Positions 1 to 64,000 of a stretch of 64,000 nucleotides of DNA are shown here, piece after piece. This stretch comes from Nitrosomonadales bacterium. Lineage in GTDB: Bacteria; Pseudomonadota; Gammaproteobacteria; Burkholderiales; Gallionellaceae. Under the pieces are notes generated by a model that did not search any database, was not told the origin of the DNA, and worked only from the letters and a program-made list of their open reading frames with translations. The first letter of the stretch is position 1, and each line of letters starts with the position of its first letter. Made by a program: the position numbers and the translations under genes. The stretch covers positions 62,001-126,000 of the forward strand of contig JACRNY010000004.1 in assembly GCA_016214695.1 (NCBI GenBank), written 5' to 3'.

Positions 1-51
1 CAGCAGATGGAGCGGCGAGATGCGATACCAGTGGTGTTGCAGCCGCTCCAT
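1..51 (-). CDS. lpxK: LpxK, tetraacyldisaccharide 4'-kinase, N-terminal 17 codons only
   Basis: The frame starts with an ATG at 51 and leaves the window after 17 codons. The visible peptide MERLQHHWYRISPLHLL resembles the usual LpxK opening, a tryptophan-tyrosine pair before a leucine-rich first helix. LpxK phosphorylates the 4' position of the lipid A disaccharide at the inner membrane. It follows exbD by 9 bases on the same strand, matching the betaproteobacterial exbB-exbD-lpxK order. The rest of the protein is outside the window, so the call rests on this short motif plus context. Confidence 0.72.
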   Translation of the reverse strand, partial: MERLQHHWYRISPLHLL

Positions 52-60
52 GATGTGAGG

Positions 61-486
61 TTACTTGTTCTGCTGGTTCTGCGTGGTGAAGGTGATACGG
101 CCGTATCCCGCGATGCGCGCCGCTTCCATGATGTTGATGACGGACTGGTGGGTGGCTTTGGCATCGGCATTGATGACGATGGTCGGGTCCGTCTGGTCGC
201 CGGCAGCCCTGCGCAAGGCCTCGGCAAAGTCGACCACGCCGTTGAACGTGGTGCGCACGCTGTTCACCGCATAGTGATCGGCGGCATCCACCGCCACATG
301 GACTGGTTTGCTGGAGGCGAGTGCGCTTTCTTCGCCGGACGCTTGCGGCAGGTTGATCTGCAGCTGGGCGAAGTTCGAATAGCTGGTGGTGACCATCAGG
401 AAGATCAGGATGACCAGCAGCACGTCGATCATCGGGATCAGGTTGATCTCCGGTTCCTCACGAGTGCGTCCGCGCCGAAAATTCAT
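61..486 (-). CDS. exbD: ExbD/TolR-family proton-channel subunit
   Basis: 141-residue inner-membrane protein. A short cytoplasmic N-terminus (MNFRRGRTREEPEINLIPM) leads into one transmembrane helix with the conserved proton-carrying aspartate (Asp21, in PMIDVLLV); the rest is a periplasmic domain. With ExbB it forms the proton-driven motor that energises TonB- or TolA-like partners. An upstream ATG at 513 would overlap exbB, but the ATG at 486 has an AAGGGA ribosome site about 7 bases ahead, so I use 486. It lies 10 bases after exbB and 9 before lpxK, so the three are probably one operon. The locus may support envelope transport rather than metal uptake, since a second ExbBD pair sits at 25.3-26.4 kb. 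Confidence 0.9.
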   Translation of the reverse strand: MNFRRGRTREEPEINLIPMIDVLLVILIFLMVTTSYSNFAQLQINLPQASGEESALASSKPVHVAVDAADHYAVNSVRTTFNGVVDFAEALRRAAGDQTDPTIVINADAKATHQSVINIMEAARIAGYGRITFTTQNQQNK

Positions 487-496
487 TTGCTGTCCC

Positions 497-1102
497 TTAC
501 TTGCGTTCGCCATGCACGACTTCCACCAGCTTGATGGCCTGCTGTTCCATTTCGATGGTCAGGCTGTCCACCTGGGCGCGGAAATGACGGTAGGCGATCA
601 TGCTGGGGATGGCGACGATCAGGCCGAACGCGGTGTTGTACAGGGCGACCGAGATGCCGTGCGCCAGTTCGGCCGGGGCTGCGCCGCCCGCGTTCTGCGA
701 GCCGAAGATCTCGATCATGCCGACCACCGTACCGAACAGACCGAGCAGGGGGCTGATCGAGGCGACCGTGCCGATGGTGGTGAGGAACTTCTCCAGCTGG
801 TGGGTGGCGGAACGTCCTGCCTCTTCGATCGATTCCTTCATGACCTCGGGTGCGCTCTTGATATTCTTCAATCCGGCGGCGAATACCATGCCCAGCGGCG
901 AACCTTCGCTCAGGCGGGTCAGCATCTGCTGGCTTACGCCTTTCTGCTTGAGTTCCTGTACTACCTCGTCGAGCAGTTGCGGAGGAACGATCTTCCTGCG
1001 GCGCAGGAAAAGTGCACGCTCGGTGATGAAGGCGACGGCAATCAGGGAGGCGATGATGAGTAACCAGATGGGCCAGCCGGCTGCTTGGACTAGAGTGAAC
1101 AC
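497..1102 (-). CDS. exbB: ExbB/TolQ/MotA-family proton-channel protein
   Basis: 201-residue inner-membrane protein starting VFTLVQAAGWPIW, the typical opening of betaproteobacterial ExbB-like proteins. One transmembrane helix lies near residues 10-30 and two more near 108-130 and 152-175, with a large cytoplasmic loop between; the conserved segment SPLLGLFGTVVGMI marks the family. It forms the pentameric stator partner of ExbD. The frame stays open upstream to 1303, but that extension is not ExbB-like; the GTG at 1102 has GGAG about 8 bases ahead and gives the right length. Likely first gene of exbB-exbD-lpxK. Confidence 0.9.
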   Translation of the reverse strand: MFTLVQAAGWPIWLLIIASLIAVAFITERALFLRRRKIVPPQLLDEVVQELKQKGVSQQMLTRLSEGSPLGMVFAAGLKNIKSAPEVMKESIEEAGRSATHQLEKFLTTIGTVASISPLLGLFGTVVGMIEIFGSQNAGGAAPAELAHGISVALYNTAFGLIVAIPSMIAYRHFRAQVDSLTIEMEQQAIKLVEVVHGERK

Positions 1103-1141
1103 GTAACGTCTCCGCAAAGTATGCTTAAATTCGAAGGCGGC

Positions 1142-1170
1142 ACTGTAGCTTGTAGGCCATGTTTGAGCAA
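1142..1170 (-). promoter_or_regulatory. Possible sigma70 promoter of exbB-exbD-lpxK
   Basis: Read on the minus strand: TTGCTC (1170-1165), a 17-base spacer and TACAGT (1147-1142), followed by GCCGCC. The transcript would start about 30 bases before the exbB GTG. The -35 is weak. Confidence 0.35.
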
Positions 1171-1223
1171 GGTGCGATGGGGTATGTAGAGCTAACTTCC
1201 AGCTGCATAAGCGAATTGTTTTT

Positions 1224-1258
1224 TTATGCACAAAATCTGTGGATAACTTTGTGCATGA
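1224..1258. promoter_or_regulatory. DnaA-box-like cluster inside a perfect inverted repeat
   Basis: TTATGCACA at 1224-1232 fits the DnaA-box consensus TTATNCACA. TGTGGATAA at 1238-1246 is a perfect box in the opposite orientation. TGTGCATGA at 1250-1258 is one mismatch away. Overlaid is a perfect 9-bp inverted repeat, ATGCACAAA (1226-1234) and TTTGTGCAT (1248-1256), with a 13-base spacer. It sits in the 402-bp divergent gap (1103-1504) between exbB and xseA, which has no convincing gene. It could bind DnaA or a dimeric regulator. No dnaA, dnaN or gidA is nearby, so I do not call it an origin. Confidence 0.5.
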
Positions 1259-1433
1259 ATATCCGGGATGGTGGTCGCAAGCCCAGTATTCTAGCCATTC
1301 CACAATGGTCGCCCAAAAAATATACCGAGCAAATACCCTTTAAAAACAATAAGAAGCTGTAAGTTGCAATTCTCTATTGCGATTATGGGTGCTGGAAGCG
1401 GCGATTTTACTGGGGTTGTGGATTGTAATGAGT

Positions 1434-1463
1434 TTGTCAATATGCCATTTGGCCTATTTTGAT
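1434..1463 (+). promoter_or_regulatory. Possible promoter of xseA
   Basis: TTGTCA at 1434-1439, an 18-base spacer and TTTGAT at 1458-1463, about 40 bases before the xseA ATG. The start codon itself is preceded by AGGGCGAGGAA. Confidence 0.4.
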
Positions 1464-1504
1464 AAGAAATTTTTTCCGGGATTGAGTGCAGGTAGGGCGA
1501 GGAA

Positions 1505-2842
1505 ATGGACAAGAACCGTGTGTTGAGTGTGCGCGAATTGAATCTTGCGGCGAAACAAATAATTGAGAGCGGCCTGCCGCTGTTGTGGGTGCGCGGTGAG
1601 ATATCCAATTTTGTCAGCGCAGCATCGGGGCACTGGTATTTTTCGCTCAAGGATGAACAGGCGCAGGTGCGCTGTGTGATGTTCCGGCATAAAAGTCAGT
1701 ACCTGGATTTCAAGCCGGCCAACGGCATGCAGGTGGAAGTGCTGGCGCTGGCAACCTTGTATGAGGCGCGCGGCGACTTCCAGCTGACCCTTGAAAAGAT
1801 GCGCCCCGCCGGACTGGGCGCCTTATATGAGGCGTTCGAACGGCTGAAGACCAAGCTGGAAGACGAAGGGCTGTTCGATGTCGCGCGCAAACGCGATCTG
1901 CCCCTGCTGCCGAAGCAGATCGGCATCGTCACCTCCCCGCAAGCTGCCGCGCTGCGCGATGTACTGCGCACCCTGGCGAACCGTATGCCGAGTGTGCCTG
2001 TCGTGCTGTATCCGACACCGGTGCAGGGAGACGGAGCTGCGCAGAAGATCGCACAGGCGATCAGGACGGCCAGTCGGCGCGCCGAATGTGATGTGCTCAT
2101 CCTGTGCCGCGGCGGCGGCAGTATCGAGGATCTGTGGGCGTTCAATGAAGAGGTGGTCGCGCGAGCCATCGCGGCCAGCCATGTTCCGGTGGTGAGCGGG
2201 GTGGGGCACGAGACCGATTTCACCATCGCCGACTTTGTGGCCGACCTGCGTGCCGCGACGCCGACCGCGGCGGCGCAGGCAACGGTTCCGGACAGTCAGG
2301 AGCTACGCCAGCGTCTGGTACTGCAACGCCAGCAGCTGCGCCGCGCAGTGATGCGCCAGTTCGAACAGCGCATGCAGCAGGTGGATTTTCTGCAACGCCG
2401 CCTGGTCCATCCGGCTCAGCGTATCCAGCAGCAGAGCGAGCGACTGGCACTATTGCAGCAACGCATCCAGCGGGCGGGTATGGCCTCCTTGCAGCGCCAG
2501 CAATGGCACTGGAGCGGTTTGTGGCAAAGACTGCGCGGCCTGCGTCCGCAAGTGCCCCGCTTGCTGGAGCAGCAGGAGAGCCGGGCGTTGCGGCTGGATG
2601 CGGCGATGCGCGGCGCGCTGGATCGCCATGAAGCACGGTTGGCCGCATTACGGCAGCACCTGCAACATCTCGATCCGCAGCAGGTGCTGGCGCGCGGCTA
2701 CAGCATGGTGCGCGATGCGCAGGGCAATATCGTGGTGAGCAGCAGGCAGATCAAGTTGGGCGAGACGCTGGAGATCGCTTTTGCGCAGGGTGGCGCACAG
2801 GCCCTGGTGCAGGAAAAGCGCGAGCCGAATACGGCAGAATAA
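1505..2842 (+). CDS. xseA: Exodeoxyribonuclease VII large subunit
   Basis: 445-residue cytoplasmic nuclease subunit. An N-terminal OB-fold (about residues 5-100, with [10 protein letters not shown] and GHWYFSLKD) binds single-stranded DNA. The catalytic domain follows, with the family segments [16 protein letters not shown] and [17 protein letters not shown], then a long arginine/glutamine-rich coiled-coil region and the C-terminal ARGYSMV segment. With small XseB subunits it trims single-stranded DNA from both ends. The ATG at 1505 has a strong AGGGCGAGGAA ribosome site directly ahead. It stands alone on the plus strand; xseB is not in the window. Confidence 0.96.
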
Positions 2843-2900
2843 ACATGATCCCGCGTAGCGCCCTCCTGTACCCCTCGCCCGCGGGGATAACCAGCGACTT

Positions 2901-2961
2901 GCCCGCTAGCGGGCTTAGTCGATTGGCTAGTAGTTTCATCAGAGGGGGAACGGGGGGGGGG
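2901..2961. repeat. Palindrome and G10 tract between xseA and arnT-like gene
   Basis: The 214-bp gap 2843-3056 has no convincing gene. It holds a perfect 14-bp palindrome, GCCCGCTAGCGGGC, at 2901-2914, and an uninterrupted run of ten G at 2952-2961. The palindrome could fold as a 5-bp hairpin but has no T-run, so it is not a typical terminator. The G-run lies about 95 bases before the ATG at 3057, and a -10-like GTTAAAAT lies nearer that gene. Confidence 0.6.
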
Positions 2962-3056
2962 AACGATCATGGTGCAAGCAAATATTATTCTGTGAGGCGA
3001 TGCAATGATCGTTAGGTTAAAATCCGCGCCTGTTATCAATCCCCTGATTGTTCCTT

Positions 3057-4703
3057 ATGAAGAATGACATTTCCCGTCGCGGGCTGTGGCTGATGCTGCT
3101 GGCACTCGTGATCATCTGGTTCGGCAACCTCGAATACCGCAAGCTGGTGAAACCCGACGAAGGCCGCTATGCCGAGATCCCGCGCGAGATGGTGGTGAGC
3201 GGCGACTGGACGACGCCGCGTCTCAACGAACTCAAGTACTTCGAGAAACCGCCGCTGCAATACTGGGCGACTGCCACCGCCTACACGCTGTTCGGCGAGC
3301 ATCAATGGACTTCACGCCTGTGGGCGGCGCTGACCGGATTCGCCGGCGTCTTGCTGGCGTGGTTCGCCGGCACCCGCCTGTTCGGACGCCAGGCAGGCAT
3401 CTACGCCGCGCTGTTGCTGGGCAGCAGCATGCTGTACTCCATGATGGCGCACATCAATACGCTGGATATGGGCGTGACCTTCTTCATCACGCTCGGCATC
3501 TTCTCGCTGCTGATCGCGCAGAAAGAAGAGCGCACCGCCAGCCGCCGCAACTGGATGATGCTGGCATGGGCGGGACTGGCGCTGGCAGTACTGAGCAAAG
3601 GCCTGATGGGCCTGATCCTGCCGGGGGCGGCGCTGTTCCTGTATTCGGTGTTCAACCGCGATATCAGCATCTGGAAACGCATGCACTGGTTCAGCGGGTT
3701 GGCGGTGTTTTTGTTGATCGCCGCGCCCTGGTTCGTGCTGGTCATCAAGGCCAATCCCGAGTTCTTCGACCGTTTCTTCATCTACGAGCACTACACGCGT
3801 TTCACCACCACGGTGCACGGGCGCTATCAGCCCTGGTATTACTTCGTCCCGGTGCTGACGCTGGGCATACTGCCGTGGCTGTTCCTGATGTTCGACACTG
3901 CCTTGCGCACATGGAAGAGTACGACACGGCAGGCCAGGGTATTCAGCCCGGAGCGTTTCCTGCTGGTGTGGGCAGTGTTCATCTATTTCTTTTTCTCCAT
4001 CTCCGGCTCCAAGCTGCCGTCCTATCTGCTGCCGATGTTCCCGGCGCTGGCGCTGTTGATGGGCAAGCAGATCGCGGAGATGCCGTCGCGTCGTCTGTTC
4101 TGGCTGACTGCGCCGGTGCTGGCGATCGTCGGCATCATGCTGGCACTGGCACCGTTCACCGCCAAGACCGCCGACACGCCGTTGCAGGTGCAGATGTATA
4201 GCGCCTATGCGGTGTGGTTGACGGTCGCTGCGGCTGTCTGGTTCGTCGGGGTGGGGGTGGCGTTGTGGCTGTTGCGCCGCGACAACAAACTGGTCGCCGT
4301 GATCGTGCTGGCCTTTTCCTCCCTGATCGCGGCCCAGATCGGCACGTCGGGACATAACACCGCCGCACGCGAGCGTTCCGCTTATCACATCGCCGAGGCG
4401 ATCATGCCCTATGTGAAGCCGGACATCCCGTTCTATTCCATCCTCTACTACGAGCAGACATTGCCGTTCTACATCAAGCGCACTTTCACGCTGGTGCAGT
4501 ATCAGGACGAGATGGACTTCGGCATCAAACAGGAACCGGAGAAATGGGTACCCACCCTGGCGGACTTCGCCGAGCGCTGGAGGAACGACAAGGAAGCTCT
4601 GGCCATCGTGGAGACGCGCCACTATCCGAAAGTGCAGCAATTCAAACTGCCCATGAAGGAGATATTCCATGACCAGCAATATGTGGTGGTGATGAAGCCA
4701 TGA
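3057..4703 (+). CDS. arnT: ArnT-like lipid A aminoarabinose transferase (GT83/PMT family)
   Basis: 548-residue integral membrane glycosyltransferase. The signature KPDEGRYAEIPREMV at residues 32-46 carries the acidic pair seen in the first periplasmic loop of ArnT, and FEKPPLQYW follows. About 12 hydrophobic segments occupy the first 400 residues and a smaller periplasmic domain ends the protein. ArnT moves 4-amino-4-deoxy-L-arabinose from undecaprenyl phosphate to lipid A, giving polymyxin resistance. I chose the ATG at 3057 over the upstream in-frame TTG at 3048. It overlaps the next gene by ATGA, so the two are co-transcribed. A different sugar is possible, but the arn neighbours support this one. 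Confidence 0.85.
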   Translation: MKNDISRRGLWLMLLALVIIWFGNLEYRKLVKPDEGRYAEIPREMVVSGDWTTPRLNELKYFEKPPLQYWATATAYTLFGEHQWTSRLWAALTGFAGVLLAWFAGTRLFGRQAGIYAALLLGSSMLYSMMAHINTLDMGVTFFITLGIFSLLIAQKEERTASRRNWMMLAWAGLALAVLSKGLMGLILPGAALFLYSVFNRDISIWKRMHWFSGLAVFLLIAAPWFVLVIKANPEFFDRFFIYEHYTRFTTTVHGRYQPWYYFVPVLTLGILPWLFLMFDTALRTWKSTTRQARVFSPERFLLVWAVFIYFFFSISGSKLPSYLLPMFPALALLMGKQIAEMPSRRLFWLTAPVLAIVGIMLALAPFTAKTADTPLQVQMYSAYAVWLTVAAAVWFVGVGVALWLLRRDNKLVAVIVLAFSSLIAAQIGTSGHNTAARERSAYHIAEAIMPYVKPDIPFYSILYYEQTLPFYIKRTFTLVQYQDEMDFGIKQEPEKWVPTLADFAERWRNDKEALAIVETRHYPKVQQFKLPMKEIFHDQQYVVVMKP

Positions 4704-5071
4704 ACCTCGTCAGCTTCGGTTTGATCTTCGCCGGTGTGATGCTCAACGCCGCGGCGCAGATATTGATGAAATCGGGCACCAATGCCATCGGCCATTTCGA
4801 ATTCAGCGCCGCGAACGTGGTCCCCATCGGCTGGAAATTGGCGACGGAATGGCACATCGTCACCGCCCTGTTCTGCTACGGCATCAGCGTGGTGGTGTGG
4901 ATCCTTGCGCTGTCGCGCGTGCCGGTCAGCATCGCTTTTCCCATGCTGTCGATGGCCTATGTGGTCAACGCCCTGGCGGCTTATTACCTGCTGGGTGAAC
5001 CATTCAGCACCACCAAGCTGGTGGGCATGGCCGTCATCATCGTCGGCGTCATCATCATTTCGCGAGCCTGA
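4700..5071 (+). CDS. Small EamA/SMR-type membrane protein, ArnE/ArnF-like flippase subunit
   Basis: 123 residues with four predicted transmembrane helices, typical of half-size drug/metabolite transporters. The segments LNAAAQILMKSGTNA and PMLSMAYVVNALAAYYLLGE match the EmrE/ArnE/ArnF group. In enterobacteria ArnE and ArnF together flip undecaprenyl-phosphate-aminoarabinose across the inner membrane. Only one such gene is present here, so it may act as a homodimer or have a partner elsewhere. It starts within the stop of arnT and ends just before arnB, so its role in Arn modification is inferred mainly from position. Confidence 0.75.
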   Translation: MNLVSFGLIFAGVMLNAAAQILMKSGTNAIGHFEFSAANVVPIGWKLATEWHIVTALFCYGISVVVWILALSRVPVSIAFPMLSMAYVVNALAAYYLLGEPFSTTKLVGMAVIIVGVIIISRA

Positions 5072-5073
5072 AC

Positions 5074-6195
5074 ATGTCTGAATTTCTGCCCTTCACCAAA
5101 CCCTACATCGACGAAGCCGCCATCGCCGCCGTCGGCGACGTGCTGCGTTCCGGCTGGATAACCTCAGGCCCCAAGGTGCAGGAGTTCGAGAAACAACTCT
5201 CGGCCTATTTCGGCGGGCGCCCGGTGCGCACCTTCAACTCCGGCACCTGTACCATGGAGATCGCCCTGCGCATCGCGGGCATTGGCGCGGGCGACGAAGT
5301 CATCACCACGCCCATCTCCTGGGTGGCGACATCCAACGTCATTCTGGAAGTCGGTGCGACGCCCGTGTTCGCGGACATCGATGCGGTCACGCGCAACATC
5401 GATCTGGACAAGGTCGAGGCTGCCATCACTCCGCGTACGAAGGCCATCATCCCGGTCGATCTTTCCGGCCTGCCGGTAGACCGGGACAGGCTGTATGCCA
5501 TCGCGGCCAAGCACAAATTGCGCGTGGTGGAAGATGCGGCGCAGGCCATCGGCTCATTGTGGAACGGCAAGCGTATCGGCGCGTTTGGCGATTTCGTCTC
5601 GTTCAGCTTCCAGGCCAACAAGAACCTCACCACCACCGAAGGCGGCTGTCTGGTGCTGAATAACGAAGAAGAGGCCCGCCTCGCGGAAAAATATAGATTG
5701 CAAGGCGTGACACGCAGCGGCTTCGACGGCATGGATGTGGACGTACTGGGCGGCAAGTACAACATGACCGATGTCGCTGCAGCCATCGGTTTGAACCAGT
5801 TGCCGCAACTGGATGCCATCACCGCACGCCGCCATGCCTTGGCGAAACTTTACTTCGCAACCTTTGGAGCGGATTTCGAGAAGCAGACCGGCGCGCAATT
5901 GCCGATCCAGAATTTCGAGAATACCAACTGGCACATGTTCCAACTCGTGCTGCCGCAAGGCGTGGTGCGAGCAGAGTTCATGGAAAAGATGAAAGCGCGC
6001 AACATCGGCTGCGGCGTGCATTACCCGCCTATCCATCTGTTTCAGATGTACCGCGCGCGCGGCTTCAGGGAAGGCATGTACCCCGTCGCTGAAAGCGTGG
6101 GAAAACACATCGTCACATTGCCGCTGTTCCCCAGAATGACAGAGGCCGATGTCGAACGCGTCGTCGCGGCAGCTCGGGAAGTGCTGTCCCGATAG
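5074..6195 (+). CDS. arnB: ArnB-like UDP-aminoarabinose aminotransferase (DegT/DnrJ/EryC1 family)
   Basis: 373-residue PLP enzyme. The N-terminus MSEFLPFTKPYIDEA and the WITSGPKVQEFE segment are typical of ArnB. The PLP lysine is Lys183 in FSFQANKNLTTTEGG, and VVEDAAQAIGS holds the aspartate that contacts the pyridine nitrogen. ArnB converts UDP-4-keto-arabinose to UDP-4-amino-4-deoxy-L-arabinose using glutamate. Length matches E. coli ArnB closely. It starts two bases after the previous gene, so 3057-6195 reads as one operon. Related aminotransferases act on other 4-keto sugars; the clustered ArnA, ArnC, ArnD and ArnT genes make ArnB the best fit. Confidence 0.9.
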   Translation: MSEFLPFTKPYIDEAAIAAVGDVLRSGWITSGPKVQEFEKQLSAYFGGRPVRTFNSGTCTMEIALRIAGIGAGDEVITTPISWVATSNVILEVGATPVFADIDAVTRNIDLDKVEAAITPRTKAIIPVDLSGLPVDRDRLYAIAAKHKLRVVEDAAQAIGSLWNGKRIGAFGDFVSFSFQANKNLTTTEGGCLVLNNEEEARLAEKYRLQGVTRSGFDGMDVDVLGGKYNMTDVAAAIGLNQLPQLDAITARRHALAKLYFATFGADFEKQTGAQLPIQNFENTNWHMFQLVLPQGVVRAEFMEKMKARNIGCGVHYPPIHLFQMYRARGFREGMYPVAESVGKHIVTLPLFPRMTEADVERVVAAAREVLSR

Positions 6196-6211
6196 TGCGC
6201 TCGTCCGGGAT

Positions 6212-7366
6212 TCAATGTTTCGTGGCGCTCATGGATTCCCGGCACTCCTGATAGTTGTCAGAGTTGATGTTTTCTTTGCCGCTCTCCGCGATGATCTCCA
6301 GTGATTCGAGCACCTTGAAGCTGGCTTTCTCCATTTCGGCGATCGCTTCCAGCCCCAGTTGGTAATTGCCTTGATGATAATAGGTCACCGCTTCCACGCC
6401 ATGCCGGTGGAAGCGCTGGTGCGGTTCTTCCATTTCGCGGAATCCTTGCAGCCTGGAAAAACAGAGGCTGCCTTCACCCGTGTAGTACCACTTGCCCAGG
6501 CGGCATCCCTCATGACTGGAGAATTCTTCCGGTTTCTTTGACGAGGTTCCGAGGAACACTTTGTATATCTCGAACTTGTAGACCAGATGATCCACTTTGG
6601 CGACTTCGATGAAGGAGCGTAAAGCGGTAGTGCCGATGGCATTCTTCATTTCGACTGTGACCTGCATCAGTTCCTTCATGCTGCCGACCGCCTGTTTCCC
6701 ATCCTTGTGGAACTCTTCGGCTTGCTGCGGGCTGACTTCCACCAGTGCCTTTACTGCAGAGGTTTCCTTCTGGATCGCGCTGACCAGCTGACCGATCTCG
6801 CTGGTGGCTGTCGAGGTACGTTCGGCCAATTTGCGCACCTCGTCGGCGACAACCGCAAAACCGCGCCCCTGTTCGCCGGCACGGGCGGCTTCGATGGCGG
6901 CATTCAGGGCCAGCAGATTGGTCTGGTCGGCGATTTCCTTGATCAATTTGACGATGCCGCCGATCTCGTTGGTGCGCTCGTTGAGATGATCGACGCTGGC
7001 GGCCGTTTCGACGGTCTTTTCGGACATCTTTTGCAGATTGCTGGAAATGCGCTCCACCGCGGTCAGGTTCGTGCTCAAGGCGCCTGTCGTTTGGCTGACC
7101 GTTTCGTTTTCGTGTTTCATGGTTTGCGCCAGCGTGGCCAGGGTGGATTGAACCTCCTTGGCGGATTCGCAATACGAGTTCATGTGCTGGAACAGTTGAT
7201 CGTGCATGACAATGAGTTCGGTACTGTTGTTGAACTTTGCGATCACAGACTCATGCTGTTGTTGCAGACTGGTCACACTGCTTTCACGTTCATTCAGCAA
7301 TTGTTCGAAGTCGCGCAGCTTTTCCTTCAGTGTTGCCACCTCCTGCTTGTATCCGTTATTGAACAT
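6212..7366 (-). CDS. Cytoplasmic methyl-accepting chemotaxis protein with C-terminal CZB zinc-binding domain
   Basis: 384 residues with no signal peptide or transmembrane segment, so a soluble receptor. An N-terminal coiled coil (about 1-60) precedes the MCP signalling hairpin, whose tip is [20 protein letters not shown], near residues 145-165. The C-terminal part is a CZB domain: a histidine in KVDHLVYKF, the CRLGKW cysteine motif and an HxxxH pair in PHQRFH together form a 3His-1Cys zinc site. CZB domains tune MCPs and diguanylate cyclases in response to zinc or hypochlorite. Ribosome site AGAAGGAG precedes the ATG. It is convergent with arnB and divergent from arnC, splitting the arn cluster. 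The ligand is unknown. Confidence 0.9.
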
Positions 7367-7587
7367 TTGAGACTCCTTCTCTGGTTATTGAGCTACTCAT
7401 GTGTGCCAGTCCGGGATGTCAGGGTAAATATCCCATATGACAGAATGGTTAAGAAGGGTATCGGCAATGTACAAGTCAAATCAATATGCCAAAAGGTCTA
7501 TATATCTATATAGATAGTCCTCATTTTCCTGGTATGCCCTGCGGGATTCGGCGTTATCGCAGGTTTCGCTATCCTCTGGCTCTGCGG

Positions 7588-7593
7588 TAGAAT
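7588..7593 (+). promoter_or_regulatory. Putative -10 element of the arnC operon
   Basis: TAGAAT sits 9 bases before the arnC ATG and is followed by GCCGCCCC, a pattern that recurs ahead of other genes in this window. If used, the mRNA would have almost no leader. No good -35 is visible. The 236-bp gap 7367-7602 also holds a short AT-rich palindrome, CTATATATCTATATAG, near 7498-7513, and nothing gene-like. Confidence 0.4.
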
Positions 7594-7602
7594 GCCGCCC
7601 CT

Positions 7603-8619
7603 ATGAGTACCCCTCAACTTTCCGTAGTCATTCCCGTCTATAACGAGGAGCAGGGCCTGCAAGCCTTGTTCGATCGCCTGTATCCCGCGCTGGACAAGCT
7701 CGGCATCGGGTACGAGATCGTGTTCGTCAATGACGGCAGCCGCGACCGTTCCGCCGCCATCCTGCGCGAACAGTTCCAGAAACGCCCGGATGTGACGCGC
7801 GTGGTGTTGTTCAACGGCAATTTCGGCCAGCATATGGCGATCATGGCCGGTTTCGAGCAATGCCGCGGCCAGCGCATCGTGACGCTGGATGCCGATCTGC
7901 AGAACCCGCCGGAAGATACAGGCCTGTTGCTGGCCAAGATGGACGAAGGCCACGATTACGTCGGCTCCATCCGTCGCCAGCGCAACGACAGCTGGTGGCG
8001 CCATGTTGCCTCGCGCGCCATGAACGGCCTGCGCGAGAAGATCACCCGCATCAAAATGACCGACCAGGGCTGCATGTTCCGCGCCTACGACCGCAACATC
8101 ATCGACGCCATCAACAGCTGCAAGGAAGTCAGCACCTTCATCCCGGCACTGGCCTACAGCTTTGCGCGCAATCCGGCCGAAGTGGTGGTGGGGCACGAGG
8201 AGCGTGCGGCGGGCGAATCAAAGTATTCGATGTACAGCCTGATCCGCCTCAACTTCGACCTGATGACCAGCTTCTCGCTGGTGCCCTTGCAGATGTTCTC
8301 CATGATGGGGATGCTGATCTCGGTGTTCTCCGGACTGTTCTTCATATTCCTTGTAATGCGTCGACTGATCATCGGACCGGAGGCGGAAGGGCTGTTCACA
8401 CTGTTTGCGCTGATGTTCTTCCTCATCGGCATTGCGCTGTTCGGCATCGGCTTGCTGGGTGAATACATCGGACGTGTCTACCAGCAGGTGCGTCACCGTC
8501 CGCGCTACCTGGTCGAAGCGATCCTGGAACAGCAGGCGGAAGACAAACCCAAACGTGCACGCAAGCCCAAGGCAGCGACCGAACCGGCAACCGATCTGTT
8601 CGCGGACGGCGAGGAATGA
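7603..8619 (+). CDS. arnC: ArnC, undecaprenyl-phosphate 4-deoxy-4-formamido-L-arabinose transferase
   Basis: 338-residue family 2 glycosyltransferase. The N-terminal domain opens with LSVVIPVYNEEQGLQALFD and has the metal/nucleotide-binding segments VFVNDGSRD and VTLDADLQNPPED. Two C-terminal transmembrane helices (about residues 225-300) end with LLGEYIGRVYQQVRHRPRY, typical of ArnC and polyprenyl-phosphate glycosyltransferases. It transfers 4-formamido-arabinose from UDP to undecaprenyl phosphate at the inner face of the membrane. Its stop overlaps the next start. DPM/GtrB-type enzymes look similar; the adjacent formyltransferase and deformylase genes support ArnC. Confidence 0.92.
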   Translation: MSTPQLSVVIPVYNEEQGLQALFDRLYPALDKLGIGYEIVFVNDGSRDRSAAILREQFQKRPDVTRVVLFNGNFGQHMAIMAGFEQCRGQRIVTLDADLQNPPEDTGLLLAKMDEGHDYVGSIRRQRNDSWWRHVASRAMNGLREKITRIKMTDQGCMFRAYDRNIIDAINSCKEVSTFIPALAYSFARNPAEVVVGHEERAAGESKYSMYSLIRLNFDLMTSFSLVPLQMFSMMGMLISVFSGLFFIFLVMRRLIIGPEAEGLFTLFALMFFLIGIALFGIGLLGEYIGRVYQQVRHRPRYLVEAILEQQAEDKPKRARKPKAATEPATDLFADGEE

Positions 8620-9533
8620 GCCGCGCTGTCGTCTTCGCGTACCACAATGTCGGGTACAGATGTTTGAACGTGCTACTGGCGCACGGCGTGGATGTGGCGC
8701 TGGTGGTGACCCACCGCGACAATCCGAAAGAGACCATCTGGTTCGAGAGCGTGCAAAAGCTGGCCGAATTGCACGGTATTCCGACCATCACGCCGGACAA
8801 CCCCAACGTACCCGAAGTGGAAGATCGCATCCGCGCCTTGCAGCCGGATTTCTACTTCTCGTTCTACTATCGCGAGATGCTGAAAGCGCCGCTGCTGGCC
8901 ATTCCCAAGCGCGGTGCGCTGAACATGCACGGCTCGCTGTTGCCCAAATATCGCGGGCGTGTGCCGGTGAATTGGGCGATAATCCGCGGCGAAACGGAAA
9001 CCGGCGCAACGCTGCACTACATGACCGAGAAGCCGGACAACGGCGACATCGTGGCGCAGCAGGCCGTGCCCATCCTGCCGAACGATACAGCGCACGAGGT
9101 GTTCCAGAAAGTCACCGTCGCGGCCGAGATGGCGCTGAATGATGTGCTGCCGGCGTTGCTGGCGGGGAAAGTCAAAGCCGAGAAACAAGACTTGAGCAAG
9201 GGCGCTTATTTCGGCGGGCGCAAGGCCGAAGACGGCATCATCGATTGGTCGCAGTCGGCGCTGGAGATACACAACCTGGTGCGCGCGGTGGCGCCGCCTT
9301 ATCCGGGTGCGATGACGCAGATGATGGGCAAGCCCATGCGTATCCTGCAGACACTGGTGAGCAAAGAGCAAGGCACGGGACGACCGGCCTTTTTCGTCAA
9401 GGATGGCAACGCCTGGGCGGATTGCGGCAACGGTGTGCTGCGCATCGTACGCTTCGAGCTGGACGGGATTGAGTTGAACGCGGCAGAGTTCGCGGCGCAG
9501 TACGGCACGGGAAAATTTGAATTTAATCGTTGA
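8616..9533 (+). CDS. arnA: ArnA formyltransferase domain as a separate protein
   Basis: 305-residue homologue of the N-terminal half of E. coli ArnA and of Met-tRNA formyltransferase. The catalytic Asn103, His105 and Asp141 are present in ALNMHGSLLP and KPDNGDIV. It formylates UDP-4-amino-4-deoxy-L-arabinose with N10-formyl-tetrahydrofolate. In enterobacteria this domain is fused to the oxidative decarboxylase; here the frame ends at 9533 and the decarboxylase starts as its own gene 10 bases later, so ArnA is split. It overlaps the arnC stop by ATGA. A general sugar formyltransferase is the alternative, but the context is decisive. Confidence 0.9.
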   Translation: MSRAVVFAYHNVGYRCLNVLLAHGVDVALVVTHRDNPKETIWFESVQKLAELHGIPTITPDNPNVPEVEDRIRALQPDFYFSFYYREMLKAPLLAIPKRGALNMHGSLLPKYRGRVPVNWAIIRGETETGATLHYMTEKPDNGDIVAQQAVPILPNDTAHEVFQKVTVAAEMALNDVLPALLAGKVKAEKQDLSKGAYFGGRKAEDGIIDWSQSALEIHNLVRAVAPPYPGAMTQMMGKPMRILQTLVSKEQGTGRPAFFVKDGNAWADCGNGVLRIVRFELDGIELNAAEFAAQYGTGKFEFNR

Positions 9534-9543
9534 GGAAATAAAA

Positions 9544-10587
9544 ATGAAGAAAGTACTGATCCTGGGTGTGAACGGCTTCATCGGCCACCATCTGTCCAAC
9601 CGCATCCTGGCCACCACCGACTGGGAAGTCTACGGCATGGACATGAGCACAGACCGCATCTCCGACCTGATCGGCAAGCCGCGCTTCCACTTCTTCGAAG
9701 GCGACATCACCATCAACAAGGAATGGGTCGAGTACCACGTCAAGAAATGCGACGTGATCCTGCCGCTGGTCGCCATCGCCACTCCTGCCACCTACGTGAA
9801 GCAGCCGCTGCGCGTGTTCGAACTGGACTTCGAAGCCAACCTGCCCATCGTGCGCGCCTGCGTGAAGTACAACAAACATCTGGTGTTCCCGTCCACATCC
9901 GAAGTCTACGGCATGTGCCATGACGAAGAGTTCGACCCGGACAACTCCGAACTGATCTGCGGCCCGATCAACAAGCCGCGCTGGATCTATTCCAACTCCA
10001 AGCAGCTGATGGATCGCGTGATCTGGGGCTACGGCATGCAGGACAACCTGAACTTCACCCTGTTCCGTCCGTTCAACTGGATCGGCGCCGGTCTGGATTC
10101 GATCAACACCCCGAAGGAAGGCAGCTCGCGCGTGGTGACCCAGTTCCTCGGCCACATCATCCGCGGCAACAACATCAGCCTGGTCGACGGCGGTCACCAG
10201 AAACGCGCCTTCACCTACATCGACGACGGCATCGATGCGCTGATGCGCATCATCGAGAACAAGGGCGGCGTCGCTACCGGCAAGATTTACAACATCGGCA
10301 ACCCGAGCAACAACCACTCCATTCGCGATCTGGCCGACATGATGATGAAACTGGCGAACGAGTACCCCGAGTACCGCGATTCCGCCAAAAAGGTCAAGAT
10401 CGTTGAAACCACCTCCGATGCCTACTACGGCAAAGGCTACCAGGACGTGCAGAACCGCGTGCCGAAGATCACCAACACCTGCGAAGACCTGGGCTGGAAG
10501 CCGACCACCACCATGCCGGACACACTGCGCAAGATCTTCGACGCCTACCGCAATCAGATCGCCGAAGCGCGCGGTCTGATCGATTAA
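9544..10587 (+). CDS. arnA: ArnA decarboxylase domain as a separate protein (UDP-glucuronate oxidative decarboxylase)
   Basis: 347-residue short-chain dehydrogenase/epimerase-fold enzyme. The NAD motif is GVNGFIGHHL (Gly8, Gly11, Gly14). The catalytic pair Ser119-Glu120 is in PSTSEVYG, and Tyr149/Lys153 are in YSNSKQ, all as in the ArnA C-terminal domain. It oxidises and decarboxylates UDP-glucuronate to UDP-4-keto-arabinose, the first committed step. I use the ATG at 9544, which has GAGGAAATAAAA ahead, rather than the in-frame ATG at 9517 inside the previous gene. Codon use is strongly biased to C-ending codons, suggesting high expression. The UDP-glucose dehydrogenase that feeds it is not in the window. 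Confidence 0.93.
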   Translation: MKKVLILGVNGFIGHHLSNRILATTDWEVYGMDMSTDRISDLIGKPRFHFFEGDITINKEWVEYHVKKCDVILPLVAIATPATYVKQPLRVFELDFEANLPIVRACVKYNKHLVFPSTSEVYGMCHDEEFDPDNSELICGPINKPRWIYSNSKQLMDRVIWGYGMQDNLNFTLFRPFNWIGAGLDSINTPKEGSSRVVTQFLGHIIRGNNISLVDGGHQKRAFTYIDDGIDALMRIIENKGGVATGKIYNIGNPSNNHSIRDLADMMMKLANEYPEYRDSAKKVKIVETTSDAYYGKGYQDVQNRVPKITNTCEDLGWKPTTTMPDTLRKIFDAYRNQIAEARGLID

Positions 10588-10590
10588 CGA

Positions 10591-10666
10591 CAGTGCTGAG
10601 TGCTGAGTAACGAGTGCTGAGGAAAATCCTCGCACTCGGAACTCGGTGCTCGGAACCCAGCACTCG
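10591..10666. repeat. Imperfect inverted repeat of GAGTGCTGAG units between arnA and arnD
   Basis: The 84-bp gap is almost entirely a repeat. Copies of GTGCTGAGT on the left face ACTCGG/GCACTCG units on the right. The core is a strong hairpin: CGAGTGC (10611-10617), one bulged T, GAGGA (10619-10623), a 3-base A loop, TCCTC (10627-10631) and GCACTCG (10632-10638). It ends 5 bases before the arnD ATG, and no clear ribosome site is visible there. A related repeat lies inside mutL near 16157-16236. Confidence 0.75.
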
Positions 10667-10671
10667 TATCC

Positions 10672-11568
10672 ATGAAGAAGATCGCCCTCAAGATCGACGT
10701 CGATACCTACCGCGGCACCCGTGAAGGCGTGCCGCGTCTGGTGGAGACGCTGCAACGCCATCACGCTCAAGCGAGCTTCTATTTTTCCCTGGGGCCCGAC
10801 CACACCGGTCGCGCCATCAAGCGCGTGTTCCGTCCCGGTTTCATGAAGAAGGTCTCGCGTACCTCCGTGGTCGAGCACTACGGCATCAAGACTTTGCTGT
10901 ACGGCACATTGCTGCCGGGACCGGACATCGGGCGCAATTGCGCCGATATCCTGCGCTCGGTGCGCGATGCAGGCTTCGAGGTCGGTATCCATTGCTACGA
11001 CCATATCCGCTGGCAGGATCATGTCGCCCACAAGGATGCCAAGTGGACGCAGCGCGAGATGCAGCGCGCGGTGGACCGCTTCACCGAGATCTTCGGCGAA
11101 GCGCCCAAGGCGCATGCGGCAGCAGGCTGGCAGACCAACCGCTATGCCTTGCGCCTGACCCAGAGCCTGGGCTTCGACTACAGCTCCGACGCCCGCGGTA
11201 CGCACCCCTTCATCCCGACCTGGGACGCCGAGATCATCGCCTGCCCGCAATTGCCCACCACCTTGCCGACGCTGGACGAACTCATCGGGCGCGACGGCAT
11301 CACCATCGACAACGTCGCCCAGCATCTGCTGGAGATGACAAAGACACCTTCTGACACGGGCCATGTCTACACTTTGCATGCCGAGCTGGAAGGGCAGAAA
11401 TGGATGCCGATCTTCGAGCAACTGCTGCAAGGCTGGCAGCAGCAGGGCTACGAACTGGTTTCCATGAAGCAATATCTGCAAGGTTTCAAGCCGGCAGACC
11501 TGCCCAGGCATGAGGTCAAGGCTGGAACTGTCGAAGGACGGAGCGGCACGCTGGCGGTCCAAGGCTAA
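10672..11568 (+). CDS. arnD: ArnD, 4-deoxy-4-formamido-L-arabinose-phosphoundecaprenol deformylase
   Basis: 298-residue NodB-type polysaccharide deacetylase. The metal-binding segments are IALKIDVDTYRGTREG (catalytic aspartates near the N-terminus) and FEVGIHCYDHIRWQDH (histidine motif). The late segment DTGHVYTLHAELEG supplies the catalytic histidine. ArnD removes the formyl group from the undecaprenyl-linked sugar, making transfer effectively irreversible before flipping. It is the last gene of arnC-arnA-arnA-arnD and is separated from the previous gene by the hairpin repeat. Length matches E. coli ArnD. Confidence 0.93.
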   Translation: MKKIALKIDVDTYRGTREGVPRLVETLQRHHAQASFYFSLGPDHTGRAIKRVFRPGFMKKVSRTSVVEHYGIKTLLYGTLLPGPDIGRNCADILRSVRDAGFEVGIHCYDHIRWQDHVAHKDAKWTQREMQRAVDRFTEIFGEAPKAHAAAGWQTNRYALRLTQSLGFDYSSDARGTHPFIPTWDAEIIACPQLPTTLPTLDELIGRDGITIDNVAQHLLEMTKTPSDTGHVYTLHAELEGQKWMPIFEQLLQGWQQQGYELVSMKQYLQGFKPADLPRHEVKAGTVEGRSGTLAVQG

Positions 11569-11623
11569 AGGTTATAAGCTTTCTGCCGAAACATCCTGCG
11601 TGGACGCAAATTCGGGGGAAGTT

Positions 11624-12475
11624 ATGCAACGACCGGAAATAAAGGGGCTGGATCATTGGGTGGTTTTTCTGACCCAGGCCGACATCCCGGTGCTGAAACA
11701 GACCGCGCGCGACCTTGCCGCCCTGCACGAAGACCAGAACAGACTCAGTGCCCGCAGCGTGGCAGGCGTCATCGCGGTCGACCCGATGATGACCGTCAAG
11801 CTGTTGCGCTATCTCCAGCAGAACAAACGCCGCAGCCAGACCAGCGAAGTCGCCCTGGTCGAACAGGCGCTCATCATGATGGGCGTCGAAGCCTTCTACA
11901 ACAAGATACCCGCCAGCCCGACCGTGCAGGAGATCATGACCGGTCATATGGATGCGATGGTGCAGCTGCTGCATGTCATCCACCGTTCCCACCGTGCTTC
12001 CGAATACGCCTATGACTGGGCAGTGCGCCTGAGCGACCTGCACTATGAGGAAGTGCGCATCGCTGCCTTGCTGCGCGACCTGGCCGAGATGCTGATGTGG
12101 TGTTTCGCTCCGCAGGAGATGCTGGGCATACGCTTCATCCAGCAGCAGGACAAAAGCCTGCGCAGCCGCGCCGTTCAGGAACAGGTGCTGGGTTTTTCCC
12201 TGATCGACCTGCAAAAGGCGCTGGTGCAGAAATGGGAGCTGCCGGAACTCTTGTTGATGCTGATGGATGAAACCAACAGCACCAAACCGCGCGTGCGCAA
12301 TGTCGCCCTGGCGGTCAATCTGGCGCGCCACTCTGCAAACGGCTGGGACGATGCAGCGTTGCCGGACGACTACAAGGACATCGCCGGCTTGTTGCGCATG
12401 AATCCGGAACAGGTGATGGTGATGGTCGGCGCCGATGCGGGCATCATTTGCGACCTGAGCAAGCCTCACGAATGA
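11624..12475 (+). CDS. HDOD-domain signalling protein
   Basis: 283-residue soluble protein with an HDOD domain over roughly residues 20-220. The N-terminal part has [20 protein letters not shown] and a helical [17 protein letters not shown] segment, characteristic of HDOD, which resembles HD phosphohydrolases but lacks the metal residues. HDOD proteins act in signalling or regulation; the partner here is unknown. The frame is open from 11510 inside arnD, but the ATG at 11624 has GGGGGAAG just ahead and starts [13 protein letters not shown], so I use it. It may be a tail of the arn operon. Its last 10 bases overlap the convergent miaA. Confidence 0.82.
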
Positions 12476-13413
12476 GGCTGCAACTCCTTCTCTATCATCA
12501 GCCTGACCTGTAGTTCGAAGTCTGCCGACAGGCAATCCACGCCGATATTTTCCGTGCTGCGCAGCCAGGTGAGCTGGCGTTTGGCCAGCTGCCGCGTGGC
12601 GGCGATGCCTTTCTCCAATAACCCAGCTTCGTCGATCTCGCCTTCCAGAAACTCCCACGCCTGTCGGTAGCCGACGCAACGCATCGAAGTCATGTCGCGG
12701 TGCAGCGGATATTTCTCGCACAAGCCGCGCAGTTCATTCACCAGTCCGTCTTTCAGCATCTGCCCGAAGCGCACCGCGATGCGCTGGTGCAACACCGCGC
12801 GGTCGGAGGGGATGAGGGCGATGGGCAGGATGCGATAGGGCAGTTCATCCTGCTCCTGCTGCCGGATCAGTTCTGACATCGGCTTGCCCGAAACGAGATA
12901 GACCTCCATCGCCCGCTGGACGCGCTGCGTGTCGGTGCTGTGCAACCGCGCCGCTGTTTCGGCATCCACCTTGGCGAGTTCGGCATGCAGGTGTTCGATG
13001 CCATGCTGCGCGATGATCGCGTCCAGCCTGGCGCGCACCTCGGCATCAGCCTGCGGCAAGGGGCTCAGACCTTCGCGTAGCGCCTTGAAGTACAACATGG
13101 TGCCGCCCACCAGCAAAGGGATCTTGCCGCGCGCGGTGATATCCGCCATCAGGCGCAGGGCATCGCGGCGGAAGGCGGCAGCGGAATAGGCTTCGGTGGG
13201 AGCGATGATGTCGATGAGGTGATGCGGCGCGCGGGCGAGGGTGGCGGCATCCGGTTTGGCCGTGCCGATGTCCATGTCGCGGAACACCAGCGCCGAATCC
13301 ACGCTGATGAGTTCAACGGGCAAGTGTTGCACCAGTTCCACCGCAACTCCGGTCTTGCCGGAAGCGGTTGGGCCCATCAGGAAGATGGCGGGGGGCAACG
13401 AATGGCTCAACAT
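12466..13413 (-). CDS. miaA: tRNA dimethylallyltransferase
   Basis: 315-residue enzyme that isopentenylates A37 of tRNAs reading UNN codons. The P-loop is [11 protein letters not shown] (about residues 11-21), followed by [19 protein letters not shown], the substrate-binding [15 protein letters not shown] and the [12 protein letters not shown] segment, all MiaA hallmarks. [13 protein letters not shown] near the C-terminus contacts tRNA. In many proteobacteria miaA directly follows mutL; here the two are separated by a DUF2971-like gene and an MFS gene. A dispersed palindromic repeat begins 6 bases upstream of its ATG, leaving only a weak CGGAA as ribosome site. Confidence 0.96.
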
Positions 13414-13418
13414 AAATT

Positions 13419-13481
13419 CCGTTCGTGGTGAGCCTGTCGAACCATGAACGACATGCCCTTCGACAGGCTCAGGGCGAACGG
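13419..13481. repeat. Dispersed palindromic repeat (CCGTTCG...CGAACGG family)
   Basis: Two facing units fill most of the 82-bp gap between the MFS gene and miaA. One is CCGTTCGTGGTGAGCCTGTC and onward to GAACG (13419-13450). The other starts CCCTTCGACAGGCTCAGGGC and ends CGAACGG (13456-13481). The CCTGTCGAA core recurs inside the MFS gene and, as a half unit, in tilS. This is a familiar class of proteobacterial intergenic repeat that reads as PFDKLRANG or RPELVEG when translated. Confidence 0.8.
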
Positions 13482-13495
13482 TTTAATAGAATTTC

Positions 13496-14875
13496 TCATG
13501 CCAATTCCCTATCCCGCGTCTCACGGCTGAAGTATGCAGCCAGCAAACTGATCGCCGCCGCCACCGAGATATACCCGCCCACCCAGCTCAATCCGCCGTG
13601 CTGCACCAGTTGCTGCGCGATGTAAGGCGCCAGCGATGCGCCGAGGATGCCGCCGAGGTTATAGGCCGTGCCCGCACCGGTATATCTGACTCTCGTCGGA
13701 AACAGCTCCGGCAGCAGCGCCCCCATCGGTGCAAAGGTCGCCCCCATCAGGAACAGCTCGATACTGAGGAATGCAGTGATGAGTACCGGGTCGCCGCTGC
13801 CCAGCATCGGCTCCATCAGAAAGCCGGACAGCAAAGCAGCACTGCCCGCGACGAGCAACACCGGGCGACGGCCATAACGGTCACCCGCCCACGCCGCCAG
13901 CGGCGTGGCGGCAGCCATGAAGATCACGGCGATGCACAACATGCCGAGGAAATCGGGGCGTGCGATGCCGAGTTTGGTCACGCCGTAGGAAAGCGAGAAC
14001 ACCGTGGTGATGTAGAACAATGCGTAGCACACCACCATCAGCAAGGCGCCCAGTACCAGCGGTTTCGAGTGATGTGCGAAGAGCTGCGCCAGCGGAATTC
14101 TTTTATCGTTCGCTCCCGCCACTTTTTCCCCGTTCGCCCTGAGCTTGTCGAAGGGTTGAACGGGTTGCCCTCCCGGTGCGCCGTTCGTTCCGTCGACAGA
14201 CTCAGGACGAACGGATTTGGCTTCCTGCATCGCCTTCAGAAACACCGGTGTCTCGGTCAATTTCATGCGCACATACAAACCGATCACCACCAGCACCGCA
14301 CTGGCCAGGAACGGAATGCGCCAGCCCCACTCGCGGAATGCCGCATCGTCGAGCAGGTTGGAGAGCAACAGGAAGCTGCCCACCGCGAACAGGAACCCGA
14401 CAGGCGGCCCAAGCTGCGGAAACATGCCGAACCAGCCGCGCTTGCCTGCTGGCGCATATTCCGCCGCCAGCAAAGCCGCGCCGCCCCATTCGCCACCGAG
14501 ACCGATGCCCTGGCCGAAGCGCAGCAGGCACAACAGCGCAGGCGCCACCCAGCCCACCATCTCGTAACTCGGCAGCACGCCGATCAAGGTGGTGGAGATA
14601 CCCATCACCAGCAGCGAAGCCACCAGCGTCGTCTTGCGCCCGATGCGGTCGCCGAAATGGCCGAACAGCAGCGCGCCGAACGGACGCGCGAGAAAGGCGA
14701 TGCCGAAAGTGAGGAAGGCGTTCAGCGCCTGCACCGCTGGGTCGCTGTTGGGAAAGAAGATCGGCCCGATCACCATCGCCACCGCAAGGCCGTAGATGTA
14801 GAAATCGTAGAACTCGATGGCGGTGCCGATGAAGGAGGCGAAGGCGATGCGGGTGGTATTTATTGAGTTGCTCAT
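13496..14875 (-). CDS. MFS transporter, metabolite:H+ symporter (MHS) subfamily
   Basis: 459-residue inner-membrane transporter with about 12 transmembrane helices. The N-terminal IGTAIEFYDFYIYG and the loop motif GHFGDRIGRKTTL are typical of the MHS group (ProP, KgtP, ShiA); GDRYGRRPVLL repeats the motif in the second half. Substrates in this group are small organic acids or osmolytes and cannot be assigned here. The central cytoplasmic loop after helix 6 is enlarged by about 30 residues (VRPESVDG through PFDKLRANGEK) encoded by a dispersed DNA repeat read in frame. It lies between miaA and the DUF2971-like gene on the same strand. Confidence 0.9.
   Translation of the reverse strand: MSNSINTTRIAFASFIGTAIEFYDFYIYGLAVAMVIGPIFFPNSDPAVQALNAFLTFGIAFLARPFGALLFGHFGDRIGRKTTLVASLLVMGISTTLIGVLPSYEMVGWVAPALLCLLRFGQGIGLGGEWGGAALLAAEYAPAGKRGWFGMFPQLGPPVGFLFAVGSFLLLSNLLDDAAFREWGWRIPFLASAVLVVIGLYVRMKLTETPVFLKAMQEAKSVRPESVDGTNGAPGGQPVQPFDKLRANGEKVAGANDKRIPLAQLFAHHSKPLVLGALLMVVCYALFYITTVFSLSYGVTKLGIARPDFLGMLCIAVIFMAAATPLAAWAGDRYGRRPVLLVAGSAALLSGFLMEPMLGSGDPVLITAFLSIELFLMGATFAPMGALLPELFPTRVRYTGAGTAYNLGGILGASLAPYIAQQLVQHGGLSWVGGYISVAAAISLLAAYFSRETRDRELA
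14130..14214. repeat. Paired 34-bp palindromic repeats inside the MFS gene
   Basis: Unit 1, 14130-14163, has outer arms CCGTTC and GAACGG and the core CTGAGCTTGTCGAAGGG. Unit 2, 14181-14214, has arms CCGTTCGT and ACGAACGG. They match the element between this gene and miaA. Translated on the minus strand they add the residues VRPESVDG and PFDKLRANG to the central loop without breaking the frame. Confidence 0.85.
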
Positions 14876-14895
14876 TCAAATTTTTCTTACAAAGA

Positions 14896-15552
14896 TTAGC
14901 CCCATAATTTTTCATTCCTTTGCCTTACAACTCTGAATGTTCTGAATGCAAGTCGAGCTTTAAATGTTTCCACCTCTGGAGCTAATTCTCCCAAGGCGAG
15001 ACTAATGTCTAATCTGGATAATTCTGATTTCGCACCAACGATCACACGCTTCAACTTTAGTTGATTGGAGAAGTCTGCAAAATAAAGACCAGTTTCTGGG
15101 TCTATATCTTCTAAGGTCACAAAGGATCGATATTCTTTTTCATATCTCCAGTGAGAATATTTTGTGAAAAGAAATTTTTTAGCTTCATCAATGGAAAGGC
15201 CCGCAGGGTTGCTCAGTTTCTCAAGGTTGGCCACAAGTCGATTTCTGGAATAAAACACTTTCCCTATGTGAATATCTGGGATCTCAAATCCAAGGCAAAG
15301 ACCAGAGTGCATTTGAGCATAATGGCTCCACATGACTGGATTACTCCATGCTTCGCTGAAGCATAGAAGCCCTCTATTTTTTGCCAGCTCAATTTTCATT
15401 TGTTCAAATACGTACCTGACCTTCTCATTTGACATTTCAATACCAAAGAGCTCAAAAGGATCATTTAGCTTTTGCAGTTCTGCAATCTTCAGTCTTCTTT
15501 TTTGAAGATTCTCAATTCCGTGTTTGGCATTTACAAAGTGATAAACAAGCAT
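14896..15552 (-). CDS. DUF2971-like protein, function unknown
   Basis: 218-residue soluble protein. YHFVNAKHGIENLQKRRLKI at the start, LNDPFELFG, LLCFSEAW, MWSHYAQMHSGLCLGFEI and WRYEKEYRSF follow the conserved order of DUF2971 proteins. The biochemical role is unknown; members often occur in variable regions and sometimes near defence genes, but nothing here shows that role. It is clearly more AT-rich than its neighbours, using AAA, TTT and ATT codons freely, which suggests recent horizontal acquisition. It sits 15 bases after mutL and 20 bases before the MFS gene, splitting the usual mutL-miaA pair. Confidence 0.75.
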   Translation of the reverse strand: MLVYHFVNAKHGIENLQKRRLKIAELQKLNDPFELFGIEMSNEKVRYVFEQMKIELAKNRGLLCFSEAWSNPVMWSHYAQMHSGLCLGFEIPDIHIGKVFYSRNRLVANLEKLSNPAGLSIDEAKKFLFTKYSHWRYEKEYRSFVTLEDIDPETGLYFADFSNQLKLKRVIVGAKSELSRLDISLALGELAPEVETFKARLAFRTFRVVRQRNEKLWG

Positions 15553-15567
15553 CTTGGTGGGGAGTTC

Positions 15568-17409
15568 TTACTTTCCGCGCATAAACATCGCATCCAGCTC
15601 CGCCAGCGTCACCTGGAACCAGGTCGGTCTGCCGTGGTTGCATTGGTCGGCGCGTTCGGTCTGTTCCATCTCGCGCAGGATGGCGTTCATCTCGGGGATG
15701 CTGAGTTGCTGGTTGGCGCGCACGGCGGAATGACAGGCGAGGGTGGCGAGCAGTTCGTTGCGGCGTTCGGTGAGGGCGCGCGAGGCGCCGAAGTCGCGCA
15801 GTTCGTGCAGCACTTCGCGTGCGGCGGTTTCGGCGTGCGATTGCTTGAGCATGGCGGGCATGGCGCGCACGGCGAGGGTGTTGGTGGAGATCGGGGCGAT
15901 GTCGAAGCCGAGTTTTTGCAGCGCTTCCTGTTCCTCTTCGGCGGTGGCGATATCGAGCGCTTCGGCGGCGAAGGTGACGGGGATGAGCAGCGGCTGGGTG
16001 GGCATCTGCTGGGCGTCGAAGGCAGTCTTCAGTCTTTCATACACGATGCGTTCGTGCGCGGCGTGCATGTCCACCACGATCAGGCCTTGCTGGTTCTGGG
16101 CGAGGATGTAGATGCCGGAGAGTTGGCCCAACGCAAAGCCTAGCAGGTGTTCGGATGAGTGCTGAGTACTGAGTGCTGAGTACTGAGTGGAGGGCGATGC
16201 GTCACTTTCGTATGCTCGATTCTCGGTCCTCGATCCTTGGGTCTGGAACTCCCACAGTTTGTAAGCGGCTTGCGGTTGGGCGGCGCTGAAAGCCATCGTT
16301 TGCTGTGACCCGTCATTCCGGCGAAAGCCGGAATCCAGCGTACTTACTGAAGAAATGGATTCCCGCCTGCGCGGGAATGACGAATCCGATGAGGCTGTGG
16401 ACGAATCAGCATTGCCGCTATTCATTGTCGCGCTCAGCGCATCCTGCAAAGCATGGAACACGAACTGGTGGATACCCTGGCTTTCGCGGAAGCGCACTTC
16501 GCTCTTGGCTGGGTGCACGTTCACGTCCACCTGTTCCGGCGGCATGTCGAGGAACAGCACGAAAGCCGGATGGCGCTGGTGGTGCAGGATGTCCTGATAG
16601 GCCTGGCGTACGGCGTGCATCAGCACCTTGTCGCGCACGAAGCGACCGTTGACGAAGAAATATTGTTCGTCGCGCGTGGAGCGGGAATAGGCGGGCAGGG
16701 CGGCGATGCCGTAGAGGTGCAGGGCGCCGATCTGGCGTTCGACCTTCACCGCGTGCTGGCCGAATTCGGGGCCGAGGATGGCGGTGATGCGCTGCGGCAG
16801 CTCGTGTCTCGGCAACTGCCACACGCTCTTGCCATCCCGCTGCAACGAGAACGCCACATCCGGTCGCGACAGGGCGATACGCTTGAACACTTCTTCGCAC
16901 CAGGCGTATTCGGTGCTCTCGCTCTTGAGGAACTTGCGCCGTGCCGGGGTGTTGAAATACAGCTCGCGCATCTCGATGCTGGTGCCGTGCGGTTGGGCGG
17001 CGGGGGCAGCGGCGCTTTGCGTGCCGTTCAGTGCTTCCACTTTCCAGGCATGTTCGGCATTTGCCGTACGGCTGGTTAGTGCGAGTTGCGCCACGGCGGC
17101 CATGCTGGCCAGCGCCTCTCCGCGGAAGCCCATGCTGGCGACTTTCTGTAAATCTTCCAGTGAAGCGATCTTGCTGGTGGCGTGGCGCATCAGCGCCAGC
17201 GGGAGTTGTTCCTTGTCTATGCCGCCGCCGTTGTCGCGCACCACCAGCCGTTTGATGCCGCCGCCTTCCAGTTGCACCGCGATCTCTGTCGCTCCTGCAT
17301 CCAGACTGTTCTCCAGCAACTCTTTCAGCGCCGAAGCCGGGCGTTCGATGACTTCGCCGGCGGCGATCTGGTTGATGAGCAGGTCGGGAAGGAGGTGAAT
17401 GGAAGGCAT
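15568..17409 (-). CDS. mutL: DNA mismatch repair protein MutL, endonuclease type, with repeat-expanded linker
   Basis: 613 residues. The N-terminal GHKL ATPase has Glu30 in ALKELLENSLDAG, DNGGGI, ATSKI and GFRGEAL. The C-terminal domain has DMHAAHERIVYE, fitting the metal-dependent endonuclease motif DxHAxxExxxxE, plus LACHSAVRANQ and CNHGRPTW. This type nicks DNA itself and is found in species without MutH. The start at 17409 gives the standard opening MPSIHLLPDLLINQIAAGEV; the frame is open further upstream without homology. The linker (about residues 345-435) holds two in-frame dispersed repeats, translated as SFPRRRES...DSGFRRNDG and STQYSALSTQHSS. Divergent from the receptor gene at 17572. 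Confidence 0.97.
   Translation of the reverse strand: MPSIHLLPDLLINQIAAGEVIERPASALKELLENSLDAGATEIAVQLEGGGIKRLVVRDNGGGIDKEQLPLALMRHATSKIASLEDLQKVASMGFRGEALASMAAVAQLALTSRTANAEHAWKVEALNGTQSAAAPAAQPHGTSIEMRELYFNTPARRKFLKSESTEYAWCEEVFKRIALSRPDVAFSLQRDGKSVWQLPRHELPQRITAILGPEFGQHAVKVERQIGALHLYGIAALPAYSRSTRDEQYFFVNGRFVRDKVLMHAVRQAYQDILHHQRHPAFVLFLDMPPEQVDVNVHPAKSEVRFRESQGIHQFVFHALQDALSATMNSGNADSSTASSDSSFPRRRESISSVSTLDSGFRRNDGSQQTMAFSAAQPQAAYKLWEFQTQGSRTENRAYESDASPSTQYSALSTQHSSEHLLGFALGQLSGIYILAQNQQGLIVVDMHAAHERIVYERLKTAFDAQQMPTQPLLIPVTFAAEALDIATAEEEQEALQKLGFDIAPISTNTLAVRAMPAMLKQSHAETAAREVLHELRDFGASRALTERRNELLATLACHSAVRANQQLSIPEMNAILREMEQTERADQCNHGRPTWFQVTLAELDAMFMRGK
16157..16236. repeat. GAGTGCTGAGTACT tandem repeat inside mutL
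   Basis: Two perfect 14-bp copies of GAGTGCTGAGTACT lie at 16157-16170 and 16171-16184. A degenerate CTCGATTCTCGGTCCTCG segment follows about 30 bases later (near 16215-16232). The pattern matches the arnA-arnD intergenic repeat at 10591-10666. In the mutL frame it reads as a low-complexity Ser/Thr/Gln stretch. Confidence 0.75.
16311..16382. repeat. Dispersed palindromic repeat (CGTCATTCC...GGAATGACG) inside mutL
   Basis: Outer arms CGTCATTCC (16311-16319) and GGAATGACG (16374-16382) form a perfect inverted repeat. Each end also contains an inner hairpin: TTCCGGCGAAAGCCGGAA on the left and TTCCCGCCTGCGCGGGAA on the right. This is the widespread REP-like element that translates as FPRRRES/DSGFRRND. 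It is in frame in the MutL linker. Confidence 0.88.
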
Positions 17410-17476
17410 TGTCGGATTATAGCGGATAGGCGTGCAGGGTTTCCCCGCTCCGCTTTGTCGTTGCCGCAGAAATGGT

Positions 17477-17506
17477 GCGACAAAATGTCGCGCGACAATA
17501 TGACGC
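17477..17506. promoter_or_regulatory. Tandem palindromic operator upstream of the metal-uptake locus
   Basis: Two adjacent 15-bp sites: GCGACAAAATGTCGC (17477-17491, perfect 6-bp arms, 3-base spacer) and GCGACAATATGACGC (17492-17506, one mismatch). At their junction they also form the 12-bp palindrome TGTCGCGCGACA (17486-17497). A -10-like TAGTAT lies at 17531-17536, so the sites sit just upstream of a weak -35 (17508-17513). The spacing fits a dimeric activator or repressor binding twice. I cannot name the regulator. Confidence 0.65.
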
Positions 17507-17571
17507 ATTCCCGCGCTTGCATGAGGGCTTTAGTATCCGCCCCGTTTTAACAACTGCAAACAGGGGAGTGT

Positions 17572-19929
17572 ATGAACAAGAAATTCGTTGCCATGAGCGC
17601 GCTGCCGCTCATGCTTTCCATGTCGTTGACCAATCAGGCTCACGCTGAAGACGTGGCAGCCGGGACCGCGGTAGAGCCTGCTGTCGCGGTTGATTCCGCG
17701 GCTGCAGCGAATGCGGAGCCGGCGAATGGCGGCGTGACGAAGAAGATGCTGGGCGAGGTGGTGGTGACCTCGACCACGATCGATGATCGTTTCGATTCCA
17801 AGCGCGGCGAGCCGAGCAATGTCAGCAACATCAACGGCAGGCGCGTGGACGAGGAGCACGGCAAGAACATCGTCGATGTCCTCGAATCGGTGCCGGGTGT
17901 GACGGCCGAGGTGCAAAGCGGCGACTCGGTGAAGATCATGCTGCGCGGCGTCGAGGCGCAGCGCTACATGGGCGAGAAGCCCGGTGTGGCGATCGTGATC
18001 GACGGTGTGCCGGTGCTGGAGCGCACCGGACGCGTCAACATCGACCTCGACAACATCGAATCAATCAAGGTCATCAAGGGCGGCGCTTCCTATCTGTTCG
18101 GTGAGGATGCGCTTTCGGGTGCGGTGATCATCACCACCAAGCGCGGTGCCAAGATGGCCGGTGTGACGGTTGGCGCCGAAGTGGGGAAATTCAATTACCA
18201 CAAGGGATTGCTGCGCGTCGGTTTTGCCGGCAACGATCTGGTGGGGCACATCCAGAAGACCAAGGCGATGTCGGATGACTATTACGATCAAGGGGCATGG
18301 AACAGGGACTACCTGGATGGCAAGCTGCAATATCTGATCGATGCCAGCAGCGATGTGACCTTCGGTTTCGAGCATTCCAAACGCTCCAAGGACAGCCACG
18401 GCACGGTGCGCGGCGTGACCAATGCTGCTATCGACCCGACCAGCGCGACGTCCGGCGGCAAGGACTATGCGCGCAAATACGACATCGACCTGAACAAGGC
18501 GAATCTTTCCTATGCCAACGATTTCGGCGAAGGCTCAAACCTGCTGGTGAACACCTATCTGTTCAAGGATCACACCTATGGCTGGCAGGGGCCGAGCGGG
18601 TATCTGCGCGATGCCGCGGGCAATCTGTTGCCGGTGAATGACATGTCGCAGCTGCGCGATATCTATACCAGCGGGGCGGATACAAAGCAGGTGCAAAAGG
18701 GCATGAAGGCAGAGGTGCGCAAAGGCGGCGAGCAGACCGGGATGATGGCCGGTCTCGATATGCAGCGATTCGAGGACAGGGCGCTGACCACCAACCTGGT
18801 GACGTACACCTCGCGCAACACGCCGGTCGGGGTGACCAATCCGCTCAATCTGCAAGGAGCGGTGACCAACAACAGCCTCTCCACTTCGGATACGCGCGCG
18901 ATGTACGGAGAATTCAAATGGCTGCTGGCCGAGCCGCTGACCGCAACCCTGAACGCGCGTTACGACAACATCACGGCGAAATATGTCAGCTATATCCCGT
19001 TGACCGCCACACAGATATCGCAGGGCAGGGTGAGCAGCGGCGAGAAGACCTTCCGCGTCTGGTCGGAGCGTGCCGGATTGAACTACGCACTGGATGTCGA
19101 TCGCGAGATCTATTCCAACGTATCCACCGGATTCCGCGTGCCGACCATCAGCCAGCTGTATGGCGGTTCCATCACGCCGACCGGCACTGTGCTGGCCAAT
19201 CCCAACCTGTCGCCGGAGAAATCATGGAACTACGAGATCGGCATGCGCGCCAAGAGCGAACTGTTCGGTGTCGCACTCGACACGGATATCGCGGTGTTCC
19301 AGCTCGATCGCAAGAATTTCATCCTGAACACGGGTGGCCAATATCAGACCACACCGACAGCCGAGGGCTTTGAGCAGTACCAGAACATCGGCGGGGTGCG
19401 CAATCGCGGCCTCGAACTGGGAGCCAAGACCGATTCCCGCCAGGTCTGGTCAGCCGATGTGGCCTATACCTACCTGCGAGCGATCTTCACGCGCAACGAC
19501 AGCTACTGGATGGCCATGGGCTCGCGCAGTGCGCCGCTGCCGTCGGTGTATTACAACAACACCGGCAATACCGTGCCGCGTACGCCCAAACACAAGCTCA
19601 ACATCAATACCCGCTATCGCGCCGACACCGCATGGACTTTCACCGGCGAGGTGAATTCGCAGTCCGGCAGCTATGCCGATGAGGTGAACGTGGTGTGGGT
19701 GGGCGGACGCACGGTTTACAACTTGATGGCCAACTACGAGATCAAGACGGAGAAGGGGATGAAGTGGTCCGCCTTCGCCCGCATCGACAACGTGTTCGAC
19801 CGCTACTACTACACCACCATCCGCGGTTCTTCGGATAGCAATGGCGACGGCGTCTACAACGCGGAAGACCCTTCCATCACGGTCAATGCGGGACGTGTCT
19901 GGACTGCAGGTTTGACGCTGGCCTTCTAG
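17572..19929 (+). CDS. TonB-dependent outer-membrane receptor (metal-uptake locus, first receptor)
   Basis: 785 residues. A signal peptide (MNKKFVAMSALPLMLSMSLT, cleaved after AHA) precedes an alanine-rich stretch, a TonB-box-like GEVVVTST near residue 62, and a plug domain (about 75-200) with VDVLESVPGVTAEVQ and IESIKVIKGGASYLFGEDAL. A 22-stranded barrel follows, ending in the aromatic LTLAF. GTGFRVPTISQLYGGS-type and DNVFDRYYYTT segments are typical of siderophore/metal receptors. Such receptors import Fe, Cu, Zn or cobalamin complexes using TonB. The ATG follows GGGGAG. It heads a tight plus-strand gene series that includes its own TonB-ExbB-ExbD and ends near a copper-storage protein, so copper is the likely cargo; the ligand is inferred. 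Confidence 0.9.
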   Translation: MNKKFVAMSALPLMLSMSLTNQAHAEDVAAGTAVEPAVAVDSAAAANAEPANGGVTKKMLGEVVVTSTTIDDRFDSKRGEPSNVSNINGRRVDEEHGKNIVDVLESVPGVTAEVQSGDSVKIMLRGVEAQRYMGEKPGVAIVIDGVPVLERTGRVNIDLDNIESIKVIKGGASYLFGEDALSGAVIITTKRGAKMAGVTVGAEVGKFNYHKGLLRVGFAGNDLVGHIQKTKAMSDDYYDQGAWNRDYLDGKLQYLIDASSDVTFGFEHSKRSKDSHGTVRGVTNAAIDPTSATSGGKDYARKYDIDLNKANLSYANDFGEGSNLLVNTYLFKDHTYGWQGPSGYLRDAAGNLLPVNDMSQLRDIYTSGADTKQVQKGMKAEVRKGGEQTGMMAGLDMQRFEDRALTTNLVTYTSRNTPVGVTNPLNLQGAVTNNSLSTSDTRAMYGEFKWLLAEPLTATLNARYDNITAKYVSYIPLTATQISQGRVSSGEKTFRVWSERAGLNYALDVDREIYSNVSTGFRVPTISQLYGGSITPTGTVLANPNLSPEKSWNYEIGMRAKSELFGVALDTDIAVFQLDRKNFILNTGGQYQTTPTAEGFEQYQNIGGVRNRGLELGAKTDSRQVWSADVAYTYLRAIFTRNDSYWMAMGSRSAPLPSVYYNNTGNTVPRTPKHKLNINTRYRADTAWTFTGEVNSQSGSYADEVNVVWVGGRTVYNLMANYEIKTEKGMKWSAFARIDNVFDRYYYTTIRGSSDSNGDGVYNAEDPSITVNAGRVWTAGLTLAF

Positions 19930-19940
19930 GGAGTGCGAAG

Positions 19941-20858
19941 ATGAGAATGAATGCGATATTGCTTGTTGGGACACTGCTTGCAGCAGCACCGGCATTTGCA
20001 GCATCCGGGGAGAAGCCGGCAATGGATATGTCCGGCGGGCACGATCATGCCGCGATGATGCAGGGCATGGGTAAGTCGGCTGCCTGGACGCTCTACCCGA
20101 CGCTGAAAGCGAGGATGAGCGGCGAGAGCCGCGAGACCATGAAGACGGCGGTCGTGCCGCAGAACATCGTGACAGCGAATATAGATGCCTGGTCCAATAA
20201 TCTGAAAGATGTGAATGTCTACCGGCAGTTGCCTGTCGATATGGGCGGCGCCATGCTGGACAAGCCGGCCAACGGCGGTTTCCATTGGCTGTCGGCACGC
20301 GAAGAAGAGGGTGAAACGGTACGGGTCGCGTCCACCGTGTATCCGTTCAACGAACGCGGCGCCAAGGATCCGACCGCGATGTTCATGCAGCAGAAGCATG
20401 AGCTGGAGATCATCCCGCAGCCGTTCCCGCGCGAGCATTCGCGTTATCGCGCCAACGAGGACTGGCAGTTCCTGGTGCGTTTCAACGGTCGGCCGCTGCC
20501 CGGCCAGAAGGTCTATCTGGAGACTTCCAACGGCAGCATGGCCGAGTTCGTTGCGGATGCGCAGGGCGTGGTCAAGGTACATGTGCCGGACGATTTCAAG
20601 GCCGAGACGGAGCGAAAGGGTACGGGCGGCCATAACCACGGCATGCGTCGCAGTGCCGAGCTGGTGCTGGCGACCGAACACGCCGATGGCGGCAAAACCT
20701 ATCTGACCGCATTCAACAGCAGTTACGGTCCGAATGCGTTCGAGAAACGCAGTTTGGCGATGGGGCTGGGCTTCACCCTGCTGGGCATGCTGGGGGCGGT
20801 GCCCTTGCTGCGCCAGCGCAAGGCCGAACCGAAGAGCGAGGAGACCGGCAATGCTTAA
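19941..20858 (+). CDS. Periplasmic His/Met-rich protein with C-terminal anchor (DUF4198-like)
   Basis: 305 residues with signal peptide MRMNAILLVGTLLAAAPAFA. Just after it comes a metal-binding-like run of Met, His and Asp (MDMSGGHDHAAMMQGMG). The middle has RYRANEDWQFLVRFNGRPLP and VYLETSNGSMAEFVADAQG, resembling the Ig-like/DUF4198 domain that often presents metals. A second histidine cluster, GGHNHGM, precedes a hydrophobic C-terminal helix (GLGFTLLGMLGAVPLL) and a basic tail, so it is probably anchored in the inner membrane facing the periplasm. It starts 11 bases after the receptor and overlaps the polyferredoxin gene by 8 bases. A role in metal hand-over from receptor to membrane is inferred. 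Confidence 0.65.
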   Translation: MRMNAILLVGTLLAAAPAFAASGEKPAMDMSGGHDHAAMMQGMGKSAAWTLYPTLKARMSGESRETMKTAVVPQNIVTANIDAWSNNLKDVNVYRQLPVDMGGAMLDKPANGGFHWLSAREEEGETVRVASTVYPFNERGAKDPTAMFMQQKHELEIIPQPFPREHSRYRANEDWQFLVRFNGRPLPGQKVYLETSNGSMAEFVADAQGVVKVHVPDDFKAETERKGTGGHNHGMRRSAELVLATEHADGGKTYLTAFNSSYGPNAFEKRSLAMGLGFTLLGMLGAVPLLRQRKAEPKSEETGNA

Positions 20859-21909
20859 GACAATATTCCCGACCCTGGGGCGCATCCGCTTCACCGTGCA
20901 GATCCTCATGCTGTTCTTGACTGTCTACGGCGGCGCGCTGCTCGGCAGTTATACCGTGGATCGCATCTCGCAAGCCCTGCCGGCATTGTCCTGCGCCTAT
21001 GACAAGATGACCGGCGACCACTGCATCCTCATCGTCAACCAGCACCAGTTGCATCACCGTGTAGGCGAGGCGCTGGTCAAGGCGCAGGACATCACGCTCA
21101 AGGTGTTCATCCCGGTGGCGATGTCGGTGGGCGTGTTCTTCATGTTCTTCTTCTTCCTCAACAAGGCGTTCTGCGGCTGGGTCTGCCCGCTGGGCACAGT
21201 GCAGGAACTGTTGTACCGCATCGGCCGCAGGCTGGGGCGTCCGCTCAACCGCTTTACGCCCGCGAACGTCGGTCGGGTGCGCCCGGTGAAATGGCTGATG
21301 CTGCTGGTGCTGGTGTTGGCCTTGCCCACCCTGGCCGGTATGGGCGTGGTTTCAAATGAGCTGGGCGATCCTTTCTGCCAGGTGTGTCCATCGCGTATCG
21401 CCACCACTTTGCTGACCGCGGATAGCGAGCAGATCGCCGTGCGCACTTCGACCGGGGTCAATTTCTTCCTCGGCGCACTGGGCAACGCGATGTTCGGCTT
21501 CATCGTCATCGCCGCGCTGGCCGCGCGCCAACCGTTCTGCCGCATCTGTCCGCTGCTGTCGTGGAACGCGCTGTTCCAGAAGCTGTCGCCGATGCGCCTG
21601 GTGAAGAAGGATGTGCACGAGAAATGTGCGAAATGCGGCGTGTGCGAGAAGGCCTGCCCGATGGATATCCACGAGATCGGCACCGAGTTCGGCAAGAAGG
21701 CGTTCCACGAGGATTGCACCCTGTGCGGGCGCTGCGCGGAATATTGTCCGGATGACGATGTCATCCAGCTCAAATTCTTCGGCCTCAGGATCTTCGCTTC
21801 CTCGCGCGAGCACTACAAGCGGCGCGTGAAGGCGGAGACGCCCGAGGGCGCACCGAAGAAGCGCTTCATCAACATCCGCTTCGACAAGCCAAAATCCGAA
21901 GATGATTGA
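20851..21909 (+). CDS. Membrane polyferredoxin, NapH/NosR/CcoG-like
   Basis: 352 residues with about five transmembrane helices. It has the membrane cysteine motifs FCGWVCPLGTVQE, FCQVCPSR and FCRICPLLSW, plus two classical [4Fe-4S] sites near the C-terminus, CAKCGVCEKACPMD and CTLCGRCAEYCPDDD. NapH, NosR and CcoG share this layout and move electrons across or along the inner membrane; CcoG reduces Cu(II) to Cu(I) for oxidase assembly. The start at 20851 overlaps the previous stop and its own stop overlaps the next start, so it is translationally coupled to both. Reduction of an imported metal, or of its carrier, is the most attractive role but is inferred. Confidence 0.85.
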   Translation: MLKTIFPTLGRIRFTVQILMLFLTVYGGALLGSYTVDRISQALPALSCAYDKMTGDHCILIVNQHQLHHRVGEALVKAQDITLKVFIPVAMSVGVFFMFFFFLNKAFCGWVCPLGTVQELLYRIGRRLGRPLNRFTPANVGRVRPVKWLMLLVLVLALPTLAGMGVVSNELGDPFCQVCPSRIATTLLTADSEQIAVRTSTGVNFFLGALGNAMFGFIVIAALAARQPFCRICPLLSWNALFQKLSPMRLVKKDVHEKCAKCGVCEKACPMDIHEIGTEFGKKAFHEDCTLCGRCAEYCPDDDVIQLKFFGLRIFASSREHYKRRVKAETPEGAPKKRFINIRFDKPKSEDD

Positions 21910-22561
21910 CCTGCTGGATACCGGATTGCTGCCACAGCAGACCACCCTATTCACTGTGTGGCTGCTGGGTGCATCGCTGGGGCTGACCGCCTGCACCGCC
22001 ACCTGCCTGCCGTTCATGGGCACCTGGGTACTGGGGCGCGGCGGCACGCAGAGGCAGGCATTGCGCGACACGGCCCTGTTCGTCAGCGGGCGCATCATGG
22101 CCTACGTCATGCTCGGAGCGCTGGCAGCAGGGGCGGGGACGTGGCTGGCGCAGGTGATGCGCGGTGGTACGGGGAACTTCATCATCGGTGCGGCGTCTCT
22201 TGCCGCAGGAGCGTGGCTGCTGAGGCCCGCCACCGCACATGCACCGTGTGGCACGGCGCACAAAGCGGGAAGTACACCGCCGCTGTTGCTCGGCTTCTCG
22301 CTCAGTCTTACTCCCTGCGCGCCGCTGGCCTCGCTGCTGGCCGTGTGTGCGGCGGCGGGCAGTGTCAGACTGGGTATGGCGAGCGGTGCAGCCTTCGGTC
22401 TGGGTGCGGCGCTGACGCCGTTGCTGGTACTATTGCCGCTGATCGGTCTGCTGGGCAAGAATCTGCGCGAGAATCGCGAGTGGTTGACGCGCTGGATACG
22501 CTGGGGTGCTGCGGCGGTGCTGATCCTGCTGGGTCTGCGTCGCATCTTTCTGGTGCTCTAA
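21902..22561 (+). CDS. CcdA/DsbD-like membrane protein (sulfite exporter TauE/SafE, UreH-like)
   Basis: 219 residues with six predicted transmembrane helices. Two cysteine-containing helices carry the paired motifs TACTATCLPFMGTW and SLTPCAPLASLLAVC, the arrangement used by CcdA/DsbD to pass thiol electrons across the membrane and by related SafE/UreH proteins in metal transport. It starts inside the polyferredoxin stop. Together the two genes could form an electron- or metal-transfer pair in the inner membrane. Whether it moves electrons, Cu(I) or another metal cannot be told from sequence alone. Confidence 0.75.
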   Translation: MIDLLDTGLLPQQTTLFTVWLLGASLGLTACTATCLPFMGTWVLGRGGTQRQALRDTALFVSGRIMAYVMLGALAAGAGTWLAQVMRGGTGNFIIGAASLAAGAWLLRPATAHAPCGTAHKAGSTPPLLLGFSLSLTPCAPLASLLAVCAAAGSVRLGMASGAAFGLGAALTPLLVLLPLIGLLGKNLRENREWLTRWIRWGAAAVLILLGLRRIFLVL

Positions 22562-22585
22562 CTTCAAAGCCTTGTTGCTCCAAAT

Positions 22586-24685
22586 ATGAAACGTTCTGCC
22601 GTATTGCTTGTGAGTTCCCTGTTCACCTGTTCCGCTTGGGGCGAAGAACAACCCTCCCTGAAAGAGATCACCGTCACCGCGAAGGGGGCGGATGTGGCCG
22701 AGCGCCGCGAAGCCACCACGCAAAAGGTCGTGCTGGAGCGCAAGGACATCGAGAACCTGGGTGTGATGACCATCGGCGAGGTGCTGGGCAAGTTGCCGGG
22801 TGTCGAAGTTCAGGGTGACGGCCAGCGCGCGCGCGGCATGTCGCGCGATTCGGTGCAGATCCTGGTGGACGGCGAGCGTTCGGCGGGCGGTGCGCGCATG
22901 GCGGCGGCGATCGTCGGGCGTCTGCCTTCCGGCGATCTGGAGCGCGTCGAGATATTGCGCGGATCGTCGGCTGAATATGGCGGCAGTGCGGCTGTCACCG
23001 TCAATCTGGTCATGAAGAAAGCCCTGCCCAAACGCACGACCGCGCTGAAGGCAGCGGTGGGCTATCGCGGCAGCGAGCCGAATGCGCAGTTCACCCTGAC
23101 CGAGAATGGCGGCGCGGGCGGTTTCGCCTGGACCCTGCCGATCACCTTGAACCTGCACCGCATGCCAACGCAAAGCGAGACCGAGCGGCAGGACACGACG
23201 GCGGGTACGCGCAGCCTGTGGCAGCAGGAGAGCGAGAAGGGGGTATACACCTTCCGCGAATTCGCGCTGTCGCCGCGCATGACCTGGAAAGACGGCAGCG
23301 ATAGCCTGACCATCTCGCCGCTGTTTTTCGACGGTGCCGGCAAGCGCGACAGCGACATGACGCAGTTGGCGGCGACTCCGGCGACTGCAACCACACTCGC
23401 CTTCAACGGCGATCGCTACAGTCGCGAAGAGAACTATCGCCGCATGCTGCGGCTGCGTGCCGAAGGCGAGAAGCTGCTGGAGGGCTCCAGGTTGTCCGGC
23501 CGCGCCTCGTTCAACAGCGGCAAGCGCACGGCCGATGTGACAAGGGTCGCGCGCGATGCCGCGCTCACTCCAACGACTTCCACCGAACACAGCGACAGCA
23601 ACGAGAACGAGAGCAATCTGGCCTTGCGCCTGGACCGGCCGTTCGGCGAACATCTGCTTGCGGTCGGGCTGGAATACATCAACCTGCACCGCAATGACGA
23701 TCAGATATTCACCGGCAGCTATGCAGCGGTCACTTCTGCCAGCGCGAAGGAAAGGCAGAGCGTCGCCTGGGTGCAGGACGACTGGAAACTGTTGCCCGGC
23801 ACCACGCTGACCTACGGTCTGCGTGGCGAGAGCGTGGCGCTGGATTCGGCAGGAACGGCGCAACGGCACGGGCGCGTGATGCCGTCGCTGGCAGTGCGCT
23901 GGGAGCCGGCCGACAAGTGGCTGCTGCGCTCCTCACTTGGGGCCGGGCTCAAGATGCCGCGTCTGGATGAGATCAGCGATACCACGTCGCCCAGCATCGC
24001 AGCCAATACGCCGGTCGAGGCGGACAAGCGCGGCAATCCCAGCCTGCAGCCGGAACGCAGCGTGAACTTCGAAGCCGTGTTGGAGCGTTATCTGGATGGC
24101 GAGTACGGCGTGCTGGGGGCGAACTTCTATGCCCGTTCCACGCAGGACTTCACCGAGCGCCGCGTGCAGCTTGAGGGTGCCCGCTGGGTCGACCGGCCGC
24201 AGAACGAGGGGCGCGCGCTGCATTGGGGTTTCGAGCTGGACGGCAAGGTGCGCACCGACAGCATGGGCTGGAAGGGCGCGACGGTGAAAGCGCACCTGAC
24301 CCTGCCGCATGCGCGTGTGGACGACACGCGCCTCGGTGTGACGCGTATGGCACGCGATACGCCCAGATACGTATTCTCGGCGGGACTGGATGAAAGCCTG
24401 CCCAGCCTGCAATCCAGCTATGGTCTTTCTTTGCAATTGTCCGGTCGTAGCGTGACCGATATCCCCGGTGAGCTGCGCAGTTCCACACAGGCCAGGACCA
24501 CGCTGGACGGGTTCTGGCTGTACAAGCTGGATCCGCGACTCAATCTGCGGGTAAGCGGACAGAACCTGCTGGCGACAGATACGGTGCGCGAGACGACCTA
24601 CATATCGGGCGGCGATAGCTGGCAGCTGCGTTCGGTACAGGGCGGTTACCGGGCATTGCTGGTTGCGCTGGAGGGGCGCTGGTAA
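22586..24685 (+). CDS. TonB-dependent outer-membrane receptor (metal-uptake locus, second receptor)
   Basis: 699 residues. Signal peptide MKRSAVLLVSSLFTCSAWG is followed immediately by a TonB box, LKEITVTAKG, and a plug domain (about 40-150) with IGEVLGKLPGVEVQGDGQRA and LERVEILRGSSAEYGGSAAV. The rest is a compact barrel ending VALEGRW. It differs clearly from the first receptor, so it may take up a different ligand or the same metal in another complex. It starts 24 bases after the SafE-like gene without an obvious ribosome site and ends one base before tonB, which ties it to the dedicated motor. Confidence 0.88.
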   Translation: MKRSAVLLVSSLFTCSAWGEEQPSLKEITVTAKGADVAERREATTQKVVLERKDIENLGVMTIGEVLGKLPGVEVQGDGQRARGMSRDSVQILVDGERSAGGARMAAAIVGRLPSGDLERVEILRGSSAEYGGSAAVTVNLVMKKALPKRTTALKAAVGYRGSEPNAQFTLTENGGAGGFAWTLPITLNLHRMPTQSETERQDTTAGTRSLWQQESEKGVYTFREFALSPRMTWKDGSDSLTISPLFFDGAGKRDSDMTQLAATPATATTLAFNGDRYSREENYRRMLRLRAEGEKLLEGSRLSGRASFNSGKRTADVTRVARDAALTPTTSTEHSDSNENESNLALRLDRPFGEHLLAVGLEYINLHRNDDQIFTGSYAAVTSASAKERQSVAWVQDDWKLLPGTTLTYGLRGESVALDSAGTAQRHGRVMPSLAVRWEPADKWLLRSSLGAGLKMPRLDEISDTTSPSIAANTPVEADKRGNPSLQPERSVNFEAVLERYLDGEYGVLGANFYARSTQDFTERRVQLEGARWVDRPQNEGRALHWGFELDGKVRTDSMGWKGATVKAHLTLPHARVDDTRLGVTRMARDTPRYVFSAGLDESLPSLQSSYGLSLQLSGRSVTDIPGELRSSTQARTTLDGFWLYKLDPRLNLRVSGQNLLATDTVRETTYISGGDSWQLRSVQGGYRALLVALEGRW

Positions 24686-24686
24686 C

Positions 24687-25322
24687 ATGACGGCCATCCA
24701 GTTCTCCTTGAACCCGTTCGTGGCGATGTCGTATTCCTATTCCTCCCAGCCGGAGCGCTCTCCATTGCACGAGCGCATCAGTGTGGTCGCACTGGTGGTT
24801 CTGTTGCACGCGCTGGCCTTCGCCTCTTACCTGTTGCAGCCGGAAGCTCCCGCCATACTGGTCAACGAGATGTCGATCTCTTTCGCCAACACGCAGATGC
24901 AGCAGGCCGATGTCACGCCGCAACCCAAACCGAAACCGCGCGAACCGGATCCCTTGCCCGCCGAGGAGGCCGTGAAGCAGGAAGCTCAGCCCGAGCAGCA
25001 GGCGGCCACGCCGCCTTCACCCATCCTGCTGGATGCCGAACCGGACTACCGCGCCGATTATCTGAACAACCCGCGCCCGCCTTATCCCATGGTGGCGCGG
25101 CGCATGGGCTATCACGGCAAGGTGGTGCTGAACGTGGAAGTGCTGGCAGAGGGCAGGGCGGGTGAGGTGAAGCTGCATCAGAGCTGCGGTTACGACATCC
25201 TCGACAATGCCGCGATACAGACGGTGAAGACCTGGCGCTTCACGCCCGCGCGCCGTTTCGGCCAACCGGTGACGCAATGGTTTCTGGTGCCGATCAAATT
25301 TTCTTTAGAGGAAGAGACATGA
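24687..25322 (+). CDS. tonB: TonB-family energy transducer
   Basis: 211 residues. One N-terminal transmembrane helix (about 33-52, RISVVALVVLLHALAFASYL) is followed by a Pro/Glu/Lys-rich periplasmic linker (QPKPKPREPDPLPAEEA) and a C-terminal TonB domain with NNPRPPYPMVARRMGYHG and ILDNAAIQTVKTWRFTPA. It transmits proton-motive force from ExbBD to the receptors. The start at 24687 lies one base after the receptor stop; an internal ATG at 24726 is possible. Its stop overlaps exbB. Being between receptor and motor genes, it probably serves this locus specifically. Confidence 0.9.
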   Translation: MTAIQFSLNPFVAMSYSYSSQPERSPLHERISVVALVVLLHALAFASYLLQPEAPAILVNEMSISFANTQMQQADVTPQPKPKPREPDPLPAEEAVKQEAQPEQQAATPPSPILLDAEPDYRADYLNNPRPPYPMVARRMGYHGKVVLNVEVLAEGRAGEVKLHQSCGYDILDNAAIQTVKTWRFTPARRFGQPVTQWFLVPIKFSLEEET

Positions 25323-25975
25323 ACGATCTGTTTTCCGTCAACTCGCCCATCGTCACCGCGACGCTGCTGCTGCTGATCCTGCTGTCCATCGCGACATGGT
25401 CGATCGCCTTGTTCAAACTGTGGAAACAGTGGCAATCGCGCAAGCACGATCTCGCGTTCATCGACAGTTTCTGGTCGGCGCAGGAGTGGAGCAAGGCTGC
25501 AGAGATAACGCAGAACAGCGAGGGTGACATCGCGCGCCTGGCGCAGGCCGGATTTGCCGAGATGAAGACATTGAATGCGGCGCAACAGGACCTGAAGCAT
25601 TCCGGCGCGCCGCACGATGTGCTGGAACGCATGCTGCGCCAGCAGTTGCAGAACATCCAGCGCTTTCACGAGCGCGGTCTTGCCGAGCTGGCGACCATCG
25701 GTTCGACCGCGCCCTTTGTCGGCCTGTTCGGCACGGTGTGGGGCATCATGCATGCGTTGCAGGATATCGGCAAGACCGGCTCGGCCTCGCTCGATGTGGT
25801 GGCCGGTCCCATCGGCGAAGCGCTGATTGCCACCGCCATCGGTATCGCCACCGCCTTGCCCGCGGTGCTGGCCTACAACTTCTTCCTGCGCCGGCTGAAG
25901 GTGCACGTGACCGACCTGGAGAACTTCGCCCACGACTTCATGCGCCTGGCGCAGAAGCACGATTACAGACTGTGA
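25319..25975 (+). CDS. exbB: ExbB-family proton-channel subunit (second copy)
   Basis: 218 residues with one N-terminal transmembrane helix (about 15-35) and two C-terminal ones (about 125-150 and 170-195). LATIGSTAPFVGLFGTVWGI is the family signature. It overlaps tonB by ATGA, with GAGGAAGAG as ribosome site. With the following ExbD it drives this locus's TonB. It is distinct in sequence from the exbB at 497-1102. Confidence 0.93.
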   Translation: MNDLFSVNSPIVTATLLLLILLSIATWSIALFKLWKQWQSRKHDLAFIDSFWSAQEWSKAAEITQNSEGDIARLAQAGFAEMKTLNAAQQDLKHSGAPHDVLERMLRQQLQNIQRFHERGLAELATIGSTAPFVGLFGTVWGIMHALQDIGKTGSASLDVVAGPIGEALIATAIGIATALPAVLAYNFFLRRLKVHVTDLENFAHDFMRLAQKHDYRL

Positions 25976-25982
25976 GGCGGCC

Positions 25983-26396
25983 ATGAGCTTCGGAAACAAT
26001 TCTTCCCAGGAAAGCGGCAGCATGATGAGCGAGATCAACGTCACGCCGCTGGTGGACGTGATGCTGGTGCTGCTGGTGGTGTTCATCATCACGGCCCCCT
26101 TGCTGGCGCCGCAATCGCTCAAGATCAACCTGCCCAAGACCGATTCTGTGCAGCAGAACGACAAGCCGCAGAAGGTCAGCCTGGTGGTCGATGCACAGGG
26201 CAACATCGAGATGGATCACATGCACGTGAGCGACGAGGGGCTGGCCGAGATGCTGCGCCAGCACGCAGTCGATCCGCAATTCCAGCTGCAGATCGAGGCC
26301 GACAGTGCGGTGCCCTATGGCCGTGTCGCGGCATTGATGGCGCTTGCGCAGAAGGCCGGCGTCAGCAAACTGTCGTTCATGACGCTGGCGAAGTGA
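25983..26396 (+). CDS. exbD: ExbD-family proton-channel subunit (second copy)
   Basis: 137 residues. A short cytoplasmic N-terminus precedes one transmembrane helix with the conserved aspartate in INVTPLVDVMLVLLVVFIIT. The periplasmic domain ends AGVSKLSFMTLAK. It partners the ExbB encoded 7 bases upstream and closes the tonB-exbB-exbD set. The csp gene follows after 78 bases. Confidence 0.93.
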   Translation: MSFGNNSSQESGSMMSEINVTPLVDVMLVLLVVFIITAPLLAPQSLKINLPKTDSVQQNDKPQKVSLVVDAQGNIEMDHMHVSDEGLAEMLRQHAVDPQFQLQIEADSAVPYGRVAALMALAQKAGVSKLSFMTLAK

Positions 26397-26437
26397 CAGC
26401 ATGGCGATGCGAACGGGATTGAATTAAACTGCCGACC

Positions 26438-26455
26438 GGCAGCGTCGACGCTGCC
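26438..26455. promoter_or_regulatory. 18-bp perfect palindrome upstream of csp
   Basis: GGCAGCGTCGACGCTGCC is fully self-complementary and lies between exbD and csp, 19 bases before the csp ATG. A -10-like TTAAACT lies just upstream (26424-26430). It could be an operator over a csp promoter or, in RNA, a 7-bp hairpin with a 4-base loop. Its sequence differs from the operator at 17477-17506. Confidence 0.6.
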
Positions 26456-26474
26456 CTAAATCTGAGGAGATCAC

Positions 26475-26927
26475 ATGAATCGCAGAGAATTGCTTTTGGG
26501 TGCTGCTGCAATGGCCGCTGCTGCAACCACCGGACAGGCTTTTGCCGCAACACACGAGCATGACCACATGAGCATGCATGACCACCACGGTACGATGGCG
26601 CACGATGGCAAGCTGATAGCCGCTGCAGCCGATTGCGTCGCGAAAGCGAATCTTTGCCTGCAGCATTGCCTGGTGTCGCTCGGCAAGGGCGATACGGAAC
26701 TGGCAGCCTGCGCCCAATCCTCCAGCCAGGTCATCGCGATGTGTAATGCGCTGCTGGAGATGTCCGCAGCCAACTCCAAACATCTGCCCAGACTGGCCAA
26801 GGTGGCGATGGATGTGTGCAAGGAGTGCGAAGAAGAGTGCAAGAAGACCCAGAAGCATCCCGAATGCAAAGCCTGTATGGAGGCTTGTGCGGCTTGCTAT
26901 GCGGAATGCAAGAAGATCGCAGCTTAA
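26475..26927 (+). CDS. csp: Csp-type four-helix copper-storage protein, Tat-exported
   Basis: 150 residues. The N-terminus MNRRELLLGAAAMAAAATTG is a twin-arginine signal peptide, so the protein is exported folded. A His/Met-rich segment (HEHDHMSMHDHHGTMAHD) follows. The mature part has 13 cysteines, many as CxxxC pairs (DCVAKANLC, CKECEEEC, CKACMEACAACYAEC), as in the DUF326/Csp family. Characterised Csp1 from a methanotroph also has 13 cysteines lining a helical bundle that holds about a dozen Cu(I) ions. Ribosome site GAGGAG precedes the ATG. It lies 78 bases after exbD and ends at a terminator. It is the strongest evidence that the locus handles copper. Confidence 0.88.
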   Translation: MNRRELLLGAAAMAAAATTGQAFAATHEHDHMSMHDHHGTMAHDGKLIAAAADCVAKANLCLQHCLVSLGKGDTELAACAQSSSQVIAMCNALLEMSAANSKHLPRLAKVAMDVCKECEEECKKTQKHPECKACMEACAACYAECKKIAA

Positions 26928-26951
26928 GGTTTCCTTAAGGCCGGATGGTAT

Positions 26952-26978
26952 AAAAGGCACGCGTCGCGTGCCTTTTTA
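26952..26978 (+). terminator. Rho-independent terminator after csp
   Basis: An 11-bp perfect stem (AAAAGGCACGC with GCGTGCCTTTT) and a 3-base loop are followed by T-rich sequence. It ends the plus-strand series that starts at 17572 and separates it from pntA. Confidence 0.92.
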
Positions 26979-27021
26979 TTGTGAGGTCAATATTGGACTG
27001 CGAACCACCGGAAACCTCGAT

Positions 27022-27060
27022 TATAATGCCCGGCTGAGTCGCCGATCCTTGGGGGTCGGC
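27022..27060 (+). promoter_or_regulatory. pntA promoter -10 and leader hairpin
   Basis: A consensus TATAAT lies at 27022-27027, with no good -35 at the right distance. Downstream, GCCGATCC (27041-27048) pairs with GGGTCGGC (27053-27060) around a TTGG loop, giving an 8-bp leader hairpin with one G-T pair. The start codon follows at 27114 after GAGGATGACTTC. Confidence 0.45.
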
Positions 27061-27113
27061 TCGTTCAAGTGCGCTTGCGATGCCGTGTGCATCAGTGTGA
27101 AGAGGATGACTTC

Positions 27114-28694
27114 ATGGCTATGTTGATAGGAATTCCCCGCGAAACAGCAGCGGGAGAGAAGCGGGTTGCGACAGTTCCCGAGGTCGTGGAAAAGCTCGTC
27201 AAGCTGGGTTTCAGGGTTGCAATCGAATCAGGCGCGGGTGAAGCCGCGAATTTCAGTGATGATGCCTACCGTGCGGTCGGTGCGGAGATCATCGCTGGCG
27301 CACCGCAGTTGTGGGCTGCTTCCGATGTCGTGCTCAAGGTGGCTGTTCCGACGAGCGCCGAAGTGAACCTGATGCGCGAAGGCGGCACCCTGATCGGTTT
27401 CGTCTGGCCCGCACAGAATCCCGAATTGATGCAGCAACTGGCCGCGAAGAAGGCCACCGTGCTGGCGATGGATTGCTTGCCGCGCCAGCTTTCCCGCGCC
27501 CAGAAGATGGATGCGCTGACCTCGCAGGCCGGTGTGGCCGGTTACCGCGCGGTCATCGAGGCAGCCAACGTGTTCGGCCGCTACTTCAACGGTCAGATCA
27601 CGGCCGCAGGCAAAGTGCCTCCGGCCAAGGTCTTCATCGCGGGTGCCGGCGTAGCGGGTCTGGCCGCCATCGGCACAGCAGCCGGACTGGGCGCCATCGT
27701 GCGCGCCAACGATACCCGCGCCGAAGTGGCTGACCAGGTCAAGTCGCTGGGCGGTGAATTCGTGAAGGTGAATTACGAGGAAGAAGGTTCGGGCGGCGGC
27801 GGTTATGCCAAGGTCATGTCGGAAGGCTTCCAGCAGGCGCAGCGCGAGATGTACGTGCAACAGGCCCGCGAAGTGGACATCATCATCACCACCGCGTTGA
27901 TCCCCGGCAAGCCCGCGCCGCGCCTGATCACTGCCGAGATGGTGCAGAGCATGAAGCCCGGCAGCGTGATCGTCGATATGGCGGCGGAACGCGGCGGCAA
28001 CTGCGAACTGACCGAGCCCGGCAAGGTCGTTGTGAAGCACGGCGTCACCCTCGTCGGTTATACCGATCTGAACAGTCGCCTGGCCCGCCAGTCGTCCACT
28101 CTGTACGCGACCAATCTGTTCCGCCTCGCTGAAGAGTTGTGCAAGACCAAGGACGGCAACATCAACGTCAACATGGAAGACGACGCCATCCGCGGCCTGA
28201 CCGTCATCAAGGATGGCGAGGTCACCTGGCCCGCGCCTGCACCGAAGATGCCCGCACCGGCGGCGAAGCCGGCTGTCGCGGCCAAGGCACCCGCAGCGGC
28301 GCATGGCCACGGCAGCAGTGCGCCGATGTCTGCCAAATCGCTGGCGCTCGTATTCGGCCTGGGCGCCTTGCTGTTCCTGCTCGTCGGTGCCTATGCGCCC
28401 GCCGCATTCCTGGGGCACTTCACCGTGTTCGTGCTGGCCTGCTTCGTCGGCTACATGGTGGTGTGGAACGTGACTCCCGCGCTGCACACGCCGTTGATGA
28501 GCGTCACCAATGCGATCAGCAGCATCATCGTCATCGGCGCGCTGATCCAGGTCTCTCCCTCGTCGCTGTTTGCATTCGACCGTCCGGATGGCTGGATACG
28601 CGGTCTGGCGGTGGTGGCTATCGCCCTCACGGCGGTCAACATGTTCGGCGGATTCGCAGTCACTCGACGCATGCTGTCGATGTTCCGGAAATAA
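27114..28694 (+). CDS. pntA: NAD(P) transhydrogenase subunit alpha
   Basis: 526 residues, the full-length E. coli-type alpha subunit. The N-terminal NAD-binding domain (dI, about 1-380) opens [20 protein letters not shown] and has the dinucleotide motif [20 protein letters not shown]. The mobile loop appears as [16 protein letters not shown]. After an Ala/Pro/Lys linker with HGHGSS come the membrane helices of dII (about 420-515). It couples hydride transfer between NADH and NADP+ to proton movement, supplying NADPH. The ATG at 27114 is used; ATG 27120 is also possible. pntB follows after 8 bases. Confidence 0.96.
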
Positions 28695-28702
28695 GGAAAA
28701 AT

Positions 28703-30118
28703 ATGTCTTCAAGTCTGGTCTCTGTTGCATATATCGGCGCGATCATCCTGTTCATCCTCAGTCTGGGCGGGCTGTCCAACCCTGAGTCTTCGCGCCGCGG
28801 CAATCTCTATGGCATCGTCGGCATGTTGCTGGCCGTACTGGCCACCGTGTCCGGTCCGCGCGTCACGCTGGATGGGCTGCCCTGGATCATCGCTGCGCTG
28901 CTGGTGGGCGGCAGCGTCGGCCTCTATGCGGCGCGCAAGGTGCAGATGACGCAGATGCCGGAACTGGTCGCGCTGATGCACAGCCTGGTCGGTCTGGCTG
29001 CCTGTCTGGTCGGCTTCGCCAATTACATCGACCCGATGGCGGCGCTGAACCTGTCCAGCGCCGAAAAGGCGATCCACGAGATCGAAGTCTATCTCGGCAT
29101 CCTGATCGGCGCGGTGACCTTCTCCGGCTCGCTGATCGCGTTCGGCAAGCTGTCCGGCAAGATCGGCGGCAAGCCGTTGCTGCTGCCGGGACGGCACTTC
29201 ATGAATCTGGTCGGCCTGCTGGTGGTGATCGTGTTCGGCTATGTGTTCCTGCACGCCGAGACCATCGATGCGGGCATGATCGCACTGGCCGTGATGACGG
29301 TGATCGCGCTGCTGTTCGGCGTCCACATGGTGATGGCCATCGGCGGCGCCGATATGCCGGTGGTAGTGTCCATGCTGAACAGCTATTCCGGCTGGGCGGC
29401 GGCGGCGACCGGCTTCATGCTGAACAACGACCTGCTGATCGTCACCGGCGCATTGGTCGGTTCCAGCGGTGCCATCCTGTCCTACATCATGTGTCGTGCG
29501 ATGAACCGCAACTTCATCAGCGTAATTGCCGGCGGCTTCGGCACCGGCGGCGGTACGCCAGCCAAGAAGGGCGAGGCGCAGCCGGCAGGCGAGGTGGTTT
29601 CCATCAGTGCTGCCGACACGGCCGAACTGCTGAGGGAAGCCAAGAACGTGATCATCGTGCCGGGATACGGTATGGCCGTGGCGCAGGCGCAGCACGCGGT
29701 TAACGAGCTCACCCAGTTGCTGCGAGAAAAGGGCGTCAACGTGCGTTTCGGCATCCATCCGGTCGCAGGTCGCATGCCCGGCCATATGAACGTGCTGTTG
29801 GCCGAAGCCAAGGTGCCCTATGACATCGTGATGGAGATGGACGAGATCAATGCCGACTTCCCGGATACCGATGTCGCCATCGTGATCGGCGCCAACGACA
29901 TCGTGAACCCGGCGGCACAAGAAGAGCCGGGCAGCCCCATCGCCGGCATGCCGGTACTGGAAGTGTGGAAGGCGCGCACCTCCATCATGATGAAACGCAG
30001 CATGGCCACCGGCTATGCGGGCGTGGACAATCCGCTGTTCTACAAGGAGAACAACCGCATGTTGTTCGGCGATGCCAAGAAGGTCATCGAAGAAGTGGTA
30101 AAGGCGTTGCAACATTGA
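28703..30118 (+). CDS. pntB: NAD(P) transhydrogenase subunit beta
   Basis: 471 residues. The N-terminal half is membrane-embedded with about eight to nine helices (dII); the C-terminal domain III binds NADP(H), with [16 protein letters not shown] and the later [12 protein letters not shown] segment. It forms the proton channel with PntA. Start ATG 28703 follows AAGGAAAAAT. The two genes form an operon that ends in a terminator-like hairpin at 30141-30169. Confidence 0.97.
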
Positions 30119-30140
30119 CCGCTAAAGAGGTCTAATGCGG

Positions 30141-30169
30141 CGCCCGCGGTTGTGCGGGCGTTGTTGTTT
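30141..30169 (+). terminator. Probable terminator of pntAB
   Basis: CGCCCGC (30141-30147) pairs with GCGGGCG (30154-30160) around a 6-base loop and is followed by TTGTTGTTT. The tail is interrupted by G, so strength is uncertain. Confidence 0.6.
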
Positions 30170-30181
30170 GGGAACTTGGCC

Positions 30182-33145
30182 ATGGCAGGAGCCCCTCGGG
30201 CCGTGAAAGACCTATTGAACAGACCGGAGTCACTCCTGCTGCGCAGCTTGCTGCTGGCGCTGGCGTATTTCGTGACATCGCAGGTCGGCCTCAAGTTCGC
30301 GCTGGTCGGCCATGCCGTCACTTTGTTCTGGCCTCCCTCGGGCATTGCCCTCGCGGCTGTCCTGTTGTTCGGTTACCGCTTGCTCCCTGCAGTATTCATC
30401 GGCGCTTTCTTTTCCAACCTGACTTCCGGGCAACCGCTGTTTGCCGTCGTCGGCATGGCCGCAGGGGCAACCCTGGAGGCAGGCCTGGGCGCCTGGCTGC
30501 TCCAGCATTTCACGCACTTCAATCGCCGCCTTGCCGAGGTGCGTGACATCTATCGCCTGGTGCTGTTCGGCGGAGCGGTCAGCACGCTGTCCAGTGCATT
30601 GATCGGAGCCTCCTGCCTGCTCGCTGCCGGCGCCATCACGTCCGACCGTTTCGCCGCGACGGCGCTGTTCTGGTGGATGGGTGATGCGCTCGGTGTCATC
30701 CTGTTCACGCCGGCCTTGTTGTCGTACGCATTGCACAAACCCTTGCCCTGGACGCGCAAGCAGATGGTTGAGGCGGCGCTGTTGCTGGGGGTGCTGACGA
30801 TGTTTATCCTGCTGGTGTTCGAGCAGTTTTCCAGTCTTGGCGATCTGCTGCACTTTGGCATCTTCGTGCTGTATCCCATCGTGGTCTGGGCGGCCCTGAG
30901 TTTCAACCAGCGTTTTGTCAGCGGTATCCTCATACTGATGTTCTTCGTGGCGATAGTGACCACCCTGAGCGGACTCGGACCGTTCGCAGGCAGCGGCCTG
31001 CGCGGTGTGACCGATCTGTGGCTGTACACCGTGTTCCTGACCGTGCTTGGAGTGAGCGTATCGGCGCTGAACTATCAGCGCATGCATTCCCTGAAAGAAC
31101 TGCAGTCCAGCAAGAATGAACTCATTCGGGCGCAGGCTGTCGGCGGGGTGGGCAGCTGGCAACTGGATCTGCACAGGAACCAGTTGCATTGGTCGGATGA
31201 GACATACCGTATCTTCGGGATGGAACGCAGCGGGACGCTGAATTACGAGACCTTCCTGGAGCGGATCCATCCGGATGACCGCGAGATGGTGGACCGGAAA
31301 TGGAAAGAGGCGCTCAAGAGCGGCAGTTACGATGTCGAACACCGGATACTCGTCGACGGCAAGGTGCGCTGGGTTCACGAGCAGGCCAATCTGGATTACG
31401 AAGCCGGCACCAGGCGTGCGATCTTCATCATTGGCACGGTACATGACATCACCGCGCACAAGGAAGAAGAAGCGACATTGCGTCTGGCCGCACGGGTGTT
31501 CGAGAGCAGCGGCGAAGCCATCCTGATCACGGATGCGGCAGTCAGGGTGGTGGCAGTCAACCATGCCTTCATCGCGATGAGCGGTTACCGTTCGGAAGAG
31601 ATACTGGGGATGAATCCGCGCATCCTGGCCTCGGGGCGGCACGAGGCCGAGTTTTACCGCGCGATGTGGAACGACATCGTCACCTCTGGCTATTGGCAGG
31701 GCGAGATATGGGACAAGCACAAGAGCGGCCGCATCTACCCGAAATGGATGTCGATCACCGCGGTGCGCGACGAGAAGGGCGAGGTGGTCCACTATATCTC
31801 CATCGCGCGCGACACTACCGAACAGACCGAGGCGGAGAAGAACATCCACTTCCTCGCCTATTACGATGTACTGACCGGATTGCCCAACCGCACGCTGCTG
31901 CGCGACCGGCTCGGCCAAATGATCGCCGTCTCGCATCGCGACAAGCACCAGTTCGCGCTGCTGTTCATGGATCTGGATCGCTTCAAATACATCAACGATT
32001 CGATGGGGCACACGGTCGGCGATCGGCTGTTGCAGGCCGTGGCCCTGCGCATCCAGGCGCATGTGCGCGAAGAGGATACCGTGGCGCGCATTGGCGGCGA
32101 CGAGTTCATCGTGTTGTTGCGCGAGACCGGCGAGAGCGGGGCAGCGGTGGTGGCGGGCAAGCTGCTGGAAACCCTGGCAACCCCGTATGACCTTGATGGA
32201 CAGATCATCTCCACCCAGGCCAGCATCGGTATCAGCATCTATCCCGATCATGCGCATGACGCGGACACGCTGATCAAGAATGCCGATATGGCGATGTACC
32301 GCGCCAAGGAAGAGGGGCGCAACAATCACCAGTTCTTCCGGCCCGAGATGAATTTCCGTGTCGACCTGCTGTTCTCGATGGAGAAAGACCTGCGCCTGGC
32401 GCTGGAGCGCGGCGAGTTCTTCCTGCATTACCAGCCGCAGGTCGATCTGGCGACGGGCAAACTATGCGGGGTCGAGGCGCTGATACGCTGGCATCATCCC
32501 GACAAGGGGGCGATCTCGCCGGCAGAGTTCATTCCGGTGGCGGAAGAGACCGGACAGATCATTCCCATCGGCGAATGGGTGTTGCGCACCGCCTGTGCGC
32601 AACTGGTGCAGTGGCGCAAGGCCGGGTTGAACGATTTCACTTTATCGGTGAACCTGTCGATCCGCCAGTTGCGCCAGCCGATATTGGCCGAGCAGGTCAG
32701 GAAAGTGCTGGCAGAATCCGATCTGGAACCGGGTTATCTGGAACTGGAGATCACGGAAGGCATCATGATGGGCGACAACCAGATCGCCATGAACTTCCTG
32801 AGCGAGATGGATGAGCTCGGGGTGAAGTTGTCCATCGACGATTTCGGCACCGGCTTTTCCAGCCTGAACTATCTCAAAAAGATGCCGGTGCACAAGCTCA
32901 AGATCGACCAGTCCTTCGTGCGTGACATCGAGACCGACGAGAGCGATGCCGCCATCATCCGTTCCATCATCGCGCTCGGGCACCGGCTCAACCTGCGCGT
33001 GATCGCGGAAGGGGTGGAGACGCAGGAACAACTCGACTTCCTGCGCATACGCGGCTGCGACGAGATACAGGGTTACTTCTATTCGCGCCCGCTCGCGGCG
33101 GAAGATATCACCCGTTTCATTCAGAATCCGCCGCGTCTGGCCTGA
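30182..33145 (+). CDS. MASE1-PAS-PAS-GGDEF-EAL cyclic-di-GMP protein
   Basis: 987 residues. An N-terminal MASE1 membrane sensor (about residues 25-300, eight or so helices, with LFWPPSGIALAAVLL) is followed by two PAS domains (about 315-430 and 435-555), a GGDEF domain with an intact RIGGDEFIVLL motif near residue 637, and an EAL domain with GVEALIRW near 764 and DDFGTGFSSLNYLKKMPVHKLKID. Both catalytic motifs are intact, so it could make or degrade cyclic-di-GMP; many such proteins act mainly as phosphodiesterases. The ATG at 30182 follows GGGAAC; a GTG at 30152 is in frame but lies in the preceding terminator. Its last 29 bases overlap convergent comEC. Confidence 0.93.
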   Translation: MAGAPRAVKDLLNRPESLLLRSLLLALAYFVTSQVGLKFALVGHAVTLFWPPSGIALAAVLLFGYRLLPAVFIGAFFSNLTSGQPLFAVVGMAAGATLEAGLGAWLLQHFTHFNRRLAEVRDIYRLVLFGGAVSTLSSALIGASCLLAAGAITSDRFAATALFWWMGDALGVILFTPALLSYALHKPLPWTRKQMVEAALLLGVLTMFILLVFEQFSSLGDLLHFGIFVLYPIVVWAALSFNQRFVSGILILMFFVAIVTTLSGLGPFAGSGLRGVTDLWLYTVFLTVLGVSVSALNYQRMHSLKELQSSKNELIRAQAVGGVGSWQLDLHRNQLHWSDETYRIFGMERSGTLNYETFLERIHPDDREMVDRKWKEALKSGSYDVEHRILVDGKVRWVHEQANLDYEAGTRRAIFIIGTVHDITAHKEEEATLRLAARVFESSGEAILITDAAVRVVAVNHAFIAMSGYRSEEILGMNPRILASGRHEAEFYRAMWNDIVTSGYWQGEIWDKHKSGRIYPKWMSITAVRDEKGEVVHYISIARDTTEQTEAEKNIHFLAYYDVLTGLPNRTLLRDRLGQMIAVSHRDKHQFALLFMDLDRFKYINDSMGHTVGDRLLQAVALRIQAHVREEDTVARIGGDEFIVLLRETGESGAAVVAGKLLETLATPYDLDGQIISTQASIGISIYPDHAHDADTLIKNADMAMYRAKEEGRNNHQFFRPEMNFRVDLLFSMEKDLRLALERGEFFLHYQPQVDLATGKLCGVEALIRWHHPDKGAISPAEFIPVAEETGQIIPIGEWVLRTACAQLVQWRKAGLNDFTLSVNLSIRQLRQPILAEQVRKVLAESDLEPGYLELEITEGIMMGDNQIAMNFLSEMDELGVKLSIDDFGTGFSSLNYLKKMPVHKLKIDQSFVRDIETDESDAAIIRSIIALGHRLNLRVIAEGVETQEQLDFLRIRGCDEIQGYFYSRPLAAEDITRFIQNPPRLA

Positions 33146-35489
33146 CTTGCCGGCCTCCGCTGTGCTGCCAGTAGCGGGCATGGCTCCTGCGAAAACGATC
33201 CAAACTCAGGTTCCGGTCGTCCATGATGATGGAGATCGCTCCGTCCTCGTCCGAGCGCAACACCTCGGCGGCGACGGCGCGGTAGCGTGCCACGACCTCT
33301 TCCCGCGGATGCCCGAAGCGGTTGCGGTATCCGGCCGTGAACACCACGTGCCGCGGATGTACGGCATCCACAAAAGCCTGCGAAGACGAACTCTTGCTGC
33401 CGTGGTGCGGTGCGACCAGCAATGTGGCGGGTAACTCGTTCTGGTGCACGGCCAGCAAACGCTGTTCGGACGAGCGCTCGATGTCGGCGGCGAGCAACAT
33501 GCTCTGCTGTCCGATGCCGATGCGCAACACACAGCTGCGTTCGTTGTCATGCTCGGGCGTCTTGCCGGTACTCGTTTCCGCCGGATGGAGCATCTCGAAA
33601 CGCACGCCATCCCATGTCCATGATTGCCCGTCGTGACAGTCCTCGCTGGGTGTGGCAAAGCTCAATCTGGGGTGAGGGCGGGGCAGCGAAGTCAGCACCT
33701 GTGCCACCGGCAGGCCTTGCAGTATGGATTCTGTGCCGCCGATGTGGTCGCTATCGTCATGCGACAGGACGAGCGCATCCAGTTGCGCTATGCCCATGCT
33801 GCGCAGGGCCGGCAGCAGGATGCGGCTGCCGCTGTCCGCTTCGCCGGAGAAATCCGGGCCGGTATCGTAGAGCAAGGCATGGTTGCGGGTCTGCACCGAG
33901 ACAGCCAATCCCTGGCCGACATCGAAGATGGTGATGCGCGCCGTGCCGTTCTCCGGCGCTGGCGGGGCGACCACGAACATCGGCAGCAATAGCAGAATGC
34001 CCAGCCAGCGCATCGGGAAACCGCGCGGGGCGAGCATCCACAGCGCACCTGCTGCACCGGTGACGACCGTCCATGCGGGCGGTGCATGCTGCAGCCACAC
34101 TGCGAACGGCAAGCGGTCGAGCTGGCCGAGCAGGAACATGCACAAGGCCAGCGCCTGGTGGGCGAGATAGAGCATCCATTCGAACGGCGGCAGCGTGCCG
34201 AGCAGCGTGAGCGGCACCACCAGGAAGCTGACCAGGGGGATGGCGAAGGCATTGGCGACAGGGGCGACCAGCGACAGTTGCTGGAACATGGCCAGCAGCG
34301 GCGGGATCAGGCCTATCGTCATCGCCCATTGCACCCTGCCGTATTCGCGCAGCCAATGCTGTTTGCGCAAACGGTTGGCGGTGACGTAAAAGATCAGTGC
34401 GACCGCGCCGAAGGAGAGCCAGAAGCCGGGCGACAGCACCGCCCAGGGATCGGCCAGCAGCACGACCAGCAGCGCGGCAGCCAGCATCTGCGATGGCGAG
34501 ACGTTGCGCGAGAGCAGCAACATCAGCGTGAAGGTCGCCACCATGTACAGCGTGCGCTGTGCGGGCACTTCGTAGCCGGAAGCCAGCGTGTAGAACAGGG
34601 CGGCGCACAGGCCTGCGATGGCGGCCGCCTTGCGCGCGGGGAACAGCAGCGTGAGACGGGTGCTGCGTTGCCACAGCCAGTAGACCAGCGCGAAGATCAT
34701 GCCGGCCAGCAAGGTGATGTGCAGGCCGGAGATGCTCATCAGGTGGTTGGTGCCGGTGCGCGTGAACAACTGCCATTCGTCGCTGCCGATGCCGGACTGG
34801 TCGCCGATGGCAAGCGCGGTGAGGATGCCGGTATGGGGCGCCTCGCCCAGCGTCTTCTGGAAATGCGTGCGTACCGTTTCGCGCAAGTGTTGCACCAGAT
34901 AGGCCGGGCTGACGGTCTGTTCCGCGAGGCTGATGTTGTCGCCTTTCTCATAGACATAGCCGATGGCGCGGATGTCACGCTCCAGCGCCCAGGCCTCGAA
35001 ATCGAAATTGTGCGGGTTGCTGGTGCCGTGCGGCTGTTTCAGGCGCACGGTGAACTGCCAGCGCTGGCCGGCCCCCGGGTTCAGCGGAGCGCGGCTTGCG
35101 CCATCGTAGGTGCTGAGCTGGATGCGGTGGGGCACGTGGGCATCCGGCGTGTCCACCTTCTCCACATCGAACGCGAAGCGCAAGCCGCGCTCATGCCGGC
35201 GCGGCATCTCCGCCACGATGCCGGTGACGACGATGTTCCTGCCCTGCCATTCGTCCGGCAGGCTGTCGGACAGGCGTTGCTGTGCGGTCCAGGCGGCATA
35301 GCCGAAGCCCAGTGCTGCGGCACAGGCCAGCAGCACCAGCCGGCGTGCGACGATCAGGACTTGGTTTTCCGCACGCGGCAGCAGCAGGGCGAGTGCGGCG
35401 ATGGGCCAGTAGAACGGGAGGGCGGGCAGTGCGGCTTGCTGTTGCAGATACCACACGCCGAGCGTGAAAAACAGTGCGAAAGAAACCAT
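33117..35489 (-). CDS. comEC: ComEC/Rec2 DNA-uptake channel
   Basis: 790 residues. An N-terminal membrane part and soluble DUF4131 region precede the competence channel domain, with NHLMSISGLHITLLAGMIF and SGYEVPAQRTLYM. The C-terminal metallo-beta-lactamase domain (about 535-760) has FDVGQGLAVSV, LVLSHDDSDHIGG and LLVAPHHGSKSSSSQAF, the metal-ligand motifs expected in the nuclease domain. ComEC carries single-stranded DNA across the inner membrane in natural transformation. The frame is open upstream to 36047 over the DUF2062 gene; I use ATG 35489, which starts a normal membrane helix and gives a typical length. The type IV pilus gene pilF is present at 45.4 kb. Confidence 0.94.
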   Translation of the reverse strand: MVSFALFFTLGVWYLQQQAALPALPFYWPIAALALLLPRAENQVLIVARRLVLLACAAALGFGYAAWTAQQRLSDSLPDEWQGRNIVVTGIVAEMPRRHERGLRFAFDVEKVDTPDAHVPHRIQLSTYDGASRAPLNPGAGQRWQFTVRLKQPHGTSNPHNFDFEAWALERDIRAIGYVYEKGDNISLAEQTVSPAYLVQHLRETVRTHFQKTLGEAPHTGILTALAIGDQSGIGSDEWQLFTRTGTNHLMSISGLHITLLAGMIFALVYWLWQRSTRLTLLFPARKAAAIAGLCAALFYTLASGYEVPAQRTLYMVATFTLMLLLSRNVSPSQMLAAALLVVLLADPWAVLSPGFWLSFGAVALIFYVTANRLRKQHWLREYGRVQWAMTIGLIPPLLAMFQQLSLVAPVANAFAIPLVSFLVVPLTLLGTLPPFEWMLYLAHQALALCMFLLGQLDRLPFAVWLQHAPPAWTVVTGAAGALWMLAPRGFPMRWLGILLLLPMFVVAPPAPENGTARITIFDVGQGLAVSVQTRNHALLYDTGPDFSGEADSGSRILLPALRSMGIAQLDALVLSHDDSDHIGGTESILQGLPVAQVLTSLPRPHPRLSFATPSEDCHDGQSWTWDGVRFEMLHPAETSTGKTPEHDNERSCVLRIGIGQQSMLLAADIERSSEQRLLAVHQNELPATLLVAPHHGSKSSSSQAFVDAVHPRHVVFTAGYRNRFGHPREEVVARYRAVAAEVLRSDEDGAISIIMDDRNLSLDRFRRSHARYWQHSGGRQVRPDAADSE

Positions 35490-35525
35490 GGTGCGTAGCG
35501 TACCGCAAAAACATAGAATCCACCC

Positions 35526-36056
35526 ATGCGCCGATTCTTTCGCCAATATCTGCCTCACCATGACACCATCCGGCGGCACCGCTGGCTGCGTCCGGTGCAG
35601 CATTGGCTGCATCACCACAACCTGTGGCACCTGCATCGCCGTTCGGTGGCCGGCGGGGTGGCGATCGGCCTGTTCTGCGGATTGATCCCCGGGCCGCTGC
35701 AGATGCTCGCGGCCGTGCTGCTGGCCATCCTGTTCCGGGTCAACCTGCCGGTGGCGGCATTCACCACGCTGTACACCAATCCGCTCACGCTCGTCCCGCT
35801 CTACCTGTTCGCCTATGAGATCGGCATCCGCGTAAGCGGTGCATCGAACGGCAATGCCGTACCCGCATTCCCGGAAGTGCACTGGCAGGACTGGTTCGGC
35901 GAGGTATGGGGATGGCTGATGGCGCTGGGCCAGCCCTTGTTGATCGGCTTGCCCTTGTTGGCACTGGGGTTGGCGTTCGTCGGCTATATCAGCGTGCGGC
36001 TGGCATGGCGGCTGATGGTGGTCTGGAAATGGCGCCGCCGCCAGCATAAATACTAG
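35526..36056 (+). CDS. DUF2062 membrane protein
   Basis: 176 residues. A basic, His/Arg-rich N-terminus (RRHRWLRPVQHWLHHHNLWH) precedes two or three hydrophobic segments with SVAGGVAIGLFCGLIPGPLQ and NPLTLVPLYLFAYEIG, the DUF2062 signature. The function is unknown; the domain also occurs fused to glycosyltransferases. It is divergent from comEC across 36 bases, so the two probably share a promoter region. Confidence 0.9.
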   Translation: MRRFFRQYLPHHDTIRRHRWLRPVQHWLHHHNLWHLHRRSVAGGVAIGLFCGLIPGPLQMLAAVLLAILFRVNLPVAAFTTLYTNPLTLVPLYLFAYEIGIRVSGASNGNAVPAFPEVHWQDWFGEVWGWLMALGQPLLIGLPLLALGLAFVGYISVRLAWRLMVVWKWRRRQHKY

Positions 36057-36140
36057 GGAACTTTACTCAACTATTCGTATCTGATGTAACGTCCGGCTGT
36101 TGAACGCCGGGCACTTTGAATTAACCAAGAGAGGTGTCAG

Positions 36141-36251
36141 ATGAAAAAAGCATATGAAGGTGTGGCCAAGTTCGTGCGTTGGGCGGTGGTAGGCGTTGTA
36201 TCGTTCATCGTTGCGCTACCGACAATCACATCCGTCGGCTCGACCATCTAA
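36141..36251 (+). CDS. 36-residue single-span membrane microprotein
   Basis: A small gene starting MKKAYEGVAKFVRWAVVGVV and ending TSVGSTI. It has a positively charged amphipathic N-terminus and one hydrophobic helix (about residues 14-29), so the N-terminus is probably cytoplasmic. An AGAGAGG ribosome site lies 7 bases before the ATG, the gene stands in its own 240-bp gap, and a rho-independent terminator follows 15 bases after the stop. I recognise no family; its isolation and signals argue for a real gene. A membrane regulator, stress protein or toxin are all possible. Confidence 0.7.
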   Translation: MKKAYEGVAKFVRWAVVGVVSFIVALPTITSVGSTI

Positions 36252-36265
36252 ACTTCAGCGATCAC

Positions 36266-36300
36266 ACGCCCCGGTGCGCGAGTGCCGGGGCGTTTTATTT
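36266..36300 (+). terminator. Rho-independent terminator of the 36-residue gene
   Basis: ACGCCCCGG (36266-36274) pairs perfectly with CCGGGGCGT (36285-36293) around a 10-base loop, and TTTATTT follows. The stop of the convergent gene lies in the T-tract. Confidence 0.88.
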
Positions 36301-36804
36301 GGATTCGCCGCGCTGTTTTTCGAGACGCAGTTCGGATTGGCGCAATGTGTTCTCCAGCGGACGGGAGAGCATGCTGCGGGCTTCCATGAAGGCCAGCGAA
36401 CATTCCTCCAGGAACAGCGCTTCCAGCCAGGAGATACAGATGGCTTCATACAGTTCCGCATCGGCGCGGTCGAACAGGTCGGCGACCAGGAACAGATGTT
36501 TGCGCACGGTGGCGAAATCGTGACCGAGGATGGCTTCACGGGTGGCCAGCCGCATGGCGCCGACTTCCAGATGGACGATGCCGAAATCGCTCTCCTCGAT
36601 GCGGGCGGCGACCTCGGGCAGATACAGCGTCACTTGTTTCATGAAGTCGGTGCGCCGGATCAGCGGTTTGCTTTGCTGGTGCACCACCATGCGGCGCAAC
36701 GAGGAGAAGGTCTTGAAGTCGAGCAGGTGTTCAAAGGGCTGCATGACGCTGTCGGAGAGGGACAGGTCGATGTGGGGCAGGGTGCGGGATGGGAAGGGGA
36801 TCAT
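36295..36804 (-). CDS. Uncharacterised helical cytoplasmic protein
   Basis: 169 residues, no signal peptide or membrane segment, largely alpha-helical. It opens MIPFPSRTLPHIDLSLSD and has a conserved-looking core (SDFGIVHLEVGAMRLATREA, then LFDRADAELYEAICISWLEA). I do not recognise a named domain with confidence. The ATG at 36804 has AGGAG 10 bases ahead and is preferred to the in-frame start at 36837. It follows lolD by 88 bases on the opposite reading end (both minus strand), so it may be independent. Function unknown. Confidence 0.75.
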   Translation of the reverse strand: MIPFPSRTLPHIDLSLSDSVMQPFEHLLDFKTFSSLRRMVVHQQSKPLIRRTDFMKQVTLYLPEVAARIEESDFGIVHLEVGAMRLATREAILGHDFATVRKHLFLVADLFDRADAELYEAICISWLEALFLEECSLAFMEARSMLSRPLENTLRQSELRLEKQRGESK

Positions 36805-36891
36805 GTGAGTCGCTCCTGTGGTTAGGATGACGCGCAAACTACCCGATTGTCGTTACACGGTAATGACGGAAAGGTTGCAGACCGGCGAGTG

Positions 36892-37567
<676 letters not shown>

Positions 37568-37575
<8 letters not shown>

Positions 37576-38809
37576 AACGCAGTGCCTCCGCCGGTTGCAC
37601 CTTGGACGCGCGCCAGCTCGGGTAGAGTGTGGCGAACAGACTGATGAAGAAGGACATCGAGGCGACCACGAACACATCGCCCTTTTGCAGATCGGAAGGC
37701 AGTTCGCTGATGTAGTAGAACTCCTTGGCCAGGAAATGCACGCCGAACAGGTTCTCGATGAAGGGCACGATGGTGCCGATGTTGATGGCGAGCAGTACGC
37801 CGCCGAGTACGCCCAGCCCCATGCCGATCAGGCCGATCAGCATGCCCTGCACCATGAATATCTGCATGATGCTCTTCGGCGATGCACCCAGCGTGCGCAG
37901 AATGGCGATGTCGGCCTGTTTGTCGGTCACGGCCATCACCAGCGTGGAGACGATGTTGAAGGCAGCGACCAGCACGATGAGCGAGAGGATGATGAACATC
38001 ATCTTCTTCTCCATCGCCACCACGGCGAAATAATTGGCGTTCTGGCGCGTCCAGTCGGTGATCCAGGTGTCCTGCGGAACGTCCTTGCTCAGTTCGAAGG
38101 CGACCTGCGGCGCGAGGTCGAGATTGTGCAGACTGCCGCTGATGCCGCTGACGCCGCTGCCCAGACGGTAGAGCTTCTGCGCATCGTTGAGATGGATCAG
38201 CGCGAGCGCGTTGTCGTAGGGCGACATGCCGATCTCGAAGATGCCGACGACATGGAACTGCTTCAGGCGCGGCAGCATCCCGGCCGGGGTGAACTGCCCC
38301 TGCGGTGTGATGAGCAGCACGCTGTCGCCGACACGCGCACCCATGGCGCGGGCCAGGTCGGTGCCGAGCACGATGCCGAACTCGCCCGCTTTCAGGTCGG
38401 CCAGCGCACCTTTTTTCATCTTGTCGCCGATGGCGGTCAGCTTCTGTTCGGCATCCGGCAGGATGCCGCGCACCATCACGCCTTCCACGCTGTCGCCCAG
38501 TGAAAGCATGCCCTGGCCGTTGACGTAGGGTGCGGCGGCGCGCACTTCCGGGTTGGCCTCGACAGTCTTCAGCACCTTCTTCCAGTTGTCGAGCTGGCCG
38601 TCGCCGATCACCTGCAAGTGCGGGGTGACGCCGAGGATGCGTGCGCGTATCTCCTTCTGGAAACCGTTCATCACCGACAGCACCACGATCAGCGCCATCA
38701 CGCCCAGCCCGATACCCAGCATGGAGATCAGCGAGATGAAGGAGATGAAGTGGTTGCGGCGTTTGGCGCGGGTGTAACGCAGGCCGATGAAGAGTTCGTA
38801 GGGTTGCAA
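37568..38809 (-). CDS. lolC: LolC/LolE-family lipoprotein-releasing permease
   Basis: 413 residues with the four-helix layout of the family: one N-terminal helix ([20 protein letters not shown], about residues 17-45), a large periplasmic domain, and three C-terminal helices (about 265-390). [19 protein letters not shown] is the typical opening. Only one permease gene is present, so the complex is probably a homodimer with LolD, as in species using a single LolF-type subunit. Overlaps lolD by 8 bases. Confidence 0.94.
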
Positions 38810-38882
38810 GGCGACGACTCGAAATATTGACGAACGCTAGTGTGCCACAAGAGGACGTCTGGCGGGATGGTAAACTGCCGGC

Positions 38883-39872
38883 ATGGATCATCTCCGCTTG
38901 CTCATCCCCGATCTGTTTCCCCCGCAAGACATCGCCGCCGAAGTATGCGAAGGTCTGCGTTTGCCTGCACTGGAAAAGCTGCTGGCGCGGGGGCGGGTGC
39001 AGGCCGGACCGGCCGAACCCATGGAAGAGTGGCTCTGCGCTGCGTATGCGGTGCATGCTGTCGCACCGCTGCGTGCTGCTGCCGACGGCCTGGATACAAG
39101 CGACGGTTACTGGCTGTGCGCCGACCCGGTGAACCTGCAATTGCACCGGGCGCAGATGATGCTGATCCCCGATGTGGCCGCGACGCGGGAAGAGGCTGCC
39201 GCCTTGTGCGACAACCTCAACGCGCATTTTGCCGGGCAGGGGATGCGCTTCTTCGCGCCGCATCCACAGCGCTGGTATCTGCGTCTGCAGGCGGCGCCGC
39301 TGTTGGCGACCACGCCGCTGCGCCAGGCCGCCTGGCAGGATGCGAAATTCCATCAGCCGCAGGGAGATGATGTCCTGCATTGGCAGCGGGTGATGACCGA
39401 GGTGCAGATGCTGCTGTATGCGCATGCGGTCAATCAGGTGCGCCAGACGCGCGGCGAATTGCTGATCGGCAGTCTGTGGCTGTGGGGCGGAGGACTTGCC
39501 GAGACGGCGGGCAGGCCATTCGATGTCTGTGGCAGCGACGGCGTCCTGTCTGCAGCCTTTGCGCATATCTCGGGCGCATCCCAGCGGGAGTCGGTGCCGG
39601 CGTTGCTGGATGGCAAGCATCAGCGCGGGCTGTGGGTCTGCGAGGGATTGCGTGACGCGCGGCTGCGCGGCGATTTTGCGCGCTGGCGCGAACTGGTGCA
39701 GCAGGTCGAGACCGATTGCGCGTTCCTGTTGCAGGCCTTGCAGTCGGGACGGTTGCGCAAGCTCACGCTGCATGTTCTGCAGGCGGATTCTGCGCGGGAT
39801 TATGAATCGACGCGTGCCGCGGCCTGGAAATTCTGGCGTCCGGCCCGTTCGCTGGCGGAGTACGCGGTGTAG
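38883..39872 (+). CDS. RpfE-type phosphoglycerate-mutase-like protein
   Basis: 329 residues. It opens MDHLRLLIPDLFPPQD and contains DGYWLCADPVNLQLHRAQMM, RGELLIGSLWLWGGG and HQRGLWVCEGLRDA, matching the conserved betaproteobacterial proteins annotated as regulatory protein RpfE or phosphoglycerate-mutase-like. The alkaline-phosphatase-type metal site is not evident, so the catalytic role is unclear. It is divergent from lolC across 73 bases; a -10-like TAAACT at 38871-38876 lies just 7 bases before the ATG. Confidence 0.72.
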   Translation: MDHLRLLIPDLFPPQDIAAEVCEGLRLPALEKLLARGRVQAGPAEPMEEWLCAAYAVHAVAPLRAAADGLDTSDGYWLCADPVNLQLHRAQMMLIPDVAATREEAAALCDNLNAHFAGQGMRFFAPHPQRWYLRLQAAPLLATTPLRQAAWQDAKFHQPQGDDVLHWQRVMTEVQMLLYAHAVNQVRQTRGELLIGSLWLWGGGLAETAGRPFDVCGSDGVLSAAFAHISGASQRESVPALLDGKHQRGLWVCEGLRDARLRGDFARWRELVQQVETDCAFLLQALQSGRLRKLTLHVLQADSARDYESTRAAAWKFWRPARSLAEYAV

Positions 39873-39901
39873 AATGGGCCGACATTGAGCGGGATTGCGC
39901 T

Positions 39902-41443
39902 ATGAATTTCTGGGATGACTTGCTGGACTTCTTCTGGAGCGATGCTTCGCTTCCTCTGCTGCTGATGGTGCTGGGCATCGGGGCATTGCTGTTCCATTTC
40001 CGCCGCGACGAGCGCGCCAGCCTGTTCAACACCATCGGTTTCTTCCTGGTTTGCCTGATCGGGCAGTTCGTGGCCGGCCTGCTGCATGCACTGGATTTCC
40101 AGCGCGCCGCCGCTGTGACGCATGAGGTGTTCACCATCGGTGCGGGCGTGGCGGTCATCCGTCTGTGGGGACAGCTGGTGTTCCGCATCGTGCTGCCCGC
40201 CGTCAGGTTGACGCCGCCGCGCATCACCGAGGACATCTTCGTCATCATCGCCTACATCGCCTGGTTCATGGTGCGGCTGCGCTATGCCGGCCTGGATCTG
40301 GGCAGCATCCTCGCCACTTCGGCGATGATCACGGCAGTGGTGGCGTTCGCGATGCAGGATACGCTGGGCAACATCCTCGGCGGCCTTGCGCTGCAACTGG
40401 ACAACTCGGTCGAGATCGGCGACTGGATCAAGGTGGACGACATCTCCGGCAGGGTGGTGGACATCCGCTGGCGTTCCACGCTGGTGGAGACGCGCAACTG
40501 GGAGACGGTGGTGTTCCCCAACAGCCAGTTGATGAAGAACAAATTCATGGTGCTGGGGCGGCGCACCGACCAGCCGGTACAGTGGCGGCGCTGGGTCTGG
40601 TTCAACGTCGGGCTGGATGTCGCGCCGACCCGGGTGGTGAGCGTGGTCGAGGATTCCGTCCTGCATACCGATATCGCCAACGTGGCGAAGAACCCTGCGC
40701 CCAACTGCATCCTGATGGATATGGACAACAAGGGCTATGCGCGTTATGCATTGCGTTACTGGCTGACCGACCTGCATGCGGACGATCCCACCGATGCCAT
40801 GCTGCGCTGGCACATCATGACGGCCTTGCAGCGTGCAGGCATGAAGCTGGCGCTGGAAGAGAAGAGCATCCACATCACCAAGGAGAACGAGAAGTACGAA
40901 GAGGTGGTGCATCACCGGGAAGTTCTTTTGCGAATCAAAACGTTGCGCCGTGTCGAGCTGTTTTCGCAACTGACCGAGGTGGAACTGCGCGAACTGGCGG
41001 AACGTTTGCGCTATTCGCCGTTCGCCAAGGGCAACATCATCGCCAGGCAGGGGGATGTGAAGTCGCACTGGCTCTATGTGATCATCAACGGCGATGCCGA
41101 GGTGTTCGTCGATCTGTCCAACGGCAAGCGCCGTACCGTGCGCACGCTGGGGCGCGGCGATTTCTTCGGCGAGATGGGCTTGCTGACCGGTGCGCCGCGC
41201 TCGGCCTCGGTCATCGCCAAGACCGATGTGGAGTGCTACCGCATCGACAAGGAGGTGGTGGAGGAGTTGCTGCAGGCGCGCCCGAGCATCGCCGACGAGA
41301 TATCGCATATCCTGGTCACGCGCAAGGCCGAACTGGATACCGCGATGCAGAATCTGGATGCGACCGGGGCGCACCCGGACCTGTCGCAGCAGCGTTACGA
41401 GATACTGGAGACCATCAAGCGCTTCTTCTCGCTGGGAAATTAA
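39902..41443 (+). CDS. MscS-family mechanosensitive channel with C-terminal cyclic-nucleotide-binding domain
   Basis: 513 residues. Five hydrophobic segments fill the first 200 residues; the last is the MscS pore helix, with AFAMQDTLGNILGGLALQLD and the beta-domain opening VEIGDWIKVDDISGRVVDI. The soluble vestibule runs to about 320. A cNMP-binding domain (about 345-465) carries FGEMGLLTGAPRSASVIA, including the arginine that contacts the cyclic phosphate. Such MscS-cNMP fusions (bCNG type) have been proposed to be ligand-gated. A TAGAAT at 39870-39875, overlapping the previous stop, may be its -10. The nucleotide recognised is unknown. Confidence 0.92.
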   Translation: MNFWDDLLDFFWSDASLPLLLMVLGIGALLFHFRRDERASLFNTIGFFLVCLIGQFVAGLLHALDFQRAAAVTHEVFTIGAGVAVIRLWGQLVFRIVLPAVRLTPPRITEDIFVIIAYIAWFMVRLRYAGLDLGSILATSAMITAVVAFAMQDTLGNILGGLALQLDNSVEIGDWIKVDDISGRVVDIRWRSTLVETRNWETVVFPNSQLMKNKFMVLGRRTDQPVQWRRWVWFNVGLDVAPTRVVSVVEDSVLHTDIANVAKNPAPNCILMDMDNKGYARYALRYWLTDLHADDPTDAMLRWHIMTALQRAGMKLALEEKSIHITKENEKYEEVVHHREVLLRIKTLRRVELFSQLTEVELRELAERLRYSPFAKGNIIARQGDVKSHWLYVIINGDAEVFVDLSNGKRRTVRTLGRGDFFGEMGLLTGAPRSASVIAKTDVECYRIDKEVVEELLQARPSIADEISHILVTRKAELDTAMQNLDATGAHPDLSQQRYEILETIKRFFSLGN

Positions 41444-41484
41444 GCTGCCCGATATTTGGGCTTAATTCATGGGCGCGCTTGCGG

Positions 41485-41490
41485 TATCAT
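41485..41490 (+). promoter_or_regulatory. Possible -10 element of accA
   Basis: TATCAT with TTAATT 17 bases upstream (41462-41467), 29 bases before the accA ATG. The -35 is weak. Confidence 0.35.
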
Positions 41491-41518
41491 TCGCACCGGG
41501 CAATTTGAGATAGAACAC

Positions 41519-42487
41519 ATGAAAGTCACTTTTCTGGATTTCGAGCAGCAGGTCTCCGAGCTGGAGAACAAGATCGAGCAACTGCGTTACGTGCAGGACG
41601 ATTCCGCACTTGATATCTCCGACGAGATCGGCAGATTGCAGAAGAAGAGCCAGTCGCTCACCAAGGACATCTATGCCAAGTTGACTCCCTGGCAGATCTC
41701 GCAGGTCTCGCGCCATCCGCAGCGCCCCTACACGCTGGACTACATCCAGCACCTGTTCACCGATTTCGAAGAATTGCACGGCGACCGCACCTATGCCGAC
41801 GATCCCGCCATCGTGGGCGGCCTGGCCCGCTTCAACGGCCAGAGCGTGATGGTCATCGGCCACCAGAAGGGCCGCGACACCAAGGAACGCCAGTACCGCA
41901 ACTTCGGCATGCCGCGTCCGGAAGGCTACCGCAAGGCGATGCGCCTGATGCGTCTGGCCGAGAAGTTCGGCATCCCCATCATGACCTTCATCGACACTCC
42001 GGGCGCCTATCCCGGCGTGGGCGCGGAAGAGCGCGGCCAGTCCGAGGCCATCGGCAAGAACCTGTATGTGATGGCCGAACTGCGCACCCCCATCATCTGT
42101 ACCATCATCGGCGAAGGCGGCTCCGGCGGCGCGCTGGCCATCGCGGTGGGCGATGCCATGCTGATGCTGCAATACGCGACGTATTCGGTCATCTCGCCCG
42201 AAGGCTGCGCTTCCATCCTGTGGAAGAGCGCGGACAAGGCCTCCGAGGCCGCCGAGACGCTGGGCATCACCGCGACGCGTCTCAAGACGCTGGGCCTGGT
42301 CGACAAGATCATCAGCGAGCCTTTGGGTGGCGCACATCGCGACTATGAGGCGATGATGCAGACCATGAAGAAGGCCTTGCAGGACACGCTCAGCCAGGTT
42401 CAGGCGCAGGCTCCCGGCGAGATGTTGCAAGCCCGCTTCAATCGCTTGATGAGCTATGGCAAGTTCAAGGAAATCGAGCTTAACTGA
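41519..42487 (+). CDS. accA: Acetyl-CoA carboxylase carboxyltransferase subunit alpha
   Basis: 322 residues. An N-terminal helical region ([20 protein letters not shown]) precedes the crotonase-like carboxyltransferase domain. [20 protein letters not shown] and the oxyanion-hole glycines in [20 protein letters not shown] are diagnostic. With AccD it transfers the carboxyl group from biotin to acetyl-CoA, starting fatty-acid synthesis. The upstream in-frame ATG at 41456 lacks homology. Its last 32 bases overlap tilS, which is often its neighbour. Confidence 0.97.
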
Positions 42488-44315
42488 TCACGTTGCGGAG
42501 CATCTCGCTCCGCATCTTCCCAAGCATTCCCACATCCTGATCGGCCTGAGCGGCGGCATCGACTCTGTCGTGCTGCTGCACTTGCTGCATACCGCCGCAC
42601 CGCGTTTCGGCTGGCGTCTTTCCGCTTTGCATGTCCATCACGGCATCAGTCCGAACGCCAATGCCTGGGCGGAGTTCTGTGCCGGGCTGTGTGCGCGCTA
42701 CGGCATCCGTCTGCATGTCGAGCGCGTCGATATCGCGCCGCTGCGCGACGAACACGGCATCGAGGCGGCTGCGCGCAAATTGCGCCAAGCCGCTTTCGCC
42801 GCACAGGATTGCGACTTTGTCGCACTGGCGCATCATGCCGACGACCAGGCCGAGACCTTGCTGCTGCAGTTGCTGCGTGGGGCCGGGGTCAAAGGGGCGG
42901 CAGCGATGCCTGTCCTGAGCAAGGTCGAAGGGCCGTTCATCAAGGCTGGGCAGCCGATCATCGTCCGTCCATTGCTCGGCATTGCGCGTACCGAGTTGGA
43001 AGCATATGCACGGCAGTACGGTCTGAGCTGGGTAGAGGACGAGAGCAATGCGGACGACAGCTATCCGCGCAATTTCCTGCGTCATCGCGTATTGCCGCTG
43101 CTGGCGGAGCGTTTTCCGGCCTGGCGCGAGACTTTGCCGCGCAGCGCCGGCCATTTCGCCGAGGCGGCCGAGCTGCAGGAAGAATTGGCCCGCATCGATG
43201 CGCAAGGCGCGGTGGCGGGAGGGTCTCTCGATATCGCGGTGTTGCTGAAACTGTCTGTGGCGCGTGCCCGCAACCTGTTGCGCTATTTCCTGCATGTGCA
43301 AGGCGCGCCGATGCCGCAGGCTGTGCAGCTGGAAAGCATACTGAGCCAACTGCTGGGGGCGCGGGGGGATGCGTCGGTCCGTGTCGAGTACGGCGGCTGG
43401 GAGGTGCGGCGCTTCCGGGGGCGCGTCCATGTGCTGCGGACGTTGGCCGGGTTCGATCGCGGGTACTCCCTTGTCTGGCAAGGCGAGGACGAGTTGTTCT
43501 GGCCCGCTTTGGGTGCAAGGATCGGCTTTCGGCAGGTGGTGGGGCAGGGGATCAGCCTGGCAAAGTTGCGTTCCGGCAAGGTCGAGTTGCGCTTGCGCAG
43601 CGGTGGCGAGTCGCTGCGGCCTCGCAATGGCGCGGCCACGCGCAGTCTGAAGAACTTGCTGCAGGAACACCGTGTGCCGCCATGGCAGCGCGAGCGCATG
43701 CCTTTGCTGTATTGCGGTGAAGAGTTGGTGTGTGTGCCGGGTGTGGCGGTGGCGGCAGGTTTCCAGGCGTCCGCTTCCGAGCCTGGAATAGTGCCGGGAT
43801 GGGCCGCCGGGCAGGGACATGGCGGGCAAACCCTGCTAGAATCGCGCCCTCAGAATTTTCTGATTTCTAATCACAACTTGGAGAGAAACATGGCTGTCGA
43901 ACGTACCCTTTCTATCATCAAACCGGATGCTGTGGCGAAGAACGTCATCGGCAAGATCTATTCCCGTTTCGAGAGCAACGGTCTGAAGATCGTCGCCTCC
44001 CAGATGCGTCATCTGTCGCGCGCAGAAGCCGAAGGTTTCTATGCCGTACACAAGGCACGTCCGTTCTTCAAGGACCTGGTCGATTTCATGATCTCCGGTC
44101 CCGTCATGATCCAGGTACTGGAAGGCGACAACGCAGTGCAGAAGAACCGTGACCTGATGGGCGCGACCGATCCGAAGAAGGCCGAGAAGGGCACCATCCG
44201 CGCCGACTTCGCCGACAGCATCGATGCCAATGCCGTGCACGGTTCCGATTCCGCCGAGAACGCCAAGATCGAGATCGATTATTTCTTCGCGCCGAAGAAC
44301 ATCCACTCTCGCTGA
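42456..44315 (+). CDS. tilS: TilS, tRNA(Ile)-lysidine synthase, reading frame continuous with ndk
   Basis: The N-terminal PP-loop ATPase has [15 protein letters not shown] (ATP motif SGGxDS) and the [35 protein letters not shown] segments. A linker domain and the C-terminal TilS domain ([34 protein letters not shown]) follow. TilS makes lysidine at C34 of tRNA-Ile2, so it reads AUA. The family's end is expected near residue 450 (around 43808), but no stop occurs there: the frame runs through about 28 more codons into the ndk start at 43890 and ends at the ndk stop, 619 codons in all. The PP-loop/TilS join also carries an in-frame half repeat (VLSKVEG). Start ATG 42456 overlaps accA. Confidence 0.85.
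42908..42933. repeat. Half unit of the dispersed repeat inside tilS
   Basis: The segment around TGTCCTGAGCAAGGTCGAAG (42911-42930) resembles half of the CCTGAGC...TCGAAGGG repeat seen in the MFS gene. It encodes VLSKVEGP at the end of the PP-loop domain. It is a single half without its facing arm. Confidence 0.6.
43814..43842 (+). promoter_or_regulatory. Probable ndk promoter inside the tilS frame
   Basis: GGGACA (43814-43819), a 17-base spacer and TAGAAT (43837-43842), 48 bases before the ndk ATG. It supports separate expression of ndk despite the open frame from tilS. Confidence 0.55.
43890..44315 (+). CDS. ndk: Nucleoside diphosphate kinase
   Basis: 141 residues, normal length. It opens [20 protein letters not shown] and has the catalytic histidine in [13 protein letters not shown]. 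Ndk balances nucleoside triphosphates by moving the gamma-phosphate through that histidine. It has its own GGAGAG ribosome site 4 bases before the ATG and a probable promoter upstream, so it is most likely made as a separate protein; the same frame is nevertheless open from tilS. rlmN begins at its stop. Confidence 0.96.
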
Positions 44316-45391
44316 TGCAAAACCTCCTCGACCTTGATGTGCAGCAACTGACTGCCTGGTTCGCGGAACAGGGCGAGAAGCCCTTTCGCGCCAAGCAGGT
44401 GTTGCGCTGGATGTACAAGGCCGGGGAATCCGATTTCGACGCGATGAGCGACCTCGCGGTCTCTCTTCGCGAAAAGCTCAAGCAGACCGCCCGCATCGAC
44501 ACGCCGACGGTGATGCGCGAGGAGACCGCGTCCGACGGTACGCGCAAGTGGCTGCTGGATGTGGGCACCGGTAACGCGGTGGAGACCGTGTATATCCCGG
44601 AAGAGGACCGCGGCACCTTGTGCGTTTCGACCCAGGCCGGATGCGCGCTGGACTGCGCGTTCTGTTCCACCGGCAAACAGGGCTTCAACCGCAATCTTTC
44701 CACTGCCGAGATCATCGGCCAGGTATGGTGGGCGAACCATGAACTCGGCAAGAATCCGGAAGGCAACTGGCCGGTCACCAACGTGGTGCTGATGGGCATG
44801 GGCGAGCCGCTGCTGAACTTCGACAACACCGTGCATGCCTTGCGCCTGATGCTGGACGACCATGCCTACGGCCTGTCGCGCCGCCGCGTGACGGTGTCCA
44901 CCTCCGGCGTGGTGCCGGCGATGGACCGGCTGCGCGAGGAATGTCCGGTGGCGCTGGCGATCTCGCTGCATGCGCCCAACGACGAACTGCGCAATGTGCT
45001 GGTGCCGATCAACCAGAAATATCCGTTGCGGGAACTGATGGCGGCTTGCCGGCGTTACCTGGAAAAGGCGCCACGCGACTTTGTCACTTTCGAGTACGTG
45101 ATGCTGGCCGGTGTGAACGACCGCGAGCAGGATGCGCGCGAACTGATCCGCCTGGTGCGCGACGTGCCGTGCAAGTTCAATCTGATCCCGTTCAACCCGT
45201 TCCCGCAAGCGCCGTATCAGCGTTCTGACATGGAGACGGTGAAGCGTTTCCGCGACATCCTGATGCAGGCCGAAATCGTCACCACCATCCGCAAGGTGCG
45301 CGGCGATGACATCGCTGCGGCATGCGGGCAACTGGCCGGGCAGGTGCAGGACAAGACGAAGAGAACACACCGATTGGCAGGGGGGGCTTGA
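44315..45391 (+). CDS. rlmN: RlmN, 23S rRNA (A2503-C2) / tRNA (A37-C2) methyltransferase
   Basis: 358-residue radical-SAM enzyme. The [4Fe-4S] cluster cysteines are in [16 protein letters not shown] (CxxxCxxC), with [15 protein letters not shown]-like [15 protein letters not shown] downstream and the methyl-carrying cysteine in AACGQLAGQ near the C-terminus. It methylates the peptidyl-transferase loop of 23S rRNA and some tRNAs. It overlaps the ndk stop by one base and the pilF start by TGATG. Confidence 0.97.
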
Positions 45392-46155
45392 TGAAGAGGC
45401 TTGGCATATTTTTGCTCACTATGATTCTGGCTGGCTGCGCTTCTTCTGGAGGGGGGGGCGATGGCTCGGACCAGGCAGCCAGCAACCGGTCGCAGGAGAG
45501 CGCCAGGATCCATACCGAACTGGCCGGCGCCTATTATGAGCGCACGCAGTACGCCATAGCACTGCAGGAAATCGCAATTGCCTTGCGGGCAGACTCGGAC
45601 TACGCCCCCGCGTACACGATGAGGGCTCTGGTTCGCATGGCTTTGCGGGAAGACGAGCAGGCTGATGCGGATTTCAAAAAGAGTCTGCAGCTGGATGATG
45701 CAAATTCCGGCACGCACAACAATTACGGTTGGTTCCTGTGCCAGCGCGGTCGCGCAAAGGAATCCCTCCGGCAATTCCAGGAGGCGCTGAGAGATCCGCT
45801 GTATGCAACACCCGAGATGGCCTATGTGAACCTGGGCGTGTGTTCCAGGAAGGCCGGACTGGTGAAAGAGGCGGAAAGCAATCTGCAGCGCGCCCTGGTG
45901 TTGCGTCCCGGCATGCCCGAGGCTTTGTACAGTCTGGCGGAATTGAGTTACGAGGGCGGCGACTACGCCGGGGCCAAGTCCTATTTCATGCGCTTCTCGC
46001 AGCGGGCCTCCGAGCTGGGTGCAGAACAGCTGTGGCTGGCGGTGCGTATCGAGCGCAAGATGCGTGACCGCAATTCGGAAGCCAGCTATGGGTTGCAGCT
46101 GCGCAAGCGTTACCCGGATTCCCGTGAGACCCAACTGTTATTGCAAGGCGAATGA
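45391..46155 (+). CDS. pilF: PilF/PilW-type TPR lipoprotein
   Basis: 254 residues. The lipoprotein signal [20 protein letters not shown] has a clear lipobox (LAGC). Several TPR motifs follow, such as LAGAYYERTQYAIALQEIAI, NNYGWFLCQRGRAKESLRQF and MAYVNLGVCSRKAGLVKEAE. PilF/PilW chaperones PilQ secretin assembly for type IV pili. It is the usual neighbour between rlmN and rodZ. The start at 45391 overlaps the rlmN stop. Confidence 0.93.
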   Translation: MKRLGIFLLTMILAGCASSGGGGDGSDQAASNRSQESARIHTELAGAYYERTQYAIALQEIAIALRADSDYAPAYTMRALVRMALREDEQADADFKKSLQLDDANSGTHNNYGWFLCQRGRAKESLRQFQEALRDPLYATPEMAYVNLGVCSRKAGLVKEAESNLQRALVLRPGMPEALYSLAELSYEGGDYAGAKSYFMRFSQRASELGAEQLWLAVRIERKMRDRNSEASYGLQLRKRYPDSRETQLLLQGE

Positions 46156-47132
46156 TGGATACTTCTGACGTTGTTCAAGCGGCGGCGATAGACCCGGCAT
46201 CGGCTCAAGCGGTGCTTAATGTCGGTATGGCTTTGCGCGAAGCGCGCGAGGCGCAGGGGATGAGCGTGCATGATATCGCCGAGCGGATCAAGTTCGCGCC
46301 GCGACAGGTCGAGGCGCTGGAGTCCAATGACTTCGAGCATCTGCCGAAAGCCACTTTCCTGCGCGGTTTCGTGCGCAGTTATGCGCGTGTCCTGCAGCTG
46401 GACGAAGCCGCATTGATAGCGGCCTTGCCTGCCGAATCCTCACCGCAGACGGCAGTCAGGCAGCCGATCGTGGATGTCTCGTTTCCGGGTTGGCTGGCAC
46501 TGCGGCGCGTTAATATCCTGTGGCTGGCTGGGGCATTGGGTATCGCGGTGATCCTTGGTCTGTTCGCGTGGCTGGCCGATAGCGAACCGGTAGAGAAACA
46601 GTCTGAAGTCGTGGTTGAACCGGTCCAGCTCCCGGCAACTGATGCCAGCATCTCTGCCGTGGCGGCTCCGCAGACTCTGGCTCCCTCCCCGGAAGCGACC
46701 AAAGCGCCTGTGCTAGCCAAGGTTCCGGAGCAACGCAGGGCTGCAGAGTCGGCCCAGGCCAAACCAGTCGTTGCAACACCGTCTCCGATTGCGGAAATCA
46801 AGCCCGCCATCAAGGAGACTCCTGTTGTGGCCGCCGCATCGTCACCGGCAACAGAGGCACAACAACCCGTCCCGCTGGAGTTGCTAAAGCGTCGCCCCTT
46901 GCATTTTGTGTTTTCGGGCATTGCCTGGATAGAAGTCATAGATGTGAACGGGACCATATTGCTGTCCAGGACCAACCAGCCTGGTACGGAAAAATGGATC
47001 GGCGGTCCGCGCCGGGCTCCCTATGACATCTCGATCGGCAATCCGGCCAATGTCAAGTTGTACTACAGGGGCAAAGAGATCGATCTTTCGCCCTATGCGT
47101 CGATGAAAATCGCACATTTGAAGGTGGAGTAG
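46152..47132 (+). CDS. rodZ: RodZ-like cytoskeletal membrane protein
   Basis: 326 residues. An N-terminal helix-turn-helix domain (about 22-90, [20 protein letters not shown]) binds MreB in E. coli RodZ. One transmembrane helix (about 115-135) is followed by an Ala/Pro/Val-rich periplasmic linker and a C-terminal DUF4115 domain (about 240-326, [19 protein letters not shown]). It links cell-shape machinery to the membrane. Overlaps pilF by ATGA and precedes ispG. Confidence 0.93.
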
Positions 47133-47136
47133 GCGC

Positions 47137-48408
47137 GTGACTCATTCTGCGATTTTGCGTCATGCGACGCAGCGAGTGATCGTCGATGGCATCGCCATCG
47201 GCGGCGGAGCGCCTGTCGTGGTGCAATCGATGACCAATACCGATACGGCAGACGCGGAGGGTACGGCACGCCAGGTGTATGAACTCGCACGGGCCGGTTC
47301 GGAACTGGTTCGTATCACCGTCAACACTTCGGAAGCGGCAATACAAGTGCCGCGCATCCGCAAGATGCTCGACGACATGGGCTGCAATGTGCCCCTGATC
47401 GGCGATTTCCACTACAACGGCCACCGCCTGCTCACCGAGTTCCCCGAGTGCGCGCAGGCGCTGGCGAAATACCGCATCAATCCCGGCAATGTGGGCAAGA
47501 ACCGCAAGGGCGAGGACCAGTTCGCCATGATGATCGCCGTTGCCAGGCAATACGACAAACCGGTCCGTATCGGCGTCAACTGGGGCAGCCTGGACCAGGA
47601 CCTGGTCGTGCGCCTGATGGACGAGAATGCAAAGCTGGAGCAGCCCAAGGATGTGGCAGAAGTCACACGGGAAGCATTGATCGTTTCCGCACTGGATTCC
47701 GCCAGACGCGCCGAAGAGCTTGGGCTGCCGCGCAACCGCATTGTGTTGTCGTGCAAGGTCAGCGAAGTGCAGGATCTGATCGCCGTGTACCAGGAATTGG
47801 CGAAGCGTTGCGATTATGCGCTGCATCTGGGTTTGACCGAGGCCGGCATGGGCTCGAAAGGAATCGTTGCTTCCACCGCGGCGCTGGCCGTGCTGTTGCA
47901 GCAGGGTATCGGCGATACCATCCGCGTGTCTTTGACACCCGCACCGGGCGGGGCGCGCACCGAAGAAGTCGTGGTGGCGCAGGAGATCCTGCAGACGATG
48001 GGATTGCGCTCGTTCGCGCCCATGGTCACCGCCTGCCCCGGCTGTGGACGCACCACCAGCACGGTGTTCCAGGAACTGGCGCAAAGCATCCAGACCTATC
48101 TGCGTGCGCAGATGCCTTTATGGCGCGAGCAATATGTCGGCGTGGAAGAGATGACGGTCGCGGTGATGGGCTGCATCGTCAACGGCCCCGGCGAGAGCAA
48201 GATGGCGAACATCGGCATCAGCCTGCCGGGAACGGGCGAATCGCCGGCGGCTCCCGTGTATGTGGATGGCGAGAAGACCGTCACCCTGCGCGGCGACAAC
48301 ATCGCGGCGGAGTTCCAGAAGATCGTGGACGAATACGTGGCAAGCAAATACCCGAAACGTGCGGCAGGCGACAAGCCTGCCGCGCGCATCGACATCAAGG
48401 CGGTTTGA
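47137..48408 (+). CDS. ispG: IspG, 4-hydroxy-3-methylbut-2-enyl diphosphate synthase
   Basis: 423 residues. A TIM-barrel start ([20 protein letters not shown]) and the C-terminal [4Fe-4S] domain with [18 protein letters not shown] and [20 protein letters not shown]. It converts MEcPP to HMBPP in the MEP isoprenoid pathway. I accept the GTG at 47137, with GGAG about 8 bases upstream inside the end of rodZ. The 3' end contains a perfect 9-bp inverted repeat. Confidence 0.96.
48361..48383. repeat. Perfect 9-bp hairpin in the 3' end of ispG
   Basis: GCGGCAGGC and GCCTGCCGC around a 5-base loop, ending 25 bases before the ispG stop and 34 before hisS. No T-run follows, so it is not a terminator; it could mark an RNA-processing or stability site. 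Confidence 0.55.
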
Positions 48409-48416
48409 GCAGGCAG

Positions 48417-49688
48417 ATGAGCAAAGAGACATTACAGGCCGTAAAAGGCATGAACGACATCCTCCCCGAAGAGGCAACGCAGTGGTTGTGGTTCGAGGAT
48501 ACGGTACGCGAATGGCTGGAATCCTATGGTTACCGCAACATCCGCATGCCGCTGGTGGAACCGACCGCGCTGTTCAAGCGCGCCATCGGCGAGGTCACCG
48601 ACATCGTCGAGAAGGAGATGTACAGCTTCGAGGACAGCCTTAACGGCGACCACCTGACACTGCGTCCGGAAGGCACCGCTTCCTGTGTGCGCGCGGTACT
48701 GCAGCATAACCTGCTGTATAACGCCCCGCAGCGCTTGTACTACAGCGGACAGATGTTCCGCCATGAGCGCCCGCAGAAAGGGCGCTATCGCCAGTTCCAT
48801 CAGATCGGCGTGGAGGCGATGGGATTCGCCGGGCCGGACATCGATGCCGAGCAGATCGTGATGTGCGCGCGCCTGTGGAAAAAACTCGGCATCCGCGATG
48901 TGGCGCTGCAGATCAACACATTGGGAGACGCGGCTTCGCGCCAGCGTCACCGCGAAAAATTGATTGCATATTTCGAACAACACAAGGAGGAGCTTGACGC
49001 AGATGCGCAGCGCCGCCTGTACAGCAATCCGCTGCGCATCCTCGATACCAAGAATCCGGCGATGCAGGAACTGGTGGGCGGTGCGCCCAGGCTCATGGAC
49101 GAACTGGAAGAGGATGCCATCCAGCATTTCGTGGCGGTACAGGCGATCCTGAAGCGGCATGGCATCGCGTTCGAGATCAATCCGCGCCTGGTGCGCGGAC
49201 TGGATTATTACAACCGTACCGTGTTCGAGTGGGTGACGACACGATTGGGCGCACAGGGTACCATCTGTGCCGGTGGCCGTTTCGACGGTCTGATCGAGCA
49301 GATAGGCGGCAAGCCGGCCCCTGCGTGCGGTTTCGCCATGGGCGTCGAGCGTCTGCTGGCCTTGCTGCAGGAAGACGGGATGAAGAGTCCTGCCGCACCA
49401 CTGGACGTGTATGTGGCGCACCAGGGCGAGCTGGCACAGGAGATGGCCTGGCATGTGGCGGAGCAACTGCGCGATGGCGGAGTGCGAGTGTTGCTGCATT
49501 GCGGTGGCGGCAGTTTCAAATCGCAGATGAAGAGGGCAGATGGCAGTGCAGCCGCCTGCGCCGTCATCATCGGCGATGACGAGGTGGCGGCCAATGCCGT
49601 GACACTCAAGCCTTTGCGCGGCAACGGGGAGCAGCAAACCGTTGCGCTGAAGGATCTGCAGCAGAAGATTGATGAATTGATCAAGTGA
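48417..49688 (+). CDS. hisS: Histidyl-tRNA synthetase
   Basis: 423-residue class II synthetase. It opens [20 protein letters not shown] and has the class II motifs 2 and 3 in [20 protein letters not shown] and [15 protein letters not shown], plus the histidine-A and B loops [15 protein letters not shown] and [16 protein letters not shown]-terminal anticodon-binding domain (about 330-423) ends the protein. It lies 8 bases after ispG, the usual neighbour. Confidence 0.97.
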
Positions 49689-49692
49689 GGAA

Positions 49693-50337
49693 ATGAATAT
49701 GTCTAGTTTGGATCTGCAGGAACAGGAACAGGTCGATGCGCTCAAGGCCTGGTGGAAAGAGAACGGCAAGTGGCTGGTCGGTGCCGTGGTGGTCGGCTTG
49801 CTGGGTTTTGCCGGTATGCAACTCTGGAAGAACCACCAGAACAACCAGTCTGCCGAGGCAGCCAAACTGTATGCCGAAGTGATGAAGCAGGCGGCGACCA
49901 ATGATGCGAAACGCATCGGCGATGCCGCAGATGCATTGGCCAGCCGTTACGGCAGCAGCGCTTACGCTCCGCGTGCGCAGTTGCTGGCAGCCCAGGCCAG
50001 CTTGCAGGCCCGCGACACCGCGCATGCCAAGGTGCAACTGCAATGGGTGATCGAACATGCCAGCGAGACCGGCTTGCAGGATACCGCCCGCCTGAAGCTG
50101 GCCAGCGTGCTGCTGGACGAGAAGGATTACGACGCAGCCCTCAAGCAACTGGATGCCGCGCATCCGGAATCCTTCACCGGGCTGTATGCCGATCTGAAAG
50201 GCGATGTTCTGAGTGCACAGGGCAAGGTCGCCGAAGCGCGGGCCGCCTATCAGGTGGCGTTCGACAAGACCGATGCCAAGAGCGTGTATCGCAATCTGAT
50301 CCAATTGAAGATGGACGGGCTGGGTGCGGCAAAATGA
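49693..50337 (+). CDS. yfgM: YfgM-like TPR membrane protein
   Basis: 214 residues. One N-terminal transmembrane helix (about 28-46, WLVGAVVVGLLGFAGMQLW) and a periplasmic TPR-like domain. It opens MNMSSLDLQEQEQVDALKAW. YfgM works with SecYEG and periplasmic chaperones in E. coli. The second ATG (49699) is equally well placed after GAGGAA. It overlaps bamB by ATGA and belongs to the hisS-yfgM-bamB-der unit. Confidence 0.92.
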   Translation: MNMSSLDLQEQEQVDALKAWWKENGKWLVGAVVVGLLGFAGMQLWKNHQNNQSAEAAKLYAEVMKQAATNDAKRIGDAADALASRYGSSAYAPRAQLLAAQASLQARDTAHAKVQLQWVIEHASETGLQDTARLKLASVLLDEKDYDAALKQLDAAHPESFTGLYADLKGDVLSAQGKVAEARAAYQVAFDKTDAKSVYRNLIQLKMDGLGAAK

Positions 50338-51464
50338 ATCTCGACCGTAAGTTCCTCGTCGCGTTGATGCCTTTGGTCCTGGTCGCCTGCAGCAGCGACA
50401 AACCGAAGCTCGAGCCGGCAAAGCTGGTCGATTTCCAGCCGGCAGCGAAGATCGAGGTGCGCTGGAATGAAGACGTCGGCGATGCCGGGCAAAGTGTCCT
50501 GTTTCCCGCGGTGACTCGCGAGGCCGTATTCGCAGCGAACGCCGATGGCAAGGTGTACCGCCTTGACCGCAATACCGGCAAACGGGCCTGGCGTATCGAT
50601 AGCGGATTCACCGTCACGGGCGGTGTCGGGGCGGGCGAAGGTTTGGTGCTGGTGGGCGGCGAAAAGGGTGAGCTGGCCGCATTCGATGAAGAGAGCGGCA
50701 AGCTGCAGTGGCAAGTCAGGGTATCCAGCGATGTGCTGAGTGCGCCCAAGGTGGCTGACGGCGTGGTGGTGGTGCGTACGGGCAACCAGCGCATCACCGG
50801 TCTGAACGCAAAGGACGGCAGCCGGCTTTGGCTGTATGAACGCGCGACACCAACGCTGATCGTGCGCAGCCATGCCGGTGTGTTGATCCGCAATGGTCTG
50901 GTCTATGCGGGTTTCGCGGCCGGGAAACTGGCGGCGATCAATCTCAAGAACGGCGTGGTGGTATGGGAATCCTCGGTTTCCCAACCGCGCGGCAACACCG
51001 AGCTGGAACGCATCAGCGATATCACCAGCCTGCCGGTCGCCGACGATACGCAAGTTTGCGCCGTGGCTTTCCAGGGCAGGCTTGCCTGTTTCGATGCGGT
51101 GCAGGGCGGAGCGATGTGGACGCGCGATGTCGCCAGCGACAAGGGCTTGGCGCTCTCCGGCAAGGTGCTGTACCTGACCGATACGGACAGCAATGTATTG
51201 GCGCTGGACAAGAGCAGCGGCGCCTCGCTGTGGAAGAACAGCCAGTTGTCGTTGCGCAAGGCGACAGCAGCGTATCTGTTGGACGATTATCTGCTGCTTG
51301 GTGACTACGAGGGCTATCTGCATGTGCTGAAGAGCGAAGACGGCAGCCTGGTCGCCAGACGCAAGACGGATGGCAGTGCGATCAATTTCGCCCCGATGAC
51401 CCTTGGCGATGGCGCCCTGGTGCAGACCAGCGACGGCGAGCTATATTCCATCGCGATCAGATAA
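50334..51464 (+). CDS. bamB: BamB outer-membrane assembly lipoprotein
   Basis: 376 residues. The signal [20 protein letters not shown] ends in a lipobox (LVAC). The rest is a PQQ-type beta-propeller with repeats such as [31 protein letters not shown] and [15 protein letters not shown]. BamB is part of the BAM complex that folds outer-membrane proteins. Its stop overlaps the der start (TAATG). Confidence 0.96.
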
Positions 51465-52858
51465 TGCTACCTACCCTCGTACTTGTTGGCCGCCCCAATG
51501 TCGGCAAATCCACATTGTTCAACCGCCTGACGCGAACTCGTGATGCCTTGGTGGCAGATATGCCCGGGCTGACACGCGATCGCCACTATGGCCGCGGCCG
51601 GGTCGGCGAGCGCCCCTATCTGGTGGTGGATACGGGAGGTCTGGAGCCGGTCGCCAAGGAAGGCATCCTGCACGAGATGGCCAAACAGACCCGGCAGGCT
51701 GTGGACGAGGCGGACCTGGTCCTGTTCATCGTCGATGGCCGCGACGGCTTGACCCCGCACGACAAGATCATCGCCACCCAGTTGCGCAAGACCGGGCGTC
51801 CGGTCATGTTGCTGGTGAACAAGGCCGAAGGCATGCAGCGAGTTCGCGTGACTGCCGATTTCCATGAACTCGGGCTGGGCGAACCCATCCCCATCTCATC
51901 CGCGCACGGCGACAACGTCGCCGAAATGATCGAAGTGGCGCTGGACGAATTGCCTGCCGTTGAGCCTGAAACCGAGGAGAAGCCGGATCATCCGAAACTG
52001 GCCATCGTCGGACGCCCCAATGTGGGGAAATCCACGCTGGTCAACGCCATCCTCGGCGAAGAGCGCGTCATCGCCTTCGACCAGCCGGGCACCACGCGCG
52101 ACTCCATCTATATCGACTTCGAGCGCGGCGGCAAGCAGTACACCATCATCGATACCGCCGGCGTACGCCGCCGCGGCAAGATCGACGAGGCCATCGAGAA
52201 ATTCTCGGTGGTGAAGACCCTGCAGGCCATCGAGGACGCCAATGTGGTGGTGCTGGTGGTGGATGCGCGCGACCAGATCACCGAGCAGGATGCGCACCTG
52301 GCCGACTTCGTGTTGCAGGCCGGGCGGGCTCTGGTGCTGGCCGTGAACAAGTGGGACGGATTGGACGAATACAAGCGCGACACGGCCAAGCGCGATATCG
52401 AACGCAAGCTGCATTTCCTCGGTTTCGCCAAGCACCACTTCATCTCGGCGCTGAACGGTACTGGCGTGGATGCGCTGCTGAAATCGGTGAACCAGGCTTA
52501 CGCGGCTGCGATGACCAAGTTGCCCACTCCCCAGCTGACGCGGGTGCTGGAAGAGGCGGTGCAGAAACAACAGCCTCCACGCGGAGCCTTCCGCCCCAAG
52601 ATGCGCTATGCCCACCAGGGTGGCAGCAATCCGCCGCTCATCGTGATCCACGGCAGTGCTCTCGACAAGATCCCGGACAGTTATCGTCGTTACCTGGAAA
52701 AGACCTTCTGCGATGCCTTCAAACTGCAAGGCACGCCGTTGCGCATCGAATTCAAGTCCGGCAAGAATCCGTTTGCCGACAAGAAACATGTGCTGACAGA
52801 GAGCGAGCAACGAGCCGCCCATCGTGCCCGTATCAGGGGGCGCAGGCTGTACGGTTGA
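51464..52858 (+). CDS. der: GTPase Der (EngA)
   Basis: 464 residues with two consecutive GTPase domains. The G1 motif GRPNVGKST occurs in each (about residues 8-16 and 184-192), with DTGG/DTAG switch II motifs and NKAE/NKWD as G4. A C-terminal KH-like domain (about 355-440) contains [19 protein letters not shown]. Der is needed for 50S ribosome assembly. It ends the bamB-der operon. Confidence 0.97.
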
Positions 52859-52907
52859 TTGGTATTTATGTGATTTTTTCTGCTGAGTATTGAGGGGATA
52901 GTCAGGC

Positions 52908-53609
52908 ATGAGTGAATCGAACAACGAAATGAGCGGCTTGCTTGCCGAACTGGCAGGTGAAGCCACCCAGAAGCTCGAAGCCAAACGAGCGCAGCAGCAG
53001 GACCGGCAGACGATCAACCGAAATGTGAATGCCGCACTGGAACGTTCTTTCCAGTTCTTCAACCTGTTTGCGAACCACCTGAATGCGATCGAGCCGGAGA
53101 TCCCGCGCGTGTACGCGCTGGACGGCAAGACCCAGTTCCAGAAACTGAAATGGAAAAGCGGCATGGCTGAATATCGCAAGCAAAGTCTTGCCGATGCCGC
53201 ATTGCTGGACCATGTGTATTTCCAGATCCGCTTGCTCGCACCGCAGCCAGTCACCGTGGTGCGTCGCTGGGAACTGTTCGAGGAATTGAGGAAGGATCTG
53301 GATGCGTTCGGATTGAAGCCGATGGAAGACATGGCCGAACTCTGGAAGAACCGGACCCAGAAGGCGACATTCCAGGTCGATCTGCAGCCCGAGTTCGTCG
53401 TCTGGATACGTTTCCGCGGCAATTACCCCGAAGGGTTGATCGAAGTCGAAAGCAACAATCTCGACGGCTTTGGCGAGATGAAAAGCAAACTCACTCCGGA
53501 TATCCTGCAAGGCGGGCTATTTGACGAGATCGGGCGCTTCCTGATGGGAAGATCGACTACGCTACCGCAGCAAATGAATCTTCTGCGCGATTTCAGCCGG
53601 AACTTGTGA
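52908..53609 (+). CDS. Uncharacterised 233-residue protein
   Basis: A soluble protein without signal peptide or membrane segment. It opens MSESNNEMSGLLAELAGEAT and has a helical N-terminal half (NAALERSFQFFNLFANHLNA) and a mixed C-terminal half with LDHVYFQIRLLAPQPVTVVR and FVVWIRFRGNYPEGLIEVES. GAGGGG lies ahead of the ATG. I recognise no family. In many relatives hfq and hflX follow der; here this gene stands in that place. Confidence 0.8.
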   Translation: MSESNNEMSGLLAELAGEATQKLEAKRAQQQDRQTINRNVNAALERSFQFFNLFANHLNAIEPEIPRVYALDGKTQFQKLKWKSGMAEYRKQSLADAALLDHVYFQIRLLAPQPVTVVRRWELFEELRKDLDAFGLKPMEDMAELWKNRTQKATFQVDLQPEFVVWIRFRGNYPEGLIEVESNNLDGFGEMKSKLTPDILQGGLFDEIGRFLMGRSTTLPQQMNLLRDFSRNL

Positions 53610-53690
53610 AGCTGATCGGCAGTAGCTCAGGTACCAGTTCCAAGACTCCTTTCCAGAAAACCGCTGCCCCCCCGACTGTCATGTAATGCA

Positions 53691-54179
53691 ATGAGCGAGA
53701 ATCCGAAAATACGCGTCCTCTTTATCTGCATGGGCAACATCTGCCGTTCACCCACCGCCGAGGCGGTGTTCCGTCGCTACGTCGAACAGGAAGGGTTGTC
53801 CGCGCTCATCCATATCGATTCGGCGGGGACGCACGACTACCATATCGGCGAGGCGCCGGATGTGCGAACCCAGCGTGCGGCGAAGCAGCGCGGTTACGAC
53901 ATGAGCCAGCTGCGCGGCAGGCAGGTGGAGGCAGGGGACTTCAAGCGTTTCGATTATGTGCTGGCGATGGACGAGGCCAACCTTTCCATCCTTGAGAGTC
54001 TGCGCCCGCGCGACGCGGAGAGCCATCTCGGCCTGTTTCTGGAATTCGCCGAGCGCCACCGTGAGCGCGAGGTGCCCGATCCCTATTTCGGCGGCGCGGA
54101 AGGTTTCGAGCGTGTGCTGGACATGGTGGAGGATGCGGCCAGCGGCTTGTTGCGCCATATCCGCACCAGGCATCTTTGA
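53691..54179 (+). CDS. Low-molecular-weight protein tyrosine phosphatase
   Basis: 162 residues. The P-loop is FICMGNICRSPTAE, with catalytic Cys13 and Arg19 (C-x5-R), and the general-acid aspartate is in VPDPYFGG. Such phosphatases remove phosphate from tyrosines, often on polysaccharide-synthesis kinases; no BY-kinase is nearby. It is convergent with the large minus-strand gene that ends at 54196. Confidence 0.95.
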   Translation: MSENPKIRVLFICMGNICRSPTAEAVFRRYVEQEGLSALIHIDSAGTHDYHIGEAPDVRTQRAAKQRGYDMSQLRGRQVEAGDFKRFDYVLAMDEANLSILESLRPRDAESHLGLFLEFAERHREREVPDPYFGGAEGFERVLDMVEDAASGLLRHIRTRHL

Positions 54180-54195
54180 TTTTCTGCGGGGCAGG

Positions 54196-57003
54196 CTAGA
54201 ACGATTGCCCCAGCTGCAGATAACCCCGCACCTTGCCCGGATGGTCCATGCCATGCGCGACGCCCAGTCGTAGCGGAATGGTGGCGAGGTAGATCAGCCT
54301 GATCTCTCCCAGCAGTTCGATGCCGACACCGCGATAGTACTTCGGTCGCGGGCTGCCGTTGTCCCAGGCACGGCCAGCATCCAGGAACAGCGCGGTGGAA
54401 AGACGGTTGATGCCCACCGGAGGGGTCATGGCGTGGCGGTCGATGTCGGCGATGGGCGTGCGCCATTCGATGCTGGCGGTGCGGGCGTTCTGTCCGCGCA
54501 GTTCCAGTTCGCCGCCGCGGTATCCGCGCAACGGCAGGTCGTGCTGGTTGAGCATGGGGGCTTGCGTCAGGCCGTGTTCGAACGAACCGCCGAGATAGAA
54601 CGGCTCGGTGATGTCCTGCGCACGCGCTTCCGTCCATCTTGCACTGAGCACCGTCCTGCCGAGGGGCAGGTAGCCGCGCGTGTCGAAGCGCACGATATGG
54701 CCGTCGTAATGGCTGTTGAACGGGCGGTAGCTTTCGTACAGCAGTGTGCTGAGGTTGCCGCGGTTGACACCGTCGGCATACCAGTTGCTGTCGCGCGTGT
54801 CGTAGCGCAGGAAGGCGGCGGCGACGCGTTCGTCCTGCGCCCTGCTGGTCAGGCCGGCGATCTGTACCCGGTCGGTGGTCTGCAGGGCGGCACCGATGCC
54901 GAGATAGAGGCGGCGTTCGCTCTGCAGCCACGGCAGCATCGAGGCCCATTGCACGTCGGTGGTGCGGTCATACAGCGTGGTGGTCTCGTCGTTGTTGGCG
55001 CCGGTCCATTCCCGCGCCCACAACTCGCGCGAGGCGCTGAAGAAATGGTGGCCGAGGTATTCGTAGTTGAAGCTGCCCAGCGCCTCGTGCTGCGAGGTCT
55101 CCCACAGCAGGTTGGCGTTGTAGCTGTGCCAGAGCAGGGCATCGCTGCCGAAGATGGAGACGCCATAGGCGCTCAGGCCGCGGTCGATGAACGAGGCGGG
55201 CATCCACGCACGCGGATACATCGAATACAGGGCGTTGTAGTCGCTGGCTTTGCCCAGTGGATGGGTGATGGGCGGGGTATCTCCTTGCAATGGCGTGGTC
55301 AGGCGGGTGTCCGGCTTTATCTGTGCGATCGGTGCGATGCCGCTCATGCGCCGCAATTCCGTGCCGCCCGCGGCCAGTTCGCCAAGCACGACAGAGCCGT
55401 CCTGCGCGACGCCGCTATGCAGCAACACGGCGGTATAGGTGTGGCTCAAACGGGTCAATCCCTGCGTGTCGGGGGCATAACGCCAGAGGTTGTAGATGCC
55501 GTCCCTGGCAGCGATGAATTCCAGTCCGTCGCCGCCGAGTGAATAACGCAGGCTGTGTATCGGCGCGTCGTAGTTGAACAGCACACGCGGCTTGCCGCCG
55601 GCGCTATCGAATTCCAGCACCTGCCAGGTGTTGGCCTGTTTGATCGACAGGGCGATACGCTTTCCGTCCGGGCTGGCCGCCAGATCGACCGCTTCGACCT
55701 GGTCCGGGGTCTGATAGAGCTTCTGTGCCTCACGCCACTCGTTCTCGCGCTGTTCCAGCATGAGCAGCGTGCTGACTCCGCCGACTGTGCGCAATGCCGC
55801 AACCTGTTCGCCCATCCAGACGGCGCGACGGTAGCGTCCGCATTCGGTCTTGCGCTGCATGCCTGCAGACGGGCTCCAGGTGTAGAGGTCGTAATAGTAG
55901 TTGTAGTTGTTGCAGACTTCGGGTTGCGCGATGAGTACCTTGCCGTCCGCGCGCACATCGATATGCGCACCGGATCTCACATTGGCAAGATGACGTTTGT
56001 TTCCCTGTGCATCGATGTGCTGCAGTCTGGTGCGCAGCAAGCCGTCATTGACCACGGCCAGCACACCGCCATCGGGTGCCGGGGCCAGCGAGTCTATTTC
56101 GAAATTGGCCGGCAGGATGATGTCGCCCGCCGTGCGCGGCATCGCCTTGAGCGGTGCCTCGCGCCGCGACATCTGTTCGGTCATATCGACGATGAATTCG
56201 TTCCACAGCACATCCATGGTCTTGCCGGTCGCGTATTCCGGATTGGTGTGCACGCGCGCGACCAGCGGGAAGTTGCCGCTGTAGCGATGGATGTAATTGT
56301 AGATCGCTTCCTGTCCGTATCTGTGCGCCAGGAAATCGTAGAAGTAGACGCCGTACAAATATTGCTTGGAGGTGGGGAGCGCGCGCCCGTCCGCATTCAT
56401 CTCGGCCAGCGATTTGAAACCGCGCTCATGCTCGATGCGCATCCACGCCTCGAAGATGGGGCCGCGCAAACGGCCCTGGCCGATCTCGGGCGTACTCTCG
56501 TTGTAGGTGGCGATGCCTTCGATGGCCCAGCCCGGTTGCCACAGGTTGGGGAACAGCGGCAGATGGCGCCCGAAGATCTGGCGCATCACGGCGGGTATTC
56601 CGCGCGCCTTGTCCATATGGATGGTGTGTGTCAGCTCGTGCGTGATGAGCAGTTCCAGCCAGATGCTGTTGTCGAGCAGTTCGCCTTCGTCGGGCGGTGT
56701 CAGGAAGATCGCGGATTCGTTGAACGGATAGGGTGTGGAGAAGCCGTTGGCCATGTCGAACTCGTCCAGGACGATGATCTCTATCCTGCCGCTGGGCTCC
56801 CAGTGCAACTCCCGCGTCAGCGTGGCGTAGACGCGCTCGGCGATATCGGCGATGCGTTCCGCCTGGACGCGCTGCGGAGCGGCGTAATTGACGCGGAAAT
56901 GTGCGCTGTCCGCAGTGGACCAGTCGCGGTGAGGATCAGGGCCGAGCGCCTGGGCGGCAGAAGCGAGGGTGCAGAGGCAAAGCGCAAGCAGGACGTGTCG
57001 CAT
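54196..57003 (-). CDS. Outer-membrane protein: metalloprotease domain, beta-propeller and C-terminal barrel
   Basis: 935 residues. A signal peptide (MRHVLLALCLCTLASAAQA) precedes a gluzincin-type peptidase domain with HELTH (His122-Glu123...His126) in LLITHELTHTIHMD and a downstream glutamate in GWAIEGIATYNE (Glu162), the expected third zinc ligand. Residues about 290-590 have propeller-like repeats (AVDLAASPDGKRIALSIKQ). The last 300 residues look like a Bam/D15-type barrel (YEYLGHHFFSAS, LRGYRGGELELRGQNARTAS) and end in phenylalanine. No function is recognised. The start at 57003 follows GGGGAT and gives a clean signal peptide. It reads through from rne only past a terminator. Confidence 0.82.
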   Translation of the reverse strand: MRHVLLALCLCTLASAAQALGPDPHRDWSTADSAHFRVNYAAPQRVQAERIADIAERVYATLTRELHWEPSGRIEIIVLDEFDMANGFSTPYPFNESAIFLTPPDEGELLDNSIWLELLITHELTHTIHMDKARGIPAVMRQIFGRHLPLFPNLWQPGWAIEGIATYNESTPEIGQGRLRGPIFEAWMRIEHERGFKSLAEMNADGRALPTSKQYLYGVYFYDFLAHRYGQEAIYNYIHRYSGNFPLVARVHTNPEYATGKTMDVLWNEFIVDMTEQMSRREAPLKAMPRTAGDIILPANFEIDSLAPAPDGGVLAVVNDGLLRTRLQHIDAQGNKRHLANVRSGAHIDVRADGKVLIAQPEVCNNYNYYYDLYTWSPSAGMQRKTECGRYRRAVWMGEQVAALRTVGGVSTLLMLEQRENEWREAQKLYQTPDQVEAVDLAASPDGKRIALSIKQANTWQVLEFDSAGGKPRVLFNYDAPIHSLRYSLGGDGLEFIAARDGIYNLWRYAPDTQGLTRLSHTYTAVLLHSGVAQDGSVVLGELAAGGTELRRMSGIAPIAQIKPDTRLTTPLQGDTPPITHPLGKASDYNALYSMYPRAWMPASFIDRGLSAYGVSIFGSDALLWHSYNANLLWETSQHEALGSFNYEYLGHHFFSASRELWAREWTGANNDETTTLYDRTTDVQWASMLPWLQSERRLYLGIGAALQTTDRVQIAGLTSRAQDERVAAAFLRYDTRDSNWYADGVNRGNLSTLLYESYRPFNSHYDGHIVRFDTRGYLPLGRTVLSARWTEARAQDITEPFYLGGSFEHGLTQAPMLNQHDLPLRGYRGGELELRGQNARTASIEWRTPIADIDRHAMTPPVGINRLSTALFLDAGRAWDNGSPRPKYYRGVGIELLGEIRLIYLATIPLRLGVAHGMDHPGKVRGYLQLGQSF

Positions 57004-57020
57004 GTGGCATCCCCAAAATG

Positions 57021-57047
57021 AAAAAGCGCACGGCATCCCGTGCGCTT
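57021..57047 (-). terminator. Rho-independent terminator of rne
   Basis: On the minus strand a 10-bp stem (AAGCGCACGG with CCGTGCGCTT) and a 4-base loop end in a run of T's (the five A's at 57021-57025 on the plus strand). It lies 26 bases after the rne stop at 57073. Confidence 0.92.
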
Positions 57048-57072
57048 CCATTATCCGCCAAACCGCTCTGTT

Positions 57073-59610
57073 CTACGAGCGGGTCTCCACCTGTTGCAAG
57101 GGTTCGCTGTTCTCGATGGTGTAGATCTCGCGCGGGCGCTGGCGACGACGCGGGGCGTGCTCGCGGCTTTCCGGCACCGGCGGGATGCTGGCCGCCTTGC
57201 TCGGGTCGGTCTCGATCATGGTCAGGCCGCTGCTGCTCAGGTCGACCGGCGCTGCGACCGGGGTCGCGGCGGCAGGGGCTGCAACGACTGCTGCCGGAGA
57301 AGCTGCTTTGGCTTGCTGCTGCGACGTCGGGTAGCACACTACCTCGGTCGGCTTGGCCTTCTTCATCGAATCCGGGTAAGCGACATATTCGCTCGGTTTC
57401 GCACGCTGGGCCGGAGCTGGCGCTGCAACAGCGGTCTCAGCGGCAGCAGGTGCTGCACGAGTCTCGCCTGCCTGCATGTCCGCATTCTCGACAGGTGCAT
57501 TCGCCTGCTGCTCACGGCGCTCACGCTCGCGACGACCGCCGCGGCGGCCGCGTTTGCGACCTTCGCGGTTGCCGTTGCCTTCCTCGCCTTGCTCACCGGC
57601 GACCGCGGGCTTCTGTGACTCCAGTGCGGGCTTGTCGGTGCTGGCCGGACGCGGTTGGCGCGGTTGCTGCTGTTGACGCTCGCCGCGATTCTCCTGCTGT
57701 TGTTCCTTACCTTCGGCGCGCGGGGCATCGTTACGGTCGCGGCGTTGCTTGCCGCCTTCACTTCGTTCGCCACGTTCACCGCGCTCGCCGCGTTCACGGC
57801 GCTGCTTGTTGCTGCCTTCGCCGCGCTCATTGCGTTCGCCACGCTCGCCGCGTTCACGGCGCTGGTTGTTGCGTCCGCCCTTGGCCGATGTCGCCGGTTT
57901 CTTCTCGGTCTCGCTTTCGCCGCCCAGCGACTTGAGCCAGCCGACCAGAGTGCCGATCAGGGATGTCTTCTTCTCGACCTTGGCTTCATGCTTGGGAGCG
58001 GGCTGCGCCGGAGTGATTCCTTTCACGGCTGCCTGCGGACGTTGTGCCGCCGCCTTGGCTTCCAGAGCGGCCTTGGCATCTGCCTTGACCTCTTCAGGCT
58101 TCTCGACCAGCTTGTAGCTGGCTTGCAGATGCTCGGAAGTGATGTCGTCATGGCGCAGGCGGGTCACGCTGTAATGCGGCGTTTCCAGGTGCGGGTTGGG
58201 GATGAGGGTGATGTCGATCTTGAAGCGCGATTCGATGCGGAAGATGTCGGCGCGTTTCTCGTTCAACAGGAAGGTGGCGACATCCACCGGCACTTGCGCG
58301 TGGATGGCGGCGCTGCTGTCCTTCATGGCCTCTTCCTGGATGATGCGCAGGATATTCAGGGCGGAAGACTCGGTGCCGCGGATGTGGCCGATGCCGTTGC
58401 AGCGCGGGCAGGTGGTGTGGTTGCCTTCTTCCAGGCTGGGTGCGAGGCGCTGGCGCGACAGTTCCAGCAGGCCGAAACGCGAGATCTTCGCGGTCTGGAT
58501 GCGGGCGCGGTCGAAGCGCAGGGCGTCGCGCAGACGGTTCTCCACGTCGCGCTGGTTCTTGCTCGATTCCATGTCGATGAAGTCGATGACGATCAGGCCG
58601 CCCAGGTCGCGCAGGCGCAACTGGCGGGCGATCTCGTCGGCCGCTTCCAGGTTGGTGTTGTAGGCCGTGGTCTCGATATCGCCGCCGCGGGTCGAACGCG
58701 CGGAGTTGATGTCGATGGCGGTCAGCGCTTCGGTGTGGTCGATCACGATGGCGCCGCCGGAAGGCAGGTTCACCTGGCGTGCGTGCGCGGATTCGATCTG
58801 GTGTTCGATCTGGAAGCGCGAGAACAGCGGCACATCGTCGTGATAGCGCTTGATGCGGTTCACGTTGTCCGGCATCACGGTGCCCATGAAGGCCTGTGCC
58901 TGCTGGAAGATGTCGTCGGTGTCGATCAGGATCTCGCCGATCTCGGGATTGAAGTAGTCACGGATGGCGCGAACCACCAGACTGCTTTCCAGATAGATCA
59001 GGGATGGGGCTTTTTCAGTCTCGGCGGCGCCTTCGATGGCGTCCCACAGTTGCTTGAGGTAATCCAGGTCCCACTGCAACTCTTCGAGGTTGCGGCCGAT
59101 ACCGGCGGTGCGGGCGATGATGCTCATGCCTTGCGGCACTTCCAGTTGCGCCAGCACATCGCGCAGTTCGTTGCGGTCTTCGCCTTCGATGCGGCGCGAT
59201 ACGCCACCGCCGTTGGGGTTGTTCGGCATCAGCACGATGTAACGGCCGGCCAGACTTATATAAGTGGTGAGCGCCGCGCCCTTGTTGCCGCGTTCGTCCT
59301 TTTCCACCTGCACCAGCAGTTCCTGGCCTTCGCGCAATGCTTCCTTGATGGAAGAGCGGCTGCCGGCACCGGGCTGGTAGTACTGCGGGGAGACTTCTTT
59401 GAAGGGGAGGAACCCGTGGCGGGTACCGCCGTATTCGACGAAGCAGGCTTCGAGGCTGGGCTCGATGCGGGTTATGATGGCCTTGTAGATGTTGCTCTTG
59501 CGTTGCTCTTTGCCGGCGGTTTCAATGTCGAGGTCGACGAGTTTCTGACCATCCACAATGGCGACGCGGAGTTCTTCCGGCTGCGTCGCGTTGAATAACA
59601 TGCGTTTCAT
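57073..59610 (-). CDS. rne: Ribonuclease E
   Basis: 845 residues. The N-terminal S1 domain is followed by the catalytic core with AIDINSARSTRGGDIETTA and LIVIDFIDMESSKNQ (the magnesium-binding aspartates) and the zinc-link CPRCNGIGH. The C-terminal third is a disordered, strongly basic tail with RRERGERGER repeats (about residues 580-640) and RKRGRRGGRRERERR, which bind RNA and degradosome partners. A tandem RAKPSEYVAYPD / KAKPTEVVCYPTS pair near residue 740 is unusual. It starts the core of mRNA decay and rRNA processing. RBS GGGAGAAAAA. Confidence 0.97.
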   Translation of the reverse strand: MKRMLFNATQPEELRVAIVDGQKLVDLDIETAGKEQRKSNIYKAIITRIEPSLEACFVEYGGTRHGFLPFKEVSPQYYQPGAGSRSSIKEALREGQELLVQVEKDERGNKGAALTTYISLAGRYIVLMPNNPNGGGVSRRIEGEDRNELRDVLAQLEVPQGMSIIARTAGIGRNLEELQWDLDYLKQLWDAIEGAAETEKAPSLIYLESSLVVRAIRDYFNPEIGEILIDTDDIFQQAQAFMGTVMPDNVNRIKRYHDDVPLFSRFQIEHQIESAHARQVNLPSGGAIVIDHTEALTAIDINSARSTRGGDIETTAYNTNLEAADEIARQLRLRDLGGLIVIDFIDMESSKNQRDVENRLRDALRFDRARIQTAKISRFGLLELSRQRLAPSLEEGNHTTCPRCNGIGHIRGTESSALNILRIIQEEAMKDSSAAIHAQVPVDVATFLLNEKRADIFRIESRFKIDITLIPNPHLETPHYSVTRLRHDDITSEHLQASYKLVEKPEEVKADAKAALEAKAAAQRPQAAVKGITPAQPAPKHEAKVEKKTSLIGTLVGWLKSLGGESETEKKPATSAKGGRNNQRRERGERGERNERGEGSNKQRRERGERGERGERSEGGKQRRDRNDAPRAEGKEQQQENRGERQQQQPRQPRPASTDKPALESQKPAVAGEQGEEGNGNREGRKRGRRGGRRERERREQQANAPVENADMQAGETRAAPAAAETAVAAPAPAQRAKPSEYVAYPDSMKKAKPTEVVCYPTSQQQAKAASPAAVVAAPAAATPVAAPVDLSSSGLTMIETDPSKAASIPPVPESREHAPRRRQRPREIYTIENSEPLQQVETRS

Positions 59611-59965
59611 ATTTTTCTCCCGCGCTCTTTACACGGGCAGAACAAAGCTACGCGCTGGTTAGCGCGCGAGAATTTCGGTCGTGCAAACTGTAAGTGAGTT
59701 GTGATGACGACGGTGGTTCAAGTTCTTCTTCTCGTTTTAGTTTGTCTGTGTCTGCATGTTGCCAAAACCAGTAGGGGCAACACGCTAAAATCTATCTGCT
59801 TGGTGCTTAGAGCGCGCAAATCAATTACCATCACTGCTTGTCTCCGGTGAGTGAGATAACCGGGCGGGGCTGCTTCGTAGGCGGCTTGATTGCCTGCCTT
59901 AGGTCGGACGGAAAACTGTATTCCGTTTCACGAAGGCGCACACGCGAGGACGGAGTATATTCAAA
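59611..59965. promoter_or_regulatory. 355-bp divergent gap with rne 5' leader hairpins
   Basis: Holds no convincing gene. On the rne side, CGCGCT (59651-59656) pairs with AGCGCG (59661-59666) around GGTT, and TGTTGCC (59758-59764) pairs with GGCAACA (59776-59782). A third inverted repeat, ACGGAA and TTCCGT (59908-59913, 59921-59926), lies near rluC. E. coli rne controls itself through leader hairpins; a similar role is possible but the sequences are not homologous by eye. Confidence 0.5.
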
Positions 59966-60904
59966 ATGAGTGGTTTGAGCAAAGAATCCGTGAGTTGGGT
60001 CGAGATCGACGAGGGGAGCGAAGGTCAGCGCATCGACAATTTCCTGTTCAAACACCTGAAAGGCGTGCCCAAGAGCCACGTTTACCGCATTTTGCGCGGA
60101 GAAGTGCGGGTCAACAAAAAACGCATCGACCAGACCTACCGCCTGCAAATGGGCGATATTTTGCGTATCCCCCCCATCCGCGTGGCCGAAAAGCCCGAAA
60201 GCGAGTACGTCCCGGCCACCGAATTCCCCATTTTGTACGAAGACGAAGCCCTGATCGCCATCAACAAACCGGCGGGGACGGCGGTGCATGGTGGCAGCGG
60301 GGTGAGCTTCGGCGTCATCGAACAACTGCGCAGCGCGCGCCCGCAGGCCAAGTTCCTCGAACTGGTGCACCGGCTCGACCGCGAGACCTCAGGGGTTTTA
60401 TTGGTGGCGAAGAAACGCTCGGCACTGACCGCGATGCACGAGATCATGCGCGAGGGCAACAGCGACAAGCGCTATTTCACCCTGGTACTGGGGCAATGGA
60501 AGAACGCCAAACAGCATGTGAAGCTGCCGCTGCACAAGTTCGACACCCCGCAGGGCGAGAAGCGCGTGATGGTGCGCGAGGACGGGCAGGCCTCGCATAC
60601 TATATTTACGCTACTGAAGAGCTGGCCGGAGTTCTCCCTGCTGGAAGCCCAACTCAAGACCGGGCGCACCCACCAGATCCGCGTGCATACCTCGCATCTG
60701 GGCTTCCCCATCGCGGGCGACGACAAATACGGCGACTTTGCGCGCAACAAGGAACTGATGAAGCGCGGCCTGAAACGCATGTTCCTGCACGCCCATTCCA
60801 TCGCTTTCAACCATCCGCTGACCGGCGAACCTCTCAGCATCAGCGCACCGCTGCCGCCGGAATTGCAGAAGTTCATCGACGGGCTGGATGCCGTAACTGG
60901 CTAA
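59966..60904 (+). CDS. rluC: RluC, 23S rRNA pseudouridine synthase
   Basis: 312 residues. An N-terminal S4 domain (about 18-75, RIDNFLFKHLKGVPKSHVYR) is followed by the catalytic domain with LVHRLDRETSGVLLVAKK, whose aspartate is the nucleophile, and RTHQIRVHTSHLGFPIAGDD. RluC modifies U955, U2504 and U2580 in E. coli. An ACGGAG ribosome site lies about 10 bases before the ATG. It is divergent from rne, the usual arrangement. Confidence 0.96.
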   Translation: MSGLSKESVSWVEIDEGSEGQRIDNFLFKHLKGVPKSHVYRILRGEVRVNKKRIDQTYRLQMGDILRIPPIRVAEKPESEYVPATEFPILYEDEALIAINKPAGTAVHGGSGVSFGVIEQLRSARPQAKFLELVHRLDRETSGVLLVAKKRSALTAMHEIMREGNSDKRYFTLVLGQWKNAKQHVKLPLHKFDTPQGEKRVMVREDGQASHTIFTLLKSWPEFSLLEAQLKTGRTHQIRVHTSHLGFPIAGDDKYGDFARNKELMKRGLKRMFLHAHSIAFNHPLTGEPLSISAPLPPELQKFIDGLDAVTG

Positions 60905-60969
60905 ATCTTGGAGAATCCGGGCCGATAACTGCTTTACAGGTGGCCCTGTGTGGCCGCAGGAGAGGTGTG

Positions 60970-61293
60970 ATGCGATTCGTGCCCAGTCTTCCACCGTTAC
61001 CGACGAGCCCGGATTCCCGTCCGGTGAGCGGCTTGTCTGCCACACATGCCGTCAAGCCGGTGTATCCGCGCGAGCAGCCGGTTCAGCCTGTCGAACCCCG
61101 TCAGCCACACCAGGAAGCCTTGCATCCTGTCGAGCCGCAGCTGCATCACGAACTGCCCGCCGAAGACCGCCGCAAAGCCTGCCGCCGTATGCAGCACCTG
61201 CCGGTGCTGGTCGAATTGCGTTCGGGAGTAGAGCGTCGCCGTCACAATCTGTTCGAGGGCGGGGTCGACGAACATATCGACATCGAAGTCTAG
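60970..61293 (+). CDS. Proline-rich small protein, unknown
   Basis: 107 residues opening MRFVPSLPPLPTSPDSRPVS. The first half is rich in Pro, Gln and Val (YPREQPVQPVEPRQPHQEAL), then a basic RRKACRR segment and a conserved-looking VLVELRSGVERRRHNLFEGG end. No membrane span or known family. GGAGAGGTGTG precedes the ATG. Its stop overlaps the convergent rlmM end by 4 bases. The Pro-rich part includes CAGCCTGTCGAACC, similar to the dispersed repeat core, so part may be repeat-derived. Confidence 0.7.
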   Translation: MRFVPSLPPLPTSPDSRPVSGLSATHAVKPVYPREQPVQPVEPRQPHQEALHPVEPQLHHELPAEDRRKACRRMQHLPVLVELRSGVERRRHNLFEGGVDEHIDIEV

Positions 61294-62309
61294 CGTTTGC
61301 GCGCCAGATAGATCGTTACTTCCTCGCGGTCGTGATAGAGCTGTCTGGCCTCCAGCTGGTAGCGGATGCCTTTGTTATTGAGCGCCGTGCGCAGGCTGTC
61401 GAGTGCTTCCTTCAATGCTGCGACGCGTTTCTTCATCGGCAGTTTGAGGTTGAAGATGGCGCGCTGGGTCATGCCGCCGACGAACCATTCAGTCATCAAT
61501 GCGGCGACGCGTTGCGGTTGTTCCACCATGTCGCATACCAGCCAGTCCACCGGGCGTTGCGGGCGGAAGCGGAAGCCGTCCTGACGCAGGTGTTTGATGT
61601 TGGGATGTCCCGCTGCCGCACCTTTGAGCGGGCCGTTGTCCACCGCCGTCACTTTCAATCCGCGTTGCACCAGTTGCCAGGTCCAGCCGCCGGGTGCGGC
61701 GCCGAGGTCGATGGCGGTCATGCCCGGTTTCAGCCATAAGGCCTGTTCCTTCTTGTCGAGGAACACTTCGAACGCTTCCGCGAGTTTTAGATAGGAACGG
61801 CTGGGCGCATCGCTCGCCATGCTCACGCGGTGGATGCCGTTGAGGGCAGATGTGCTGTTGTGCGGATCGCTGCTGGCGATCAGGGCGCGATGTTCGTCGG
61901 GGAAGAAGATGTGCAGGCGCGGCAGGGTCGGGTCATCGATCAGGCGCGAGCTAGTGCGCAACGCTTCTTCCATCAAGGGCTGGAAGCGCTTGGTGAAGCC
62001 AGAGAGGGTCTTGCCCTCGTTGGTATCCGGCACTTCCAGATACAGTGCGCCGAATTTCTCGGGAGATGCGGGCAGTGCGGCCAGCAAGGGGCTGAGGCGG
62101 TCGCCTTCCGGCAGGTCGTTCACTTCGCCGTGCAGGGTAAGCAGCTGGCGTGCGAAGCTCAGTTGCCGGTATGCCAATTTCGCTTTGCCTTGCAGCACAA
62201 CGAAGCCGCTGTCGGCAGTCGTTTCGACGGGTTTGGCCTGGGTCTCTTCGACACAATCGCGTTCGAAGCCGGGGCGGCAGTAGATCAGCCATGATGGAAG
62301 TGCGTTCAT
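61290..62309 (-). CDS. rlmM: RlmM, 23S rRNA (C2498-2'-O) methyltransferase
   Basis: 339 residues. An N-terminal THUMP-like domain (about 1-160) is followed by a Rossmann methyltransferase with the SAM motif AIDLGAAPGGWTWQLVQRG and the conserved WLVCDMVEQPQRVA and IFNLKLPMKKRV. It methylates C2498 in the peptidyl-transferase region. It is convergent with the proline-rich gene and divergent from the HAD gene. Confidence 0.95.
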   Translation of the reverse strand: MNALPSWLIYCRPGFERDCVEETQAKPVETTADSGFVVLQGKAKLAYRQLSFARQLLTLHGEVNDLPEGDRLSPLLAALPASPEKFGALYLEVPDTNEGKTLSGFTKRFQPLMEEALRTSSRLIDDPTLPRLHIFFPDEHRALIASSDPHNSTSALNGIHRVSMASDAPSRSYLKLAEAFEVFLDKKEQALWLKPGMTAIDLGAAPGGWTWQLVQRGLKVTAVDNGPLKGAAAGHPNIKHLRQDGFRFRPQRPVDWLVCDMVEQPQRVAALMTEWFVGGMTQRAIFNLKLPMKKRVAALKEALDSLRTALNNKGIRYQLEARQLYHDREEVTIYLARKR

Positions 62310-62389
62310 GGCGCGGCATGGTAGGTGTTGTCATATCAGGTAGCAAGTGAAATGGTAGAATCCGCGCCTGTTTTATTTCGGCGGCAGCA

Positions 62390-63046
62390 ATGACAAAAAG
62401 ATATGACCTGATCGTGTTCGACTGGGATGGCACGGTGATGGACTCCACGGCGGTGATTGCCACTTCGATCCAGTCGGCTTGCCGCGACCTCGGTCTGCCG
62501 GTACCAAGCGACGAAGATGCTCGCCATGTGATCGGCATGGGGCTGCAGCAAGCTCTGCAACATGCGGTGCCGAGTGCGCCGGCGCACATGTATGAGCCGC
62601 TGGCCGACCGTTACCGCCACTACTTCCTCGCCCAGGATCAGTCCATCCCGTTGTTCGCCGGTGCGGCGGACACCATCGCCGAACTGCACGCCGCCGGGTA
62701 TGCCTTGGCCGTGGCGACCGGCAAGAGCCGCAAGGGACTGGAGCGGGTGATGGACAGCAGCGGCCTGCGCGGCTATTTCCATGCATCGCGTACCGCCGAC
62801 GAGACCTTCTCCAAACCGCATCCGGCGATGCTGCTGGAACTGATGGACGAACTGGGCGTGCCGCCGGAGAAGGTGCTGATGGTCGGCGATACCACACACG
62901 ACCTGTTGATGGCGGCCAACGCCGGTGTCGATGCGCTTGGCGTGACGCACGGCGCCCACCCGGAAGTCCAGTTGCGCGAGCTGAAGCCGCTCGCCCTGCT
63001 GGATGATTTCCATGAATTGCGCGCATGGTTCAAGGCGCACGCATAA
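62390..63046 (+). CDS. HAD-superfamily phosphatase, Gph-like
   Basis: 218 residues. Catalytic Asp11 and Asp13 are in VFDWDGTVMDST; the later motifs are ATGKSRKGL and VGDTTHDLLMAANAG. It resembles phosphoglycolate phosphatases (HAD IA). A TAGAAT at 62356-62361 could be its -10. sppA follows after 18 bases, so the two may be co-transcribed. Substrate unproven. Confidence 0.9.
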   Translation: MTKRYDLIVFDWDGTVMDSTAVIATSIQSACRDLGLPVPSDEDARHVIGMGLQQALQHAVPSAPAHMYEPLADRYRHYFLAQDQSIPLFAGAADTIAELHAAGYALAVATGKSRKGLERVMDSSGLRGYFHASRTADETFSKPHPAMLLELMDELGVPPEKVLMVGDTTHDLLMAANAGVDALGVTHGAHPEVQLRELKPLALLDDFHELRAWFKAHA

Positions 63047-63064
63047 GTTACGAAAGGGAAGGAT

Positions 63065-64000
63065 ATGGCGGAAGAGAACGGCAGTAACTGGGAACGCGGC
63101 GTACTGGAGAAACTGGCGATGTCCGCCATCCAGGAGCAGCGCCGCGCGCGGCACTGGAGCATCTTCTTCAAGGTGCTGACCTTCGGCTATCTGTTCATAT
63201 TGCTGTTCCTGTTCCTTGGCGTGTTCGAGGACAATAAGGATGGCGCGCTGTCGGGCGACAAGCACACCGCGCTGGTCGACCTGAGCGGCGTCATCTCGTC
63301 GGAGAGCAATGCCAATGCCGACAACCTCATCGCCAGCCTGCAGGATGCCTTTGAGGACAAGCACACCGCGGGCATCATCCTGCGTATCAACAGCCCCGGC
63401 GGCAGCCCGGTGCAGTCGGCGCTGGTGAACGACGAGATCCGCAGGTTGCGCGCGCTGCATCCCGAGATCCCTTTGCATGTGGTGGTGGAGGATATGTGCG
63501 CCTCCGGCGGTTACTTCATCGCTGCGGCAGCCGACAAGATCTACGTCAACCGCTCCAGCATCGTCGGCTCCATCGGCGTGCTGATGGACGGCTTCGGTTT
63601 CACCGGCACCATGCAGAAGCTCGGTGTCGAGCGTCGCCTGATGACGGCGGGTGAGAACAAGGGTTTCATGGACCCGTTCTCGCCGCGCAACCCCAAGCAT
63701 GAGGCCTTCACCAAAGGCTTGCTCGACGATATCCATCAGCAGTTCATCGATGTGGTGCGCCAGGGGCGCGGCAAGCGTCTGAAGGAGACGCCGGAGATGT
63801 TCAGCGGCCTGTTCTGGACCGGCGACAAGGCCATCGCAATGGGACTTGCCGACGAGATCGGCAGCGTCGACTCGGTCGCGCGCGATGTCTTCAAGGCCGA
63901 GAAGATCGTCGATTTCACCGCCCATGAGAACATCGCCGACCGTCTGGCGAAGAAGCTCGGTGCCGGTGTGGCGAGTGCATTCCCGGGATTCGGTGCGGAA
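63065..64000 (+). CDS. sppA: Signal peptide peptidase SppA, truncated by the window end
   Basis: The frame is open to the end of the window (312 codons). An N-terminal transmembrane helix (about 33-52) is followed by a serine protease domain with INSPGGSPVQSALV, the nucleophile serine in DMCASGGYFIAAAAD and the general-base lysine expected in the late segment near ENKGFMDPFSP. It degrades cleaved signal peptides. The C-terminus is outside the window. Confidence 0.93.
   Translation, partial: MAEENGSNWERGVLEKLAMSAIQEQRRARHWSIFFKVLTFGYLFILLFLFLGVFEDNKDGALSGDKHTALVDLSGVISSESNANADNLIASLQDAFEDKHTAGIILRINSPGGSPVQSALVNDEIRRLRALHPEIPLHVVVEDMCASGGYFIAAAADKIYVNRSSIVGSIGVLMDGFGFTGTMQKLGVERRLMTAGENKGFMDPFSPRNPKHEAFTKGLLDDIHQQFIDVVRQGRGKRLKETPEMFSGLFWTGDKAIAMGLADEIGSVDSVARDVFKAEKIVDFTAHENIADRLAKKLGAGVASAFPGFGAE

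Follow-up and report, generated by a model that had tools for sequence, protein, structure and literature searches.

A protein family that joins a gluzincin-like zinc site, a TolB-type propeller and an Omp85-superfamily barrel

The gene and the alignments of its product

The stretch of DNA analysed here (64,000 nucleotides, hereafter the window) is contained in a genome of 2.66 Mb in 9 contigs and carries, on its minus strand, an open reading frame that begins with the ATG at 57003 and ends with the stop codon at 54198-54196 (Table 1). The extent of the reading frame given in the initial annotation was borne out by our analysis, and its strand, which was absent there, is now fixed as minus. 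Another in-frame ATG is located upstream at 57051; we favoured the start at 57003 because of the Shine-Dalgarno-like stretch in front of it and the signal peptide that follows it. No lipobox was seen by eye in this signal peptide, and the alignment of close members has a hydrophobic start in its 16 rows. A terminator-like hairpin 5' of the gene was seen by eye in 14 of the 16 close loci, and a promoter scan found one promoter (0.9 expected).

Table 1. Features of the gene and its product (positions in the window; residue numbers of the 935-aa protein)
Feature	Positions	Strand	Evidence
Whole coding sequence, 935 aa and stop	54196..57003	-	Open reading frame; full-length match to relatives
Terminator-like hairpin between rne and the Omp85-barrel gene, 18 nt 5' of the start codon	57022..57049	-	
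GGGGA, Shine-Dalgarno-like stretch	57010..57014	-	Read in the sequence
Signal peptide, residues 1-19, ending AQA	56947..57003	-	Sequence; by eye
N-terminal gluzincin-like domain, residues 20-290 (boundaries approximate)	56134..56946	-	Most conserved part; low-confidence model
HELTH, residues 122-126 (predicted zinc ligands H122 and H126; predicted catalytic E123)	56626..56640	-	63/64 scorable rows
Glu162 of WAIEGIATY, predicted third zinc ligand	56518..56520	-	63/64 scorable rows
TolB/PD40-type beta-propeller, residues 291-565 (approximate)	55309..56133	-	PD40, TolB model, solved TolB
Variable linker, residues 566-595	55219..55308	-	1/30 columns at least 90% identical
Omp85-superfamily barrel, residues 596-935 (start approximate)	54199..55218	-	PF01103; TamA profile match
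RGY motif, residues 826-828	54520..54528	-	R in 57, G in 63 and Y in 62 of 65 rows

In the protein itself (hereafter P0001), Omp85 (PF01103) was the only Pfam family detected. An NCBIfam scan of the protein gave nothing significant, and no solved chain was matched by its single sequence at E 1. A close relative carries the same gene with 88% identity. We compared P0001 with its relatives in two alignments that span the region from the mature-protein start to the C-terminus (A1, 16 close members; A2, 36 wide members). The zinc site was scored in an alignment of 65 rows (16 from the genus, 37 from the class and 12 from outside the class), among which one row (L114) is without the N-terminal domain, leaving 64 scorable rows. 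Left out of this alignment were three of the 19 carriers in the genus (L043, which is frameshifted, and L047 and L048, which are cut by contig ends), three of the 40 class rows (both L089 rows, one of 285 aa and the other of 807 aa with a low score and HEQAH, and L113, of 444 aa with HEYVH) and five of the 17 carriers outside the class, which are cut by contig ends. The class carrier G116, in which the gene lies in two frames, and the protein L249 of genome G227 are also outside the zinc-site count. At the level of sequence, these alignments indicate that the family, with its protease-like domain, propeller and Omp85 barrel, is real and conserved.

Barrel, zinc-site domain and propeller

The C-terminal part of P0001 matched PF01103 at residues 771-892 with 30.2 bits (cut-off 24), and an Omp85 match was found in 12 of the 16 close members (E <=0.1) and in 10 of the 36 wide members (E 0.01). 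We also compared the barrel profile with a set of three TamA sequences using hhalign (probability 73%, E 3e-5, score 45.8), for which the control scores were 11.7-19.2 with 20 column shuffles, 13.5 with the N-terminal domain and 14.9 with the propeller. The same comparison with BamA was weak (1%, score 23.6; five shuffles, 14.5-17.1; the unrelated N-terminal domain, 20.2), and the barrel profile did not match any of the solved chains at E 10. The conserved RGY is presumably the Omp85 loop-6 signature RG(F/Y). Judged by these profile matches, the barrel belongs to the Omp85 superfamily. The C-terminal Phe is kept in 53 of the 65 rows, which, with the PF01103 match above its cut-off, upholds the earlier description of a C-terminal barrel with a terminal phenylalanine. 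A POTRA domain, which is common in the superfamily but missing from its non-POTRA subfamilies (PMC4104836), was found neither in P0001 at E 1 nor among the families listed for the 36 wide members at E 0.01. The full-length model (pLDDT 30.7, pTM 0.25) was too weak for topology, strand count or packing, and an amphipathic scan of the barrel gave no transmembrane strand count to compare with the 16 strands of Omp85 barrels.

In the N-terminal domain, the four predicted zinc-site residues (H122, E123, H126 and E162) are all present in 63 of the 64 scorable rows (16 from the genus, 35 from the class and 12 from outside), in agreement with the gluzincin site, HELTH followed by the EGIATY glutamate, that was proposed from the sequence of this one protein. 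The initial annotation had named loss of the zinc ligands in relatives as what would speak against it, and such a loss was found in just one scorable row, L102, which has Q, K, Q and A at the four positions. That all four residues were lost at once is as expected if the four work together. L102 keeps the propeller and the barrel, suggesting that these parts may serve a purpose independent of catalysis. Identity to P0001 is as low as 21-32% in the distant rows, so that the conservation of the zinc site is beyond chance. Around the site, G163 and E169 are conserved in all 64 scorable rows and H129 in 60. At least 90% identity over the 65 rows was reached by 42 of the 271 columns of the N-terminal domain, compared with 9 of the 275 propeller columns and 27 of the 340 barrel columns; the mean identity to P0001 across the class was 36%, 23% and 27%, respectively. 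Approximate dN/dS values of 0.04-0.11 in all three domains from three close pairs, which are rough since dS is 0.6-1.9, indicate that purifying selection acts on the protein.

No known protease family was reached above its cut-off by the N-terminal domain. At E 0.01, Peptidase_MA_2 (PF13485) was found in two of the 36 wide members, the lowest E being 5e-4; scores of 15.4 and 16.5 bits (cut-off 32.4 bits) were recorded for two members, and P0001 gave no hit; a scan of 41 related genomes with PF13485 was uninformative, with no match anywhere, controls included. Pfam families of M1 and M48 gave no hit in P0001 either. Kinship with M48 proteases (BepA/HtpX) was not detected, with hhalign probabilities of 0.5% for a BepA-like set and 1% for an HtpX-like set; the HtpX-like score of 21.1 covers 24 residues at HExxH (five shuffles, 13.0-17.3). 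An AlphaFold model of the domain obtained from two sequences had low confidence (pLDDT 47.1, pTM 0.46). With this weak model, the best 50 of 547 Foldseek matches (E up to 10) were all M1 gluzincins, with a best E of 0.014 and none at E 0.001, and VIA-align gave 49 M1 proteins and one M30 protein among the 50 matches listed, with Z scores of 8.0-8.7; one of these matches aligns 92 residues with yeast LTA4 hydrolase at 2.4 A. The sequence identity between the domain and the structure matches listed was 6-16%. A Z score near 8 can reflect a common arrangement, and the persuasive part of the modelled likeness would be its agreement with the independently found motif. By this structure match of a weak model, the domain would share the gluzincin fold of M1 aminopeptidases, LTA4 hydrolase and M30 lugdulysin. 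However, His126 and Glu162, with which EGIATY begins, are spaced by 35 residues, whereas the spacing is shorter in M1, where the Glu follows the second His after 18 residues.

The propeller was recognised from the family rather than from P0001 alone, which has no PD40 hit and matches the TolB model TIGR02800 at just E 0.24. Among the 36 wide members, PD40 was found in 23 and TIGR02800 in 29 (E 0.01), and the family profile matched solved TolB chains with a best E of 1.7e-22. The propeller-like repeats that had been noticed initially can thus be assigned to a propeller of the TolB/PD40 type. TolB, the propeller homologue, is a soluble protein with no gluzincin and no barrel.

Distribution and genomic context

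The gene was found in 19 of 34 genomes of the same genus (own genome included), several copies being cut or frameshifted, and in 12 of the 21 near-complete ones. It is absent from the 27 genomes examined elsewhere in the family and order, where two hits were to the propeller only. Of 369 genomes sampled from the class, 38 (the own genome among them) matched, each over at least part of the N-terminal domain, and a search with the barrel alone recovered the same 38 genomes and three weak ones. One of these three, G227, encodes a protein of 1001 aa (L249) with HELVH and WYLEGIA, which on these sequence features is probably a divergent member of the family. Where a strong barrel match lacked the other parts in frame, it came from a contig-end piece (G161 and G096) or a broken gene (G345 and G116). 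In the phylum sample, 393 of 398 genomes matched, nearly all via the TolB propeller, and only long matches were counted: at least 17 lay outside the class, some of them cut by contig ends, with 16 of the carriers belonging to a single family and G428 to a different one. The patchy distribution, as in the near-complete genomes of the genus, suggests that the gene is in general dispensable.

A relative was also found in another phylum, on a plasmid of Salinibacter ruber (WP_118831798.1, L228). This protein of 633 aa has the homologous protease and propeller without a barrel, matches the family member L105 in BLASTP at 7e-22 and keeps the zinc-site motifs as HELVH and WLIEGMAEY, which suggests that a protease-propeller unit was attached to a barrel. 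It is named 'basic secretory protein-like protein', and its score with Pfam BSP (21.7 bits) is just below the cut-off of 23.8. In a plasmid collection P0001 had no match and L105 and L112 had partial matches only; in a phage collection L149 had partial matches only, with no full-length relative. PHROGs and PADLOC gave nothing for the two proteins tried, and one viral-contig scan found no family member.

By greedy ORF calling, at least 11 of the 17 close loci have rne upstream of the gene. In the wider loci, one neighbour gene, which we take to be ArgA-like, recurs at -1 or -3 in 6 of 39, and several of the 12 loci outside the class are flanked by other genes that appear to be housekeeping-like. 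No neighbour was conserved between lineages among the close, wider and outside-class loci, and the attempt to assign a function by genomic association fails, as no conserved neighbour names a substrate.

In the own genome, P0001 and BamA are the only Omp85 matches at E 0.001, and neither a TamA-like protein nor TamB gave a hit. Within the genus, TAM was present in 6 of 19 carriers and in 12 of 15 non-carriers (Fisher p 0.007), where G019 and G026 were scored as positive by a contig-end TamA fragment together with TamB, and G009 by TamA alone. A BamA tree of 27 of the 34 genus genomes (the row of G004 is void because of a wrong frame, and 8 of the 24 internal branches are left open) separates the majority of the genomes with TAM from the majority of the TAM-less carriers, suggesting that few independent events are likely behind the genus pattern. 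Across the class, own genome excluded, TamB was present in 24 of 37 carriers and in 183 of 331 non-carriers (Fisher p 0.30). Replacement of TAM by the protein was rejected, because the genus pattern rests on few clades and there is no link across the class.

A possible outer-membrane protease and the alternatives

Several Omp85 subfamilies beyond BamA, TamA and FhaC are without an assigned function, and the P0001 family carries a conserved enzyme site. WD40-Omp85, one of the ten Omp85 subfamilies of Heinz and Lithgow 2014, is placed among the non-POTRA architectures and likened to a BamA-BamB fusion (PMC4104836). As in the P0001 family, a TolB-like propeller at the N-terminal side is combined with an Omp85 barrel. 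However, its description covers the propeller only and mentions no gluzincin domain, and section 10 of the article, the sole place for WD40 in its main text, names no protease or gluzincin there. The 'Metallo' or 'metalloprotease' subfamily in the same article has an enzyme-like domain before the Omp85 barrel as well, but this domain, as defined in the subfamily description, rests on PF00149 and is not a gluzincin (PMC4104836). PF00149 is Metallophos in Pfam, and because the 'metalloprotease' label of 2014 rests on it, the P0001 family may represent a true protease branch of the Omp85 superfamily. We take PF00149 to be a family of phosphoesterases.

PlpD of Pseudomonas aeruginosa also has an enzyme domain fused to an Omp85 barrel, but its enzyme domain is patatin-like (lipase), POTRA is present and no propeller is named in the account of its architecture (PMC11116518). 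The same paper, from 2024, describes these Omp85 subfamilies as not well characterised. In the open-licence literature, among the matches listed, we found no study of a protein with an Omp85 barrel, a propeller and a gluzincin. The initial statement that no characterised example was known is consistent with this result, although the WD40-Omp85 subfamily had been catalogued in 2014 (PMC4104836), and the protein class is apparently an unstudied variant of the Omp85 superfamily. A membrane-anchored, propeller-guarded protease of the outer membrane would be a new means of policing envelope proteins.

We lean towards reading the protein as an outer-membrane-anchored gluzincin that faces the periplasm and serves in the processing or clearance of envelope proteins, with the propeller gating access and the barrel acting mainly as an anchor. 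The protein would be exported by Sec, and its Omp85-type barrel would be inserted into the outer membrane, with the gluzincin domain and the TolB-like propeller extending into the periplasm. The zinc site (H122, H126 and E162, with E123 as the base) would cleave peptide bonds of envelope proteins, and the propeller, lying between protease and barrel, would limit or select access to it. The barrel would chiefly anchor the protein and may present outer-membrane protein clients. The idea of a protease tethered to its own barrel, as first annotated, stands as to the architecture, which can be sharpened to the Omp85 superfamily; the proteolysis we infer, as we do the periplasmic side, the gating and the substrates. 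The substrates are a guess, since there is no informative neighbour, and the likeliest job would be to clear or mature proteins of the outer membrane or the periplasm, a BepA-like role in one polypeptide. BepA, a periplasmic M48 zinc protease of E. coli, takes part in both the assembly and the degradation of an outer-membrane protein (PMC8423444, PMC7950410). The likeness, that of a zinc protease concerned with outer-membrane protein assembly, would be an analogy of role only. BepA differs in its M48 fold, has a TPR domain and no barrel or propeller, and no profile kinship with the N-terminal domain was detected.

The protease and the propeller were placed in the periplasm because of the PlpD precedent and the periplasmic POTRA domains. 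In characterised Omp85 proteins the POTRA domains lie in the periplasm, the enzyme domain of PlpD stays there too, and FplA, the Fusobacterium homologue of PlpD, was not detected on the surface (PMC11116518). Between the surface-exposed and periplasmic locations that were both considered at the outset, these analogies would favour the periplasmic one and make the surface less likely. Several peptidases, DPP IV and prolyl oligopeptidase among them, have an active site guarded by a propeller, which makes gating plausible here.

If instead the barrel passed its own N-terminal protease and propeller across the outer membrane, the protein would cut external proteins or polymers as a surface protease. 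The signal peptide, the own barrel and the related barrel-less protease-propeller protein in Salinibacter are compatible with such a route, as is the older view of PlpD, type Vd secretion, as told in PMC4104836. We consider it quite unlikely; later work located the PlpD enzyme domain exclusively in the periplasm (PMC11116518), the N-terminal parts of about 570 residues with a propeller would be a poor cargo to thread, and no mark of a surface passenger was seen in the sequence. It is also unlikely, in our estimate, that the protein is primarily an assembly factor for outer-membrane proteins, a BamA-BamB-like fusion whose protease just disposes of failed clients. The Omp85 kinship, the position as the only Omp85 match beside BamA in a genome without a TamA-like or TamB hit, and the BamA-BamB fusion idea stated for the WD40-Omp85 class in its section of PMC4104836 argue for this role, whereas the Pfam scan recognised no POTRA in P0001, and the TAM complementarity seen in the genus comes from few clades and is absent across the class.

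The zinc site might also hydrolyse something else or bind a ligand, the protein being a receptor or a scaffold. The Foldseek matches listed include LTA4 hydrolase, an enzyme that has epoxide hydrolase activity as well, and L102 does without the zinc site. This explanation appears highly improbable to us, however, as the full gluzincin set including the catalytic Glu is kept in nearly all scorable rows, and most known enzymes with the gluzincin motif and fold cut peptide bonds. A further elaboration of the preferred reading, the periplasm-facing anchored gluzincin, would be a quality-control machine of the outer membrane in one chain, in which an Omp85 barrel that senses or receives outer-membrane protein clients, a propeller gate and a periplasmic zinc protease act together. 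On this rather doubtful reading, the protein would become the first member of the Omp85 superfamily shown to be a true protease, and it would have arisen by the joining of a free protease-propeller protein to a barrel.

Hairpin upstream of the protease-propeller-Omp85 gene

A strong terminator-like hairpin lies between rne and the protease-propeller-Omp85 gene (see the table below), ending 18 nt ahead of the start codon of the latter, and by visual judgement it is present in 14 of the 16 loci from same-genus relatives. Because the promoter scan gave no site between this hairpin and the gene, we considered that the gene may be expressed via read-through or under the control of the hairpin in its 5' region.

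Coordinates of the hairpin and of features in relatives of the gene
Feature	Position	Strand
Terminator-like hairpin	window 57022-57049	-
More distant relative with HEQAH (genome G348)	L089:1-2421	
N-domain and barrel in separate frames (genome G116)	C8:41219-43794	
Tandem insertion in the propeller	L045:9805-10020	

Probable paralogues and split or frame-shifted copies

Two copies of the gene (loci L102 and L115) are found in genome G112; one has an intact HEYVH motif, and the other has lost all four zinc-site residues with the remainder of the protein kept, and is likely a pseudoprotease paralogue. Genome G348 has a full-length copy (L116) and, about 17 kb apart from it, the more distant relative with HEQAH.

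In genome G345, the gene is split into two pieces (L113 and L114) about 180 kb apart on the same contig, with the break falling between residues 383 and 590; this split copy is the result of a rearrangement or a misassembly. The copy at L043 (genome G027) is a pseudogene or contains an assembly error, since its reading frame shifts near residue 427. The N-domain and the barrel of the G116 copy are encoded on one contig in separate frames of 203 and 672 amino acids, respectively, and this copy is therefore broken or misassembled.

Repeat insertion in the propeller

A DNA unit of 99 bp (33 codons) is inserted in frame within the propeller of four relatives (L044, L045, L046 and L048). The L045 insertion consists of approximately 2.2 tandem copies with a 99% match, accompanied by a diverged third copy (approximately 82%), and thus the array may be expanding within the gene.

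TamA and TamB in the genus

TamA and TamB are jointly absent from about half of the 34 same-genus genomes, including the window genome, and these losses seem to lie in a few clades on the BamA tree.
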